From NCBI GenBank assembly GCA_002746935.1, contig PDRW01000007.1, positions 1 through 45,827 of the forward strand: DNA of 45,827 nucleotides, written 5' to 3'. Within the stretch, counting starts at the first letter, position 1. The number at the start of each line of letters is the position of its first letter. A model generated the notes under the pieces. It saw only the letters and a list, made by a program, of their open reading frames with translations. It made no database searches and was not told the origin of the DNA. Positions 1 to 45,827 of this stretch are shown here, in pieces. Source of the DNA: Rhodobacterales bacterium (GTDB taxonomy: Bacteria > Pseudomonadota > Alphaproteobacteria > Rhodobacterales > Rhodobacteraceae). A program made the position numbers and the translations under genes.

Positions 1-284
1 GCTGCTTCCGTTTCGACATCTCTGATCTCCTTCTCGTCGAAGATCAGCAGACAGCAATTCGTAGCCTGCGTCAGTGTCCGATTTTCGGGGAGTAGCTCAT
101 TGTTCTCTCGCAGTATTCGCCCGCAGGATGCAAGATGGCGAGCTAAATCACCAGCCCGATCCGGGCAGCGGGTGCCCAAAGAGATGCGAATTGAGGTTCG
201 CTTGCCCTCCTTATTGGGAGGGATAGGCCAGCGTAAGTAGTAAATCCCATGTCTTGAGGGGGATAGATAAGATGACAGCATCAT
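1..284 (-). CDS. Tyrosine-recombinase (phage-type integrase), N-terminal part only
   Basis: The reverse strand is open from an ATG at 284 to the window edge, giving 94 residues. The stretch SRHGIYYLRWPIP (residues 10-22), followed by SIRISLGTR and an Arg/Ala-rich helix, is the N-terminal signature I know from proteobacterial tyrosine recombinases of islands and prophages (arm/core-binding N-terminus, often annotated DUF6538-like). The catalytic domain would lie outside the window and cannot be checked. The gene begins 67 bp beyond the 3' end of tRNA-Cys and reads away from it, as expected for an integrase at the attachment end of an island. An in-frame stop lies upstream of the tandem ATG ATG start (284 or 281), so the start cannot be far off. 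The base composition is less GC-rich than in the genes to the right. Whether the full gene is intact is unknown. Confidence 0.75.
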   Translation of the reverse strand, partial: MMLSSYLSPSRHGIYYLRWPIPPNKEGKRTSIRISLGTRCPDRAGDLARHLASCGRILRENNELLPENRTLTQATNCCLLIFDEKEIRDVETEA

Positions 285-290
285 AGGGCG

Positions 291-312
291 TGTGTCCCAC
301 TTTGTGTCACAC
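291..312. repeat. Two 10-bp direct repeats between integrase and tRNA-Cys
   Basis: TGTGTCCCAC (291-300) and TGTGTCACAC (303-312) are direct repeats with one mismatch and a 12-bp period. They sit between the integrase start and the tRNA. Such short repeats are typical of recombinase arm sites or an integrase operator. The function is inferred from position only. Confidence 0.4.
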
Positions 313-351
313 CCGACCGTTCAGCCGCTAACCCTGTGATTTAGAATGAAA

Positions 352-425
352 TGGAGGCGAGTACCGGAATCGAACCGGTGTACACGGATTTGCAATCCGC
401 TGCGTAACCACTCCGCCAACTCGCC
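352..425 (-). tRNA. tRNA-Cys (GCA)
   Basis: The reverse strand folds into a complete cloverleaf. The acceptor stem GGCGAGU pairs with ACUCGCC, followed by discriminator U and an encoded CCA (354-352). The anticodon loop contains GCA within GATTGCAAATC, and the T arm carries GGTTCGAATCC. The length is 74 nt including CCA, normal for tRNA-Cys, and the U73 discriminator is the cysteine identity base. The 3' half is the likely attachment site for the element whose integrase follows at 284. Confidence 0.97.
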
Positions 426-636
426 GAAGTGGGGTGGATGTAGCCCAAGGTTCAGGCCCTTGCAAGTGGGCGGGTAAAGTGGTCCGGGTGGTCGGGACCG
501 CAAGATGTTGATCGGGCGGGCCGGGTCTGTCGCAGCAAAGCCGCAATCGCCGTGTCATCCCCGGGGGGCCGGTTGTGGCTGCGGCGGATTCATGGCAACA
601 GGATCTGGCTTCTCAACGATCAGGCAGGGCGGCCCA

Positions 637-1290
637 ATGGACGATTCTCTGGCGCTTCGCAGGATGATGGTGGACACGCAGGTCCGGCCATCGGACGTGA
701 CCAGGTTTCCGGTCATCGAAGCGATGCTGACGGTGCCGCGCGAGGCCTTCGTGCCCGACGACATGCGGGCCGCCGCCTATGCCGATACCGCCTTCGATCT
801 CGGCGGCGGGCGGGAAATGCTGGAGCCGCGCACCCTGGCGAAAATCCTGGATGCGGTGGCGATCGGACCGTGCGAACTGGTGCTGGTTCTGGGCGCGGGG
901 CTTGGCTACAGCGCCGCGGTGATCGCACGGATGGCGGAATTCGTCGTTGCGCTCGAGGAAGACGAGACGCTTGCGGCGGAGGCGGAAACCCGTCTCGGCA
1001 CGGCGGGCATAGACAATGTCGCGGTGATTTCGGGGGTGCTCGCCGAAGGCGATGCGCGCCACGGACCGTTCGATGTGGTCTTCGTCAACGGGGCGGTGCA
1101 GCGGATTCCAGACGGGATTCTGAAACAGATCAAGGAAGGCGGCCGGATTGTTGCCATTTTCGACGGCGACAATCGCGGCGTCGTCCGAATCGGACACCGC
1201 ATCGGCGATCGGGTCGGCTGGCACTCTGCCTTCGATGCGGCGGGAACGGTTCTGCCGGGCTTTGCGGCGGCGCCGGAATTCGCGCTTTGA
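637..1290 (+). CDS. Protein-L-isoaspartate O-methyltransferase family protein
   Basis: The product is 217 residues. The start MDDSLALRRMMVDTQVRP is typical of the family (a helix, then VRPSDVT). The SAM-binding glycine motif reads VLVLGAGLGYSAAV where true Pcm enzymes have V-L-E-I-G-T-G-S-G-Y, so the acidic residue of motif I is missing. In alphaproteobacteria this divergent Pcm paralogue commonly sits directly upstream of a tolC gene, as here, and its activity is not established. The frame is open further upstream (to 505), but only the 637 ATG gives the conserved N-terminus. A 12-bp tandem duplication (1285-1308) straddles the stop codon. It may repair isoaspartyl proteins, or be catalytically altered. 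Confidence 0.85.
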   Translation: MDDSLALRRMMVDTQVRPSDVTRFPVIEAMLTVPREAFVPDDMRAAAYADTAFDLGGGREMLEPRTLAKILDAVAIGPCELVLVLGAGLGYSAAVIARMAEFVVALEEDETLAAEAETRLGTAGIDNVAVISGVLAEGDARHGPFDVVFVNGAVQRIPDGILKQIKEGGRIVAIFDGDNRGVVRIGHRIGDRVGWHSAFDAAGTVLPGFAAAPEFAL

Positions 1291-1408
1291 ACCGGACTTT
1301 GAACCGGACCGCCGCGCGCGGGCGGCGCTGCCGGCCGGAAACAGGATGCAGGGCGGCGAGGCCGGTCACGCCCAACGATGCGGGCAAAACGGGATGAGGA
1401 CCAGGACG

Positions 1409-2839
1409 ATGCGAGCAAAAACCATCCGGGCAGTGGCAACGGCGGCCCTTGGCTGCGCCCTTGTCTTCGGGCCCTCCGCGGCCACGGCCGAGAGCCTTTC
1501 GGATGCGATGGTTTCGGCCTATCGCACATCGGGTCTCCTGACCCAGCAGCGCGCGCTTCTGCGGGCCGCGGACGAGGATTATGCCGCCGCCGTTGCGGCG
1601 CTCCGCCCGACCATCGCCTATGCGCTGAAAGGCGGGCTCACCCGGCGCGACCTCGACACCACGCCGGCCACGCCCGGAGAAGGCACGACCAACACGCTCT
1701 CTGCCAGTGCAACCCTGTCGGCCAGTTTTCTGCTCTATGATTTCGGCCGCACCCGGCTTCAGTCCGAGATGGCCCATGAAACCGTGCTGATGACCCGCGA
1801 CACGCTGGTGGGGGTCGAACAGAAGGTGCTGCTGCGCGCGATCAAGGCCTTTCTGAACGTGCGGTCGACCCACGAAAAGGCCATGCTTCAGGCCAACAAC
1901 GTGCGCCTCATCACCGAAGAACTGCGCGCCGCGCGCGATCGTTTCGAAGTGGGCGAGATCACCCAGACCGATGTTTCCGCCGCCGAAGCGGCGCTTGCCT
2001 TCGCCAAAGCCAGCGAGGCCGCCGCCCGTGGCGATCTGATGATCGCCCGCGAGGAATACAAGGCCGCCATCGGCCATTATCCGAACTCGCTCAAGGTGCC
2101 GCCCGCGGCGCCGGTGACGGTGCGTTCGGTGACCGATGCCAAGGCGGTGGCGCGCCGCAGCCATCCGGAGGTTCTGGCCCAGCAGCGGGCCGTGAAGATC
2201 ACCGATATTGCCGTTGACGTCGCCCACAAGGGCATGTTGCCGAGCCTCAAGGCCAGCGGCTTTGCCAGCCGGTCGATCAACGACAGCGACCATTATACCG
2301 AACGCACCAGCCTGCTTGGGGCCGAGCTGGAATTGTCCGGGGTCATCTATGCCGGCGGACAGCTTTCGGCGATGTACCGCAAGGCAAAGGCCCAGGCCGA
2401 AGCCAACCGCGCGGCGCTTTACACCACGGTTCAGAATGTAGAGCAATCGGTCGCCAACGCCTGGGCGCAGCTTGCCGTGGCGCAGGCCAGCCTTCAGGCC
2501 CGCGATCAGGAGATCCGCGCCAACCGCGTCGCCCTGCGCGGCGCCCGCGAAGAGGCCACGCTTGGGGCGCGGACCACGCTTGAGGTGCTTTCCTTCGAAC
2601 AGGATCTGCTCGACGCTCAGGCCGCGCGGATTTCCGCCCAGTCGAACGAGTATCTCGCGGTCTACAACCTGCTCGCGTCGATGGGTCTGCTGACCGCCGA
2701 AAAGCTGGGCCTCGGCATCGCCACCTATGATCCGGAAGCCTATTTCAACGCCGTCAAGGACGCGCCGGTGCGCGATGTCAGCCCGCAGGGCAAGAAGCTC
2801 GACGCGATCATCGAGACGCTTGGCCGCGCCACACGCTGA
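1409..2839 (+). CDS. tolC: TolC-family outer-membrane efflux protein
   Basis: The product is 476 residues with a Sec signal peptide of about 27 residues ending in SAATA-ES. The mature protein has the two-fold repeated outer-membrane-factor layout: long alpha-helical hairpins rich in Ala, Gln, Glu and Arg, plus short strands such as ATLSASFLLYDFGRTR and AELELSGVIYAGGQ, which are the paired beta-barrel segments. The protein would form the trimeric outer-membrane duct for tripartite efflux pumps or type I secretion. The ATG at 1409 is chosen because AGGACCAGGA lies just upstream; an in-frame ATG at 1394 would add five residues. No inner-membrane pump or adaptor gene is adjacent, so it is probably a general-purpose TolC. 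Confidence 0.92.
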   Translation: MRAKTIRAVATAALGCALVFGPSAATAESLSDAMVSAYRTSGLLTQQRALLRAADEDYAAAVAALRPTIAYALKGGLTRRDLDTTPATPGEGTTNTLSASATLSASFLLYDFGRTRLQSEMAHETVLMTRDTLVGVEQKVLLRAIKAFLNVRSTHEKAMLQANNVRLITEELRAARDRFEVGEITQTDVSAAEAALAFAKASEAAARGDLMIAREEYKAAIGHYPNSLKVPPAAPVTVRSVTDAKAVARRSHPEVLAQQRAVKITDIAVDVAHKGMLPSLKASGFASRSINDSDHYTERTSLLGAELELSGVIYAGGQLSAMYRKAKAQAEANRAALYTTVQNVEQSVANAWAQLAVAQASLQARDQEIRANRVALRGAREEATLGARTTLEVLSFEQDLLDAQAARISAQSNEYLAVYNLLASMGLLTAEKLGLGIATYDPEAYFNAVKDAPVRDVSPQGKKLDAIIETLGRATR

Positions 2840-2946
2840 CGCTTTCCGCCACCACGGCGGAGTTGACGCCTGAATCCGTCGGGCAGCCCGTTGTCACCTT
2901 GTGACGGTCTGCTATCTTGTGCCGAGTCCAATGCAGGAAACAACCC

Positions 2947-4971
2947 ATGTCCGATCCGGTATCGAACTCCGAAATCGAAGACGTTCTGGCCTCCATCCGG
3001 CGGCTGGTGTCGGAGAACGCCAAGGCGCTGAAACGCGAGCGCGATCCCGAGTCTGAAAAGCTGGTGCTGACGCCCGCCTTCCGGGTTGACGAAAGCGAAA
3101 CGCCGGATGCCGCGCGCGATGTGTTTGCGGCCGACAGAGAGGTCTGGACCGATGCGTCGGAGGCATTGGTGCCGTCCGAAACGGTGACGGCTTTCCCGGA
3201 CGGGCAAGGCTCGCCCGGGAGCGGCGCCGGGCTGTCGGGCGATCAGACAGCGCCGGAGACCGCCGCGCCTGAAGCCGACGCGCCGGATGCAACGGCGGAT
3301 GAGATGTCGATTGCGGCGGCGATTGAGGCAGAACTTGCAGCCGCAGGCCACGGCAATGCGGTTGCTGAGGACGCCCCCGGGGGCGCCACGCAGGCCACGC
3401 CGGGGCCAGACGTGCCGGCCACGCCCGGGCCGGACGTGCAGACCACGCCCGGGCCGGACGCAAAGCCGCAGTCCTGGATCGAAGGGCTGGTGGCGGCGGC
3501 GGCATCGGCCGAATCCGCCCGCCTTGCCGCCCGCGCCGCCCCCCCCGCTCCTCCCGCCACCGGACCTGCCGAAGAGGCTGCCCCGTCCGGCGCCGGACCG
3601 GACGAAACGCCACAAGATCAGGCCGCCGAAACCGGGCCGGAACCCGACAGAGCCGGAGAGGATGCCACAGCGACCGCCGGAGAGGATGTCCCGCAGACAG
3701 GCGCGGAGCCCGTGCAAAGCTGGGTCGACCGGCTGATCGCCGCCGCCGCCGCGCTTCATGCCGACCCTGCGCAAACCCCCGAAGTGCCCGCTGCGGCAGA
3801 GGCGGAGCCGGTCGAGACCAAAGAGGCCGGGACCAGCGGCCGGGCTGCGGACGGGCCTGAAGCCCGTGAAGGTGAGGCGGAAGCCAGCGGGGGCGATGCA
3901 GCCGCGCCGCTCAGCCTTGAAAGCCCGGTCGGGCCGGAGAGCGCCGGGCAGGACACCGACCAGGTTGCAGAAAAGGAAGCCCGGGTGCTCGAATGGGAGC
4001 CCGCGGAGGTTCCGGACGAGACCCTCGACGGAGAGGCCGACGCGCAGGCCCACGACGGGGAGACCCGCGACGCACAGGCCCCAGACGGAGAGGCCGACGC
4101 GCAGTCCCCAGACGGGGAGACCCGCGACGCACAGGCCTCAGATGCACAGGCCTCAGACGCGCAGTCCCACGACGGGGAGCCCGCGGAGGTTCCGGACGAG
4201 GCCCCAGACCGGGAGGCGGGCGCCGCGCTCACCGGCGTTCCGGTCGCGCCGCCGGCGCAAGACGGGGATCCCGCTGACGCTCACCCGGAGGACACCGCAG
4301 ACATTCCACAGGATGCGCCGGCGGCGGTTCTCGAATGGGAGCCGGTGGAGATCCTGGAAGCGGATGCCGATCTCGAGGCGCTCGCGGAAGCCGAAGAGGC
4401 GGAGCTTGCCCGGATCGACGAGGCCGGCGCAACAGCCCCCGGAGAGGCCACGTCCGACCCTGCCGAAACCCTGGCCAGCAGCTCGGAGGTCGTTGATTTC
4501 CGCGCCAGCCAGAGCCAGGAGGCCAGCTCACCCGAGGCCGTTTGGGAGCCCGTCGATCCGATCACCGAAGCCGTGGCCCAGGTGGTCGGCGCGGCAGAAG
4601 GCCCGGCCCGGACAGAGGCCGATGCGCCGGCCGGGAACGCACAGGACCACCACCGGCCGGACCCCGAAAGCCCCGCCCCCCCCGAAGCAGACGCCGCTGG
4701 CCGCGATGACGCTGGCGCTGACCAGCAGACCGCCGCGGCGGACGAACAGCCCCCCGCCGGGGTCGCGCCGCTCCATCCCGAGACCGGGGCCGCGCTGCCG
4801 CCCGAGGATGAAACGGTGGTGGATGAGGCGATGCTGCGCGAAATGGTCGCTCAACTTGTGCGCGACGAGTTGCAGGGCACCGTGGGCGAACGCATCACCC
4901 ATAACGTGCGGCGTCTGATCCGCCGTGAGATCGCCCGGGCGCTGACGCTCCAGGATTTCGAAAACAGGTAG
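2947..4971 (+). CDS. DUF2497 (PopZ-like) protein with a very long acidic repeat linker
   Basis: The product is 674 residues. The N-terminus (EIEDVLASIRRLVSEN) and C-terminus (from about residue 627, LREMVAQLVRDELQG and then an Arg-rich helix to the end) are the two conserved ends of the alphaproteobacterial DUF2497/PopZ-like family. In Caulobacter PopZ, the corresponding ends make partner-binding and oligomerising helices around a disordered acidic linker. Here the linker is roughly 580 residues, Pro/Ala/Asp/Glu-rich, with three 8-residue units ATPGPDV(P/Q) (3394-3465), many DGE.DAQ units (about 4040-4180), and scattered short motifs W(I/V)(E/D)(G/R)L(V/I)AAAA and LEWEP(A/V)E. The start is preceded by CAGGAAAC. 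Role inferred: a polar or microdomain scaffold. This is far longer than the roughly 180-residue Caulobacter PopZ. Confidence 0.8.
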   Translation: MSDPVSNSEIEDVLASIRRLVSENAKALKRERDPESEKLVLTPAFRVDESETPDAARDVFAADREVWTDASEALVPSETVTAFPDGQGSPGSGAGLSGDQTAPETAAPEADAPDATADEMSIAAAIEAELAAAGHGNAVAEDAPGGATQATPGPDVPATPGPDVQTTPGPDAKPQSWIEGLVAAAASAESARLAARAAPPAPPATGPAEEAAPSGAGPDETPQDQAAETGPEPDRAGEDATATAGEDVPQTGAEPVQSWVDRLIAAAAALHADPAQTPEVPAAAEAEPVETKEAGTSGRAADGPEAREGEAEASGGDAAAPLSLESPVGPESAGQDTDQVAEKEARVLEWEPAEVPDETLDGEADAQAHDGETRDAQAPDGEADAQSPDGETRDAQASDAQASDAQSHDGEPAEVPDEAPDREAGAALTGVPVAPPAQDGDPADAHPEDTADIPQDAPAAVLEWEPVEILEADADLEALAEAEEAELARIDEAGATAPGEATSDPAETLASSSEVVDFRASQSQEASSPEAVWEPVDPITEAVAQVVGAAEGPARTEADAPAGNAQDHHRPDPESPAPPEADAAGRDDAGADQQTAAADEQPPAGVAPLHPETGAALPPEDETVVDEAMLREMVAQLVRDELQGTVGERITHNVRRLIRREIARALTLQDFENR

Positions 4972-4994
4972 CGCCCTGCCCCGGCGCACCGCAA

Positions 4995-5015
4995 GGCCTG
5001 CCGGAGCGGCAGGCC
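4995..5015 (+). terminator. Hairpin after the DUF2497 gene
   Basis: GGCCTGCC (4995-5002) and GGCAGGCC (5008-5015) form a perfect 8-bp stem with a 5-nt loop, 23 bp past the stop. There is no T-run, so it is at best a weak or Rho-assisted terminator. Confidence 0.4.
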
Positions 5016-5096
5016 GGACGTGGCGCAAAGGCCCGGCCACACCCCGTACCGGGGAAACCCCGTGACAAGCTAGCCCCGCATATCTCCCGTTTGGAA

Positions 5097-5113
5097 AAAC
5101 TCAGGTTGAAAGG
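5097..5113. repeat. 17-bp direct repeat, copy 1
   Basis: AAACTCAGGTTGAAAGG occurs here, just before the lipoprotein start where its GAAAGG end acts as ribosome site. It recurs identically at 5825-5841, 728 bp further on. The pair brackets the AT-richer lipoprotein gene. Confidence 0.75.
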
Positions 5114-5122
5114 ATCGTCTGA

Positions 5123-5659
5123 ATGCACAGGAACCGCAGGGCCGTCAGGGCCAGTTCTTTCGTTCTCGCCCTGTTGGCTCTTTCGGGGTGTTATTCAACC
5201 GCGATTCCGGTGATCGAAAAGGGAGACTGGGCGCCTCTTGCCGGGGAATACGAGTGCAGCAAGGCCATTGCCGGCGGAACGGAAATTGTAAAATATACAG
5301 AGGAAAAATCCGGCTTTTTCTGGCCGGAATACATGTATGTTGACGCCGAGGGCGCCGAGACGAAACTGGCAGAAATGGACGACGGCCTGATGCTCGTTCA
5401 GCGACATACGAAAGATGACGGTTTCAACTACGCCTATATCGACTTTACCGGAGACGACAGTTTCATATTGTCGGTCGCGAGCGTGATGGAGAAAAAACCC
5501 TATGTCGACGCATTGGCCAGAGAGCACTCGGTAACGACCGGGTCCGGCAAGGAACCCGGCGAAATCGCCTTGAGCGGCGACCAGGGCGATATTCTCGATT
5601 TCCTGATGGCTCACGACAAGTCGATGTTGTCCGCCTTCATGTCGTGCAAACGCCTTTGA
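5123..5659 (+). CDS. Predicted lipoprotein of unknown function
   Basis: The product is 178 residues. The N-terminus has three basic residues, a short hydrophobic stretch and a lipobox LSGC with the acylated Cys at 23, so the protein is probably a lipid-anchored envelope protein. The mature part has few recognisable features: Tyr/Phe-rich strands, one further Cys in EYECSK and another in the tail MSCKRL (a possible disulfide). I do not recognise a family. The gene is clearly AT-richer than its neighbours and is bracketed by 17-bp direct repeats (5097 and 5825), which suggests acquisition or duplication. A good ribosome site (GAAAGGA) precedes the ATG. In many relatives I would expect valS after the DUF2497 gene, and it is absent here. 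Confidence 0.75.
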   Translation: MHRNRRAVRASSFVLALLALSGCYSTAIPVIEKGDWAPLAGEYECSKAIAGGTEIVKYTEEKSGFFWPEYMYVDAEGAETKLAEMDDGLMLVQRHTKDDGFNYAYIDFTGDDSFILSVASVMEKKPYVDALAREHSVTTGSGKEPGEIALSGDQGDILDFLMAHDKSMLSAFMSCKRL

Positions 5660-6405
5660 TCCTCTGACACCGGCGCGTTTGACGAAACACCTGAAACGAA
5701 AAGCGTCACCTGATGCGTTGAAATCAGAGATTTCAGGCAGCGTCGGGTGATCGGGGTTTTCGCATGACGCTCTAAAATCGCACCTCCGATCAGAACACTG
5801 ATCCCGCCGAAAAACCGTTGCCGGAAACTCAGGTTGAAAGGGACGTAACAACGGTGGCAAGCACCGAAAGGCCGACAACGACCGCAATCAGGCTTTCAAA
5901 AACCGTTATAAACCCGTCACACCATAACATCTCCCTGTATCTTCGCGCCCTCCCGGTTGCGCTTTTGGAAAACGGGCGGCGGCTCTGTCTTTCAGGTTTC
6001 CGCTTGCGCGAGGCAAACCGCCGTCCGGATTCAGCGTCATGCTTGCAGCCCGGCGGCCGGTTCTGCCGGGTAAACCGCTTTCGGTTCGGACGCGCCGTTT
6101 CCGGCGGCGCCGGTCGGAGCCGGCAATGCCTCGACCCGGTGGCTGCCCCGGTGGCTGCCCCGGTCCGACGATCCGGCCTGACGATCCGAAGCTTGCCCCG
6201 CGCAAGCCGGCCCCGGTTTGCCATTTCGACATGCGAAAACAAGACGCCAGCGCAGGTGGCGTGACGGCGAATGAGCGCGGGCGTGTTCTGGCGCAGCAAG
6301 GGGCCGCCCTGCGAACAGGACACGCCCCGGATCTGCCGCGAGCATGGCGCGCTTTGACCTCGCGTCAATCAAGCTTTGGCCAATTTCACAGGGTAATTCC
6401 GCCTC
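5660..6405. other. 746-bp region without a convincing gene
   Basis: The first part (to about 5950) is AT-richer and the rest is GC-rich. It contains the second 17-bp repeat and a 12-bp tandem duplication (6135-6158). The only candidate is a reverse-strand 33-codon frame (5930-5829) encoding one hydrophobic helix, starting MLWCDGF and ending TSLST; its stop lies inside the 17-bp repeat. A purine-rich AGGGAG lies too close to that ATG for a normal ribosome site, so I do not call it as a gene. Promoters for the glycosyltransferase presumably lie near 6250-6400, but no clear boxes are seen. Confidence 0.5.
5825..5841. repeat. 17-bp direct repeat, copy 2
   Basis: Identical to 5097-5113 (AAACTCAGGTTGAAAGG). 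No recognisable coding sequence follows this copy, in contrast to copy 1. Confidence 0.75.
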
Positions 6406-8685
6406 ATGATTCCCGAAGCCTCCCCGTCAGATCCGGCGTTCTCCGCCGCCCCTGCCTTTGCGGAAACCACGGCCCCCGGCCAGGCCCCCCGCGTCGCGCC
6501 ACCCGGCGGGCACAGCCTCGCCCGGCAGGAACGCAATACCCGAACGCTCAGCTTCCCGACCCCTCCCGCGCCCGCGCCGCTGCAAATCTTCCACGCCCCG
6601 CCTCCCCGGATCACCGGCACGCCCGGCAAGCTTCGGGCCCCGCGCGTGGCCAGCGTTTCCCCCCCCGCCCCGGCACGACCGCAACTCGGCGCCATCCTGC
6701 TCGAACAGGGCGCGCTCAGCGCCGAAGACCTCGCCCGCGCCGTGGCGCTCCAGCACCGCGAAGACGCCCGGTTCGGCGACATCCTTCTCGCCCACGGCAT
6801 GGTCACCGAGGCGGCGCTTTATCGCGGGCTCGCCGCACAATACGGCTGCGCCGTGGCCGATCTCGCCGCCGAACCGCCGGACACGCGGCTGGTCGATGCG
6901 CTCGGCGCCGAAACCTGCATCCGCCACGCCATCCTGCCGTGGAAACGCGTCGGCGGGGCCACCGTGGTGATCTGCTCACGGCCGGCGGAATTTGCCGAAC
7001 TCCAACGCTGGCTGCCGCAGGACTTCGGCCCCGTCCGGCTCGCCGTGGCCCCCGAGCCCGACATCCAGGCCGCGCTCGTCGCCGCGCGCCGCCGCAGCCT
7101 TGCCGGCCGGGCGGAGACCCGTGTCGCCGCTTCCGAAAGCTGCCGCACATGGCAAACCGGCCGGACCCTGCGCTTCGGCCTCGCCGCCATTGCCTCCGTC
7201 GCCGCACTGCTGCTTCTTTCCCCGACCCTGGTCTTTACCCTGCTCGCCCTCTGGGCAACGCTCACCCTGCTGGTCAACAGCGCGCTGAAAGCCGGAGCCG
7301 CGATCATCTTCCGGCAGACCGGAGGGCGCGACCCGGCGCTTTCGCCGCAACCGGCCGCCGCCCCCCTGCGCCTGCCCACCGTGTCGATCCTCGTGCCGCT
7401 CTACAAGGAACGCGAGATCGCCCAACGGCTGGTGCGCCGCCTCGAAGCGCTCGACTACCCGCGCGAATTGCTCGACATCTGCCTCGTGGTCGAGGCCGAC
7501 GACGCCACCACCCAGGCAACCCTGGCGCGCTCCGAGTTGCCCCGCTGGATGCGCCGGATCACCGTGCCCGAAGGCGCGGTGCGCACCAAGCCGCGCGCCC
7601 TCAATTTCGCGCTGGACTTCTGCCGCGGCTCGATCATCGGGGTCTATGATGCCGAAGACGCCCCGGAGCCCGGACAGATCCGCAAGATCGTCGCCCGCTT
7701 CGGCGCGAGCGGCCCGTCGCTCGCCTGCCTGCAAGGGATGCTGGATTTCTACAACGCCCGGCAGAACTGGCTCGCCCGCGCCTTCACCATCGAATACGCC
7801 GCCTGGTTCCGGATCACCCTGCCCGGCCTCGCGAAAATGGGCTTCGCCGTGCCGCTCGGCGGCACCACGCTGTTCTTCCGCCGCCATGCGCTGGAAGAGC
7901 TCGGCGGCTGGGACGCGCACAACGTCACCGAAGACGCCGACCTCGGCATCCGCCTCGCCCGCCACGGCTACCGCACCGAGCTGATCGACACCGTCACCAA
8001 GGAAGAGGCCAATTGCAGGCCCTGGCCGTGGATCAGGCAGCGCTCCCGCTGGATCAAGGGCTATGCGATGACCTGGGGGGTGCATATGCGCGACCCCGCC
8101 CGCCTGCTCCACGAACTGGGCCTGAGGAAATTCCTCGGCGTCCAGTTCCTGTTTCTCGGCACCCTCAGCCAATTCCTGCTGGCGCCGGTGCTGTGGAGCT
8201 TCTGGCTGCTCGCCTTCGGCCTGCCCCACCCGCTTCAGGGCGTGCTGCCCGGCTGGGCCTTCTGGGGGCTCGGCGGGGTGTTCCTCGCCTCCGAACTGCT
8301 CACCATCGCGGTCGGGATGATGGCGGTGGTCGGTGCCGAACACCGGTTCCTCGTCAAATGGGTGCCCACGCTCCACCTCTACTGGCCGCTGGCCTCGATC
8401 GCCGCGCTCAAGGGCATGGCCGAGATCGCCTTCGCCCCGTTCTACTGGGACAAGACCACCCACGGCCACCTTCACCGCGACCACGACATCTGGGGCGGGA
8501 AGCCCGCGCGCCGACACTGGCGCCACCCCGGCGGCACGCGCCCGGAGGTGTCATCGCGCCCCGCCCGAACAGCCCATCCGGCGCTGCCGGCGCCCAATCC
8601 ACAACCCTACCCGGCCGGCCTTGTCACCGACGCCCGCAGCCTCGCTCTCGCCAGGGCAATCGCTGACCACAGCGCTTCCGCATGA
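6406..8685 (+). CDS. Membrane family-2 glycosyltransferase with N-terminal MshEN/T2SSE_N-like domain
   Basis: The product is 759 residues. A Pro-rich tail (1-90) is followed by an MshEN/T2SSE_N-like domain (about 92-225, LGAILLEQGALSAEDLARAV and a second half FGDILLAHGMVTEAAL), then transmembrane segments (about 255-297), a GT-A catalytic domain (about 323-560) and three or four further transmembrane helices (about 575-680). Processive-synthase motifs are present: DAED (415-418), TED (508-510) and QRSRW (545-549). This is the cellulose-synthase-like layout that makes and exports a beta-linked polysaccharide. MshEN domains of some type II/IV ATPases bind cyclic di-GMP, and XagB-type adhesin-polysaccharide synthases share this fusion. 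Whether this copy binds the nucleotide is inferred. No clear ribosome site is seen. It stands alone, without export partners nearby. Confidence 0.88.
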   Translation: MIPEASPSDPAFSAAPAFAETTAPGQAPRVAPPGGHSLARQERNTRTLSFPTPPAPAPLQIFHAPPPRITGTPGKLRAPRVASVSPPAPARPQLGAILLEQGALSAEDLARAVALQHREDARFGDILLAHGMVTEAALYRGLAAQYGCAVADLAAEPPDTRLVDALGAETCIRHAILPWKRVGGATVVICSRPAEFAELQRWLPQDFGPVRLAVAPEPDIQAALVAARRRSLAGRAETRVAASESCRTWQTGRTLRFGLAAIASVAALLLLSPTLVFTLLALWATLTLLVNSALKAGAAIIFRQTGGRDPALSPQPAAAPLRLPTVSILVPLYKEREIAQRLVRRLEALDYPRELLDICLVVEADDATTQATLARSELPRWMRRITVPEGAVRTKPRALNFALDFCRGSIIGVYDAEDAPEPGQIRKIVARFGASGPSLACLQGMLDFYNARQNWLARAFTIEYAAWFRITLPGLAKMGFAVPLGGTTLFFRRHALEELGGWDAHNVTEDADLGIRLARHGYRTELIDTVTKEEANCRPWPWIRQRSRWIKGYAMTWGVHMRDPARLLHELGLRKFLGVQFLFLGTLSQFLLAPVLWSFWLLAFGLPHPLQGVLPGWAFWGLGGVFLASELLTIAVGMMAVVGAEHRFLVKWVPTLHLYWPLASIAALKGMAEIAFAPFYWDKTTHGHLHRDHDIWGGKPARRHWRHPGGTRPEVSSRPARTAHPALPAPNPQPYPAGLVTDARSLALARAIADHSASA

Positions 8686-8790
8686 CCCACGGCTGAACGC
8701 CGGGGACATCGCCCGCACCTTCGGCCCGACCCGCGCGGCCCCCGCGCCCTGCATGGGCAACGCGCGCCGATTGAGCCGTCCGGCCCAACC

Positions 8791-8819
8791 CCTCTTTTTC
8801 CTGGCAGAAATACTCAAAC
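8791..8819 (-). repeat. GAGTATTT...CCAGGAAAAAG element, copy A
   Basis: Read on the reverse strand, TTTGAGTATTT is followed three bases later by CCAGGAAAAAGAGG. It lies in the gap between the converging glycosyltransferase and GntR genes. The same element occurs at 10569, 12311, 24540 and, diverged, at 33468. Confidence 0.6.
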
Positions 8820-8865
8820 CGGGGCCGGGCAACCGTCCCACCCCCGGACCCGGCACACCGGCACC

Positions 8866-9519
8866 TCAGTCCACCCTGTCACCCCGCGCCGAGTCGAGCC
8901 GCAGCCGGGTGGCGAAGGCGCTGGAAATATGCTTGCGCAAGGCCGCCGCCGCCGCCTCGCCGTCACGCGCCTCGATCGCGGTGACGATCGCGTCATGTTC
9001 GGCAATCGCGGTTTCGGAGCGGCCCTCCACCGCCAGCGAGGTGGTGGCAAGCAGCGCCATGGTGCGGTGCACCAGATCGAGCTGCTGCACCAGATAGCGG
9101 TTGTGGCTTGCGAGATGCACCTGCTTGTGGAACCGCCGGTTGGTGCGCGCCAGCGCTGCCGGGTCGCCGATCTTGCGGCGGTCTTCCTCGACCATCTCGC
9201 GCAACACCCGCACCTCCTCCTCGGCCGCATGTTGCGCCGCCAGCCGCGCCGCCAGCCCTTCGAGCTCGGCGCGCACCGCATAGAGCTCGGCGAGCTGGTT
9301 GTGGTCGAGCGAGGCCACGATCAGCGACCGGCCGTCGCGGGTCAGCAGACTCTGGGTCTCGAGCCGTTGCAACGCCTCGCGGATCGGCGTGCGCGAGACC
9401 CCGAAACGCTCGGCCAGATCGCTCTCGACCATCCGGTCGCCCGGCTGATAGAGCCCCGCGTCGATCGCCTCGAGAATCATCCCGTAGGCATCCTTGTTCG
9501 CCGGTTTCGCCTCACCCAT
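8866..9519 (-). CDS. GntR-family (FadR/FCD subgroup) transcriptional regulator
   Basis: The product is 217 residues. The N-terminal winged helix-turn-helix (about 8-75) shows the canonical FGVSRTPIREALQRLE recognition helix. The C-terminal all-helical FCD ligand domain (about 85-210) has the metal-binding Asp/His pattern (NRRFHKQVHLASHN and later EHDAIVTAIEARD). The ATG at 9519 is chosen because GAGGAG lies 8-11 bases upstream and the length fits the family; an in-frame ATG at 9540 would add seven residues. FCD regulators usually respond to small carboxylates and often control adjacent catabolic genes, but none is adjacent here (a HAD phosphatase is divergent). The target is unknown. Confidence 0.9.
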   Translation of the reverse strand: MGEAKPANKDAYGMILEAIDAGLYQPGDRMVESDLAERFGVSRTPIREALQRLETQSLLTRDGRSLIVASLDHNQLAELYAVRAELEGLAARLAAQHAAEEEVRVLREMVEEDRRKIGDPAALARTNRRFHKQVHLASHNRYLVQQLDLVHRTMALLATTSLAVEGRSETAIAEHDAIVTAIEARDGEAAAAALRKHISSAFATRLRLDSARGDRVD

Positions 9520-9675
9520 GCCGGTCTCCTCTTCGCGCATGGCGCCGATAATGCACATGGCAAAAGCGAAACTGCAAGCCGATCCCGCCCCTGCGCCGCC
9601 CCCCTGCTGCCACCCCTGACGCCGCCCCTGTCGCCGCCCCTTGCCACCGCCGCGACGCTCCCCTAGCGTCGCCCC

Positions 9676-10332
9676 ATGCTCGCCAACAACTTCTCCCACG
9701 TCACCGCCTGGGTCTTCGACCTCGACAACACGCTCTACCCGCCGTCATCGGCGCTGTTCGACCAGATCGAGGTGAAAATGACCCGATGGGTGATGCAGAC
9801 CCTCGGCGTCAGCCACGCAGAGGCCGACCGGCTGCGGTCCGAATACTGGCGCGACTATGGCACCACGCTGGCGGGGCTGATGCAGGTCCACGGCATCGAC
9901 CCCGCCCCCTATCTCGAAGCCGTGCATGACATCTCCTTCGCCCCGCTCACGCCCGACCCGGAGCTCGCGGCGCGGATCGGCGAGCTGCCCGGACGGCGGA
10001 TCGTGTTCACCAATGCCACGGTGCCCTATGCCGAACGGGTGATCGAGGCGCGCGGGCTCACCGGGCTGTTCGACGCGGTTTACGGCGTCGAAGAGGCCGG
10101 GTTCCACCCCAAGCCGCAGCCCCTGGCCTTCGAGACAGTGTTTGCCGCCGACGGGCTCGACCCGCGCAGCGCGGCAATGTTCGAGGACGACCCGCGCAAC
10201 CTCGCGGTGCCGCATCAGAAGGGCATGCGCACCGTCCATGTGGCCCCGGAACCGGCGCCGGCTGACCATATCCACCACCAGACCACCGACCTCGCCGCCT
10301 TCCTCGCCGAAGTGACCGACGCTTCCGGCTGA
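9676..10332 (+). CDS. HAD-superfamily hydrolase, pyrimidine 5'-nucleotidase type
   Basis: The product is 218 residues. Motif I is VFDLDNTLY (nucleophile Asp15, acid/base Asp17), motif II is VFTNAT, the motif III Lys lies in FHPKPQP, and motif IV is MFEDDPRNL. A helical cap of about 70 residues follows motif I. The arrangement, and the start reading AWVFDLDNTLYPPSS, match the SDT1-like pyrimidine 5'-nucleotidase group that dephosphorylates UMP/CMP and related nucleotides. It is common and single-copy in Rhodobacterales. It is divergent from the GntR gene with 156 bp between the start codons. No strong ribosome site is seen. Confidence 0.9.
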   Translation: MLANNFSHVTAWVFDLDNTLYPPSSALFDQIEVKMTRWVMQTLGVSHAEADRLRSEYWRDYGTTLAGLMQVHGIDPAPYLEAVHDISFAPLTPDPELAARIGELPGRRIVFTNATVPYAERVIEARGLTGLFDAVYGVEEAGFHPKPQPLAFETVFAADGLDPRSAAMFEDDPRNLAVPHQKGMRTVHVAPEPAPADHIHHQTTDLAAFLAEVTDASG

Positions 10333-10428
10333 AGGCCGCTGCTGTGCAGCCCGGCCCGCCGGTCGGGCTTCACAGGGCGGCGCGCGGTAACTATCCTTGC
10401 CGCAACAGATCATCTCCAGGGAATTCCA

Positions 10429-10512
10429 ATGCTGCAAGCCCTCGTGCTCACCATGCTCGCCGCCACCTTTGTGGTCTATGTGCTGCTGATCCTGATGTCG
10501 GTCGGCCGCTGA
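10429..10512 (+). CDS. Candidate 27-residue single-helix membrane peptide
   Basis: A short frame encodes a start MLQALV, a hydrophobic helix rich in Leu, Val, Ala and Met, then SVGR and a TGA. The ribosome-site-like CCAGGGA lies about 6 bases before the ATG. The composition (almost entirely membrane helix with a C-terminal Arg) is what a real small membrane protein would show. It sits in an otherwise empty 348-bp gap between two rightward genes. Nothing proves translation. The main support is the combination of hydrophobicity and Shine-Dalgarno. Confidence 0.45.
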   Translation: MLQALVLTMLAATFVVYVLLILMSVGR

Positions 10513-10568
10513 GGGTCTTGTCCGTCACCGGTCAGAGACCCGGCACCGGGGCGTTTTGCGACCGGGGC

Positions 10569-10596
10569 GTTTGAGTATTTGTACCAGGAAAAAGGG
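10569..10596 (+). repeat. GAGTATTT...CCAGGAAAAAG element, copy B
   Basis: GTTTGAGTATTT, three bases, then CCAGGAAAAAGGG on the forward strand, about 85 bp before pdeM. The elements at 8791, 12311 and 24540 match it. Confidence 0.6.
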
Positions 10597-10680
10597 CGCG
10601 CGCCGGGGCGTGGGGCCAGAGAGTGGGGCAAGACATGGCTGCCGCTTGCATCCGGCCGCGAAATCGGCTTCGGACGACGC

Positions 10681-11331
10681 ATGAACGTCTTCCGCTTTAC
10701 GCTTGCCGGCACCGAACTGGCCCTGCTGCCCTCGGGGGCGCTCTGGTGGGCGGCGGAACGCTTGCTCACGGTTTCCGATCTGCATCTCGGCCGCGCCGGA
10801 CGCTATGCGCGCAACGCCGGCGCGCTGTTGCCGCCCTACGAGATCCGCGACACGCTGGCCCGGCTCGAGGCCGATATCGCGGCGACCGGGGCGGTCTCGG
10901 TCGTCTGTCTGGGCGACTCCTTCGACGACGACGAGGCGGCCCGGGAGCTCGCGCCGGAAGCGCGCGCCTGGCTGGTCCGGCTGATGGCCGGGCGCGACTG
11001 GGTCTGGATCGAAGGCAACCACGATCCGGGGGCCGCGGGCCCGGGCGGGCGCCATCTTGCGGAATATGCGCGCGGGCCGCTCACCTTCCGCCATATCGCC
11101 CGCGCCGGCGAATACGGCGAGATTTCGGGGCATTACCATCCCAGGGTGCGCCTGCGCGGGCACAGCCGGCCCTGTCTGCTGGTCGATGCGGCGCGGGCGA
11201 TCCTGCCCGCTTACGGCACCTATACCGGGGGTCTGCGGACGGACTCGGAGGTCTTGTCGGCACTCATGGGCCCGGACGCGCTGGCGGTGATGACCGGACC
11301 GGTGCCGCGGGCGTTGCCGATGCCACGGTGA
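10681..11331 (+). CDS. pdeM: Ligase-associated DNA damage response endonuclease PdeM
   Basis: The product is 216 residues of the calcineurin-like metallophosphoesterase fold. The metal-binding motifs appear in order: SDLHLGR, GDSFDDDE, GNHD and a distal GHYHP. Together with the length and the N-terminus (an inner-strand lead-in, then LTVSDLHLG), this fits the PdeM group. PdeM is named from its genetic neighbourhood with a DNA ligase, a helicase and a beta-CASP exonuclease in many bacteria, but those partners are not in this window. The frame extends upstream to 10579, but that part reads through the repeat element, so the 10681 ATG is preferred. Confidence 0.85.
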   Translation: MNVFRFTLAGTELALLPSGALWWAAERLLTVSDLHLGRAGRYARNAGALLPPYEIRDTLARLEADIAATGAVSVVCLGDSFDDDEAARELAPEARAWLVRLMAGRDWVWIEGNHDPGAAGPGGRHLAEYARGPLTFRHIARAGEYGEISGHYHPRVRLRGHSRPCLLVDAARAILPAYGTYTGGLRTDSEVLSALMGPDALAVMTGPVPRALPMPR

Positions 11332-11348
11332 CCCCTTGGGGCAAAGGA

Positions 11349-11432
11349 TCAGACGGTGAGCCCTTCTGGCGCGACTTCAGACAGTGAGCCCTGCGGGCGC
11401 CGGTTCAAACAGTGAGCCCTTCGGGCTCGGGC
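11349..11432. repeat. Three tandem 28-bp repeats across the 3' end of folD
   Basis: Units start at 11349, 11377 and 11405. The third unit is the last codons of folD (reverse strand ...GAAGGGCTCACTGTTTGA) and the other two are imperfect copies beyond the stop, each repeating GGGCTCAC(T/C)GTCTGA. The folD unit contains GAGCCC-GAA-GGGCTC, a 6-bp hairpin. This looks like local tandem duplication of a gene tail that may also give stacked terminator hairpins. Confidence 0.7.
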
Positions 11433-12304
11433 AAACCCCTGGCCCGCGCCGTGGCGGTCAGCGTATTCGCCAGCAGGCAGGCGATGGTCATCGGCCCGAC
11501 GCCCCCCGGCACCGGGGTGATCGCGCCCGCGACCTGTGACACGGAGGCGAAATCCACATCCCCCACCAGCCTGCCCTTGGCGCCTTCCCCGGCGGGCGGC
11601 AGCCGGTTGATGCCGACGTCGATCACCGTGGCGCCCGGCTTGATCCAGTCGCCGGTGACCATCCGAGGCCGCCCCACCGCCGCCACCACGATATCGGCCC
11701 GGCGCACCACCTGCGGAAGATCCCGGGTGCGCGAATGCGCCACCGTGACCGTGCAGCTTTCGCCGAGCAGCAGTTGCGCCATCGGCTTGCCGACGATGTT
11801 GGACCGCCCGATCACCACCGCATCCAGCCCCGACAAGCTGCCGTGATGGTCGCGCAGCAGCATCAGGCAGCCAAGCGGCGTGCAGGGCACCATGGCCTTC
11901 TGGCCGGTGGCGAGGAGACCCACATTGGAGATGTGAAACCCGTCCACATCCTTTGCCGGGTCGATCGCCGCCAGCACGCGGGCCGCGTCGATATGGTCTG
12001 GCACCGGCAGTTGCACCAGAATGCCATTGACCGCCGGATCGGCGTTCAGCTTCCCGATCAGCGCCAGCAAGTCGGCCTCGGGGGTGGCCGCGTCGAGCCG
12101 GTGCTCGAACGACGCCATGCCCACCTCGACCGTCTGCTTGCCCTTTGAGCGCACATAGACCTGACTCGCCGGATCCTCGCCCACCAGCACCACCGCGAGC
12201 CCCGGTGTGATCCCGTGTTCGGCCTTCATCGCCGCCACCCGGGCCGCGACCCGCGCCCGCACATCCGCCGCAAAAGCCTTGCCGTCGATGATCTTCGCGC
12301 TCAT
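11405..12304 (-). CDS. folD: Bifunctional methylenetetrahydrofolate dehydrogenase / methenyltetrahydrofolate cyclohydrolase
   Basis: The product is 299 residues. The catalytic motif [14 protein letters not shown] contains the Tyr-x3-Lys pair (Lys56). The Rossmann NADP motif is [18 protein letters not shown], and a C-terminal [18 protein letters not shown] is diagnostic. It interconverts 5,10-methylene-, methenyl- and 10-formyl-tetrahydrofolate in the cytosol. The ATG at 12304 is chosen since AGGAAAAAGGGG precedes it; that ribosome site belongs to a recurrent element (copy C). It lies just downstream of fhs, which feeds it 10-formyl-THF, so the two form a one-carbon module. The tail is involved in a 28-bp tandem repeat. 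Confidence 0.96.
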
Positions 12305-12310
12305 GTTGTC

Positions 12311-12335
12311 CCCTTTTTCCTGGGTCAAATACTCA
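12311..12335 (-). repeat. GAGTATTT...CCAGGAAAAAG element, copy C (folD ribosome site)
   Basis: On the reverse strand: GAGTATTT, three bases, CCAGGAAAAAGGGG, then six bases and the folD ATG. The purine block is the Shine-Dalgarno of folD. Just upstream is a small hairpin (12355-12373). Confidence 0.65.
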
Positions 12336-12404
12336 CCGCCAACGGCGTCGGGATGCCGGGCTCGATGCCCGGTATCCCGAACCCGGTATCCCGAAAACCG
12401 GCGC

Positions 12405-14081
12405 TCAGAACAAGCCCTCGATCTCGCCGTCCTGCGACAGCCCGATCGACAGTGCCGCCGGTTTCGACGGCAGACCGGGCATGGTCATGATCTCGCCGCA
12501 GATCACCACCACGAAACCTGCCCCCGCCGACAGCCGCACCTCGCGGATCGGCACCGAATGGCCATCCGGCGCGCCGCGCAGATTGGGGTCGGTCGAGAAG
12601 CTGTATTGGGTCTTGGCCATGCAGACCGGCAGATCGCCGAAGCCCTGGGCTTCCCAGGCCTTGAGCTGGTCACGGATCTTCTTGTCGGCCAGCACCTCGT
12701 CGGCGCGATAGATCCGCCTGGCGATGGTCTCGACCTTCTCGAACAGCCCCATGTCGTCGTCGTAGAGCGGATGGAATTGCGACAGGCCGGCATCCGCGAT
12801 CTCGGCCACACGGGTGGCAAGGCCGGTGATGCCCGCCGAGCCGTCCGCCCAGTGCGTGCACAAGAACGCCTCCGAGCCGCGGCTTTCCACATAGGCTTTC
12901 ACCGCTTCGACTTCGGCTTCGGTGTCGGAGGTGAAATGGTTGATCGCCACCACCACCGGCACCCCGAAGCCTTTCAGATTTTCGATATGACGGCCAAGAT
13001 TGGCGCAGCCCGCCTGCACGGCTGCGACATTCTCTTCGCCGAGGTCGGCCTTCGCCACGCCGCCGTTCATCTTCATCGCCCGCACCGTCGCCACCAGCAC
13101 CACCACCGAAGGGGCGAGCCCGCCCTTGCGGCATTTGATGTTCATGAACTTCTCGGCCCCCAGATCGGCCCCGAACCCGGCTTCGGTCACCACGTAATCG
13201 GCGAGTTTCAGCGCCGTGCGGGTGGCGGTGAGCGAGTTGCAGCCATGGGCGATATTGGCGAACGGCCCGCCATGGACGAAGGCCGGGGTGTGTTCCAGCG
13301 TCTGGACGAGGTTGGGCTGCATCGCGTCTTTCAGCAGCACCGTCATCGCGCCATCCGCGCCGATGTCGCGGCAGGTGATCGGTTCGCGCCCCCGGGTATA
13401 GGCGACGATGATGTCGCCGAGCCGGGTCTGGAGATCGTCGAGATCGCGGGCGAGGCAGAGGATCGCCATCACCTCGGAGGCGACGGTGATATCGAAGCCG
13501 GTCTGGCGCGGAAAACCGTTGGCGACGCCGCCGAGCGAGGTCACCGTGTCGCGCAGCGCCCGGTCGTTCATGTCGAGCACCCGGCGCCATGTGACGCGGC
13601 GCTCGTCGATGCCGAGATCGTTGCCCCAGTAGATATGGTTGTCGATCATCGCCGCGAGCAGGTTGTGGGCGGAGGTGATGGCGTGGAAATCGCCGGTGAA
13701 ATGGAGGTTCATCTCCTCCATCGGCACCACCTGCGCATAGCCGCCGCCAGCGGCACCGCCCTTCATGCCGAAACAGGGGCCGAGGCTCGCTTCACGGATG
13801 GCGATGGCGGCGTTCTTGCCGATGGCGTTGAGCCCGTCGCCCAGCCCCACGGTGGTGGTGGTCTTGCCCTCGCCCGCCGGCGTCGGGTTGATCGCGGTCA
13901 CGAGGATCAGCTTGCCGTCTTCGCGGCTCTCCAGCGAATTGATGAAATCCTGACTCACCTTGGCCTTGTCATGGCCATAAGGCAGCAGCGCTTCCGGCGG
14001 AATGCCGAGGCTGGCCCCGATCTCCTGGATCGGCTTTTTCCGGGCCTCGCGGGCGATTTCGATGTCGGATTTGACGGTCAC
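12405..14081 (-). CDS. fhs: Formate--tetrahydrofolate ligase
   Basis: The product is 558 residues, the normal length. The P-loop is [16 protein letters not shown] (about 66-81), and the family signature continues with [25 protein letters not shown] (described by its key residues: Gly-rich loop, Met-Lys-Gly-Gly). It ligates formate to THF using ATP, giving 10-formyl-THF for purine and initiator-tRNA synthesis or for formate assimilation. The start codon is GTG at 14081, with GGGAG seven bases upstream. The next gene is folD (100 bp gap). The 240 bp between this start and the end of ftsH hold no gene or evident structure. Confidence 0.97.
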
Positions 14082-14321
14082 GGGCAGTCTCCCTCGTCTT
14101 GGCGGAATTGTTTCAGTTTACAGAGGGTGTCGCGGCAGGACCGTAGCGGAATCCGACGTTTCGCGGCGTCTGACCGGCGCCGGGCCGAAGACCGGGGCCA
14201 GAGGATCCGGCGCGCCGGCCCCGGGCGGCATGGCGGCCAACCGCATCCCGGCTCCGCCGACGCGCGGGCCTTTCCGAAGCGCGCGCGTGAACCGCCCCGG
14301 CTCACCCCGGCCCGGCCCGGC

Positions 14322-16244
<1,923 letters not shown>

Positions 16245-16320
16245 AGTTTCGGTCTCCTCAGAAATCTCCTGGCACCCCCCGGGCGCGGTTGCCCTTAAAA
16301 TAGGGATCGCGGCCCAAGGT

Positions 16321-17619
16321 TCAATGCGTTTGAAGGCTCGCGGCAAAATCACCTTGCGGAGGGAGAAGTTCGGCCGAATATCCGGCCGAAAACCCGGCAA
16401 GCGGCGCAGCAAGGAGCGTCTCCCCGCGCCAGACGGCGGGGCCGGCCATGAGGGAGGCGCGCGGCAGCCCGGTGGCGCGCCAGCCGGGGCAATGGCGGAT
16501 GCCCTCGCCAAGGGCGCGGATTTCGGCCTCTTGCAGCGGCGGCCCGTTGCCGGGGGCGGTTGCCGGCCCGCTGCTGCGGACGCTGGTATGGGCGCTGGCC
16601 GGTCCGGTTACGCGCCAGCGGCCGTCCCAAAGCCCGCCGAGAGGCGCGCGGAGCCGTTTCACCGCGTTGTATTCGCGAACGATGCGCAGGGATTTCCGGT
16701 CACGGATCACGAGACAGCCGTGCAGGCTGCGCTGGCCGCCCCCCTGCGGGTAAAAGGCCGCGAGCGCCGCGCGGCGCGGCTTGTACCCGGCCCCCGACAC
16801 CCAGACCAGCGCCGCGCCCACGAGCCGGCGGCGCAGTTCGTCGGGAGCGGCCATGAGCCCGGCTTCGTCAAACACGATGTCGCCCCGGTCTTCGCGGGCG
16901 ATCTGCGTCGCGGTCTCGCGGGCGGCTCGTTCGAGCGCCTCACGCGCGGCGGCAAGGTTGGCGGCAACGGCGGCGAGCTGCTGTGCGCCGATGCCGAGCG
17001 GGGCAAGCGCGTCGAGCGCCCTGCGGGCCTTCACCCGGTCGAAGCGCGCATCTTCATTGGTCGGATCCTCGCACCAGGCCACGCCCCGCCGTTCAAGCTC
17101 GGCCCGAAGCTCGGCCCGGGTCGCCCCGAGCAGCGGCCGCCAGAACAGCGCGCCGTCGCGCCGCACCTGCCCGGCCATCGCCGAAAGCCCGTCGACCCCG
17201 GCCGCGCGCGCCAGCCGCATCAGCACGGTTTCGGCCTGATCGTCCATCGTATGGCCAAGCGCCACCCGGTCGAGGCCGCGCCGCCCGGCCCAGCCGCCAA
17301 GCAGCCGGTAGCGCGCCCGCCGTGCCGCGGCTTGCAGATTCCCGCGCCCGTCCCAGCCTTCCCACGAGAGGATTTCATGTTGTATATCAAGGACTTCGCA
17401 GGCGTTCTTGACGTGCCTCGCCTCACGGTCCGCACCCGCCCGCAACCGGTGATTGACCGTCGCCGCTTCGAGCGTCAGCCCTTGCGCCCGGGCACAATCG
17501 GCCAGCAGATGCAACAGCGCCATCGAATCGCCGCCGCCGGACACGGCAACCCCAAGCCGGGTCACCCCGCTCTGCGCCAGCGCCTCGCACAGCCGGGCGC
17601 ACAGCCCGGTCACGGTCAC
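16321..17619 (-). CDS. tilS: tRNA(Ile)-lysidine synthetase
   Basis: The product is 432 residues. The PP-loop [13 protein letters not shown] (about 27-39) and the downstream [15 protein letters not shown] pattern are diagnostic of TilS. The enzyme puts lysidine on C34 of the AUA-reading tRNA-Ile. The C-terminal part includes a substrate-binding extension. The start codon is GTG at 17619, overlapping the cpoB stop by four bases (GTGA), so translation is coupled to the tol-pal series. The cpoB-tilS-ftsH order is common in Rhodobacterales. Confidence 0.95.
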
Positions 17620-18503
17620 GGACAGGCCAGAGCCGCCCGTGCCGCTTCGGCATCGCCCACCTCATCCGACATCGGGAAGGTCGCCAGAAGCTCGTCGAAC
17701 ATCACGCAGGCCTCGGTGACATGGCCAAGCTCCCCCAGCGCCGCGCCGAGTTTCAGCAGCGCCCGGGTGGTGTATTGCCCCGGCGGCACCGCGCTGTAGG
17801 CCGCCAGATAGGCCCGCGCCGCATCGGCGATACGGCCCTGCCGGGTGAGCGCCTCGCCCGCGAAAAAGCTGGCGTCTGCGGTCAGCGGCCCGCCGGGATA
17901 GCTTTCGGCAAACCGCGAAAACCCTTCGGCGGCCCCGGCCATGTCGCCCGCATCGAAAGCTTCTCTGGCGCGGTCGAAATCCGCCTGCTCGGCCACCGCA
18001 AGCTCGCCGCCACCGCCACCGCCGATGCTGCCCGCGCCCGGATCGAGCGGCATGGTCGTGGGCAGGGGCGCGGCGGGCACCTCCGGCAACGCGCCGCCGC
18101 CAAGCGTCGGGGTGTCGCCAAGGCTCGCCACATCGCAATCCGTCTCCAGTTCGCAAAGCCGGAATTCGAGATCGCCCACCCGGTTGGTGCCATCGCGCAC
18201 CAAGGCCGAGATCCGGTGTTCGATCTGTTCGATCTGGCCGGTGAGGCGGCCGATTTCGGCCTCCAGCGCGTTGACCCGGTCGAGCGTGCCACCGCCGCCG
18301 GCGGGCAGCTGCACCGCCCCGGTGGTGTTGAGTTCGGTACCGAGCCGTTGCAGCTCGACATAGAGGACGGTGAGTTCCTGGCGTATGTCCGCAAGCGTCT
18401 GGGCGCGGTTCGGGGCGCGGTTCGGGGCGCCGTCCTGCGCGGTTGAGGCGAGCGGCAGAGCCGCCGCCAGCGCTGCCGAAAAGGCGAGTGTCTTCCAGCC
18501 CAT
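17616..18503 (-). CDS. cpoB: Cell division coordinator CpoB (YbgF), tol-pal associated
   Basis: The product is 295 residues. There is a signal peptide of about 22 residues (MGWKTLAFSAALAAALPLAS), a coiled-coil segment (about 35-110, LADIRQELTVLYVELQRLG onwards, two Cys in the loop CELETDC), a Gly/Pro-rich linker, and C-terminal TPR repeats (about 175-290, with the FDAGDMAGAAEGFSRF pattern). It is periplasmic, binds TolA, and couples outer-membrane constriction to peptidoglycan synthesis at division. The ATG at 18503 has GGGGGA upstream, 20 bp after pal. A 12-bp tandem duplication (18402-18425) makes the doubled APNR after the signal peptide. Confidence 0.93.
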   Translation of the reverse strand: MGWKTLAFSAALAAALPLASTAQDGAPNRAPNRAQTLADIRQELTVLYVELQRLGTELNTTGAVQLPAGGGGTLDRVNALEAEIGRLTGQIEQIEHRISALVRDGTNRVGDLEFRLCELETDCDVASLGDTPTLGGGALPEVPAAPLPTTMPLDPGAGSIGGGGGGELAVAEQADFDRAREAFDAGDMAGAAEGFSRFAESYPGGPLTADASFFAGEALTRQGRIADAARAYLAAYSAVPPGQYTTRALLKLGAALGELGHVTEACVMFDELLATFPMSDEVGDAEAARAALACP

Positions 18504-18523
18504 GTCACCGTCCCCCGGTCTGT

Positions 18524-19033
18524 CTACCTGATCCCGCCGGTGCTCAGCACGGTCACCGCGCGGCGGTTCTGGCTGTAGCAGCTTTCTTCCGAACAAAGCC
18601 GGAGCGGGCGTTCCTTGCCATAGGGAATGGTCTTCAGCCGCGACGGCGCCACGCCCCTGTCGATCAGGAACGCCTGCACCGCAGAGGCGCGCCGGGCCGA
18701 CAGCGCGAGGTTGTATTCGCGGGTGCCCTGCTCATCGGCATGGCCCTCGATGATCGCGGTATATTCGGGGTTGTCGCCGAACCACCGGGCCTGCTGGGTC
18801 AGCACATCCTGGGCGGTGGCGGTAAGGGTCGACTGATCGACCTCGAACAGCACCCGGTCGCCGACCACCTGGCTGAAATAGGCCGGGCTCGCCGGGTCGG
18901 AGACCGTACCCGACGCGCCGGCCGCGCCACCGGCCGCGTCCCCCGCCCCGTCCTCGCCGAAGCGGCTGCTCTTGTCACACGCGGTCAGCGCGAGCGCCCC
19001 GATCAGGAGCGCGGCGGTTGCGAGATGTTTCAT
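18524..19033 (-). CDS. pal: Peptidoglycan-associated lipoprotein Pal
   Basis: The product is 169 residues. The lipobox is LALTAC near residue 19, followed by a short Gly/Ala linker and an OmpA-like domain with the peptidoglycan-binding region (EGHADEQGTREYNLALSARRA). It anchors the outer membrane to peptidoglycan and is released and relocated by TolB-TolA. The start at 19033 has AGGA eight bases upstream; an in-frame ATG at 19042 is the alternative. Cys pair CSEESC near the end is a feature I have seen in alphaproteobacterial Pal. Confidence 0.96.
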   Translation of the reverse strand: MKHLATAALLIGALALTACDKSSRFGEDGAGDAAGGAAGASGTVSDPASPAYFSQVVGDRVLFEVDQSTLTATAQDVLTQQARWFGDNPEYTAIIEGHADEQGTREYNLALSARRASAVQAFLIDRGVAPSRLKTIPYGKERPLRLCSEESCYSQNRRAVTVLSTGGIR

Positions 19034-19137
19034 CTGGGCCATCCTGTGCCTTTGTTTCTGCTCATTTCGTCGTCTCGGCGCCAAGTCTATCAGACCCGGA
19101 CGCGCTTGGGAATCGCCCTTGGCCCCGGCGGGGCATC

Positions 19138-20466
19138 TCAGTCGAGAAGCGGCCCCCAGGCCGGGTCGGAGGCGGCGCCCGGGGTGCTCACCCGGGTGAG
19201 GTTGCGCCCCGAGATGTCGACCGAGAACAGCGACGCCGCGCCGCCCGCCCCCTGGGTCTCGCGGGTGAACATGATCACCCGCCCGTTCGGCGACCAGCTC
19301 GGGCCTTCATCGAGGAAGGAAGCCGTAAGCAGCCGCTCCCCGGAGCCGTCGGTGCGCATCACCCCGATGTGGAACCGGCCCGCATTCTGCTTGGTGAAGG
19401 CGATGTAGTCGCCCCGCGGGCTCCAGACCGGGGTGCCGTAACGCCCCTCGCCAAAGCTGATCCGCCGCGCTTCGCCGCCTTGGGCGGGCATCACGTAGAT
19501 CTGCGGAATGCCGGAGCGGTCGCTCTCGAAGACGACCTGCGTGCCATCGGGGCTGAAGGAGGGCGTGGTTTCGATCGAGGGCGCATCGGTCAGGCGCCGC
19601 AGCGCCCCGCCCGGCAGGGCCATTGCATAAATGTCGGTATTGCCCCCCTGTTCGAGCGAGAACACCACCGACTGGCCGTCGGGGGCGAAGCGCGCGGCAA
19701 AGCTGGTCATGTCGCCGCCCAGTCCGCCCAGCGGCACCTTGCGCATGGTGGCGAGTTCCAGCAGGAAGACCTGCGGCGCGCCGGTTTCATAGGAGGTGTA
19801 AAGCACCCGGTCGCCGGTGGGCGAGAACCGGGGCTTGAGCACCAGCGCCGCGCCGTCGCTGAGATCCTGCACATTCGCCCCGTCATAATCCATGATCGCC
19901 AACCGCTTGATGCGGGCGTCTTTCGGACCCTGTTCGTTGACGAACACCACCCGGCTGTCGAAATAGCCGCCTTCGCCGGTGATCCGGCTGTAGACCACAT
20001 CCGCCACCTTGTGCGCCATCCGCCGCCAGCCCGCGGTGGTGCCGGTAAACTGGAGCCCGTCGCCGAGCGCGGTATCGGAGAACACGTCGAACAGCCGGAA
20101 CTTCACCGTAAGCTGGCTGCCCGAGACCACGACCGCCCCGGTCACCAGCGCCTGGGCGTTGATCGCCTTCCAGTCGGCATAGGCCACCGGCGCGTCGAAA
20201 CGCGGCGCCGCCGAGATATGGGCCGCCTCCGGGATTTCGCGGAACAGCCCGGTGCCGGCGAGGTCGGCCGCGATCACCCGGGTGATCTCGGCGGCGTATT
20301 GCCGGGCCTCGCCGTCGCTGGTGAAGGCCGGGATCGCGAAGGGCAAGGGTTCGGTCACGCCCTCTTCAAGCACGATCCGCAGGGGTTCGGCGCGGGCCGG
20401 GGCGGTGAAATGGACGAGCCCCAGCACAAGGGCGAGCGTCAGGGTCAGGAAACGGAATGCGGTCAT
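19138..20466 (-). CDS. tolB: Tol-Pal system beta-propeller protein TolB
   Basis: The product is 442 residues. A signal peptide (to about residue 26, PARA-EPL) is followed by an N-terminal alpha/beta domain (to about 165) and a six-bladed beta-propeller with repeated (S/A)P(D/T)G..V.F(S/E) WD-like blades ([66 protein letters not shown]). It is a periplasmic protein that loads Pal to and from the TolA complex. AGAGGA precedes the ATG. It lies 118 bp after tolA. Confidence 0.97.
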
Positions 20467-20584
20467 CTGGTCCTCTCGGTCTCAGGCGTAATCTGGTTTT
20501 TCTCTGTGTACCACAGCAATGGGCGGGGATTGGCGGGGAACTGCCGGGCGAAAGCGGCACCGGACGGGGATTTCGGATGCGCCA

Positions 20585-21607
20585 TCAGCGGATACTCATC
20601 CTGGAAGGGTCGAAGGTCATCTCGATCTCGCGCCACTGGTCATATTTCTCCGCGGGCAGGGGAAGGCCGCGGGCCCCGCAGCGGATCACCGCGCGGCGCG
20701 CGGCCTCGTAGGCGCTGCGGGTGGCGGCGGGGGTGGCGCCGTTGGAGCTGACCATCTCGACGGTTTCCGGCCTGCCGTCGCGGGCCATGCGCACCAGCAG
20801 CACCACGGTGGTGGCGAGCGCATCGGTCGAGAGCGAGCCGACGTTCCAGCATTGCTGCACGGCGATGCGCAGCCCGTCGCGTTCGCCGCGGCTGAGCACC
20901 GGACCGGCAACGCCCCCCGGCGCGCCCGGCGTACCGGTCTCGTCCCCGGCCCCGCTCAGAGCCTCGCTCAGCGCATCTTCGATCGCCGTATCGCGGCGCG
21001 GCTCCGGCTCCGCGTCGATCGTGGTTTCCGGCGCGGGGGCGGGGGCGGGCTCGGGCCGGGCGGGCCTGGGCTTCGGCCGCGGACTGCGGATGGGTGCAAG
21101 CTCCGGCTCCGGCTCCGGCTCCGGCGCGGGCGGCGGGGGCGGCGGAGGCGGTGTGGGCGCGGGTTCAGGCGCCGGTGCGGGCACAGGCTCCGGCGCAGGG
21201 GGGGGAACCGGGTCCGGTTCCGGGACAGGGTCCGGCGCGGGTTCAGGGGCCGGCTCCGGTTCAGGCACGGGGACAGGCTCCGGTTCAGGCTCCGGCGCCG
21301 GCTCCGGCGTGGGGGCGGGCTCCGGCGCGGGGGCGGGCTCCGGCTCTGGCTCTGGTTCAGGTTCCGGCTCCGGTGCGGGCGGCACCGAGGGAGGCACGGG
21401 GCGCGGCACCGGGCGCACCGGCGGCGCGGGCACGTCAGCGCGCTCCGCCCCCTTGACCAGCGCCGCGAACTCGTCTCCCGACACCAGCGACACTTCCGCC
21501 ACCCGCAGCGCCGGCTCATCGCTTCGCCAGGCAAACAGCCCGCCGACCAGCAGCCACAGGATGAGAACCCCGTGCCCGATCCCTGAAATGATGTAGCCCG
21601 TGCGCAT
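20585..21607 (-). CDS. tolA: TolA-like energy-transducing protein of the Tol-Pal system
   Basis: The product is 340 residues. One N-terminal transmembrane helix ([20 protein letters not shown]) carries the Ser/His face that meets TolQR. Then comes a long Pro/Glu-Pro/Glu linker (about 70-210) of repeated EPEP and APEP units, spanning the periplasm where enterobacterial TolA uses an Ala/Lys helix. The C-terminal TonB/TolA domain (about 235-340) includes [15 protein letters not shown]. It transmits proton-motive force from TolQR to Pal/TolB. The linker DNA is strongly biased and its complement gives a spurious Gly/Ser-rich frame. Confidence 0.93.
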
Positions 21608-21624
21608 CGAACGAACCCCGGGGC

Positions 21625-22092
<468 letters not shown>

Positions 22093-22093
22093 C

Positions 22094-22789
22094 TCAGCTG
22101 TCCAGCTGGCGGCTGAGGATGGTGGCGAATTCGTCGGCAAAGGCCTCCCAGCCGGCGGCGATGCCGTCCGAATCGGCGGTGAGCTTGTTGTAGAAGATCA
22201 CCGCCGGGATCGCCGCCAGCAGCCCGAGCCCGGTGGCAAACAGCGCCTCGGCAATGCCGGGCGCCACCACGGCCAGGTTGGTGTTCTCATGCTGGGCGAT
22301 CTCGATGAAACTGTGCATGATGCCCCAGACGGTGCCGAACAGCCCCACGAACGGCGCCGAAGAGGCCACGATGGCCAGAAACGGCAGGCCCCGGTTGAGC
22401 TTCTCCGCCTCCTTGGCAATGGCCACATCCATCGAGCGGTCGATCCGCGCCTGCGCCCCGGCGATCAGCCCGCCGTCGGGCCGGTGCGAGCGGCGCCATT
22501 CCAGCATTCCGGCGGCAAAGACCTTTTCCGAAGATCCCGTGGGTGCCGGCCCGACCTCGTCGAACAGTTCATCGAGCGGGTCGCCCGACCAGAAGGAGCG
22601 GTCGAACACCGCCGCCTCGGCCCGCGCCCGGCGGTACTGGATGAACTTGGTGACGATGATCGCCCAGGACTGGACCGACGCCGCCAGAAGCAGCACGATG
22701 ACCAGCTTGACGACCAGCGTCGCGCGAAAGAAGAGCGCCCAGACCGAAAAGTCGATCGTCTGCGCGGCTGCAAGTGCTTCGGTTTCCAT
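22094..22789 (-). CDS. tolQ: TolQ (ExbB/MotA family) proton-channel subunit
   Basis: The product is 231 residues with three transmembrane helices (about 16-42, 133-158, 167-190). The conserved channel signature is VGLFGTVWGIMHSF, followed by GIAEALFATGLGLLAAIPAVI. The inner-membrane complex with TolR energises TolA. The ATG at 22789 gives the conserved N-terminus (METEALAAAQTIDFSVWALF). The 154 bp up to ybgC hold a short TCTGATTG / CCTGATTGTCTG near-repeat and no gene. Confidence 0.97.
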   Translation of the reverse strand: METEALAAAQTIDFSVWALFFRATLVVKLVIVLLLAASVQSWAIIVTKFIQYRRARAEAAVFDRSFWSGDPLDELFDEVGPAPTGSSEKVFAAGMLEWRRSHRPDGGLIAGAQARIDRSMDVAIAKEAEKLNRGLPFLAIVASSAPFVGLFGTVWGIMHSFIEIAQHENTNLAVVAPGIAEALFATGLGLLAAIPAVIFYNKLTADSDGIAAGWEAFADEFATILSRQLDS

Positions 22790-22943
22790 CTGCCTGTGCC
22801 CGATATTGTCTGATTGTATTGCCTGATTGTCTGCCCGATCCGCAAAGCCCCCTCGTTGGCCGGAGGGCCATTTTCCGCACAGGCTAGCCGATTTCGCAAC
22901 CCGTTTCAACAAAGCCGGTATCGGCGCCGCATTCGCCGCGCGG

Positions 22944-23333
22944 TCAGCCAAGCCTGCGGCGAATATCCGCCGGAAGCCGCACCGCACCGCCCCCGGGCCC
23001 GATCGCCACCAGCACCACCCGGGCGGAAAACAGCACCTCGCCCGCGCGGCAGACCCGCTGAAGCATCACCAGACTCGCGCCCTTCACCGCCTCGACCCCG
23101 GTTTCGACCTCGAGATCGTCGCCGAAGCGCGCAGGTGCCAGATAATCCGCCTCCACCCGCCGCACCGCAAACACAAGCCCCGCCTCGCGCATCAGCGCCG
23201 CCTGGTCGATCCCCCGCGCGCGGACATATTCCGTCCGCCCGCGCTCGATGAACTTCAGGTAATTGGCGTAGTAGACGATGCCCGCAAGGTCGGTGTCTTC
23301 GTAATAGACGCGCAAGGAGAGGGTGTCGGTCAT
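22944..23333 (-). CDS. ybgC: Tol-Pal system-associated acyl-CoA thioesterase YbgC
   Basis: The product is 129 residues of hotdog fold with the 4-hydroxybenzoyl-CoA thioesterase signature YYEDTDLAGIVYYANYLKFIERGRTEY, whose Asp in the EDTD stretch is the catalytic residue. It probably hydrolyses acyl-CoA or acyl-ACP at the inner membrane and is regularly the first gene of the tol cluster. It lies nine bases after thpR. Confidence 0.95.
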   Translation of the reverse strand: MTDTLSLRVYYEDTDLAGIVYYANYLKFIERGRTEYVRARGIDQAALMREAGLVFAVRRVEADYLAPARFGDDLEVETGVEAVKGASLVMLQRVCRAGEVLFSARVVLVAIGPGGGAVRLPADIRRRLG

Positions 23334-23342
23334 GGCAGAGCC

Positions 23343-23903
23343 CTAGCCGCTCAGCGCGAAAGACGCCAGAGCCTCGTATTGCGCGCCCTCATGAGAAAGG
23401 TGGGAGCGGTAGAGGGTGACGGTTGGCGCAGGCTCCGGCGGCAGGGCGAAACGGCCGTTGAGGGTCACGAACGCCTGCAACCGCCCCACCTCCTTCGGCC
23501 CCAGCGCGCGCGGCAGGCGTGCGATGGTCACATGCGGCCGGAAGCGGCGGCGCGGCAGCACGGCCCCGGCCTCGCGCGCGGCGCGCATCACCTTGGCGTG
23601 GAGCGCCTCAAGCCCCGCACCCCCGGCCCTGGCCGCGAGCAAATTCGGCCCGTGCCCGTTCGGCCTGTGCCCGCCGAAAAGCTCAAGCCCCGTGAGCGCG
23701 AGCGCCACCGCCGGCAGCCGGGCGGCCTCCAGCCCCTCGGCCACGGCCTCCGCCGTGCCCTGCGCCACCTCGCCCAGGAAAGCGAGCGTCAGATGCAGGT
23801 TCTCTTCCGGCACCGCGCGGCCCAGCGGCAGCCCCGCCTGCAACCGCAAAAGCGGCGCGACCATCCCTTCGGGCAGATCGAGCGCCACGAAAACCCGCAT
23901 CAT
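23343..23903 (-). CDS. thpR: RNA 2',3'-cyclic phosphodiesterase (2'-5' RNA ligase family)
   Basis: The product is 186 residues. The two HxT motifs of the 2H phosphoesterase family are present as NLHLTLAFLG and RPHVTIARL, with an internal duplication of the fold. It acts on RNA 2',3'-cyclic phosphates in vitro; its cellular role is unclear. It overlaps the preceding gene's stop (ATGATG at 23903-23898), so translation is probably coupled. The start could be 23903 or 23900; an in-frame ATG at 23912 is less likely. Confidence 0.9.
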   Translation of the reverse strand: MMRVFVALDLPEGMVAPLLRLQAGLPLGRAVPEENLHLTLAFLGEVAQGTAEAVAEGLEAARLPAVALALTGLELFGGHRPNGHGPNLLAARAGGAGLEALHAKVMRAAREAGAVLPRRRFRPHVTIARLPRALGPKEVGRLQAFVTLNGRFALPPEPAPTVTLYRSHLSHEGAQYEALASFALSG

Positions 23904-24532
23904 TCCCGCCATTCCCGCCCGATCCGCGCAAACAGCCGCAGGGCATGGCTCGGATCCTCCGCCCGGTCGGGCAGCACAGGGTCATAGGCCGCGCGGATCA
24001 CCGCGGCGATCTCCGGTTTCACCACCGTCGCCCCGGTCTCGGGGTGCCGCGCCACGGGCGCGCTTTCGGCAAAGGCCGCCTCGCCCCAGGCCAGCACCGT
24101 CTCCACCGCTTCCGAAAAGGCAATGGTCTCGGCGGGCAGGTTCTCGAGCCCGCCCCGCATCGCCAGAAACACGAAACCCGCCCTGATCGCCCCCGCTTCG
24201 TCATAGCGGAACGCCCGGTAGCGGTTGGCATCCGCCGCCTTCAGCCGCGCCACCGTCGCCGGCAGATCGGGCACCAGCTCGCCGAGATCGGGCACGCCGA
24301 GCAGCTCGTCCCATTCGCGGAAGAAGAAGATCATCAGATTGGACCCAAGCTCCGGGTCGGTCTCCGCCAGCGGCCGCCCGGCCAGCTGCGCCACCGCCTC
24401 CAGCGCGCCGCGCAACACCGCGAGCGTCGCGTCATTGACCCCGAACACCACCGGCGCAATCGGCCGCCCCCAGCGGGCAAAGGCATAGGCCCCGTTGCGG
24501 GTGAACAGCCGCTCGATGTCGTCCGGTGTCAT
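23900..24532 (-). CDS. Conserved-looking cytosolic protein of unknown function
   Basis: The product is 210 residues without a signal peptide or membrane helix. The N-terminus reads MTPDDIERLFTRNGAYAFARWGRP, then APVVFGVNDATL, and later NLMIFFFREWDELLGVPDL. I associate proteins of this type with Rhodobacterales but cannot name the family or function. Its ribosome site is supplied by the recurrent element (copy D). It is placed between ruvB and thpR in a long co-directional series, overlapping thpR by four bases. Alternation of acidic helices and aromatic residues suggests a compact globular protein. Confidence 0.8.
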   Translation of the reverse strand: MTPDDIERLFTRNGAYAFARWGRPIAPVVFGVNDATLAVLRGALEAVAQLAGRPLAETDPELGSNLMIFFFREWDELLGVPDLGELVPDLPATVARLKAADANRYRAFRYDEAGAIRAGFVFLAMRGGLENLPAETIAFSEAVETVLAWGEAAFAESAPVARHPETGATVVKPEIAAVIRAAYDPVLPDRAEDPSHALRLFARIGREWRE

Positions 24533-24539
24533 CGCCCTG

Positions 24540-24562
24540 CCCTTTTCCTGGCTGAAATACGC
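24540..24562 (-). repeat. GCGTATTT...CCAGGAAAAGGG element, copy D (ribosome site of 24532 gene)
   Basis: On the reverse strand: GCGTATTT, three bases, CCAGGAAAAGGG, then seven bases and the ATG at 24532. It has the same layout as copy C before folD. Confidence 0.65.
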
Positions 24563-24618
24563 ACGCCGGAGGCTAAATCCCGGACGCGCCAAGGGCAAGC
24601 GGCTGCGGGCAGGTGGCT

Positions 24619-25680
24619 TTAGCCGTCGAACAGATCCGCCCCGCCCGGCGTCCCGTCCGATGGCTTCGGCGGCTTCGGCGCCTGCATCCCGAGATGCGCC
24701 CAGGCGCGCGCCCCCAGCATCCGGCCGCGCGGGGTGCGCTGGATCAGCCCCTGTTGCAACAGATAGGGCTCGATCACCTCCTCCAGCGCGTCGCGCGATT
24801 CGCTCAGCGCCGCCGACATGGTCTCGATCCCCACCGGGCCGCCCTGATAATGCTCCGCCATCAGCCGCAGATAGCGCCGGTCGGCGCCGTCGAGGCCGAG
24901 ATTGTCGACCCCGAGCCGGGTCAGCGCCGCATCGGCCAGCGCATGGGTGATCCGCCCGTCGCCCTCGACCACGGCGAAATCGAGCACCCGGCGCAACAGC
25001 CGTCCGGCGATGCGCGGGGTGCCGCGGGCGCGCCGGGCGATCTCCCGCGCCCCGGCCTCATCCGCCGGAACCCCGAGTTTCTGCGCATTGCGGGCCACGA
25101 TGCGGAACAGCTCGTCTTCATTGTAGAACTGCAGCCGCACCGGGATGCCGAAACGGTCGCGCAGCGGCGTGGTGAGCAGCCCGAGCCGGGTGGTGGCGCC
25201 CACGAGGGTGAAGGGCTGCAACTCGATCCGCACGGTGCGCGCCGCCGGCCCCTCGCCCACCACCAGATCGAGCTCGTAATCTTCCATCGCCGGATAGAGC
25301 ACCTCCTCGACCGCCGGATTCATCCGGTGGATCTCGTCGATGAACAACACGTCGTTGCGTTCGAGATTGGTAAGGATCGCCGCAAGATCGCCCGCTTTCG
25401 CCAGCACCGGGCCGGAGGTCATGCGGAAGCCGACGCCCAGTTCGCGCGCCATGATCTGCGCCAGCGTGGTCTTGCCAAGGCCCGGCGGCCCGTGAAACAG
25501 CGCGTGATCCATGGCCTCGGCGCGCATCCGGGCGCTGCCGATGAACACCTTGAGGTTCGCCCGCGCCTCGGCCTGACCGATGAAATCGTCGAGATATTGC
25601 GGCCGGAGCGCCCGGTCGCCCTCGGCGGCGAGGTCTTCCGGGCGCGGCTCGGGGCGCAGGGTCGGGTCGGGTCCGGTCAT
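24619..25680 (-). CDS. ruvB: Holliday junction branch-migration helicase RuvB
   Basis: The product is 353 residues. The N-terminus [15 protein letters not shown] precedes Walker A GPPGLGKT (64-71) and Walker [10 protein letters not shown] (Asp115/Glu116). The arginine finger lies in [18 protein letters not shown], and a winged-helix domain closes the protein. It drives branch migration with RuvA and RuvC. The ATG at 25680 gives the family length. It lies 40 bp after ruvA. Confidence 0.97.
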
Positions 25681-25720
25681 GCTTGTCGCTCGCTTTATGG
25701 GGCGCGCCTTCAGGGGCTCT

Positions 25721-26413
25721 CTAGCCTTTCGGCGCCAGCAGCCGCAAGGCGGCGCGGATCAGCTCCGGCGTGGCGGCCCCGGGAGCCTCGCCCAGAGCCG
25801 TGGCCACGGCGGAGGCCGCGTCGCCGGGGGCGTAGCCGAGGTTTTGCAGGGCCGACAGCGCGTCGGCCTGAGCGTTCGCCCCCGCGGGCGCGGCGGGCGG
25901 CACCGGGGCCTCAGGGGGCTCTGATACCTCCGCCTCCGCCAGCGCCTCGCCCGGATCCGCCCCCAGCCCCAGCTCCGGCCCCGGCCCTGAGGCCACCGCC
26001 ATGGCCATCACCGCCGGCGCCTTGTCCTTCAGCTCGATCACCACCCGCTGCGCCGTCTTGGGGCCAACCCCTTTCGCGGCCTTCAGCGCGTTCCAGTCGC
26101 CCAAAGCAATCGCCCGGCTCACCCCGTCGGCCCCGAGCACCCCGAGGATCGCCAGCGAGGCCTTCGCCCCGATCCCCTGCACGCTCATCAGCAGCCGGTG
26201 CCATTCCTTCTCGGCCAGCGTGGTGAAGCCGAAGAGCTGGAGCAGATCTTCGCGCACCAGAAGGTCGGTGTAGAGCGCCACCGCCTCGCCCGGGCCGGGC
26301 AGCCCCGCGAGGGTGCGCTCGCTCACATGGACGATGTAACCGACCCCGCGCACGTCGATCAGCACATGGTCGAAGGCCTTGTATTCCAGCCGTCCCGCAA
26401 GCCGCCCGATCAT
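25721..26413 (-). CDS. ruvA: Holliday junction DNA-binding protein RuvA
   Basis: The product is 230 residues. The N-terminal OB fold begins [20 protein letters not shown]. Helix-hairpin-helix motifs follow ([17 protein letters not shown] and [20 protein letters not shown]). A Pro/Ala/Glu linker of about 55 residues leads to the C-terminal RuvB-binding domain ([16 protein letters not shown]). The start overlaps the ruvC stop by four bases (ATGA). Confidence 0.97.
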
Positions 26414-26916
26414 GCCGACGCCCGCCGCAGCGCCTCCCCGAAGCGGTCGCCGGCGCGGGCGAAATGGGCGTGGCACAGCGCGATGGCGAGGGCGTCGGCG
26501 GCGTCGGCCCCGGCGATCTCGACGCCCGGCAATTGCAGCCGCACCATATGCTCGACCTGACGCTTGTCGGCATGGCCGACGCCGACCACGGTCTTCTTCA
26601 CCTGATTGGGGGCGTATTCGCCGACCGCGAGCCCCGCCTGCGCCGGCACCAGCAGCGCCACGCCCCGGGCCTGGCCGAGCTTCAGCGTGCCCGCGCCGTC
26701 GCGGTTGACGAAGGTCTTCTCGATCGCGGCGCTGTCGGGGGCGAAACGCGCGACGATGGCGCTGAGCCCTTTGTGCAGCGCCAGCAGACGTGCCGCCAGC
26801 CCCTCGCCGGTGCCATGGACGATGCCATTGGCCACATGGCGCATCCGGCTGCCGTCGGCGTCGATCACGCCCCAGCCGAGGTTGCGCAACCCCGGGTCGA
26901 TGCCGATTACCCGCAT
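26410..26916 (-). CDS. ruvC: Holliday junction resolvase RuvC
   Basis: The product is 168 residues. The first catalytic Asp is in [16 protein letters not shown], and the next acidic residue is in AAIEKTFVN. The C-terminal [15 protein letters not shown] carries the remaining active-site Asp residues. The enzyme cuts Holliday junctions symmetrically. The ATG at 26916, with AGGTGA upstream, gives the canonical start; the frame is open for another 58 codons upstream without family similarity. It heads the long leftward series down to ftsH. Confidence 0.97.
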
Positions 26917-27223
26917 TCTGTCACCTGCCCTGCCTCGCTCGTTGTTGCCCGCTGCCACGCGCTTGCCGGTGCGGCGCTCCGCGCCACACGGGATCGCAGC
27001 TAGCACGAAAGGCGAACACCGGGAAGGGGTTTCCGCCCCGCAGCGGCGCCGGAATTCCGAGAGATCCGGGAAGGCATGCAAATTCTTCATGAAGCAGCGC
27101 TAACACAATGTGAAAGCCATGCGCCAGACGCAGGGCGCCTTGCAAACTTCGGGTCTACTCCACGGACCGGCAAAGCCCTATCTCCGCGTCGAACGACCAA
27201 CAGCTATCAGACAGGATACACCA
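26917..27223. other. Divergent intergenic region ruvC / DUF1127
   Basis: This 307-bp gap lies between divergent genes and must hold both promoters. The part around 27070-27200 is AT-richer (CATGCAAATTCTTCATGAAG and nearby) than the flanks. I see no clear -35/-10 pair, repeat or additional gene. Confidence 0.45.
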
Positions 27224-27421
27224 ATGACCATGACCAACACCGCCACCACCCCCCTTGCCTTCGGGACCGGGGCCCGCCTCTCGCGCCTCATGGCGCGGGC
27301 GACGACCGCTTTCAGCGCCCGCGCCGAACGCCGCGCCAACTACCGCGCGCTCATCCAGCTTTCCGACCGCCAGCTGGACGACATCGGCTTCACCCGGGGC
27401 GAAGTCGAAGCGATGCGGTAG
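27224..27421 (+). CDS. Small DUF1127 (YjiS-like) protein
   Basis: The product is 65 residues. The C-terminal half is the DUF1127 helix pair: ...YRALIQLSDRQLDDIGFTRGEVEAMR, with LSDRQLDDIG diagnostic. The N-terminal half is an Ala/Thr/Arg-rich amphipathic stretch. Short DUF1127 proteins in alphaproteobacteria have been tied to stress response and RNA metabolism, but the role of this copy is unknown. The ATG at 27224 is preceded by ACAGGATACACCA; a second ATG at 27230 is possible. A strong terminator follows. Confidence 0.88.
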   Translation: MTMTNTATTPLAFGTGARLSRLMARATTAFSARAERRANYRALIQLSDRQLDDIGFTRGEVEAMR

Positions 27422-27469
27422 CCCTTTGCGGCAAACGGGCCGCAGCCGAAGGCGCGACCCGCTCAACGA

Positions 27470-27499
27470 AGCCCCCGGGATCGCTCCCGGGGGCTTTTT
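27470..27499 (+). terminator. Rho-independent terminator of the DUF1127 gene
   Basis: AGCCCCCGGGA (27470-27480) pairs with TCCCGGGGGCT (27485-27495) around a TCGC loop, an 11-bp perfect stem followed by TTTTTGGTTTT. It lies between converging genes and could also slow transcription from the opposite side past degP. Confidence 0.9.
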
Positions 27500-27506
27500 G
27501 GTTTTG

Positions 27507-29048
27507 CTATTCCGCGACCGGCAGGGCAACGAAGCGCGGGTCGCCCATGCGGCGGATGAGCAGCAGCATGGTTTCGCGGCCGCCATCGAGCGTGGCCGCC
27601 AGCTGGGCCTCGAAATCGGCGATGGTGCTCACGCGGGTCTGGGCGGCTTCCTCGATCACGTCACCGGCGCGCAGGCCCTTTTCCCAGGCGGGGGAGCTGT
27701 CGTCGATGTCGGTGATCACCAGGCCTTTGGCGTCGGCCTCGAGGCCAAGGCTGTCGCGCAGATCCGGGCTCATCTCGCTGAGCGACATGCCGAGCAGATC
27801 CTTCTGCTGCGGCTCGCCCATCGGCGCGTCCGGTCCGCTGTCTTCGCCCTCGTCATTCTGCTCCGCCTCGGCGGCCAGCGCATCCTCGCGCCGCTCCAGC
27901 GTGACCTTGAAGGTCTTGGTTTCGCCGTCGCGCAGCACCACCACGCGCACCGTGGTGCCCACCGGGGTTTCGCCGACGATGTTGACCAGATGCCGGGTGT
28001 CCCGGATCTCGACACCGTTGAAATTGACGATGATGTCATCCGCCTTGATGCCGGCAGTCATCGCCGGGCCTTTCGGAAGATCCGACACCAGCGCCCCGAC
28101 GGGGCTGTCGAGCCCGCGCTCCGCTGCAAGCTCTTCGCTCACATCGCTGATCCGCACGCCGAGCCAGCCGCGGCGGGTCTCGCCGAATTCCTTGAGCTGG
28201 TCGATCACCTTGACCACCACGTTCGAGGCCATCGAAAAGCCGATGCCGATGGAGCCGCCCGACGGCGACAGGATCGCGGTGTTCACGCCGATCACCTGAC
28301 CGTCCATGTTGAACAGCGGCCCGCCGGAATTGCCACGGTTGATCGCGGCGTCGGTCTGGATGAAATCGTCATAGGTGCCGGAAAGCTCGCGGCCGCGCGC
28401 CGAAACGATGCCGGCGGAAACCGAGAACCCCTGCCCCAGCGGGTTGCCCACGGCCATCACCCAGTCGCCCACCCGCGCGGCATCGGAATCGCCGAAGCTC
28501 ACATAGGGCAGCGGCTTGTCGGTCTCGACCTTGAGCAGCGCGATATCGGTGGTCGGGTCGCTGCCGACGCGGGTCGCCTCAAGGGTGCCGAAGCCGTCGT
28601 AGAACTCGATCATGATCTCGTCGGCATCTTCGATCACATGGTGGTTGGTGACGATGTAGCCGTCTTCCGAGATCACGAAGCCGGAGCCCAGCGCGTTGGA
28701 CCGGTGGGTCAGCGGCGCGCCGTCTTCGCCCTCTTCGCCGCGCCGCTCATGATCGAAGAAATCGCGGAACAGATCTTCCAGCGGCGAGCCTTCGGGGAGC
28801 ATGTCACGCGGGCCTGTGCCCTGGGCGATCAGCGTGGCGGTGGTGATGTTGACCACCGCCGGGCTGACGCTCTCGGCGAGGTCGGCAAAGCTCTCGGGCG
28901 TGCCGCGCGCGAAGGCCGCCGTGCCGGAGGCGACAAGAACCACCAGCGTGGCCGCCAGCGCCATCAGCCTGCGGCGCGGCTGCGCCTGCGGGACCGGCGG
29001 GGCAAATGCCCCGGCTTCGGGAATGGGAATCGGACGAAACTCTGCCAT
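27507..29048 (-). CDS. Do-family periplasmic serine protease (DegP/HtrA type)
   Basis: The product is 513 residues. A short cytosolic Pro-rich tail and a signal/anchor helix (about 27-47) precede a trypsin-like domain with the triad His137 (TNHHVIED), Asp168 (DPTTDIALL) and Ser241 (NRGNSGGPLF). Two PDZ domains follow (about 300-395 and 425-510). It works as a periplasmic protease/chaperone for misfolded envelope proteins. The ATG at 29048 has AGGAGG eight bases upstream; the longer open frame upstream reads through a minisatellite and is not coding. It is the last gene of the gor-hflK-hflC-DUF2065 series, a usual partner order. Confidence 0.95.
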   Translation of the reverse strand: MAEFRPIPIPEAGAFAPPVPQAQPRRRLMALAATLVVLVASGTAAFARGTPESFADLAESVSPAVVNITTATLIAQGTGPRDMLPEGSPLEDLFRDFFDHERRGEEGEDGAPLTHRSNALGSGFVISEDGYIVTNHHVIEDADEIMIEFYDGFGTLEATRVGSDPTTDIALLKVETDKPLPYVSFGDSDAARVGDWVMAVGNPLGQGFSVSAGIVSARGRELSGTYDDFIQTDAAINRGNSGGPLFNMDGQVIGVNTAILSPSGGSIGIGFSMASNVVVKVIDQLKEFGETRRGWLGVRISDVSEELAAERGLDSPVGALVSDLPKGPAMTAGIKADDIIVNFNGVEIRDTRHLVNIVGETPVGTTVRVVVLRDGETKTFKVTLERREDALAAEAEQNDEGEDSGPDAPMGEPQQKDLLGMSLSEMSPDLRDSLGLEADAKGLVITDIDDSSPAWEKGLRAGDVIEEAAQTRVSTIADFEAQLAATLDGGRETMLLLIRRMGDPRFVALPVAE

Positions 29049-29244
29049 CAATGCGGCCTCCTGTAACTTGAAAGGGGTATCAAACCCTTGGCGATGAACA
29101 TGGAGCCGGGGTGGCCGCGATGCAACGCTCAGGCAATCGCATCCTGTCACAACGGCGTGTATTGGGCAGGGTTTCGCCGGGACCGCGTGCTCAGGCCATT
29201 TTCCCGGGGGCCGGCGCCAGGTGTTGGCCAGGCCCTGGAGACGG

Positions 29245-29321
29245 GCCGGGCACAGGCCGGGCACAGGCCGCGCACGGGCCGCGCACGGGCCGCGCACGGG
29301 CTGGGTACGGGCCGGGCACAG
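29245..29321. repeat. Seven tandem 11-bp repeats upstream of degP
   Basis: Units of GCCGGGCACAG or GCCGCGCACGG (one GCTGGGTACGG) repeat seven times without a break. They sit in the 344-bp gap (29049-29392) between the degP start and the DUF2065 stop, where no gene is seen. The 11-bp period, close to one helical turn, would put all units on one DNA face. On either strand the repeat translates to low-complexity Arg/Pro/Gly and is judged non-coding. Confidence 0.8.
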
Positions 29322-29392
29322 GCCGGGGCCGGCACGGGGTGGAAGGCACAGAGTGACGAAGCGGCCCCCGCGCCACCCCCGCGGCCCGGGCC

Positions 29393-29587
29393 TCACACCC
29401 CCAGCGCCGTGGCAAGCCAGACGAGCCCGACACCCAGCCCCACCGCCACCAGCCCGATGGCCCGGCGCTGTTCGCGGCTCAGGCTTGCCATCATCTCGAC
29501 CAGTTCATCGAGACGCGAAGGGGCCAGTGCGAACACCAGCCCCTCGATCACCAGCACCAGCCCAAGGCCGAGTGCGATCCAGCTCAT
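29393..29587 (-). CDS. DUF2065 (YjeT-like) small membrane protein
   Basis: The product is 64 residues. Two hydrophobic helices (3-22 and 43-62) flank a polar loop, SRLDELVEMMASLSREQRRAIG, which is the DUF2065 signature. Genes of this family regularly follow hflC, as here, and the start overlaps the hflC stop by four bases (ATGA). It is probably an accessory of the HflKC/FtsH membrane complex; the function is unproven. Confidence 0.9.
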   Translation of the reverse strand: MSWIALGLGLVLVIEGLVFALAPSRLDELVEMMASLSREQRRAIGLVAVGLGVGLVWLATALGV

Positions 29588-30678
29588 GGCAGGGTCTGCC
29601 CCGCGTTCGGCCCCGCGTTCGGCATCATGCCCTGCCCGGCGTTCGGAACCATACCCTGACCCAGGTTCGGCATCATGGCCTGCCCGGCCTCCGGCATCAT
29701 GGCCTGCCCGGCGTTCGGCATCATCCCTTGCCCGGCCTCCGGCATCACGACCTGCCCAGCGTTCGGCCCCGTGGCCTGCGCCGCGCTCGGCCCCGCGCTC
29801 GGCCCCGCGTTCGGCCCGCTGTCCGACTTCAGATAGTCGAAAAACTCGCTCTCCGGGGTGATGACCAGAGTGGAGTTTTCGCCCAGGAGGCTTTTTTCAT
29901 AGGCCGTAAGCGAGCGGTAGAAGGCAAAGAACTCCGGGTCGCGGCCGAAGGCCTCGGCGAAGATCGCATTGCGGCGGGCGTCGGCCTCGCCGCGGGTGAT
30001 CTCCGCCATCTTCTGGGCTTCCGACGTGGTTTCGACCACGGTCCGCTCGGCCTGGGCCCGCACCCGTTGTGCCGCTTCCTCACCGCGGGCGATCTCGTCG
30101 GCCGCCTCGCGTTCGCGCTCGGCGCTCATCCGCTCGAACGTGGCCTTGAGGTTCTGCACCGGCAGGTCGGCGCGCTTGATGCGCACGTCGACGATCTGCA
30201 CCCCCAGCGCCGCGGCCTGGGCGCGGGCCTGGTCGCGGATCTGGTTCATCAGCGCCACCCGGTCGGCCGACAGCACCGCCCCCGAGCTGACCCCGCCGAG
30301 CACCTTGTAGAGCTGCGCGTTGAGGATGCGTTCGAGCCGCTGGCGCGCGCCTTCGATGCCGGAGACCCCCACCGCGCGGCGGAAGGCCTTGGCATCAACG
30401 ATCCGCCAGCGGGCGAAGGCGTCGACCACCAGCCGGCGGTCGTCGGCGGGGGTCACTTCCAGCGGCTTGGTGTCGAGCGGCAGGATCCGGTCGTCGTATT
30501 TGGCGATTTCGTGCAGCACCGGCACCTTGAAATTGAGCCCGGGCTCCTTGATTTCCTGGGTGACTTCGCCAAACCACAGCCTGAGCGCGGTTTCGCGCTC
30601 GTCGACGATGTAGAAGCTGTTCAGCGCCACGACGAGGGCCACCACGGCGGCCGCGATGATGATCTGGGTCTTGCGCAT
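29584..30678 (-). CDS. hflC: HflC, SPFH-domain protease modulator with a Met-rich repeat tail
   Basis: The product is 364 residues. There is one N-terminal transmembrane helix (5-23), the SPFH/band-7 domain (about 24-200, FYIVDERETALRLWFGEV), and a coiled-coil (about 185-260). With HflK it forms a large membrane cage around FtsH, and these domains face the periplasm. The last 80 residues (285-364) are unusual: Gly-Pro-Asn-Ala units, then about six 8-residue repeats of the form MMP(N/E)AGQ(A/G). HflC proteins normally end near residue 290-300. The start shares one base with the hflK stop (TGATG). Confidence 0.95.
   Translation of the reverse strand: MRKTQIIIAAAVVALVVALNSFYIVDERETALRLWFGEVTQEIKEPGLNFKVPVLHEIAKYDDRILPLDTKPLEVTPADDRRLVVDAFARWRIVDAKAFRRAVGVSGIEGARQRLERILNAQLYKVLGGVSSGAVLSADRVALMNQIRDQARAQAAALGVQIVDVRIKRADLPVQNLKATFERMSAEREREAADEIARGEEAAQRVRAQAERTVVETTSEAQKMAEITRGEADARRNAIFAEAFGRDPEFFAFYRSLTAYEKSLLGENSTLVITPESEFFDYLKSDSGPNAGPSAGPSAAQATGPNAGQVVMPEAGQGMMPNAGQAMMPEAGQAMMPNLGQGMVPNAGQGMMPNAGPNAGQTLP
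29587..29826 (-). repeat. Repeat region encoding the HflC C-terminal tail
   Basis: Imperfect units of about 24 bp (reverse strand GGCCAGGC(C/G)ATGATGCCG and similar) encode the MMP(N/E)AGQ repeats; a shorter GGCCCGAGCGCGG-type unit encodes the GPSA/GPNA part. The reading frame is kept throughout. Confidence 0.75.
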
Positions 30679-31820
30679 CAGTTCTGTTCTCCGGACGCGG
30701 GGGTGCCGGTGCGGCCCCGTTGGATCTGGTCGAGCGGCAGGTAGGGCACCACGCCGGAGCCGGAGGCGCCGTCGTCGATGATGACCTTGTCCACGTTGCC
30801 GAACACGCGTTCCATGGTTTCGAGGTAGAGACGCTTGCGGGTCACGTCCCGGGCCTTGGCATATTCGTCGTAGACGGCGATGAAACGCGCCGCCTCACCC
30901 TCGGCCTCGTTGACCACCCGCGCCCGGTAGCCCTCGGCCTCCTCGAGCAGCTGCGCCGCCTTGCCGCGCGCCGCAGCGATCGCCCGGTTGGCATCGGCAT
31001 CGGCCAGTTTTTCCAGCGTGTCGCGGGTCTGTTCCGCGGCCTGAACCGCGCGGAAGGAATCGATCACTTCGGCCGGCGGGTCGGCGCGGTCGAAGTTGAC
31101 CCGGACGATGTTGACACCGGACTGGTAGCTGTCGAGCGTGCTCTGGATGAGTTCCTGCAATTCCTGGGCGATCACGCCGCGGTCGCGGTTGAGGATCGGG
31201 GCGAGCTCGGACCGGCCGACGATCTCGCGCATCGCCGATTCGGACACCGCGGTGATGGTGTCGACCGGCTCGGCGAGGTTGTAGACGAATTTCTCGATGT
31301 CGCCGATGTTCCAGACCACCTGGAAATCAATGTCGACGATGTTTTCATCGCCGGTGAGCATCAGCCCTTCATTGGCACCGGTGCCGATGTCGATCGGGTT
31401 TTCGCGGGTCACCGGATAGACTTCGTAAGTGACAAAGGGCCAGGGGGCGAAGTTGAGCCCCTCCGTGCCCACACCCGCGCGTTTGCCGAACAGGAGCTCG
31501 ACCGATTGTTCGGAGGTGTCGACCCGGTAGAAGCTCGCCAGCAGCCAGGCCGCGACCACCGCCAGAACCACCAGCGCGATGCCGCCACGCCCGAGGTTGC
31601 CCGGGGGGAAGCCGTCCTCGCCGCCGCCGCGCTTCCGGCCCGCCTTGCCGCCCATCAGCACGCGCAACTGCTCCTGGCCCCTGCGCATGAGATCGTCGAT
31701 CTCGGGGATCTGCGGCCCCTCCGGGCCGCTGCCGTTCGGACGCTTGCCGCCGCCGCGCCCGTCCCCGTTGCCGCCGGAGCCGTTGCCGCCGCCCCAGGGC
31801 CCGCCATTGTCACTGGCCAT
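30678..31820 (-). CDS. hflK: HflK, SPFH-domain FtsH modulator
   Basis: The product is 380 residues. A Gly/Asn-rich cytosolic tail (1-35) is followed by IPEIDDLMRRGQEQLRVLMGG, a transmembrane helix (about 77-95, GIALVVLAVVAAWLLASFY), the SPFH domain (about 97-265) and a coiled-coil rich in Ala/Glu/Arg. It is the HflC partner in regulating FtsH proteolysis. GAGGA lies seven bases before the ATG at 31820. Confidence 0.96.
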   Translation of the reverse strand: MASDNGGPWGGGNGSGGNGDGRGGGKRPNGSGPEGPQIPEIDDLMRRGQEQLRVLMGGKAGRKRGGGEDGFPPGNLGRGGIALVVLAVVAAWLLASFYRVDTSEQSVELLFGKRAGVGTEGLNFAPWPFVTYEVYPVTRENPIDIGTGANEGLMLTGDENIVDIDFQVVWNIGDIEKFVYNLAEPVDTITAVSESAMREIVGRSELAPILNRDRGVIAQELQELIQSTLDSYQSGVNIVRVNFDRADPPAEVIDSFRAVQAAEQTRDTLEKLADADANRAIAAARGKAAQLLEEAEGYRARVVNEAEGEAARFIAVYDEYAKARDVTRKRLYLETMERVFGNVDKVIIDDGASGSGVVPYLPLDQIQRGRTGTPASGEQN

Positions 31821-31926
31821 CAGGTATTCCTCTCTCGTCTCTGTCGGGACATCGGCCCAGATGTGGCCCCGCCCCGGGAAGATTTCAACCGCCCGCCCGC
31901 CGGAGCACGGATCATTCCCGGCGCGG

Positions 31927-33315
31927 TCAGTGGCTCCGGACCGGGGTTTTCATCAGCACGATTTCTTCCGCCATGGTCGGATGCACCGCCACGGTACGGT
32001 CGAAATCGGCCTTGGTGGCGCCCATCTTGATCGCCACGGCGGCGAGCTGGATCATCTCGCCGGCGCCATCGGCGACGATATGGCAGCCGAGCACCTTGTC
32101 GGTGGCTTTCGACACCACCAGCTTGAACAGCACCCGTTCGGCGGCGCCGATGAAGCTCTTCTGCATCGGCCGGAAGGCGGCGCAATAGACGTCCACCGGC
32201 TCGACTTCGCGCGCCGCCTCCTCGGTGAGGCCGATGCAGCCGTATTCCGGCCGGGTGAAGACGGCGCTGGGCACAAGCGCGTGGTCGGGCTTGGTGGGGG
32301 TGCCGTTGAACACGGTCTCGACAAAGGCCATGGCCTCGCGGATCGCCACCGGGGTGAGCTGGATGCGGTTGGTCACATCGCCCACCGCATGGACCGAGGG
32401 CACCGAGGTCTGGCCGTAATCGTCGACCACCACTTCGCCCCAGCGGCCGAGTTTCACCCCCGCCTCTTCGAGCCCCATGGAGGCGGTCTTGGGGTGGCGG
32501 CCGGTGGCGTAGAGCACCTGATCGAACAGGTCTTCACGCCCGTCGGTGCCCTTGACCCAGATCTGGCCGCCGCGCCGCTCCATCCGCTCCACCTCGGCGC
32601 CGACATGGAGGTCGACCCCGTGACCCCGGATGATCTCGGCCAGATGCCCGCGCACCTCGTCGTCGAAGCCGCGCAGGATCTGCGCGCCGCGATACCATTG
32701 CGCCACATGGGCGCCGAGGCCCCGGAAGATGGTGGCGAATTCGCAGGCGATATAGCCGCCACCGACGATCAGGATGCGTTCGGGGAAGCGTTCGAGCGAA
32801 AAGATGTCGTTCGAGGTGATGGCGAGGTCGCAGCCGTCGAAATGCGGCACATAAGGCGTGCCGCCCATCGCCAGCAGGATGTGTTTCGCGGTCAGCTCCT
32901 CGCCGGTGGAAAGCGCCACGGTATGCGGGTCTTTCAGGGTGGCGCGGGCATTGTATTCGGTCACCCCGGCGCGGGCGAGATTGCCACGGTAGATGCCTTC
33001 GAGCCGGTCAAGCTCGGCGGCGAGTTTGGGGCGGAAGCGGTCCCAGTCGAAGCGGCCGCCCTCGTAGTCCCAGCCATAGCCGCGGGCCTCTTCGACGGCG
33101 GGGCCGCAGGCGGAGGCGAAGACCATCAGCTTTTTCGGCACGCAGCCGCGGATCACGCAGGTGCCGCCCATGCGGTATTCCTCCGCCAGCGCCACCCTGG
33201 CGCCGGTCTCGGCCGCCACCCGGGTCGCGCGCACCCCGCCGGAGCCGCCCCCGATCACGAAGAGATCGTAGTCGAACGCATCGGGTCTCGGCGTGGCGGC
33301 GGTGTTTCCGGGCAT
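31927..33315 (-). CDS. gor: Glutathione-disulfide reductase
   Basis: The product is 462 residues. The FAD motif VIGGGSGGVRATRVAAE, the redox-active disulfide GGTCVIRGCVPKKL (Cys53/Cys58) and the NADPH motif IVGGGYIACEFATIF with downstream Arg residues (YRGAQILRGFDDEV) indicate a glutathione rather than a dihydrolipoamide enzyme. The C-terminal TVAVHPTMAEE carries the catalytic His-Glu pair. The start at 33315 (MPGNT) has AGGA eight bases upstream; an in-frame GTG at 33330 is possible. It heads the leftward series to hflK-hflC. Confidence 0.94.
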   Translation of the reverse strand: MPGNTAATPRPDAFDYDLFVIGGGSGGVRATRVAAETGARVALAEEYRMGGTCVIRGCVPKKLMVFASACGPAVEEARGYGWDYEGGRFDWDRFRPKLAAELDRLEGIYRGNLARAGVTEYNARATLKDPHTVALSTGEELTAKHILLAMGGTPYVPHFDGCDLAITSNDIFSLERFPERILIVGGGYIACEFATIFRGLGAHVAQWYRGAQILRGFDDEVRGHLAEIIRGHGVDLHVGAEVERMERRGGQIWVKGTDGREDLFDQVLYATGRHPKTASMGLEEAGVKLGRWGEVVVDDYGQTSVPSVHAVGDVTNRIQLTPVAIREAMAFVETVFNGTPTKPDHALVPSAVFTRPEYGCIGLTEEAAREVEPVDVYCAAFRPMQKSFIGAAERVLFKLVVSKATDKVLGCHIVADGAGEMIQLAAVAIKMGATKADFDRTVAVHPTMAEEIVLMKTPVRSH

Positions 33316-33467
33316 TCGGCTGATCCTCACATGTACGGTTTCCCGCGGATATGTAAGGAGTTTGGCCGGTCAGGGAAAGGGCGAAGCGGCCCGGGCGGAG
33401 AAGGCGCGCCGCCCGCTGGGGAGGCCGGCGGGCCAGGATCTGCGCGGCGAAAACCCCGGCCACCGCG

Positions 33468-33495
33468 GTTTGAGTCTTCTTGCAAGAAAACGGGG
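33468..33495 (+). repeat. Diverged GAGTCTTCTTGCAAGAAAA element, copy E
   Basis: GTTTGAGTCTTCTTGCAAGAAAACGGGG resembles copies A-D at most positions (GTTTGAGTnTT...CAAGAAAA.GGGG). It stands alone in the 553-bp region between gor and the dehydrogenase pseudogene, which otherwise holds a tandem repeat (33615) and an inverted repeat (33802). Confidence 0.4.
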
Positions 33496-33614
33496 CATTC
33501 CGGGGAGGCGGCCACGGGACCGCCAAAGGGGCAGCCGCGAACGCCGGCGTGCACCGGGCGGGGTGCCGGAGGACGCGGGCCGGACCGGGACGGAGATGAC
33601 CCGCGGCAACTGAC

Positions 33615-33661
33615 AGCCCCGTGACGCAGCCCCGTGACGCAGCCCCGTGACGCAGCCCCGT
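33615..33661. repeat. 13-bp tandem repeat, 3.6 copies
   Basis: The unit AGCCCCGTGACGC is repeated perfectly three times from 33615 and ends in a partial fourth. It lies in non-coding DNA. Confidence 0.8.
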
Positions 33662-33801
33662 CAAGCGTGCCCCCTGCCCCGGCCCCTGCCGTCCCCGCCC
33701 GGATGACACGGGCTTCGAAGACGCACCGCGCCGGCGGACGGATGCCGTCAGACATTGACATCGTGCGTGCGGTCCGAATTCCGGACCGGCACAGCCCGCG
33801 C

Positions 33802-33821
33802 ATATTGCCGTACAGCAATAT
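33802..33821. promoter_or_regulatory. Inverted repeat upstream of the dehydrogenase pseudogene
   Basis: ATATTGC (33802-33808) and GCAATAT (33815-33821) are perfect 7-bp arms around CGTACA. CCGTACA recurs at 33824-33830, 16 bp after the first copy. The position, 48-67 bp before the start codon, fits an operator; the regulator is unknown. Confidence 0.5.
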
Positions 33822-33868
33822 TTCCGTACAGTGGTATCTGCAAACGCATAGATACGAGGAGAGGAAGC

Positions 33869-34812
33869 ATGAAAGCGCTGGTATATGGCGGCCCCGGCAA
33901 GAAAGACTGGATCGAGAAGGACAAGCCCGGCATCGAGAAGCCGACCGATGTGATCGTCAGGATCACCAAGACGACGATCTGCGGCACCGACCTGCATATC
34001 CTGAAAGGCGACGTGCCGGCGGTGACCCCGGGGCGGACGCTGGGCCATGAGGGTGTCGGCGTGGTCGAAGAGGTCGGCGAGGCGGTGCGCAACTTCAAGA
34101 AGGGCGACCCGGTCCTGATTTCCTGCGTCACCTCCTGCGGCACCTGCCCGAACTGCAAGAAGCAGCTCTACGCCCATTGCGACGACGGCGGCTGGATCCT
34201 CGGCCACCTGATCGACGGCACCCAGGGCCGACGGGTCTGGAAATCGGCGTGCAATATGGCGGCGTCAAGCCCGGCGACACCGTGGCCATCGTCGGCGCGG
34301 GACCGGTGGGCATGTCGGTGCTGCTGACGGCGCAGTTCTACTCGCCCGGCCGGATCATCATGATCGACATGGACCCGGCGCGGCTCGAGCTGGCCAAGAC
34401 CTTCGGCGCCACCGACACGGTCGAGGTCGGCAAGGAAGATGCGGTTGCCAAGGTCATGGAAATGACCGGCGGCCAGGGCGTCGATGTCGCCATCGAGGCG
34501 GTCGGCGTTCCGGCGACCTTCGACGTCTGCCAGAAGATCGTGGCCAAGGGCGGCAACGTCGCCAACGTCGGCGTGCACGGCACCCCGGTCGAGCTGCATA
34601 TCGAGGATCTGTGGATCAAGAACATCAACATCTCGATGGGTCTGGTCTGCACCAACACCACGCCGATGCTGCTGAAAACCCTGCGTTCCGGCAAGGTCGA
34701 TCCGGCCCAGCTGGTGACTCACCGCTTCGCGCTCAACGACATCATGAACGCCTATGAGGTCTTCGGCAACGCGGCCCGTGAGAAGGCCATGAAGGTGATC
34801 CTCAAGGCGTAA
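33869..34812 (+). pseudogene. Zinc-dependent alcohol dehydrogenase, disrupted by an internal out-of-frame deletion
   Basis: The first frame (33869-34225) gives a normal medium-chain dehydrogenase N-terminus: catalytic zinc ligands in TTICGTDLH and LGHEGVG, structural zinc cluster CGTCPNCKKQLYAHC, ending at GGWILGHLIDGTQ. The second frame, one base off, resumes at 34228 with PTGLEIGVQYG and the NAD motif AIVGAGPVG, and runs to the normal end at 34812. Family members have about 32 further residues between DGTQ and the PTG segment, so about 94 bp seem deleted and the frame is lost. A strong ribosome site (GAGGAGAGGAAG) and a terminator (34872) remain. A sequencing or assembly fault cannot be excluded, though the missing segment makes a simple indel error unlikely. 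Confidence 0.85.
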
Positions 34813-34871
34813 GGTGCCGTTACGGCCGGGCCCAGGTGCCTCCGGCCGCAACCCGCGCTCTGCACCTTCTG

Positions 34872-34913
34872 CCGCCGCGGCCCCGTTTCCGGGGGTCGCG
34901 GCGGTTTTCGTTT
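34872..34913 (+). terminator. Rho-independent terminator after the dehydrogenase pseudogene
   Basis: CCGCCGCGGCCCC (34872-34884) pairs with GGGGGTCGCGGCGG (34891-34904; one G-T pair), followed by TTTTCGTTT. The remainder of the 421-bp gap to 35233 holds a palindrome at 35060 and AT-rich DNA around 35115, and should contain the promoter of the molybdoenzyme cluster. Confidence 0.85.
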
Positions 34914-35059
34914 GCACGCCCGGCCCCGTGGAGCAGCAGGCCGCACCGGGACCAAATGCGTCAATATGCCGCGCCCTGGAGGGGCGCATGAATTGCTGTC
35001 ATTTTGTCATGTCCGGGGGTCTGGTTTACATTGAAAATCAAGATATGTGTGGCGGGGTG

Positions 35060-35072
35060 TGCCAAATTGGCA
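35060..35072. promoter_or_regulatory. Palindrome TGCCAAATTGGCA before the molybdoenzyme cluster
   Basis: TGCCAA-A-TTGGCA is a perfect 6-bp inverted repeat, about 160 bp before the first gene. It is the best operator candidate for the cluster's regulator. A sigma54 box was looked for here; GG and GC dinucleotides nearby have the wrong spacing (10 or 13 bp rather than 12). Confidence 0.45.
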
Positions 35073-35233
35073 GAAGCTCCGGCCCGGCACCGCGGCCGTT
35101 AACGCCCTGCGGCGAAATAAAAAAAGGGCCACCGCCGTTCGGGATGCTATGATCCTGGAAGAACCGGGATTCTCCCTCGCTTCGCGGGAGGGGCCGGCTC
35201 GAAGGGCTAAGCCCAAGACGAAGGGAGACACAG

Positions 35234-35596
35234 TTGAAAAAGGCAGCTTTTCTTTGCTGTTTCCTGGCAACGTCGGTCCTGACCTGCGGGGTCGCGGCTG
35301 CCCAGGAAGAAGAAGTCGCAGATGCCGTTGCGGATACCGAAGAAGTCGCGGATGCCGGTGCAGTGTCCCGGGAACCGGACCTGTTCATTGCCGGTGTCAA
35401 GCCTTGGCTGAGGCCGGACACGGCGCCGCGACCGGTGGAATATGTGAAAAACGATCAATGGTATGTGGACGCGCTGACCGGCGTTTCGCAGCCCTACCCC
35501 AGAAGCCTGTACTTTCTCGAGGATCAGGGGGGGTGGTTCAATCCATTTACCATGCCAGGAATGACAGGCCCCTACGACATCCGGGGGCGTCACTAG
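35234..35596 (+). CDS. Small secreted protein of unknown function, first gene of the molybdoenzyme cluster
   Basis: The product is 120 residues. The start is TTG at 35234, well supported by AAGGGAG seven bases upstream and the resulting signal peptide MKKAAFLCCFLATSVL...GVAAAQ. The mature part starts with an acidic stretch (EEEVADAVADTEEVADAG) and continues with aromatic- and Pro-rich sequence (KPWLRPDTAPRPVEYV, NDQWYVDALTG), ending FTMPGMTGPYDIRGRH. It has no Cys after the signal peptide and no heme motif. I do not recognise a family. The position suggests a periplasmic accessory subunit or a substrate-side partner of the molybdoenzyme. Confidence 0.75.
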   Translation: MKKAAFLCCFLATSVLTCGVAAAQEEEVADAVADTEEVADAGAVSREPDLFIAGVKPWLRPDTAPRPVEYVKNDQWYVDALTGVSQPYPRSLYFLEDQGGWFNPFTMPGMTGPYDIRGRH

Positions 35597-35601
35597 TATT
35601 C

Positions 35602-35627
35602 GGCCCGCGGCGATGCTGCCGCGGGCC
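35602..35627 (+). terminator. Intergenic hairpin before the Met-rich gene
   Basis: GGCCCGCGGC (35602-35611) and GCCGCGGGCC (35618-35627) form a 10-bp perfect stem with a 6-nt loop, five bases after the stop of the first gene. There is no T-run, so it is more likely an RNA-stability or processing structure than a full terminator. Confidence 0.6.
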
Positions 35628-35682
35628 GGATTCCCACGGGTCCGAACGAACGGGCCTAAATGTATCTAAGGAGGAACTCTCA

Positions 35683-35895
35683 ATGAACAAGGCGATCAGA
35701 CGCACACTTCTCTCGGCTCTGTGCTCTGTGTCGGTCCTTGCCATCCCCGCCAGCGTCAGCGCTGATTCCATGTCGGGTATGTCCGGCATGGGCGGCATGT
35801 CTGGAATGTCCGGCATGGGCGGCATGTCGGGTATGTCCGGCATGGACGGCATGTCGGGTATGTCCGGCATGGAAGGCAAAGAGAAGAGCCACTAA
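35683..35895 (+). CDS. Exported methionine-rich Met-x-Gly repeat protein
   Basis: The product is 70 residues: a 27-residue signal peptide (start MNKAIRRTLL, end SVSA) and a mature part of about 43 residues. The mature part consists of twelve Met-x-Gly triplets, x being mostly Ser. A higher-order 9-residue unit MSGMSGM(G/D/E)G occurs four times, mirrored by four 27-bp DNA repeats (35770-35877). A charged tail, EGKEKSH, follows. Methionine occupies every third position. The ribosome site, TAAGGAGG, is the best in the window, so high expression is likely. Similar composition occurs in copper/silver-binding proteins and in periplasmic oxidant-scavenging peptides; the function here is unknown. Confidence 0.85.
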   Translation: MNKAIRRTLLSALCSVSVLAIPASVSADSMSGMSGMGGMSGMSGMGGMSGMSGMDGMSGMSGMEGKEKSH

Positions 35896-35905
35896 GCCCT
35901 TTTCC

Positions 35906-35956
35906 GACCGGCACCGCCGGTCTTGAAAAATCCGGAGGGGCGTCCATCGCCCCTCC
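35906..35956 (+). terminator. Two consecutive intergenic hairpins after the Met-rich gene
   Basis: GACCGGC/GCCGGTC (35906-35922, 3-nt loop) is followed by GGAGGGGCG/CGCCCCTCC (35934-35956, 5-nt loop, 9-bp stem). Neither has a T-run. They could protect or process the small-gene message and set a step-down in expression before the cytochrome gene. Confidence 0.6.
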
Positions 35957-35988
35957 AACCGCTGAACCTTTTGGCAAGCGAGCCCCAG

Positions 35989-37563
35989 ATGAAACTGCTT
36001 GAATCCATCCTGCGCTGGATTGCGGTTCTGTTCTTCGCTATGACCGGTGTGCTGGCCCTCGTTTGGGTCGGCGTCATTGCCGTTTCTGCGATCAAACCCA
36101 ATCCCGAAGAACCCGCTGCAACAACTGCGGCGGCAACAACCGAAGCCCCTCTCGAAACCGCGGCCACCACGTCATCAGGTTCGCCTGAAGAGGCTTCTGA
36201 TAGTGTCGCCAGTGCCCCTGCACCAGCCATCGTGACGGTGAGCGCGGATGCGGGAGCAAAGGTTTTCAAGAAATGCAAGTCCTGCCACGACGCGGCAGAA
36301 GACGGCAAGGACAAGACCGGCCCCAATCTTTGGGACGTGATCGACCGGCCGGCGGCGGCGTCGGAGGGGTTCAAGTATTCCGATGCGATGCTTGCCCGCG
36401 CGGGCGAGCCCTGGACGGTCGACCAGTTGAAAGTCTTCCTCGCCGATCCCAAGGGCACCGTTCCCGGGACGGCGATGAGCTTCGGGGGCCTCAAGAAAGA
36501 GGCCGATATTCTCAATCTGATCGCCTTTCTCGGGCAGCAATCGGCGAACCCGCGCGACGTCGTCGCGTTGGGGCTGGCAAGCGCCGAAGCGGCCGCGGCC
36601 GCGGCCGCGGCTGAAGCGGCTCCGGCAGCCGAAGCCGCCGAGACCGAAGTGGCGGAAGCCGAAACCGGATCGGATGAGATCGAATATGACGATGTGCCCT
36701 GGCCGGAGGGCGTCACTTACGTGAACCCGCCCGAACCGACCGAGGCCGAACGCGAAGCCATTGCGGCCCGGGTCGCCGCGCTCAAGGAAGAGATCAAGGG
36801 CATCGACTACGAACGCGCCCGCTTCCACCCGCTGCACTTCCCGCCCGCGATCGAAAAGGCGAGCAACGAGGAATGCCTGGTCTGCCACCAGGAGGTTCTC
36901 AGCTACAAGCCGCGCGAAATGTCGCCGGCCGGTGTGCCGGTGGATGCGACGCTGGCATGGTACCAGACCCTCGACACCTATGAAGGCCCGCAATCGACCT
37001 TCCACTACCGTCACCTCGAAAGCGATTTCGCCAGGACGGTGATGAACCTCGAGTGCACCTTCTGCCACAAGGGCAACGATCCGCGCGAAGAAAGCCCGGA
37101 CATCATTCCGGACCGTATGCCGTTCACCGCGGCCGCGATCCCGGAATTCACCCTGCGCAAGATGGTGAACCCTTCGGAAACCTGCCTGCGCTGCCATGGC
37201 GCGATGCCGGATCCGGAAAACATCATGGGCCTCGCCGGTCCGTGGCATGAGATCCGCGAAGACATGGAATGGCCCGAAGCGCCCAACGGCTGCATGAGCT
37301 GCCATGCCGACAGCTTCCGTACCGCGCGCCACAATGTGAGCTATCTGAACGCGCTCAACATTGAGGAATACGCGCGCGCCGGATCTTCGGATGTGTGCTA
37401 CGGCTGCCACGGCGGGCGTGCCTGGTACCGGATTTCCTATCCGTATCCGCGTCACGTCTGGCCGACGATGGAAGACATGGTGGGCACGGAAGTGCCGGAA
37501 TGGGCGGCGGACCGCCCGACTGAATCGGAGCCGCAATATGCGCTTCCGACACTCGAGGAATGA
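35989..37563 (+). CDS. Membrane-anchored six-heme c-type cytochrome (class I cytochrome fused to a five-heme module)
   Basis: The product is 524 residues. One N-terminal transmembrane helix (about 9-35, start MKLLESILRW) and an Ala/Thr/Pro-rich spacer precede a class I cytochrome c domain (about 85-190; C96-K-S-C-H100, Met ligand M163 in TAMSFGG). An Ala/Glu-rich linker (198-230) follows. The C-terminal module (about 265-490) has five CxxCH sites: 296-300, 356-360, 399-403, 435-439 and 470-474. The first domain resembles the membrane-anchored cytochrome that links bc1 to oxidases in Paracoccus, and the second recalls multiheme partners of molybdoenzymes. Likely role: periplasmic electron carrier for the enzyme encoded next. 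The ATG at 35989 is chosen by the membrane helix; the ribosome site is weak. Confidence 0.88.
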   Translation: MKLLESILRWIAVLFFAMTGVLALVWVGVIAVSAIKPNPEEPAATTAAATTEAPLETAATTSSGSPEEASDSVASAPAPAIVTVSADAGAKVFKKCKSCHDAAEDGKDKTGPNLWDVIDRPAAASEGFKYSDAMLARAGEPWTVDQLKVFLADPKGTVPGTAMSFGGLKKEADILNLIAFLGQQSANPRDVVALGLASAEAAAAAAAAEAAPAAEAAETEVAEAETGSDEIEYDDVPWPEGVTYVNPPEPTEAEREAIAARVAALKEEIKGIDYERARFHPLHFPPAIEKASNEECLVCHQEVLSYKPREMSPAGVPVDATLAWYQTLDTYEGPQSTFHYRHLESDFARTVMNLECTFCHKGNDPREESPDIIPDRMPFTAAAIPEFTLRKMVNPSETCLRCHGAMPDPENIMGLAGPWHEIREDMEWPEAPNGCMSCHADSFRTARHNVSYLNALNIEEYARAGSSDVCYGCHGGRAWYRISYPYPRHVWPTMEDMVGTEVPEWAADRPTESEPQYALPTLEE

Positions 37564-37574
37564 GGACGGAAAAG

Positions 37575-40124
37575 ATGAAAGATGTGAAGGACACTTCCCC
37601 CGCCGTCTCCCGTCGCGCATTTCTGCAAAGCAGCGCGGCGGTGGCCGGAAGCACCCTGGTGCTGGGCGCCGGTGCCGACGAGGCCCAGGCCTTTGCCTAC
37701 GAGCCCTACCCGACGGATGACGAGCTCGAAACGGTCGTCACCTCCTGCGCTCACAACTGTGGCTCGCGCCACATGCTTGTGGCGCACAAGAAGGGCGACG
37801 TGATCGTGCGGATCAGCACCGATGACGGCACCTATCAGGGCGATGCCTACGGCACCGACACCGAAGCAAAACCCCAGGTGCGCGGCTGCCTGCGCGGCCG
37901 CTCCTACCGGTTGCGGCTCTACAGCCCCGAACGTCTGCTCTACCCGATGAAGCGGGTCGGCAAGCGCGGCGAGGCCAAGTTCAAGCGGGTCAGCTGGGAC
38001 GAGGCACTCGGGGACATCGCCCAGCGCATGGTCTATATCAAGAACAAGTACGGCCCCACCGCGCTTGTGGACCAGAGCTATGCCGGGGCGTCTTACGGCG
38101 TGTTGCACAAGTCGGACCAGATCGAGGGCCTTCTGGGGCGCTTCCTCGGCATGTTCGGCTGCCGGACCAACAGCTGGTCGGTCCCGTCCTATCAGGGCAC
38201 GACCTTCTCCAGCCGGATCACCTACGGCACCATCGAGGACGGCAACGAAGACGACGCCTACGCCCATACCAAGCTGATGATCATGTGGGGCTGGAACCCG
38301 GCCTACACATTCCATGGCGGCAATACCTTCTATTACCTGCGCATGGCCAAGCAGCGGGGCTGCAAGTTCGTGCTGGTGGATCCGCAATATACCGACTCGG
38401 CGGCGGCCTATGACGCCTGGTGGATCCCGATCAGGCCCAATACCGATGCGGCGATGATGGCCGGCATGGCCTACCACATCTGGGACAACAACTGGCACGA
38501 TCAGGCCTTCATCGACCGCTTCGTGCAGGGTATGGACCCGGGCACCATGCCGGGCTGGGCGCAAGGCCAGGAGAGCTTCAAGGAGTATATCTTCGGCGAG
38601 CGTGACGGCATTCCCAAGACCCCGGAATGGGCCTCGGAAATCTGCGGTGTCTCGGCTGACGACATCAGGAAGCTCGCGGAAATGTATGCAAACACCAAGC
38701 CTGCCGCGCTGAAGGCAAGCTGGGCGCCGGGGCGCAACGCCTATGGCGAGCAATACAACCGCATGGCGGCCGCGCTTCAGGCGATGACCGGCAATGTCGG
38801 CATCCTTGGCGGCTGCGCCGAGGGCGTGGGCAAGGGCTTCCACTCCGAAGGGGTCGCCTACCCCTATGACGAGTTCGCCAATGTCTGGTATGCGGCGATC
38901 AAGTCCGACCGCTGGGCCCATGCGGTGCTGAACTATCCGAACGTCAAACGTGAGGAAATCGGCTGCTGGCCCAAGGGTGACGGCCACCCGATGGACGGGG
39001 TGATCCCCAACATCCGCGGCATCTTCTGGCAGGGATCGGACTGGTTCAACCAGTTGACCAACATCAACAAGGAAATCGAAGCGATCCGCAAGCTGGAAGC
39101 CGAAGGCGAGATGGAAAGCCTGTTCGTCTGCATGGACAGCACCATCACGCCGACCGGCATCTGGGCGGACTACATCCTGCCCATCGCCACCCATTTCGAG
39201 CGGCACGATGTGGCGCTGCCCTGGTACAAGGGGCATTACTACATCCACCGTCCGGTGGTGATCCAGCCCATGGGCGAGAGCAAGACCGACTTTCAGGTCT
39301 TCACCGAACTGGCCTACCGGCTGGGCTTCGGCGAGCGCTACAACCCGAAGGCGAACCGCAACTACTTCTTCGATCCGACCGCGGTGGACGAGGCCTATCT
39401 GGTGGATTGGTGGCACAAGGTGCAGCACCATCAGGGCGCCGAAATCTCCTGGGAGGAATTCAAGAGGCGCGGGGTCTACAAGTTCATGCTGCCCGAGCCG
39501 CATGTGGCCTTCCGCAAGCAGATCGAGGAGGGGGCGCCCTTCAACACCGCGAGCGGCAAGATCGAGATCTTCTCCGGCCAGCTGGCGCAGATCACCGACT
39601 GGACCAAGACCCAGTACGGGTATCACATCCCGGCGATCCCGAAATGGATCGAACCCTGGGAGAGCCTGAACCATCCGCTGACCGAGAAGTTCCCCTTCCA
39701 CATGGTCAGCCCGCACCCGCGCTGGCGGACCCACTCGATCTTCAACAACATCCCGTGGCTGCGCGAAACCTTCAGCCAGGAAACCACCATGAACGCCTCC
39801 GATGCCCGCAAGCTGGGCATCAAGACCGGCGACATCGTGGAATGCTGGAACGACCGCGGCAGGGTGGTCACGCCGGTCTATGTGACCGAGCGCTGCATGC
39901 CGGGCGTGGTGGTGTTGCACGAAGGGGCCTGGATGGACCTCGACGAAGACGGCGTCGACCGCGCGGGCAACCCCGACTTCCTGACGAACGACAATCCGTC
40001 GCCCGCCGGGGCCTTCGCCTACAACACGGTGCTGTGCAACGTGAAGAAGTCGGACCTGAGCCACCGGCCCGGGTGGGATCAACTCGCGACCGCGCGGAGC
40101 CATGTGTTCCGCCGCGACATGTGA
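37575..40124 (+). CDS. Tat-exported DMSO-reductase-family molybdoenzyme, DmsA-like catalytic subunit
   Basis: The product is 849 residues. The Tat signal SRRAFLQ (12-18) ends near AQA-FA. The protein then follows the DmsA/YnfE pattern: N-terminal iron-sulfur motif at C58, C62, H66 and C105 (VRGCLRGRSYR), YPMKRVGKRGEAKF, VDPQYTDSAAAYDAWWIPIRPNTDAA, KTPEWASEICGV and a C-terminal pterin-binding domain (HPRWRTHS). The usual third Cys of the CxxxCxxxC motif is His66. The likely molybdenum ligand is a Ser near 205 (SVPSYQG), where DmsA has Ser. The substrate cannot be told. The ATG at 37575 has GAGGACGGA upstream; ATG 37560, overlapping the cytochrome stop, is the alternative. A DmsC-like anchor gene is absent. 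Confidence 0.92.
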   Translation: MKDVKDTSPAVSRRAFLQSSAAVAGSTLVLGAGADEAQAFAYEPYPTDDELETVVTSCAHNCGSRHMLVAHKKGDVIVRISTDDGTYQGDAYGTDTEAKPQVRGCLRGRSYRLRLYSPERLLYPMKRVGKRGEAKFKRVSWDEALGDIAQRMVYIKNKYGPTALVDQSYAGASYGVLHKSDQIEGLLGRFLGMFGCRTNSWSVPSYQGTTFSSRITYGTIEDGNEDDAYAHTKLMIMWGWNPAYTFHGGNTFYYLRMAKQRGCKFVLVDPQYTDSAAAYDAWWIPIRPNTDAAMMAGMAYHIWDNNWHDQAFIDRFVQGMDPGTMPGWAQGQESFKEYIFGERDGIPKTPEWASEICGVSADDIRKLAEMYANTKPAALKASWAPGRNAYGEQYNRMAAALQAMTGNVGILGGCAEGVGKGFHSEGVAYPYDEFANVWYAAIKSDRWAHAVLNYPNVKREEIGCWPKGDGHPMDGVIPNIRGIFWQGSDWFNQLTNINKEIEAIRKLEAEGEMESLFVCMDSTITPTGIWADYILPIATHFERHDVALPWYKGHYYIHRPVVIQPMGESKTDFQVFTELAYRLGFGERYNPKANRNYFFDPTAVDEAYLVDWWHKVQHHQGAEISWEEFKRRGVYKFMLPEPHVAFRKQIEEGAPFNTASGKIEIFSGQLAQITDWTKTQYGYHIPAIPKWIEPWESLNHPLTEKFPFHMVSPHPRWRTHSIFNNIPWLRETFSQETTMNASDARKLGIKTGDIVECWNDRGRVVTPVYVTERCMPGVVVLHEGAWMDLDEDGVDRAGNPDFLTNDNPSPAGAFAYNTVLCNVKKSDLSHRPGWDQLATARSHVFRRDM

Positions 40125-40145
40125 CGCGCGGAGAGGAGAACCGAT

Positions 40146-40820
40146 ATGGTCAACAAGATTGACAAGGCACGGATCCGCGAAAATGTCGCGCGGATGAAAC
40201 GCGAGCCCTACAAGCCGGTTGTGCCGGACATGCAGATGGGCTTCGTGCACAACAACGTGGATTGCATTGGCTGCCGGGCCTGCGAAATGGCCTGCAAGGA
40301 CAAGAACGGCCTCAATGCCGGGCCACGGTTCCGGCGGGTGCAGTACATCGAGGGCGGGACGTTCCCGGATGTCTTCGCCTTCAAGGTCAACATGTCGTGC
40401 AACCACTGCGCGGAACCGGCCTGTCTGCCCGCCTGCCCCACCGGCGCGATCTTCAAGCGCCAGGACAACGGCGTGGTCGACATCGACTCGACGCTCTGCA
40501 TCGGCTGCCGCAAATGCGAAGCGGCCTGCCCCTTCGGGGCGCCGCAGTTCGATGTCCACGAAAACGTGGTGAAGAAGTGCAACATGTGCATCGACGAGCT
40601 GGAGGCGGGGCGCAAACCCTATTGCGTTGCCGCCTGCATGATGCGGGTGCTCGACGTCGGGCCGATCACCGAGATCGCCGACGGCACTTACGACACCAAG
40701 GCCGTCGGCCCGAATGATCACGTGGTGCGCCAGGTGAAGTCCATGGCCGACCCGGAGCTGACCAACCCGTCGATCCGGTTCGTGCCGCATTCCAAGGCGG
40801 TGGTCGACAGTGGACAGTAG
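40146..40820 (+). CDS. DmsB-like four-cluster iron-sulfur electron-transfer subunit
   Basis: The product is 224 residues without an export signal, to be co-exported with the catalytic subunit. Sixteen Cys in four groups are present: CIGCRACEMAC, CNHCAEPACLPAC, CIGCRKCEAAC and CNMC...YCVAAC. This is the standard layout for four [4Fe-4S] clusters of the DmsB/NrfC/PhsB family. It passes electrons between the catalytic subunit and the cytochrome (inferred). The ribosome site GGAGAA precedes the ATG. Confidence 0.93.
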   Translation: MVNKIDKARIRENVARMKREPYKPVVPDMQMGFVHNNVDCIGCRACEMACKDKNGLNAGPRFRRVQYIEGGTFPDVFAFKVNMSCNHCAEPACLPACPTGAIFKRQDNGVVDIDSTLCIGCRKCEAACPFGAPQFDVHENVVKKCNMCIDELEAGRKPYCVAACMMRVLDVGPITEIADGTYDTKAVGPNDHVVRQVKSMADPELTNPSIRFVPHSKAVVDSGQ

Positions 40821-41559
40821 CACCCCGACCGCGGCCCAGGCTGCCGAACGGGTCGGGCCGCTCGCCGATGGGCTCGACGTTCTGATCCGCTTCCATGACC
40901 GTGAGGTCGATGCGGAACTCCTCGGCGAGCTGGCCCGCTACGACATCGCCGCCGGGCTGGTGGGGCTTTTTCAGGGCCCCGCCGGTCAGGCGGCGGCCTC
41001 GGATCTGAAAGCGGCGCTGGACAATCTGGGCATTTCACCGCCAGCCGAAGCGCTGGATGCCTTGGCCATCGACTACGCGGATCTGTTCCTCACCCATGCT
41101 TACCGGGTGTCGCCAAGCGCGTCGGTCTGGCTCACCGAAGACCGGCTCGAACGGCAAATGCCGATGTTCGACGTCCGCGACTGGTATGAGCATTACCATG
41201 TGTCGGTGCCCAACTGGCGGATCCGGGCCGACGACCATCTGGTGCATGAGCTGCAATTCGTCACCCACCTCTGCCGCCTTGGCGGCGAGGTGGCGCTGGC
41301 TGACGCGGGGCGCTTTCTGGACCTGCATGTGCTCCCCTGGGCGCCGGAATTCTGCCGCCGCGCGGCGGAACGGGTCCGGGAACCGCTTTACCGGGCGGTC
41401 ATGCAACTGACCCTCGCGGCTCTGGAAGACCTGCGCCAGACCCTCGAAGAGGCGACCGGCAAGCCACGCCAGGTGCGCGAGGCCTTGCCGCTGGACACCC
41501 AGCGCACACCGGACCCCGAAGACGTGGCCTATATGCCCGGGGTCGCCGAAAGCTGGTGA
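40810..41559 (+). CDS. TorD/DmsD-family chaperone for the molybdoenzyme
   Basis: The product is 249 residues, mostly helical. The TorD-family pattern Y-x2-LF...P-x-x-S...(D)DH-x3-EL-x-F is present as DYADLFLTHAYRVSPSASVWL and ADDHLVHELQFVTHLC. Such proteins bind the Tat signal of the apoenzyme and help cofactor insertion in the cytosol before export. The start is GTG at 40810, overlapping the previous gene by 11 bp. Confidence 0.88.
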   Translation: MDSSTPTAAQAAERVGPLADGLDVLIRFHDREVDAELLGELARYDIAAGLVGLFQGPAGQAAASDLKAALDNLGISPPAEALDALAIDYADLFLTHAYRVSPSASVWLTEDRLERQMPMFDVRDWYEHYHVSVPNWRIRADDHLVHELQFVTHLCRLGGEVALADAGRFLDLHVLPWAPEFCRRAAERVREPLYRAVMQLTLAALEDLRQTLEEATGKPRQVREALPLDTQRTPDPEDVAYMPGVAESW

Positions 41560-42449
41560 GCGCCATGGCCGCGCAAAAGGCCCGCCCGCTGTTTCGCGAT
41601 GGGATCATGATCCTGCCGCTGATGCCGGGCGGGGCCGGACCCGGGGGCGCCCAGCCCCCGGCCTCCCCTGCCCCCGCGGGCGCCCGGCCTGCGGCCTCCT
41701 CGCCATCTCCCGAAGCCCTGCATGCCATGCTCGACAGCTTCGCCGGGGCCTGGCTCGACGGCTGCCGCCGGGTGCTGATGCTCACCGGCGCGAGCGATCC
41801 CGCCTGGTGCGACGCAGCCCGGCGGTTCAACGCCCTGCTCGCCTCGCGCGGGCTCGAGCCCATGGCCCTGCGCAAGGCGTCGCAAAGCTCCAGAGCGGCG
41901 CGGACCGTGCATTCCCTGTTCGCGGAAGCCGGGTCGCTGCCGCGCCGCGAAAGCCTCCTTGGCGCGCTCGCCGCAGGCTCCCCGGATACCGGGCCCGACA
42001 CCGGTGGCGGCATTGGTGACGGCTTCGACACCCGCCCCGCCCTTGCCCGGATCCAGTCCGCCGAAGCCACAGCCGAAGGCGTGCTTTTCGCCATCGTGCC
42101 CCGGATCGACCCGGACCTTTGCTCCGGCTGTGACGCCTGCGTGCGGATCTGCCCGCCCGAAGCGCTGACCCTCATCGACACCCCCGGCGGCCTATCGGCC
42201 TATCATGTGGACCCGGAATCATGCGATGCTTGTGGCCTGTGTGAGAGCGTTTGCGAAGAGTCAGCGATCCGGTTGGAAACAATGGCCCTGGCACCCAAAG
42301 ATATTCCCCTGCAAAGCTGGGCCTGCCGGGCCTGCGGCGTGGCGGTGCACGGGCCGCAGGCGGCGGCCGAGGGCCGCGCACAAGACGGGCTTTGCCGCAT
42401 CTGCGCCCGGACCGGGCATCACAAGAAGCTGTTTCAGGTTCTGTCGTGA
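41556..42449 (+). CDS. Ferredoxin-type (2[4Fe-4S]) protein with a C-terminal Cys4 motif
   Basis: The product is 297 residues. The N-terminal half is Pro/Ala-rich, with a Trp/Cys helix (LMLTGASDPAWCDAARRF). The second half holds two ferredoxin motifs, CSGCDACVRICPPEAL and CDACGLCESVCEESAI, then a CRAC...CRIC pair that may bind zinc or iron-sulfur. It has no signal peptide, so it is cytosolic. It resembles NapF-like proteins thought to help reductase maturation; that role is inferred. The start is GTG 41556 (overlapping the stop as GTGA) or ATG 41565. Confidence 0.8.
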   Translation: MSAMAAQKARPLFRDGIMILPLMPGGAGPGGAQPPASPAPAGARPAASSPSPEALHAMLDSFAGAWLDGCRRVLMLTGASDPAWCDAARRFNALLASRGLEPMALRKASQSSRAARTVHSLFAEAGSLPRRESLLGALAAGSPDTGPDTGGGIGDGFDTRPALARIQSAEATAEGVLFAIVPRIDPDLCSGCDACVRICPPEALTLIDTPGGLSAYHVDPESCDACGLCESVCEESAIRLETMALAPKDIPLQSWACRACGVAVHGPQAAAEGRAQDGLCRICARTGHHKKLFQVLS

Positions 42450-44347
42450 GCCATGGTCTCGCAGAGACCGGCCTTGTCAGATGGGCCCGCCATCGTTTGC
42501 AGCGCCAGCTTGGCCTGGTCGCGGCGGGGCTGATCCTGATCGCCTCGGCGGCCTTTCTGGTGCTGGTGACGGCGCAATACAAGTCGAGCATCCTGCGGGC
42601 CAACGAGCGCGCGTCGCTCAACGTGAACCTGCTGCTGCAGGCGGCGCTGGAAAACGCGATGATCAACCGCGACCTCGAGGGTCTGCAAGGCATTGTCGCC
42701 CGGCTCGGCCAGCAGGAAAACGTTACCAGCGTGTTCATCGCCAACCCTGAGGGCGAAATCCGGTTTTCGTCGGACCCTGCCCTGCTCCACCACCCGCTTT
42801 CCGATGCCGGTTTCGATCAGGCGCTGCAAAGCGGCGAGACCTACACCGGTTTCCGGGCGCTGGCCTCGGGCCAGGAGGTGCTGCGCAGCATCAATCCGGT
42901 GCACAACCAGCCGCGTTGCACAGGGTGCCACGGGGCGATCGCCGACCACCCGATCAACGGGCTGTTACTGGTTGATTACGATGCCTCCGGGGTGCGTGCC
43001 ACCGTCCGGCGCGGGGCCTGGCTGCTGGCGGGGCTCGGGCTCGTGGTGCTGATACTGCTGGAAGCAGGGCTGTGGATCGCCGTGCGCCGGGTGGTGCTCA
43101 GCCGGCTGACCGAGCTGTCTGCCACAGCGCGCACCTTCGCAGCCGGCAATCTGGCGGCGCGCACCGGCGCGCGCGCCGCGGGCAAGGCGGCGGAGGGCGG
43201 CGACGAGCTCACCCGCCTTGGCGCCAGTTTCGACGACATGGCCGACCAGATCGAGACCAGCGTGAGCGAGATGCGCGCGGCGCATTCGGCCTTGCAGGTG
43301 CTGATCGACGCCATCCCCGACGGCGTGCGTGTGATCGGCCCGGATTACCGGATCGTGATGGCCAACAAGGCCTATTGCCACCAGATCGGGGCCAGCCCCG
43401 AAGAGGTGATCGGAGAGCCCTGTTACGCCTCGAGTCACAAACGCAAGACCCGCTGCGTGCCGACCCTGGTCTGCTGTCCGCTGGCGGAAATTCTGGGAAC
43501 GGGCAAACACGATCTGACCTGTTCGCATGTGCATGTGGACCGGACCGGCTCCGAAATTCCGGTCGAAGTGTCGGCGGCGGAGGTTTCGCTGCGGATCGAC
43601 GGGGTTGAAACCGCCTGCGTGGTCGAGTCGATCCGCGACATGGAGGCAGACCTGTCGTTCTCGCAAAAGCAGCGGCTCGCCGAGATGGGCAGCCTTGCCG
43701 CCGGGATCGCCCATGAGGTGAACAACCCGCTGGCCTCGATCAAACTGGCGCTGAAGGCGATCGGCTCGGGCATGGACCTGCCCGAAAACGTTCGCCAGAA
43801 CCTCCAGATCGCCGAGACCGAGATTGCCAATTGCCAGACCATCACCGAGAGCCTGCTCAGGCTTTCGGCCTTGCCGCAGGTGGAGCGCGAACTGGTCGAC
43901 CTCAGCGAGGCGATCCGCGACACCGCGACGCTGCTGTCTTTCGAGGCGACCCGGCTGGGGGTGGAGATCGTGCAGGACGTCACCGGACGGCCGCGCACGC
44001 TGGCGCGCGACAGCAATATCCGCAACCTGCTTTTCAACCTTGCGCTCAATGCGGTCCATGCCATGCCCGAAGGCGGAACCCTGCGCATGGCCTGCCGCAC
44101 CACGGGCGACACCGTGCTGATCGAGGTGGAGGATAACGGGGTCGGCATTTCGGACCGCGACATGGCGCGGATCTTCATGCCGTTCTGGACCCGCCGCGCC
44201 GACGGCAGCCGCGGGCGAGGCCTCGGCTTGGCGATCTGCTCGTCCATCGTTAAGAATCTGGGCGGGAGCATCAGGTTCAGATCGGAGGTCGGTGTGGGCA
44301 CCTGTGTTTCGGTCGAACTGCCAAATGCAGGAGATGGCGCGCCGTGA
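42446..44347 (+). CDS. Membrane sensor histidine kinase with a periplasmic c-type heme motif
   Basis: The product is 633 residues. Transmembrane helices at about 22-44 and 190-213 enclose a periplasmic domain whose end carries C158-T-G-C-H162, a heme-c attachment motif. Next are HAMP (about 213-280), a PAS domain (about 285-395) with an unusual set of Cys (311, 326, 337, 343, 344, 359), HisKA with His423 in AAGIAHEVNNP, and HATPase_c (N-box NLLFNLALNAVHAM, G1 DNGVGIS, G2 GRGLGLAIC). It probably senses redox state or a heme ligand and phosphorylates the next gene's product. The GTG start overlaps the previous stop (GTGA). Confidence 0.92.
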   Translation: MSHGLAETGLVRWARHRLQRQLGLVAAGLILIASAAFLVLVTAQYKSSILRANERASLNVNLLLQAALENAMINRDLEGLQGIVARLGQQENVTSVFIANPEGEIRFSSDPALLHHPLSDAGFDQALQSGETYTGFRALASGQEVLRSINPVHNQPRCTGCHGAIADHPINGLLLVDYDASGVRATVRRGAWLLAGLGLVVLILLEAGLWIAVRRVVLSRLTELSATARTFAAGNLAARTGARAAGKAAEGGDELTRLGASFDDMADQIETSVSEMRAAHSALQVLIDAIPDGVRVIGPDYRIVMANKAYCHQIGASPEEVIGEPCYASSHKRKTRCVPTLVCCPLAEILGTGKHDLTCSHVHVDRTGSEIPVEVSAAEVSLRIDGVETACVVESIRDMEADLSFSQKQRLAEMGSLAAGIAHEVNNPLASIKLALKAIGSGMDLPENVRQNLQIAETEIANCQTITESLLRLSALPQVERELVDLSEAIRDTATLLSFEATRLGVEIVQDVTGRPRTLARDSNIRNLLFNLALNAVHAMPEGGTLRMACRTTGDTVLIEVEDNGVGISDRDMARIFMPFWTRRADGSRGRGLGLAICSSIVKNLGGSIRFRSEVGVGTCVSVELPNAGDGAP

Positions 44348-45732
44348 ACAGAACCAGTCCCCCCCGCAGCATCCTCGTGGTCGAAGACGACCGCAGCCTC
44401 AACACGCTGCTGCTGAGCGAGCTTGAACGCAAGGGCTACGAGATGACCGGCGCCATGTCCTGCGCCGAGGCAAGAGCCGTGCTCGAAACCATGACGCCGG
44501 ATCTGATCCTGATCGACATCCGCCTGCCCGATTGCAACGGTCTGGAATTGCTGGTCGAATTCGCGCCGCGCACCCCGGTCATCACCATGACCGCCTATGG
44601 CGCGGTGGATCAGGCGGTGAAGGCGGTGCGCACCGGCGCCAGCGACTATCTGGTCAAGCCGGTGAGCTATGAGGCGCTGGAACTGGCGATCGAACGGGCT
44701 CTGGAAACGGCGGAACTCAAACGCGATCTGGCCTATTGGCAACAGCAGGCGCAGCAGGCGGCCTTCGGCGCGCTGATCGGCGACAGCCCGCCCATGGCCG
44801 AGATGCGCCGGATGATCGAGCTTTATTCCGCCGCCGGATCCGAAGTGCTGATCGAGGGCGAAAGCGGCGCGGGCAAGGAACTCGTGGCGCGCGCCATTCA
44901 TGAAGCCAGCGACCGGGCGGGAAAGCGTTTCGTGCCGGTCGATTGCGATCTGGCCGATGAATCCAGCCTCATTGCAGACCTGTTCGGCTATGAACGCGGC
45001 ACCTTTCCCGGCGCGGATACGCGGCACGAGGGCATTCTGGAGATCGCCGGCCGTGGCACGATCTATCTCAGCGACATCGCGGTAATGTCGCAATCCATGC
45101 AAAGCCGCCTGCTCAGGGTGCTCGAATCCGGCCGCTTCCGCCGCGTTGGCGGGGCCGAGGATGTGACCACCAGTGCCCGCATTCTGCTCGGCACCAGCGA
45201 GGATCTGCACGAGAGGGTCGAGGCCGGGCATTTCCGCTCGGAACTGTTCTTCCGCATCAGCGCCTACCGCATCCAGGTGCCGGCGCTGCGCGACCGCGGC
45301 GACGACATCATCGCGCTGGCCAGGTATTTCCTGAGCAACCGCAATTTTGACCGCGGCACCGGGAAGGAACTGGCGCCCGAAGCGCTCGACATGCTCCTTG
45401 CCTACGACTGGCCCGGCAACGTGCGCGAATTGCGCAATGCGATCGAGCGCGGGGTGATCGTGGCCGGCGGCGCCAAGGTGATCGGCCCGGATCATTTTGC
45501 CTTCGGCACCGCCTTGCGCGACCGCCACGGCGGCAACGCCGAAGGCGGGGTGACGCTGACCTTCGACAACGAGCCGACGCTGGACGACCTGCGCGCCGCC
45601 TATATGCGCCTGCTGCTGGAGCGGCACAACGGCAACCGCCGGGTGGTGGCCGGAATTCTCGGCATCAGCGAGCGCAACACCTACCGGCTGCTCTCGAAAC
45701 TGAACCTCACCCGGAACCCGGGCGGGGTTTAA
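44344..45732 (+). CDS. NtrC-family response regulator with degenerate sigma54-activation motifs
   Basis: The product is 462 residues. The receiver domain (10-120) has Asp58 as phosphorylation site. The AAA+ domain (about 143-370) keeps Walker A GESGAGKE (172-179), Arg fingers (298, 304) and WPGNVREL. The sigma54-contact loop GAFTGA reads GTFPGA (219-224), and the Walker B DE is SD (243-244). A Fis-type helix-turn-helix (about 425-455, [20 protein letters not shown]) ends the protein. It may therefore not activate sigma54 promoters in the usual way. The GTG start overlaps the kinase stop (GTGA). It most likely controls this cluster. Confidence 0.92.
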
Positions 45733-45744
45733 AGCGCCCGACCT

Positions 45745-45827
45745 TTAACCTGAGACATATCCGGCAGCCCTGAAGTAGTTCCAGCACTCTTCCGGAGAGA
45801 AGAGATCGCAGATTTCTGTGAGGGCGT
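45745..45827 (-). mobile_element. 3' end of an IS630-family transposase gene (cut by the window edge)
   Basis: The reverse strand is open from the edge to a TAA at 45747-45745. The 26 residues end ICDLFSPEECWNYFRAAGYVSG, closely like the C-terminal tails I know from IS630-type transposases (ICDLFTP.EC.NYF.AAGY). The stop is 12 bp after the regulator's stop codon. The terminal inverted repeat and TA target site, which would lie close by, cannot be identified with only one end visible. Confidence 0.7.

Follow-up and report, generated by a model that had tools for sequence, protein, structure and literature searches.

What reaction does a molybdoenzyme serve when its operon also encodes a methionine-rich protein, a multihaem cytochrome and a haem-type sensor? 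The question is raised by positions 35234-45732 of a 45,827-nucleotide contig of a Rhodobacterales bacterium (PDRW01000007.1), the whole of which is called the window below.

Results

Layout of the operon

The ORF listing of the window contains nine ORFs in this region, all on the + strand, and five of the gene joints overlap. The layout given by the first-pass annotation was thus confirmed in position and strand, and domain profile searches returned the same make-up for all nine products. The features are as follows.

34997..35009, no strand assigned: a second, degenerate operator, TGTCATTTTGTCA, with one mismatch and 63 bp ahead of the exact site
35060..35072, no strand assigned: candidate operator palindrome TGCCA-AAT-TGGCA
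35234..35596, + strand: signature secreted small protein, TTG start, head of the operon
35683..35895, + strand: short (Met-x-Gly)n secreted protein, 70 aa, a signal peptide plus 12 Met-x-Gly units
35989..37563, + strand: membrane-anchored six-haem cytochrome
37560-37563: overlap of cytochrome stop and dmsA start
37560..40124, + strand: catalytic subunit, molybdopterin enzyme (PF00384/PF01568)
40146..40820, + strand: DmsB-like iron-sulfur subunit
40810-40820: overlap of dmsB and torD
40810..41559, + strand: TorD/DmsD-type chaperone (PF02613, E 1.9e-20)
41556-41559: overlap of torD and fd
41556..42449, + strand: 2[4Fe-4S] protein
about 42443-42449: overlap of fd and kinase, the kinase start being uncertain
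42443..44347, + strand: sensor histidine kinase, Cache-type domain with CTGCH, HAMP, PAS and HisKA, start codon uncertain
44344-44347: overlap of kinase and regulator
44344..45732, + strand: NtrC-type response regulator, sigma-54 contact loop GTFPGA, not GAFTGA

The gene set recurs as a unit

Relatives were taken from the best 80 of 418. Eighty-eight loci were fetched, and three of them (L014, L016 and L019), which duplicate L056, L030 and L060, were removed before the distinct loci were counted. The co-occurrence that the first-pass annotation had proposed to look for was found. The dmsB gene lies near dmsA in 88/88 and the cytochrome gene in 87/88 of the fetched loci (three being duplicates). 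In 47 distinct loci the available sequence extends 1.5 kb or more beyond the cytochrome on its upstream side; a Met-rich ORF was present in 44 of them and a homologue of the 35234 protein in 43. L018 is a 45th case, with two Met-rich genes directly upstream of its 35234 homologue, and no Met-rich ORF was found in L066 and L089 (2/47). The association of these genes exceeds chance. In L070 and L081 inserted genes separate dmsA from dmsB.

The set recurs across alpha-, beta- and gammaproteobacterial genomes, and among the best 80 of 418 relatives the hosts include Thiodiazotropha, Sedimenticola and symbionts of tubeworms and lucinids. A complete copy lies on pEJ01, a conjugative plasmid of the cultured Rhodobacter xanthinilyticus LPB0142, which was isolated from sea water; there its genes are annotated merely as 'hypothetical protein' and 'molybdopterin-dependent oxidoreductase'. 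The gene set is mobile and apparently under tight regulation. A Lamellibrachia symbiont carries a second cytochrome-DmsA-DmsB set, beside which the fetched DNA shows neither a Met-rich gene nor a 35234 homologue, so this type of enzyme may work without them. Five recurrent neighbour proteins were compared with Pfam. Three of them gave matches, namely a cytochrome c, an NHL/thioredoxin-like protein that recurs in 14 loci, and an ABC-transporter ATPase, and no copper protein was among these three. Of the recurrent neighbours that were annotated, only the NHL/thioredoxin-like protein could bear on oxidants.

To the operon head belongs a protein with the core AG..P..RP..AP...W...AL.GV..PYP.SL.FL.DQG.W.TPF..PGMTGPYDIR.WH. 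In a draw of 299 genomes from the phylum, five carry the enzyme and four have a match to the 35234 profile, all four being enzyme carriers; within this draw the family was seen only in enzyme carriers. (The enzyme survey, the 35234 profile and the array-pattern counts, which use the same handles, were treated as one draw.) The family matched none in Pfam (best E 0.025), a profile search of PDB gave two hits, both weak (E 0.38), and the AlphaFold model had a pLDDT of 67.9. Our guess is a docking or scaffold protein.

The Met-x-Gly protein

Seventy-one genes together hold 3143 Met-x-Gly units, in which x is mostly Ser, Gly, Ala, Asn or Asp and is His only once, and up to 104 Met occur in one ORF. 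Ser in the repeats is written with both TCN and AGY codons, so what is conserved is the protein. Trp-x-Cys modules were present in 31 of 74 Met-rich genes. A chance low-complexity ORF was rejected, as a Met-rich reading frame that has a leader and differs in its codons is found in various families. In the five enzyme carriers of the draw the array pattern was matched 7-76 times, versus 0-3 times in the other 294/299 genomes, and in four further carriers 46-79 times; a general trait of such bacteria was therefore also rejected, at least seven matches being confined to the five carriers among the 299.

The peptide noticed in the window is a member of this family, but its length of 70 aa is atypical: the protein has 208-318 aa in five isolates and 244 aa on the finished plasmid. 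Of 43 loci with a contig end no more than 3.6 kb upstream of dmsA, 25 start within Met-rich sequence, so that a repeat collapse in the window's metagenome-assembled genome is possible. In one enzyme carrier a Met-x-Gly tail is also found on a PQQ dehydrogenase, which indicates that the repeat is not exclusive to the molybdoenzyme; no operator was found beside that gene.

The catalytic subunit forms a clade of its own

The subunit has a Tat-type leader (SRRAFL), FS0 ligands C63-x3-C67-x3-H71-C110, the Mo ligand Ser210 and Tyr174. In 86/86 clade sequences FS0 reads C-C-H-C, with His in place of the third Cys, whereas DmsA, YnfE and YnfF have Cys. Ser210, aligned with the Ser of DmsA, TorA and BisC, and the BisC-type Tyr174 are likewise invariant in 86/86. 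About 35% identity was found with dmsA of E. coli plasmid records. Against TIGR02166 (DMSO/selenate reductase A subunit) the subunit scored 618.1 bits, under the cut-off of 777.7; five clade members scored 602.5-637.1, versus 896.5-1395.2 for 18 other places, the exceptions outside the clade being L119 (610.0) and four places at 403.6-417.6.

A quick tree was built from the window and 30 of the 88 loci, leaving out two own-genome Mo enzymes (L001, L002). Its 31 clade rows separate from 16 DmsA/Ynf rows with an SH-aLRT of 100 and a stem of 1.92, a figure to be read with a warning on long branches meeting, L119 with the enzyme clade among them. The enzyme thereby stands next to DmsA/YnfE/YnfF as a separate clade on a long stem. 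The tree placement proposed in the first-pass annotation accordingly put the subunit outside the tested DmsA, YnfE/YnfF, TorA and BisC groups, in a tree without type II, iodate, chlorate and other characterised clades of the DMSO-reductase family. An ordinary DmsABC was rejected, since the TIGR02166 cut-off, the clade placement and the FS0 comparison all spoke against it. The AlphaFold model of the subunit, built on nine close sequences only, had a pLDDT of 36.5.

Cytochrome and other partners

The window cytochrome consists of a TM helix, a class I c_y/c552-like domain (about 87-183), an Ala-rich linker and a pentahaem domain. With one haem site in the class I domain and five further CXXCH, the six haems counted earlier hold for the window, but the form is not general: among 16 aligned cytochromes the c_y-like and pentahaem parts are fused in three, and the other 13 consist mainly of the pentahaem part. 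In some gammaproteobacteria the class I cytochrome is a separate gene. A PDB profile search with the pentahaem domain gave no match at E 0.01. The DmsB-like subunit scored 189.3 bits against TIGR02951 (cut-off 214.1), and no DmsC-type quinol anchor was found among the nine operon genes by domain profile searches. In the 2[4Fe-4S] protein no signal peptide was seen by eye; a NapF-like role in maturation is our guess.

Candidate regulatory sites

The site at 35060..35072 is the only exact match to TGMCAN3TGKCA in the window, where 0.14 were expected. Upstream of the 35234 homologue the candidate operator was found in 30 of 44 loci, with 48 sites versus 0.6 expected from shuffles that, here as for sigma-54 sites, preserve base composition only; it was discovered and counted on the same loci. 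Of those 30 loci, 12 have two copies 63-69 bp apart. The R. xanthinilyticus plasmid (L159), the one check outside those loci, has a pair 63 bp apart. Of the 57 loci in which the regulator is full-length, 56 have CXXCH in the kinase, and the remaining locus, L015, has no kinase hit. For the heme-binding kinase noted at first, the motif within a Cache/HAMP/PAS/HisKA protein was thus found, and haem binding is predicted from it.

A sigma-54 site scoring at least 10/12 was found in 15 of 22 loci whose regulator has G[AS]FTGA, versus 0 of 14 without, the threshold of 10 and the grouping having been chosen after the results were inspected. With the preset split (GAFTGA, score at least 9) the counts were 17 with and 2 without a site, versus 6 with and 11 without. 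No convincing sigma-54 site was found in the window. As the operator precedes the 35234 homologue in 30 of 44 loci and the sigma-54 sites track the GAFTGA of the regulator, the Met protein, the enzyme and the haem-type sensor look like one regulon, and the NtrC-type regulator would be the protein that binds TGMCA-N3-TGKCA.

Discussion

A proposed methionine-sulfoxide cycle and its alternatives

Tentatively, we take a periplasmic methionine-sulfoxide cycle as the best explanation for the operon, the (Met-x-Gly)n protein being probably a rechargeable oxidant sponge. What the sequences show is the gene set and its conservation, the candidate regulatory sites, the clade and the cofactor ligands. 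The Met protein would be exported, and its thioethers would react with hypohalous acids and peroxides to give methionine sulfoxide (MetO). With the TorD-like chaperone assisting its export by Tat, the DmsA-like/DmsB-like enzyme would return MetO to Met at its Ser-ligated Mo centre, and electrons would pass from the cytochrome c pool through the class I cytochrome and the pentahaem protein, haem being attached at their CXXCH sites. The haem-c sensor kinase and the NtrC-type regulator would turn the set on through TGMCA-N3-TGKCA upstream of the 35234 gene. Of the sacrificial-methionine hypothesis put forward in the first-pass annotation, the linkage of the enzyme with the Met protein, the 35234 gene and the haem-type two-component system is real, conserved and apparently co-regulated, and the ligands fit; activity, substrate and the direction of electron flow are what we infer. 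The Ser ligand together with the BisC-type Tyr is compatible with a sulfoxide reductase. The potentials of class I cytochromes are usually high and the DMSO/DMS couple lies near +0.16 V, so that electrons drawn from that pool may have to go uphill. R. sphaeroides DorA is reported to reduce MetO, free and protein-bound, with QWGAGM(O)QAEED being about threefold better as a substrate than TTPGYM(O)EEWNK (PMC7402097).

The enzyme might instead serve respiration by reducing a small molecule, either an S- or N-oxide or an oxyanion (DMSO, selenate, chlorate, iodate). The Met-rich protein would then do no more than protect from reactive by-products, the part that MrpX plays in perchlorate reducers. 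We think this rather unlikely. The closest families are indeed the DMSO/selenate reductases (TIGR02166, 618.1 bits) and the Mo ligand is Ser; a lucinid-symbiont 'dmsAB' near soxY/dsrAB, which may belong to the clade of the window enzyme, was interpreted as DMSO reductase (PMC11237559), and mrpX/yedYZ are called key oxidative-stress defence genes on perchlorate islands (PMC4623255). But the enzyme forms a separate clade under the TIGR02166 cut-off, its operon has no quinol-oxidising subunit, and the Met-rich gene, present in 44/47 loci, lies within the regulated unit and is not optional.

The fused or neighbouring class I cytochromes leave room for the oxidative direction, in which a thioether or other reduced sulfur compound would be oxidised, electrons would flow through the pentahaem protein to cytochrome c and an oxidase, and the Met-rich protein would be substrate, binder or sink. 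The FS0 His in 86/86 would fit a raised potential by analogy, and several hosts are sulfur oxidisers by name (among the best 80 of 418 relatives, with no measured enrichment). Against this, Ser-ligated enzymes of the DmsA/DorA/BisC types are to our knowledge reductases, and the DMS dehydrogenase that is known belongs to type II and has Asp as its ligand; we consider this direction improbable. Still less probable is a Cu(I)/Ag(I) buffer, with the enzyme association serving metal protection: the regular spacing recalls the Met motifs of copper proteins, and the Trp-x-Cys modules would suit it, but His occupies just 1/3143 x positions and the matched neighbours include no copper protein. Equally far-fetched, in our estimate, is a periplasmic redox polymer or 'electron capacitor', able to spread by plasmid, in which the enzyme would reversibly cycle tens to a hundred Met/sulfoxides via pentahaem and cytochrome c to the respiratory chain, oxidising equivalents would be stored or buffered at oxic-anoxic boundaries, and the kinase would read the charge state.

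Relation to known systems

DmsABC and YnfEFGH share with the window a catalytic and a DmsB-like subunit, a Tat-type leader, the Ser ligand and an FS0 cluster, and DmsABC also has a TorD/DmsD-type chaperone; the window differs in the FS0 His, Tyr174, the absence of DmsC from the operon and the extra cytochrome and Met-rich genes. The Dor/Tor/BisC/MtsZ reductases have the Ser ligand, and BisC the Tyr, but TorA and BisC are without FS0 cysteines, lie on a distant tree branch and have no B subunit. In Shewanella DmsEFABGH a multihaem cytochrome serves DmsAB, which resembles the arrangement in the window; the window cytochrome matches decahaem DmsE only weakly (TIGR03508, 21.7 bits, cut-off 192.2), and no outer-membrane DmsF-like family was found among the nine window genes by domain profile searches. 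MsrP has the sulfite-oxidase fold and receives its electrons from haem-b MsrQ. In their place the window has a DMSO-reductase-type enzyme (PF00384/PF01568), and it adds the pentahaem c cytochrome, the (Met-x-Gly)n protein and the 35234 signature protein. As in methionine cycling by MsrPQ-MrpX, a Met-rich protein shares its operon with a periplasmic Mo enzyme, both exports being predicted from leaders. MsrPQ (YedYZ) with MrpX/BcrXQP in Brucella and perchlorate reducers likewise joins Met-rich peptides to MsrP-type Mo enzymes as oxidant sink and for methionine cycling, under sigma/anti-sigma control in contrast to the haem-type two-component system of the window (PMC8315932, PMC4623255).

Neither a description of the enzyme/Met-x-Gly pairing nor a characterised DMSO-reductase-family operon of this make-up was found in the CC-licensed PMC literature (preprints and most subscription papers lie outside it), in agreement with the first impression of the locus. 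The pairing is directly testable, as there are a complete operon, a cultured host, a finished plasmid and a candidate operator. If the cycle is true, the pairing of a Mo enzyme with a sacrificial methionine protein would have arisen at least twice, from unrelated enzyme folds, and the window version would add a dedicated switch of the haem type and a long array of methionines at regular intervals. The plasmid genes of R. xanthinilyticus would then gain a function, and with them their relatives in other bacteria, symbionts of lucinids and tubeworms included.

Gene content and distribution of the operon

The window, contig 6 in a draft genome of 2.8 Mb, has the operon at its end. The nine genes assigned to it by the first-pass annotation were borne out, with the following database matches.

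Operon genes (35234-45732, + strand) and their Pfam/NCBIfam matches
Gene 1, from 35234 (+), small secreted signature protein: no match
Gene 2, 35683..35895 (+): low-complexity Met-rich peptide
Cytochrome gene (+): class I cytochrome c plus multihaem motifs
Catalytic subunit gene, dmsA-like, 37560..40124 (+): molybdopterin oxidoreductase, top match DmsA/YnfE, 618.1 bits vs cut-off 777.7
dmsB-like gene (+): DmsB-like subunit, 189.3 bits vs cut-off 214.1
torD gene (+): TorD-type chaperone
Ferredoxin gene (+): 2[4Fe-4S] protein
Kinase gene (+): Cache/HAMP/PAS kinase
Regulator gene (+): NtrC-type regulator

Close homologues of the catalytic subunit are rare and patchy (eight, 74-86% identical to the window's). 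They were detected in 5/292 genomes of the order at E 1e-100, and in 3/385 of the class and 5/398 of the phylum at E 1e-150, the window's genome being counted in. When about 85,000 species genomes were scanned, a relative with an E value of 1e-3 or better was found encoded in 418 stretches. Of these, the 80 best show 74-91% identity in the best segment, and their hosts, some under doubtful MAG labels, include Rhodobacterales, Hyphomicrobiales, Geminicoccaceae and Rhodocyclaceae as well as Thiotrichales, Thiodiazotropha, Sedimenticola and tubeworm/lucinid symbionts. Three record titles are odd against the nearest sequence relatives, namely L036 (Exiguobacterium), L070 (Dichelobacter) and L097 (Desulfobulbus), perhaps through mislabelled or mis-binned MAGs, or transfer. 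Rhodobacter xanthinilyticus LPB0142, isolated from sea water, carries the whole set in unchanged order on its 264 kb plasmid pEJ01, on which genes 1 and 2 are annotated 'hypothetical protein'. This plasmid is typed conjugative, therefore the unit can move.

Linkage of the genes

The co-occurrence by which the first-pass annotation proposed to check the system was found to hold. Beside dmsA, a dmsB homologue is present in 88/88 fetched loci and the cytochrome in 87/88. In 47 distinct loci the DNA 5' of the cytochrome extends for at least 1.5 kb; among these, a Met-rich ORF (at least 8 Met in 40 residues, same strand, within 2.5 kb) was observed in 44, not being found in L018, L066 and L089, and a 35234 homologue in 43, not being found in L039, L068, L070 and L089. 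Most alphaproteobacterial loci have the kinase and regulator downstream in the same orientation; in nine loci (sulfur symbionts, Thiotrichales) the two lie upstream and divergent.

Instead of the usual single gene, locus L018 carries two long Met-rich genes (12593-14567, -) directly 5' of its 35234 homologue, with repeats of Met-Tyr-Gly-Met-Pro-Gly type. In L070 and L081, inserted genes separate dmsA from dmsB: four tandem, near-identical copies of a small-protein gene in L070 (5350-7560), and an unlike insertion at the same position in L081. In ten loci a protein family without Pfam match is encoded 5' of the operon (e.g. L065:5371-6180), whose repeated DGS-type motifs resemble the GYFKITPQGQIFFYP modules of the Met-rich proteins.

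The 35234 family has no convincing relative in Pfam or PDB. An alignment of 26 homologues shows a common core of about 70 residues, 16 of whose positions are invariant, and the profile matched 4/299 sampled genomes, all four carriers of the enzyme. In the fifth carrier, G771, the operon borders the end of a contig of 8.7 kb; since this contig stops in the Met repeat, the missing match is uninformative.

The catalytic subunit and the cytochrome

The first-pass annotation had also called for placement in a DMSO-reductase-family tree. In a tree of 59 rows, made by a quick method whose tool warns of long branches, the 31 rows of the clade group together (SH-aLRT 100; stem 1.92 changes per site, tips <0.3), outside both E. 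coli DmsA, YnfE, YnfF with their kin and TorA/BisC. L119, distantly related and with four FS0 cysteines, falls near the clade without support. All 86 distinct clade sequences keep the Mo-ligand Ser (210), and all have Cys-Cys-His-Cys at the iron-sulfur cluster FS0, where DmsA, YnfE and YnfF have four Cys. Tyr174, likewise present in 86/86, aligns with a Tyr of BisC that is absent from DmsA; the corresponding Tyr is important in DorA.

No DmsC-type anchor is encoded in the operon. The cytochrome is a pentahaem protein (five invariant CXXCH in 16 sequences). In the window and in L022 and L023, a membrane-anchored c_y/c552-like domain is fused to it, but not every relative within the same family has this domain, L013 lacking it. 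A separate cytochrome gene family occurs in 11 loci (PF00034 in the copy tested), and in the four loci examined its gene sits between torD and the ferredoxin gene. A Lamellibrachia symbiont (L084:15790-20560) possesses a second cytochrome-DmsA-DmsB set, whose A subunit shares 68% identity with that of the window. The set comes with a gene for a two-haem c4-like cytochrome; neither a Met-rich gene nor a 35234 homologue was seen beside the set in the DNA fetched.

The (Met-x-Gly)n protein

At 70 aa, the window's peptide is short for its family, whose proteins bear leader peptides and runs of Met-x-Gly. In 71 Met-rich genes, 3143 units were counted in runs of at least four. Position x was most often Ser (1707) or Gly (1025), then Ala (117), Asn (105), Asp (69) and others. 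The codons for Ser include both TCN and AGY, and those for Gly all four, and this mixture therefore indicates selection on the protein. The ORFs have a median length of 188 aa, many being truncated at contig ends or of uncertain start, and contain a median of 43 and a maximum of 104 Met. Of 74 genes, 31 contain WxC[TV]x[WY] modules and 18 have a module of GY[FY] type. The protein has 208-318 aa in five isolates and 244 aa on the finished R. xanthinilyticus plasmid. In 43/80 loci the contig ends within 3.6 kb 5' of dmsA, and 25 of these 43 start in Met-rich sequence. Because draft contigs so often end at this repeat, the short version in the window may be a collapsed one.

A (Met-x-Gly)5-Met DNA pattern matched 15/299 genomes, with 7, 76, 46, 20 and 11 matches in the five enzyme carriers and 1-3 in the other ten; four further carriers gave 46-79. 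Of the 76 matches of genome G006, the operon accounts for 56 and a second gene (L158:4164-6317, contig 18) for 20. This second gene encodes a PQQ-dependent methanol/ethanol-type dehydrogenase (TIGR03075, 755.8 bits) with a Met-Ser/Gly/Asp-Gly repeat near its C-terminus, like the operon's Met-rich protein, and adjoins genes for a methanol-metabolism cytochrome and glutathione-dependent formaldehyde dehydrogenase; no operator motif (see below) was found near it. In the window itself, 29584-30678 (-) encodes an HflC-like protein with a C-terminal tail of Met-bearing MMPNAGQ-type repeats, next to an HflK-like gene.

Candidate regulatory sites

The kinase contains CXXCH in 56 of the 57 loci with a full-length regulator, the remaining locus giving no kinase hit. 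A sigma-54 site (at least 10/12) precedes the 35234 homologue in 19/45 loci, against 0.56 in shuffles. Such sites occur in 15/22 loci whose regulator has G[AS]FTGA and 0/14 without it, a grouping made after inspection. The window's regulator has GTFPGA and belongs to the latter group, and no convincing sigma-54 site was found in the window.

A palindrome, TGMCA-N3-TGKCA, a candidate operator, was found upstream in 30/44 loci (48 sites; the background, 18 sites in 797 kb, predicts 0.6). At least two copies are present in 17 of the 30, and in 12 two copies are spaced 63-69 bp apart. In the window there is a single exact match, with a one-mismatch copy 63 bp before it. The R. xanthinilyticus plasmid, which was not used in motif discovery, has two exact copies, also 63 bp apart. 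Because these candidate operator and sigma-54 sites lie before it, the 35234 gene appears to head a regulated unit that would include the Met-rich protein.

Possible function

Known Ser-ligated relatives of the enzyme are oxide reductases. Passages of one paper report that DorA reduces protein-bound methionine sulfoxide, QWGAGM(O)QAEED about three times faster than TTPGYM(O)EEWNK (PMC7402097), and two others regard Met-rich peptides encoded with MsrP-type enzymes as hypochlorite sinks (PMC4623255, PMC8315932). The simplest reading from these likenesses is that the Met-rich protein would be a methionine sink, recharged by the enzyme; we hold it tentatively, at somewhat less than an even chance.

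Several observations stand against a recharged sink. The class I cytochromes point to a partner of high potential, and such a partner would favour an oxidative direction or a stronger acceptor. The second set of the Lamellibrachia symbiont has no Met-rich gene beside it, and a Met-x-Gly tail also ends the PQQ-dependent alcohol dehydrogenase of one carrier. It is rather unlikely that the enzyme reduces a small substrate while the Met-rich protein is protective; an oxidative enzyme seems improbable, and a metal-binding role of this protein is quite improbable.

In the titles, abstract starts and passages of openly licensed literature that were searched, no prior description of the gene set was found. 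The nearest mention in these concerns 'dmsAB' genes of lucinid symbionts, located close to soxY-S1c and dsrAB and interpreted as DMSO reductase, with Hyphomicrobium denitrificans dmsAB as a parallel (PMC11237559); either may belong to the present clade. The idea of a Mo enzyme paired with a Met-rich sink is already known; new to us are the type of enzyme, the polymer of Met-x-Gly units, the signature protein, the route of the electrons and the switch.
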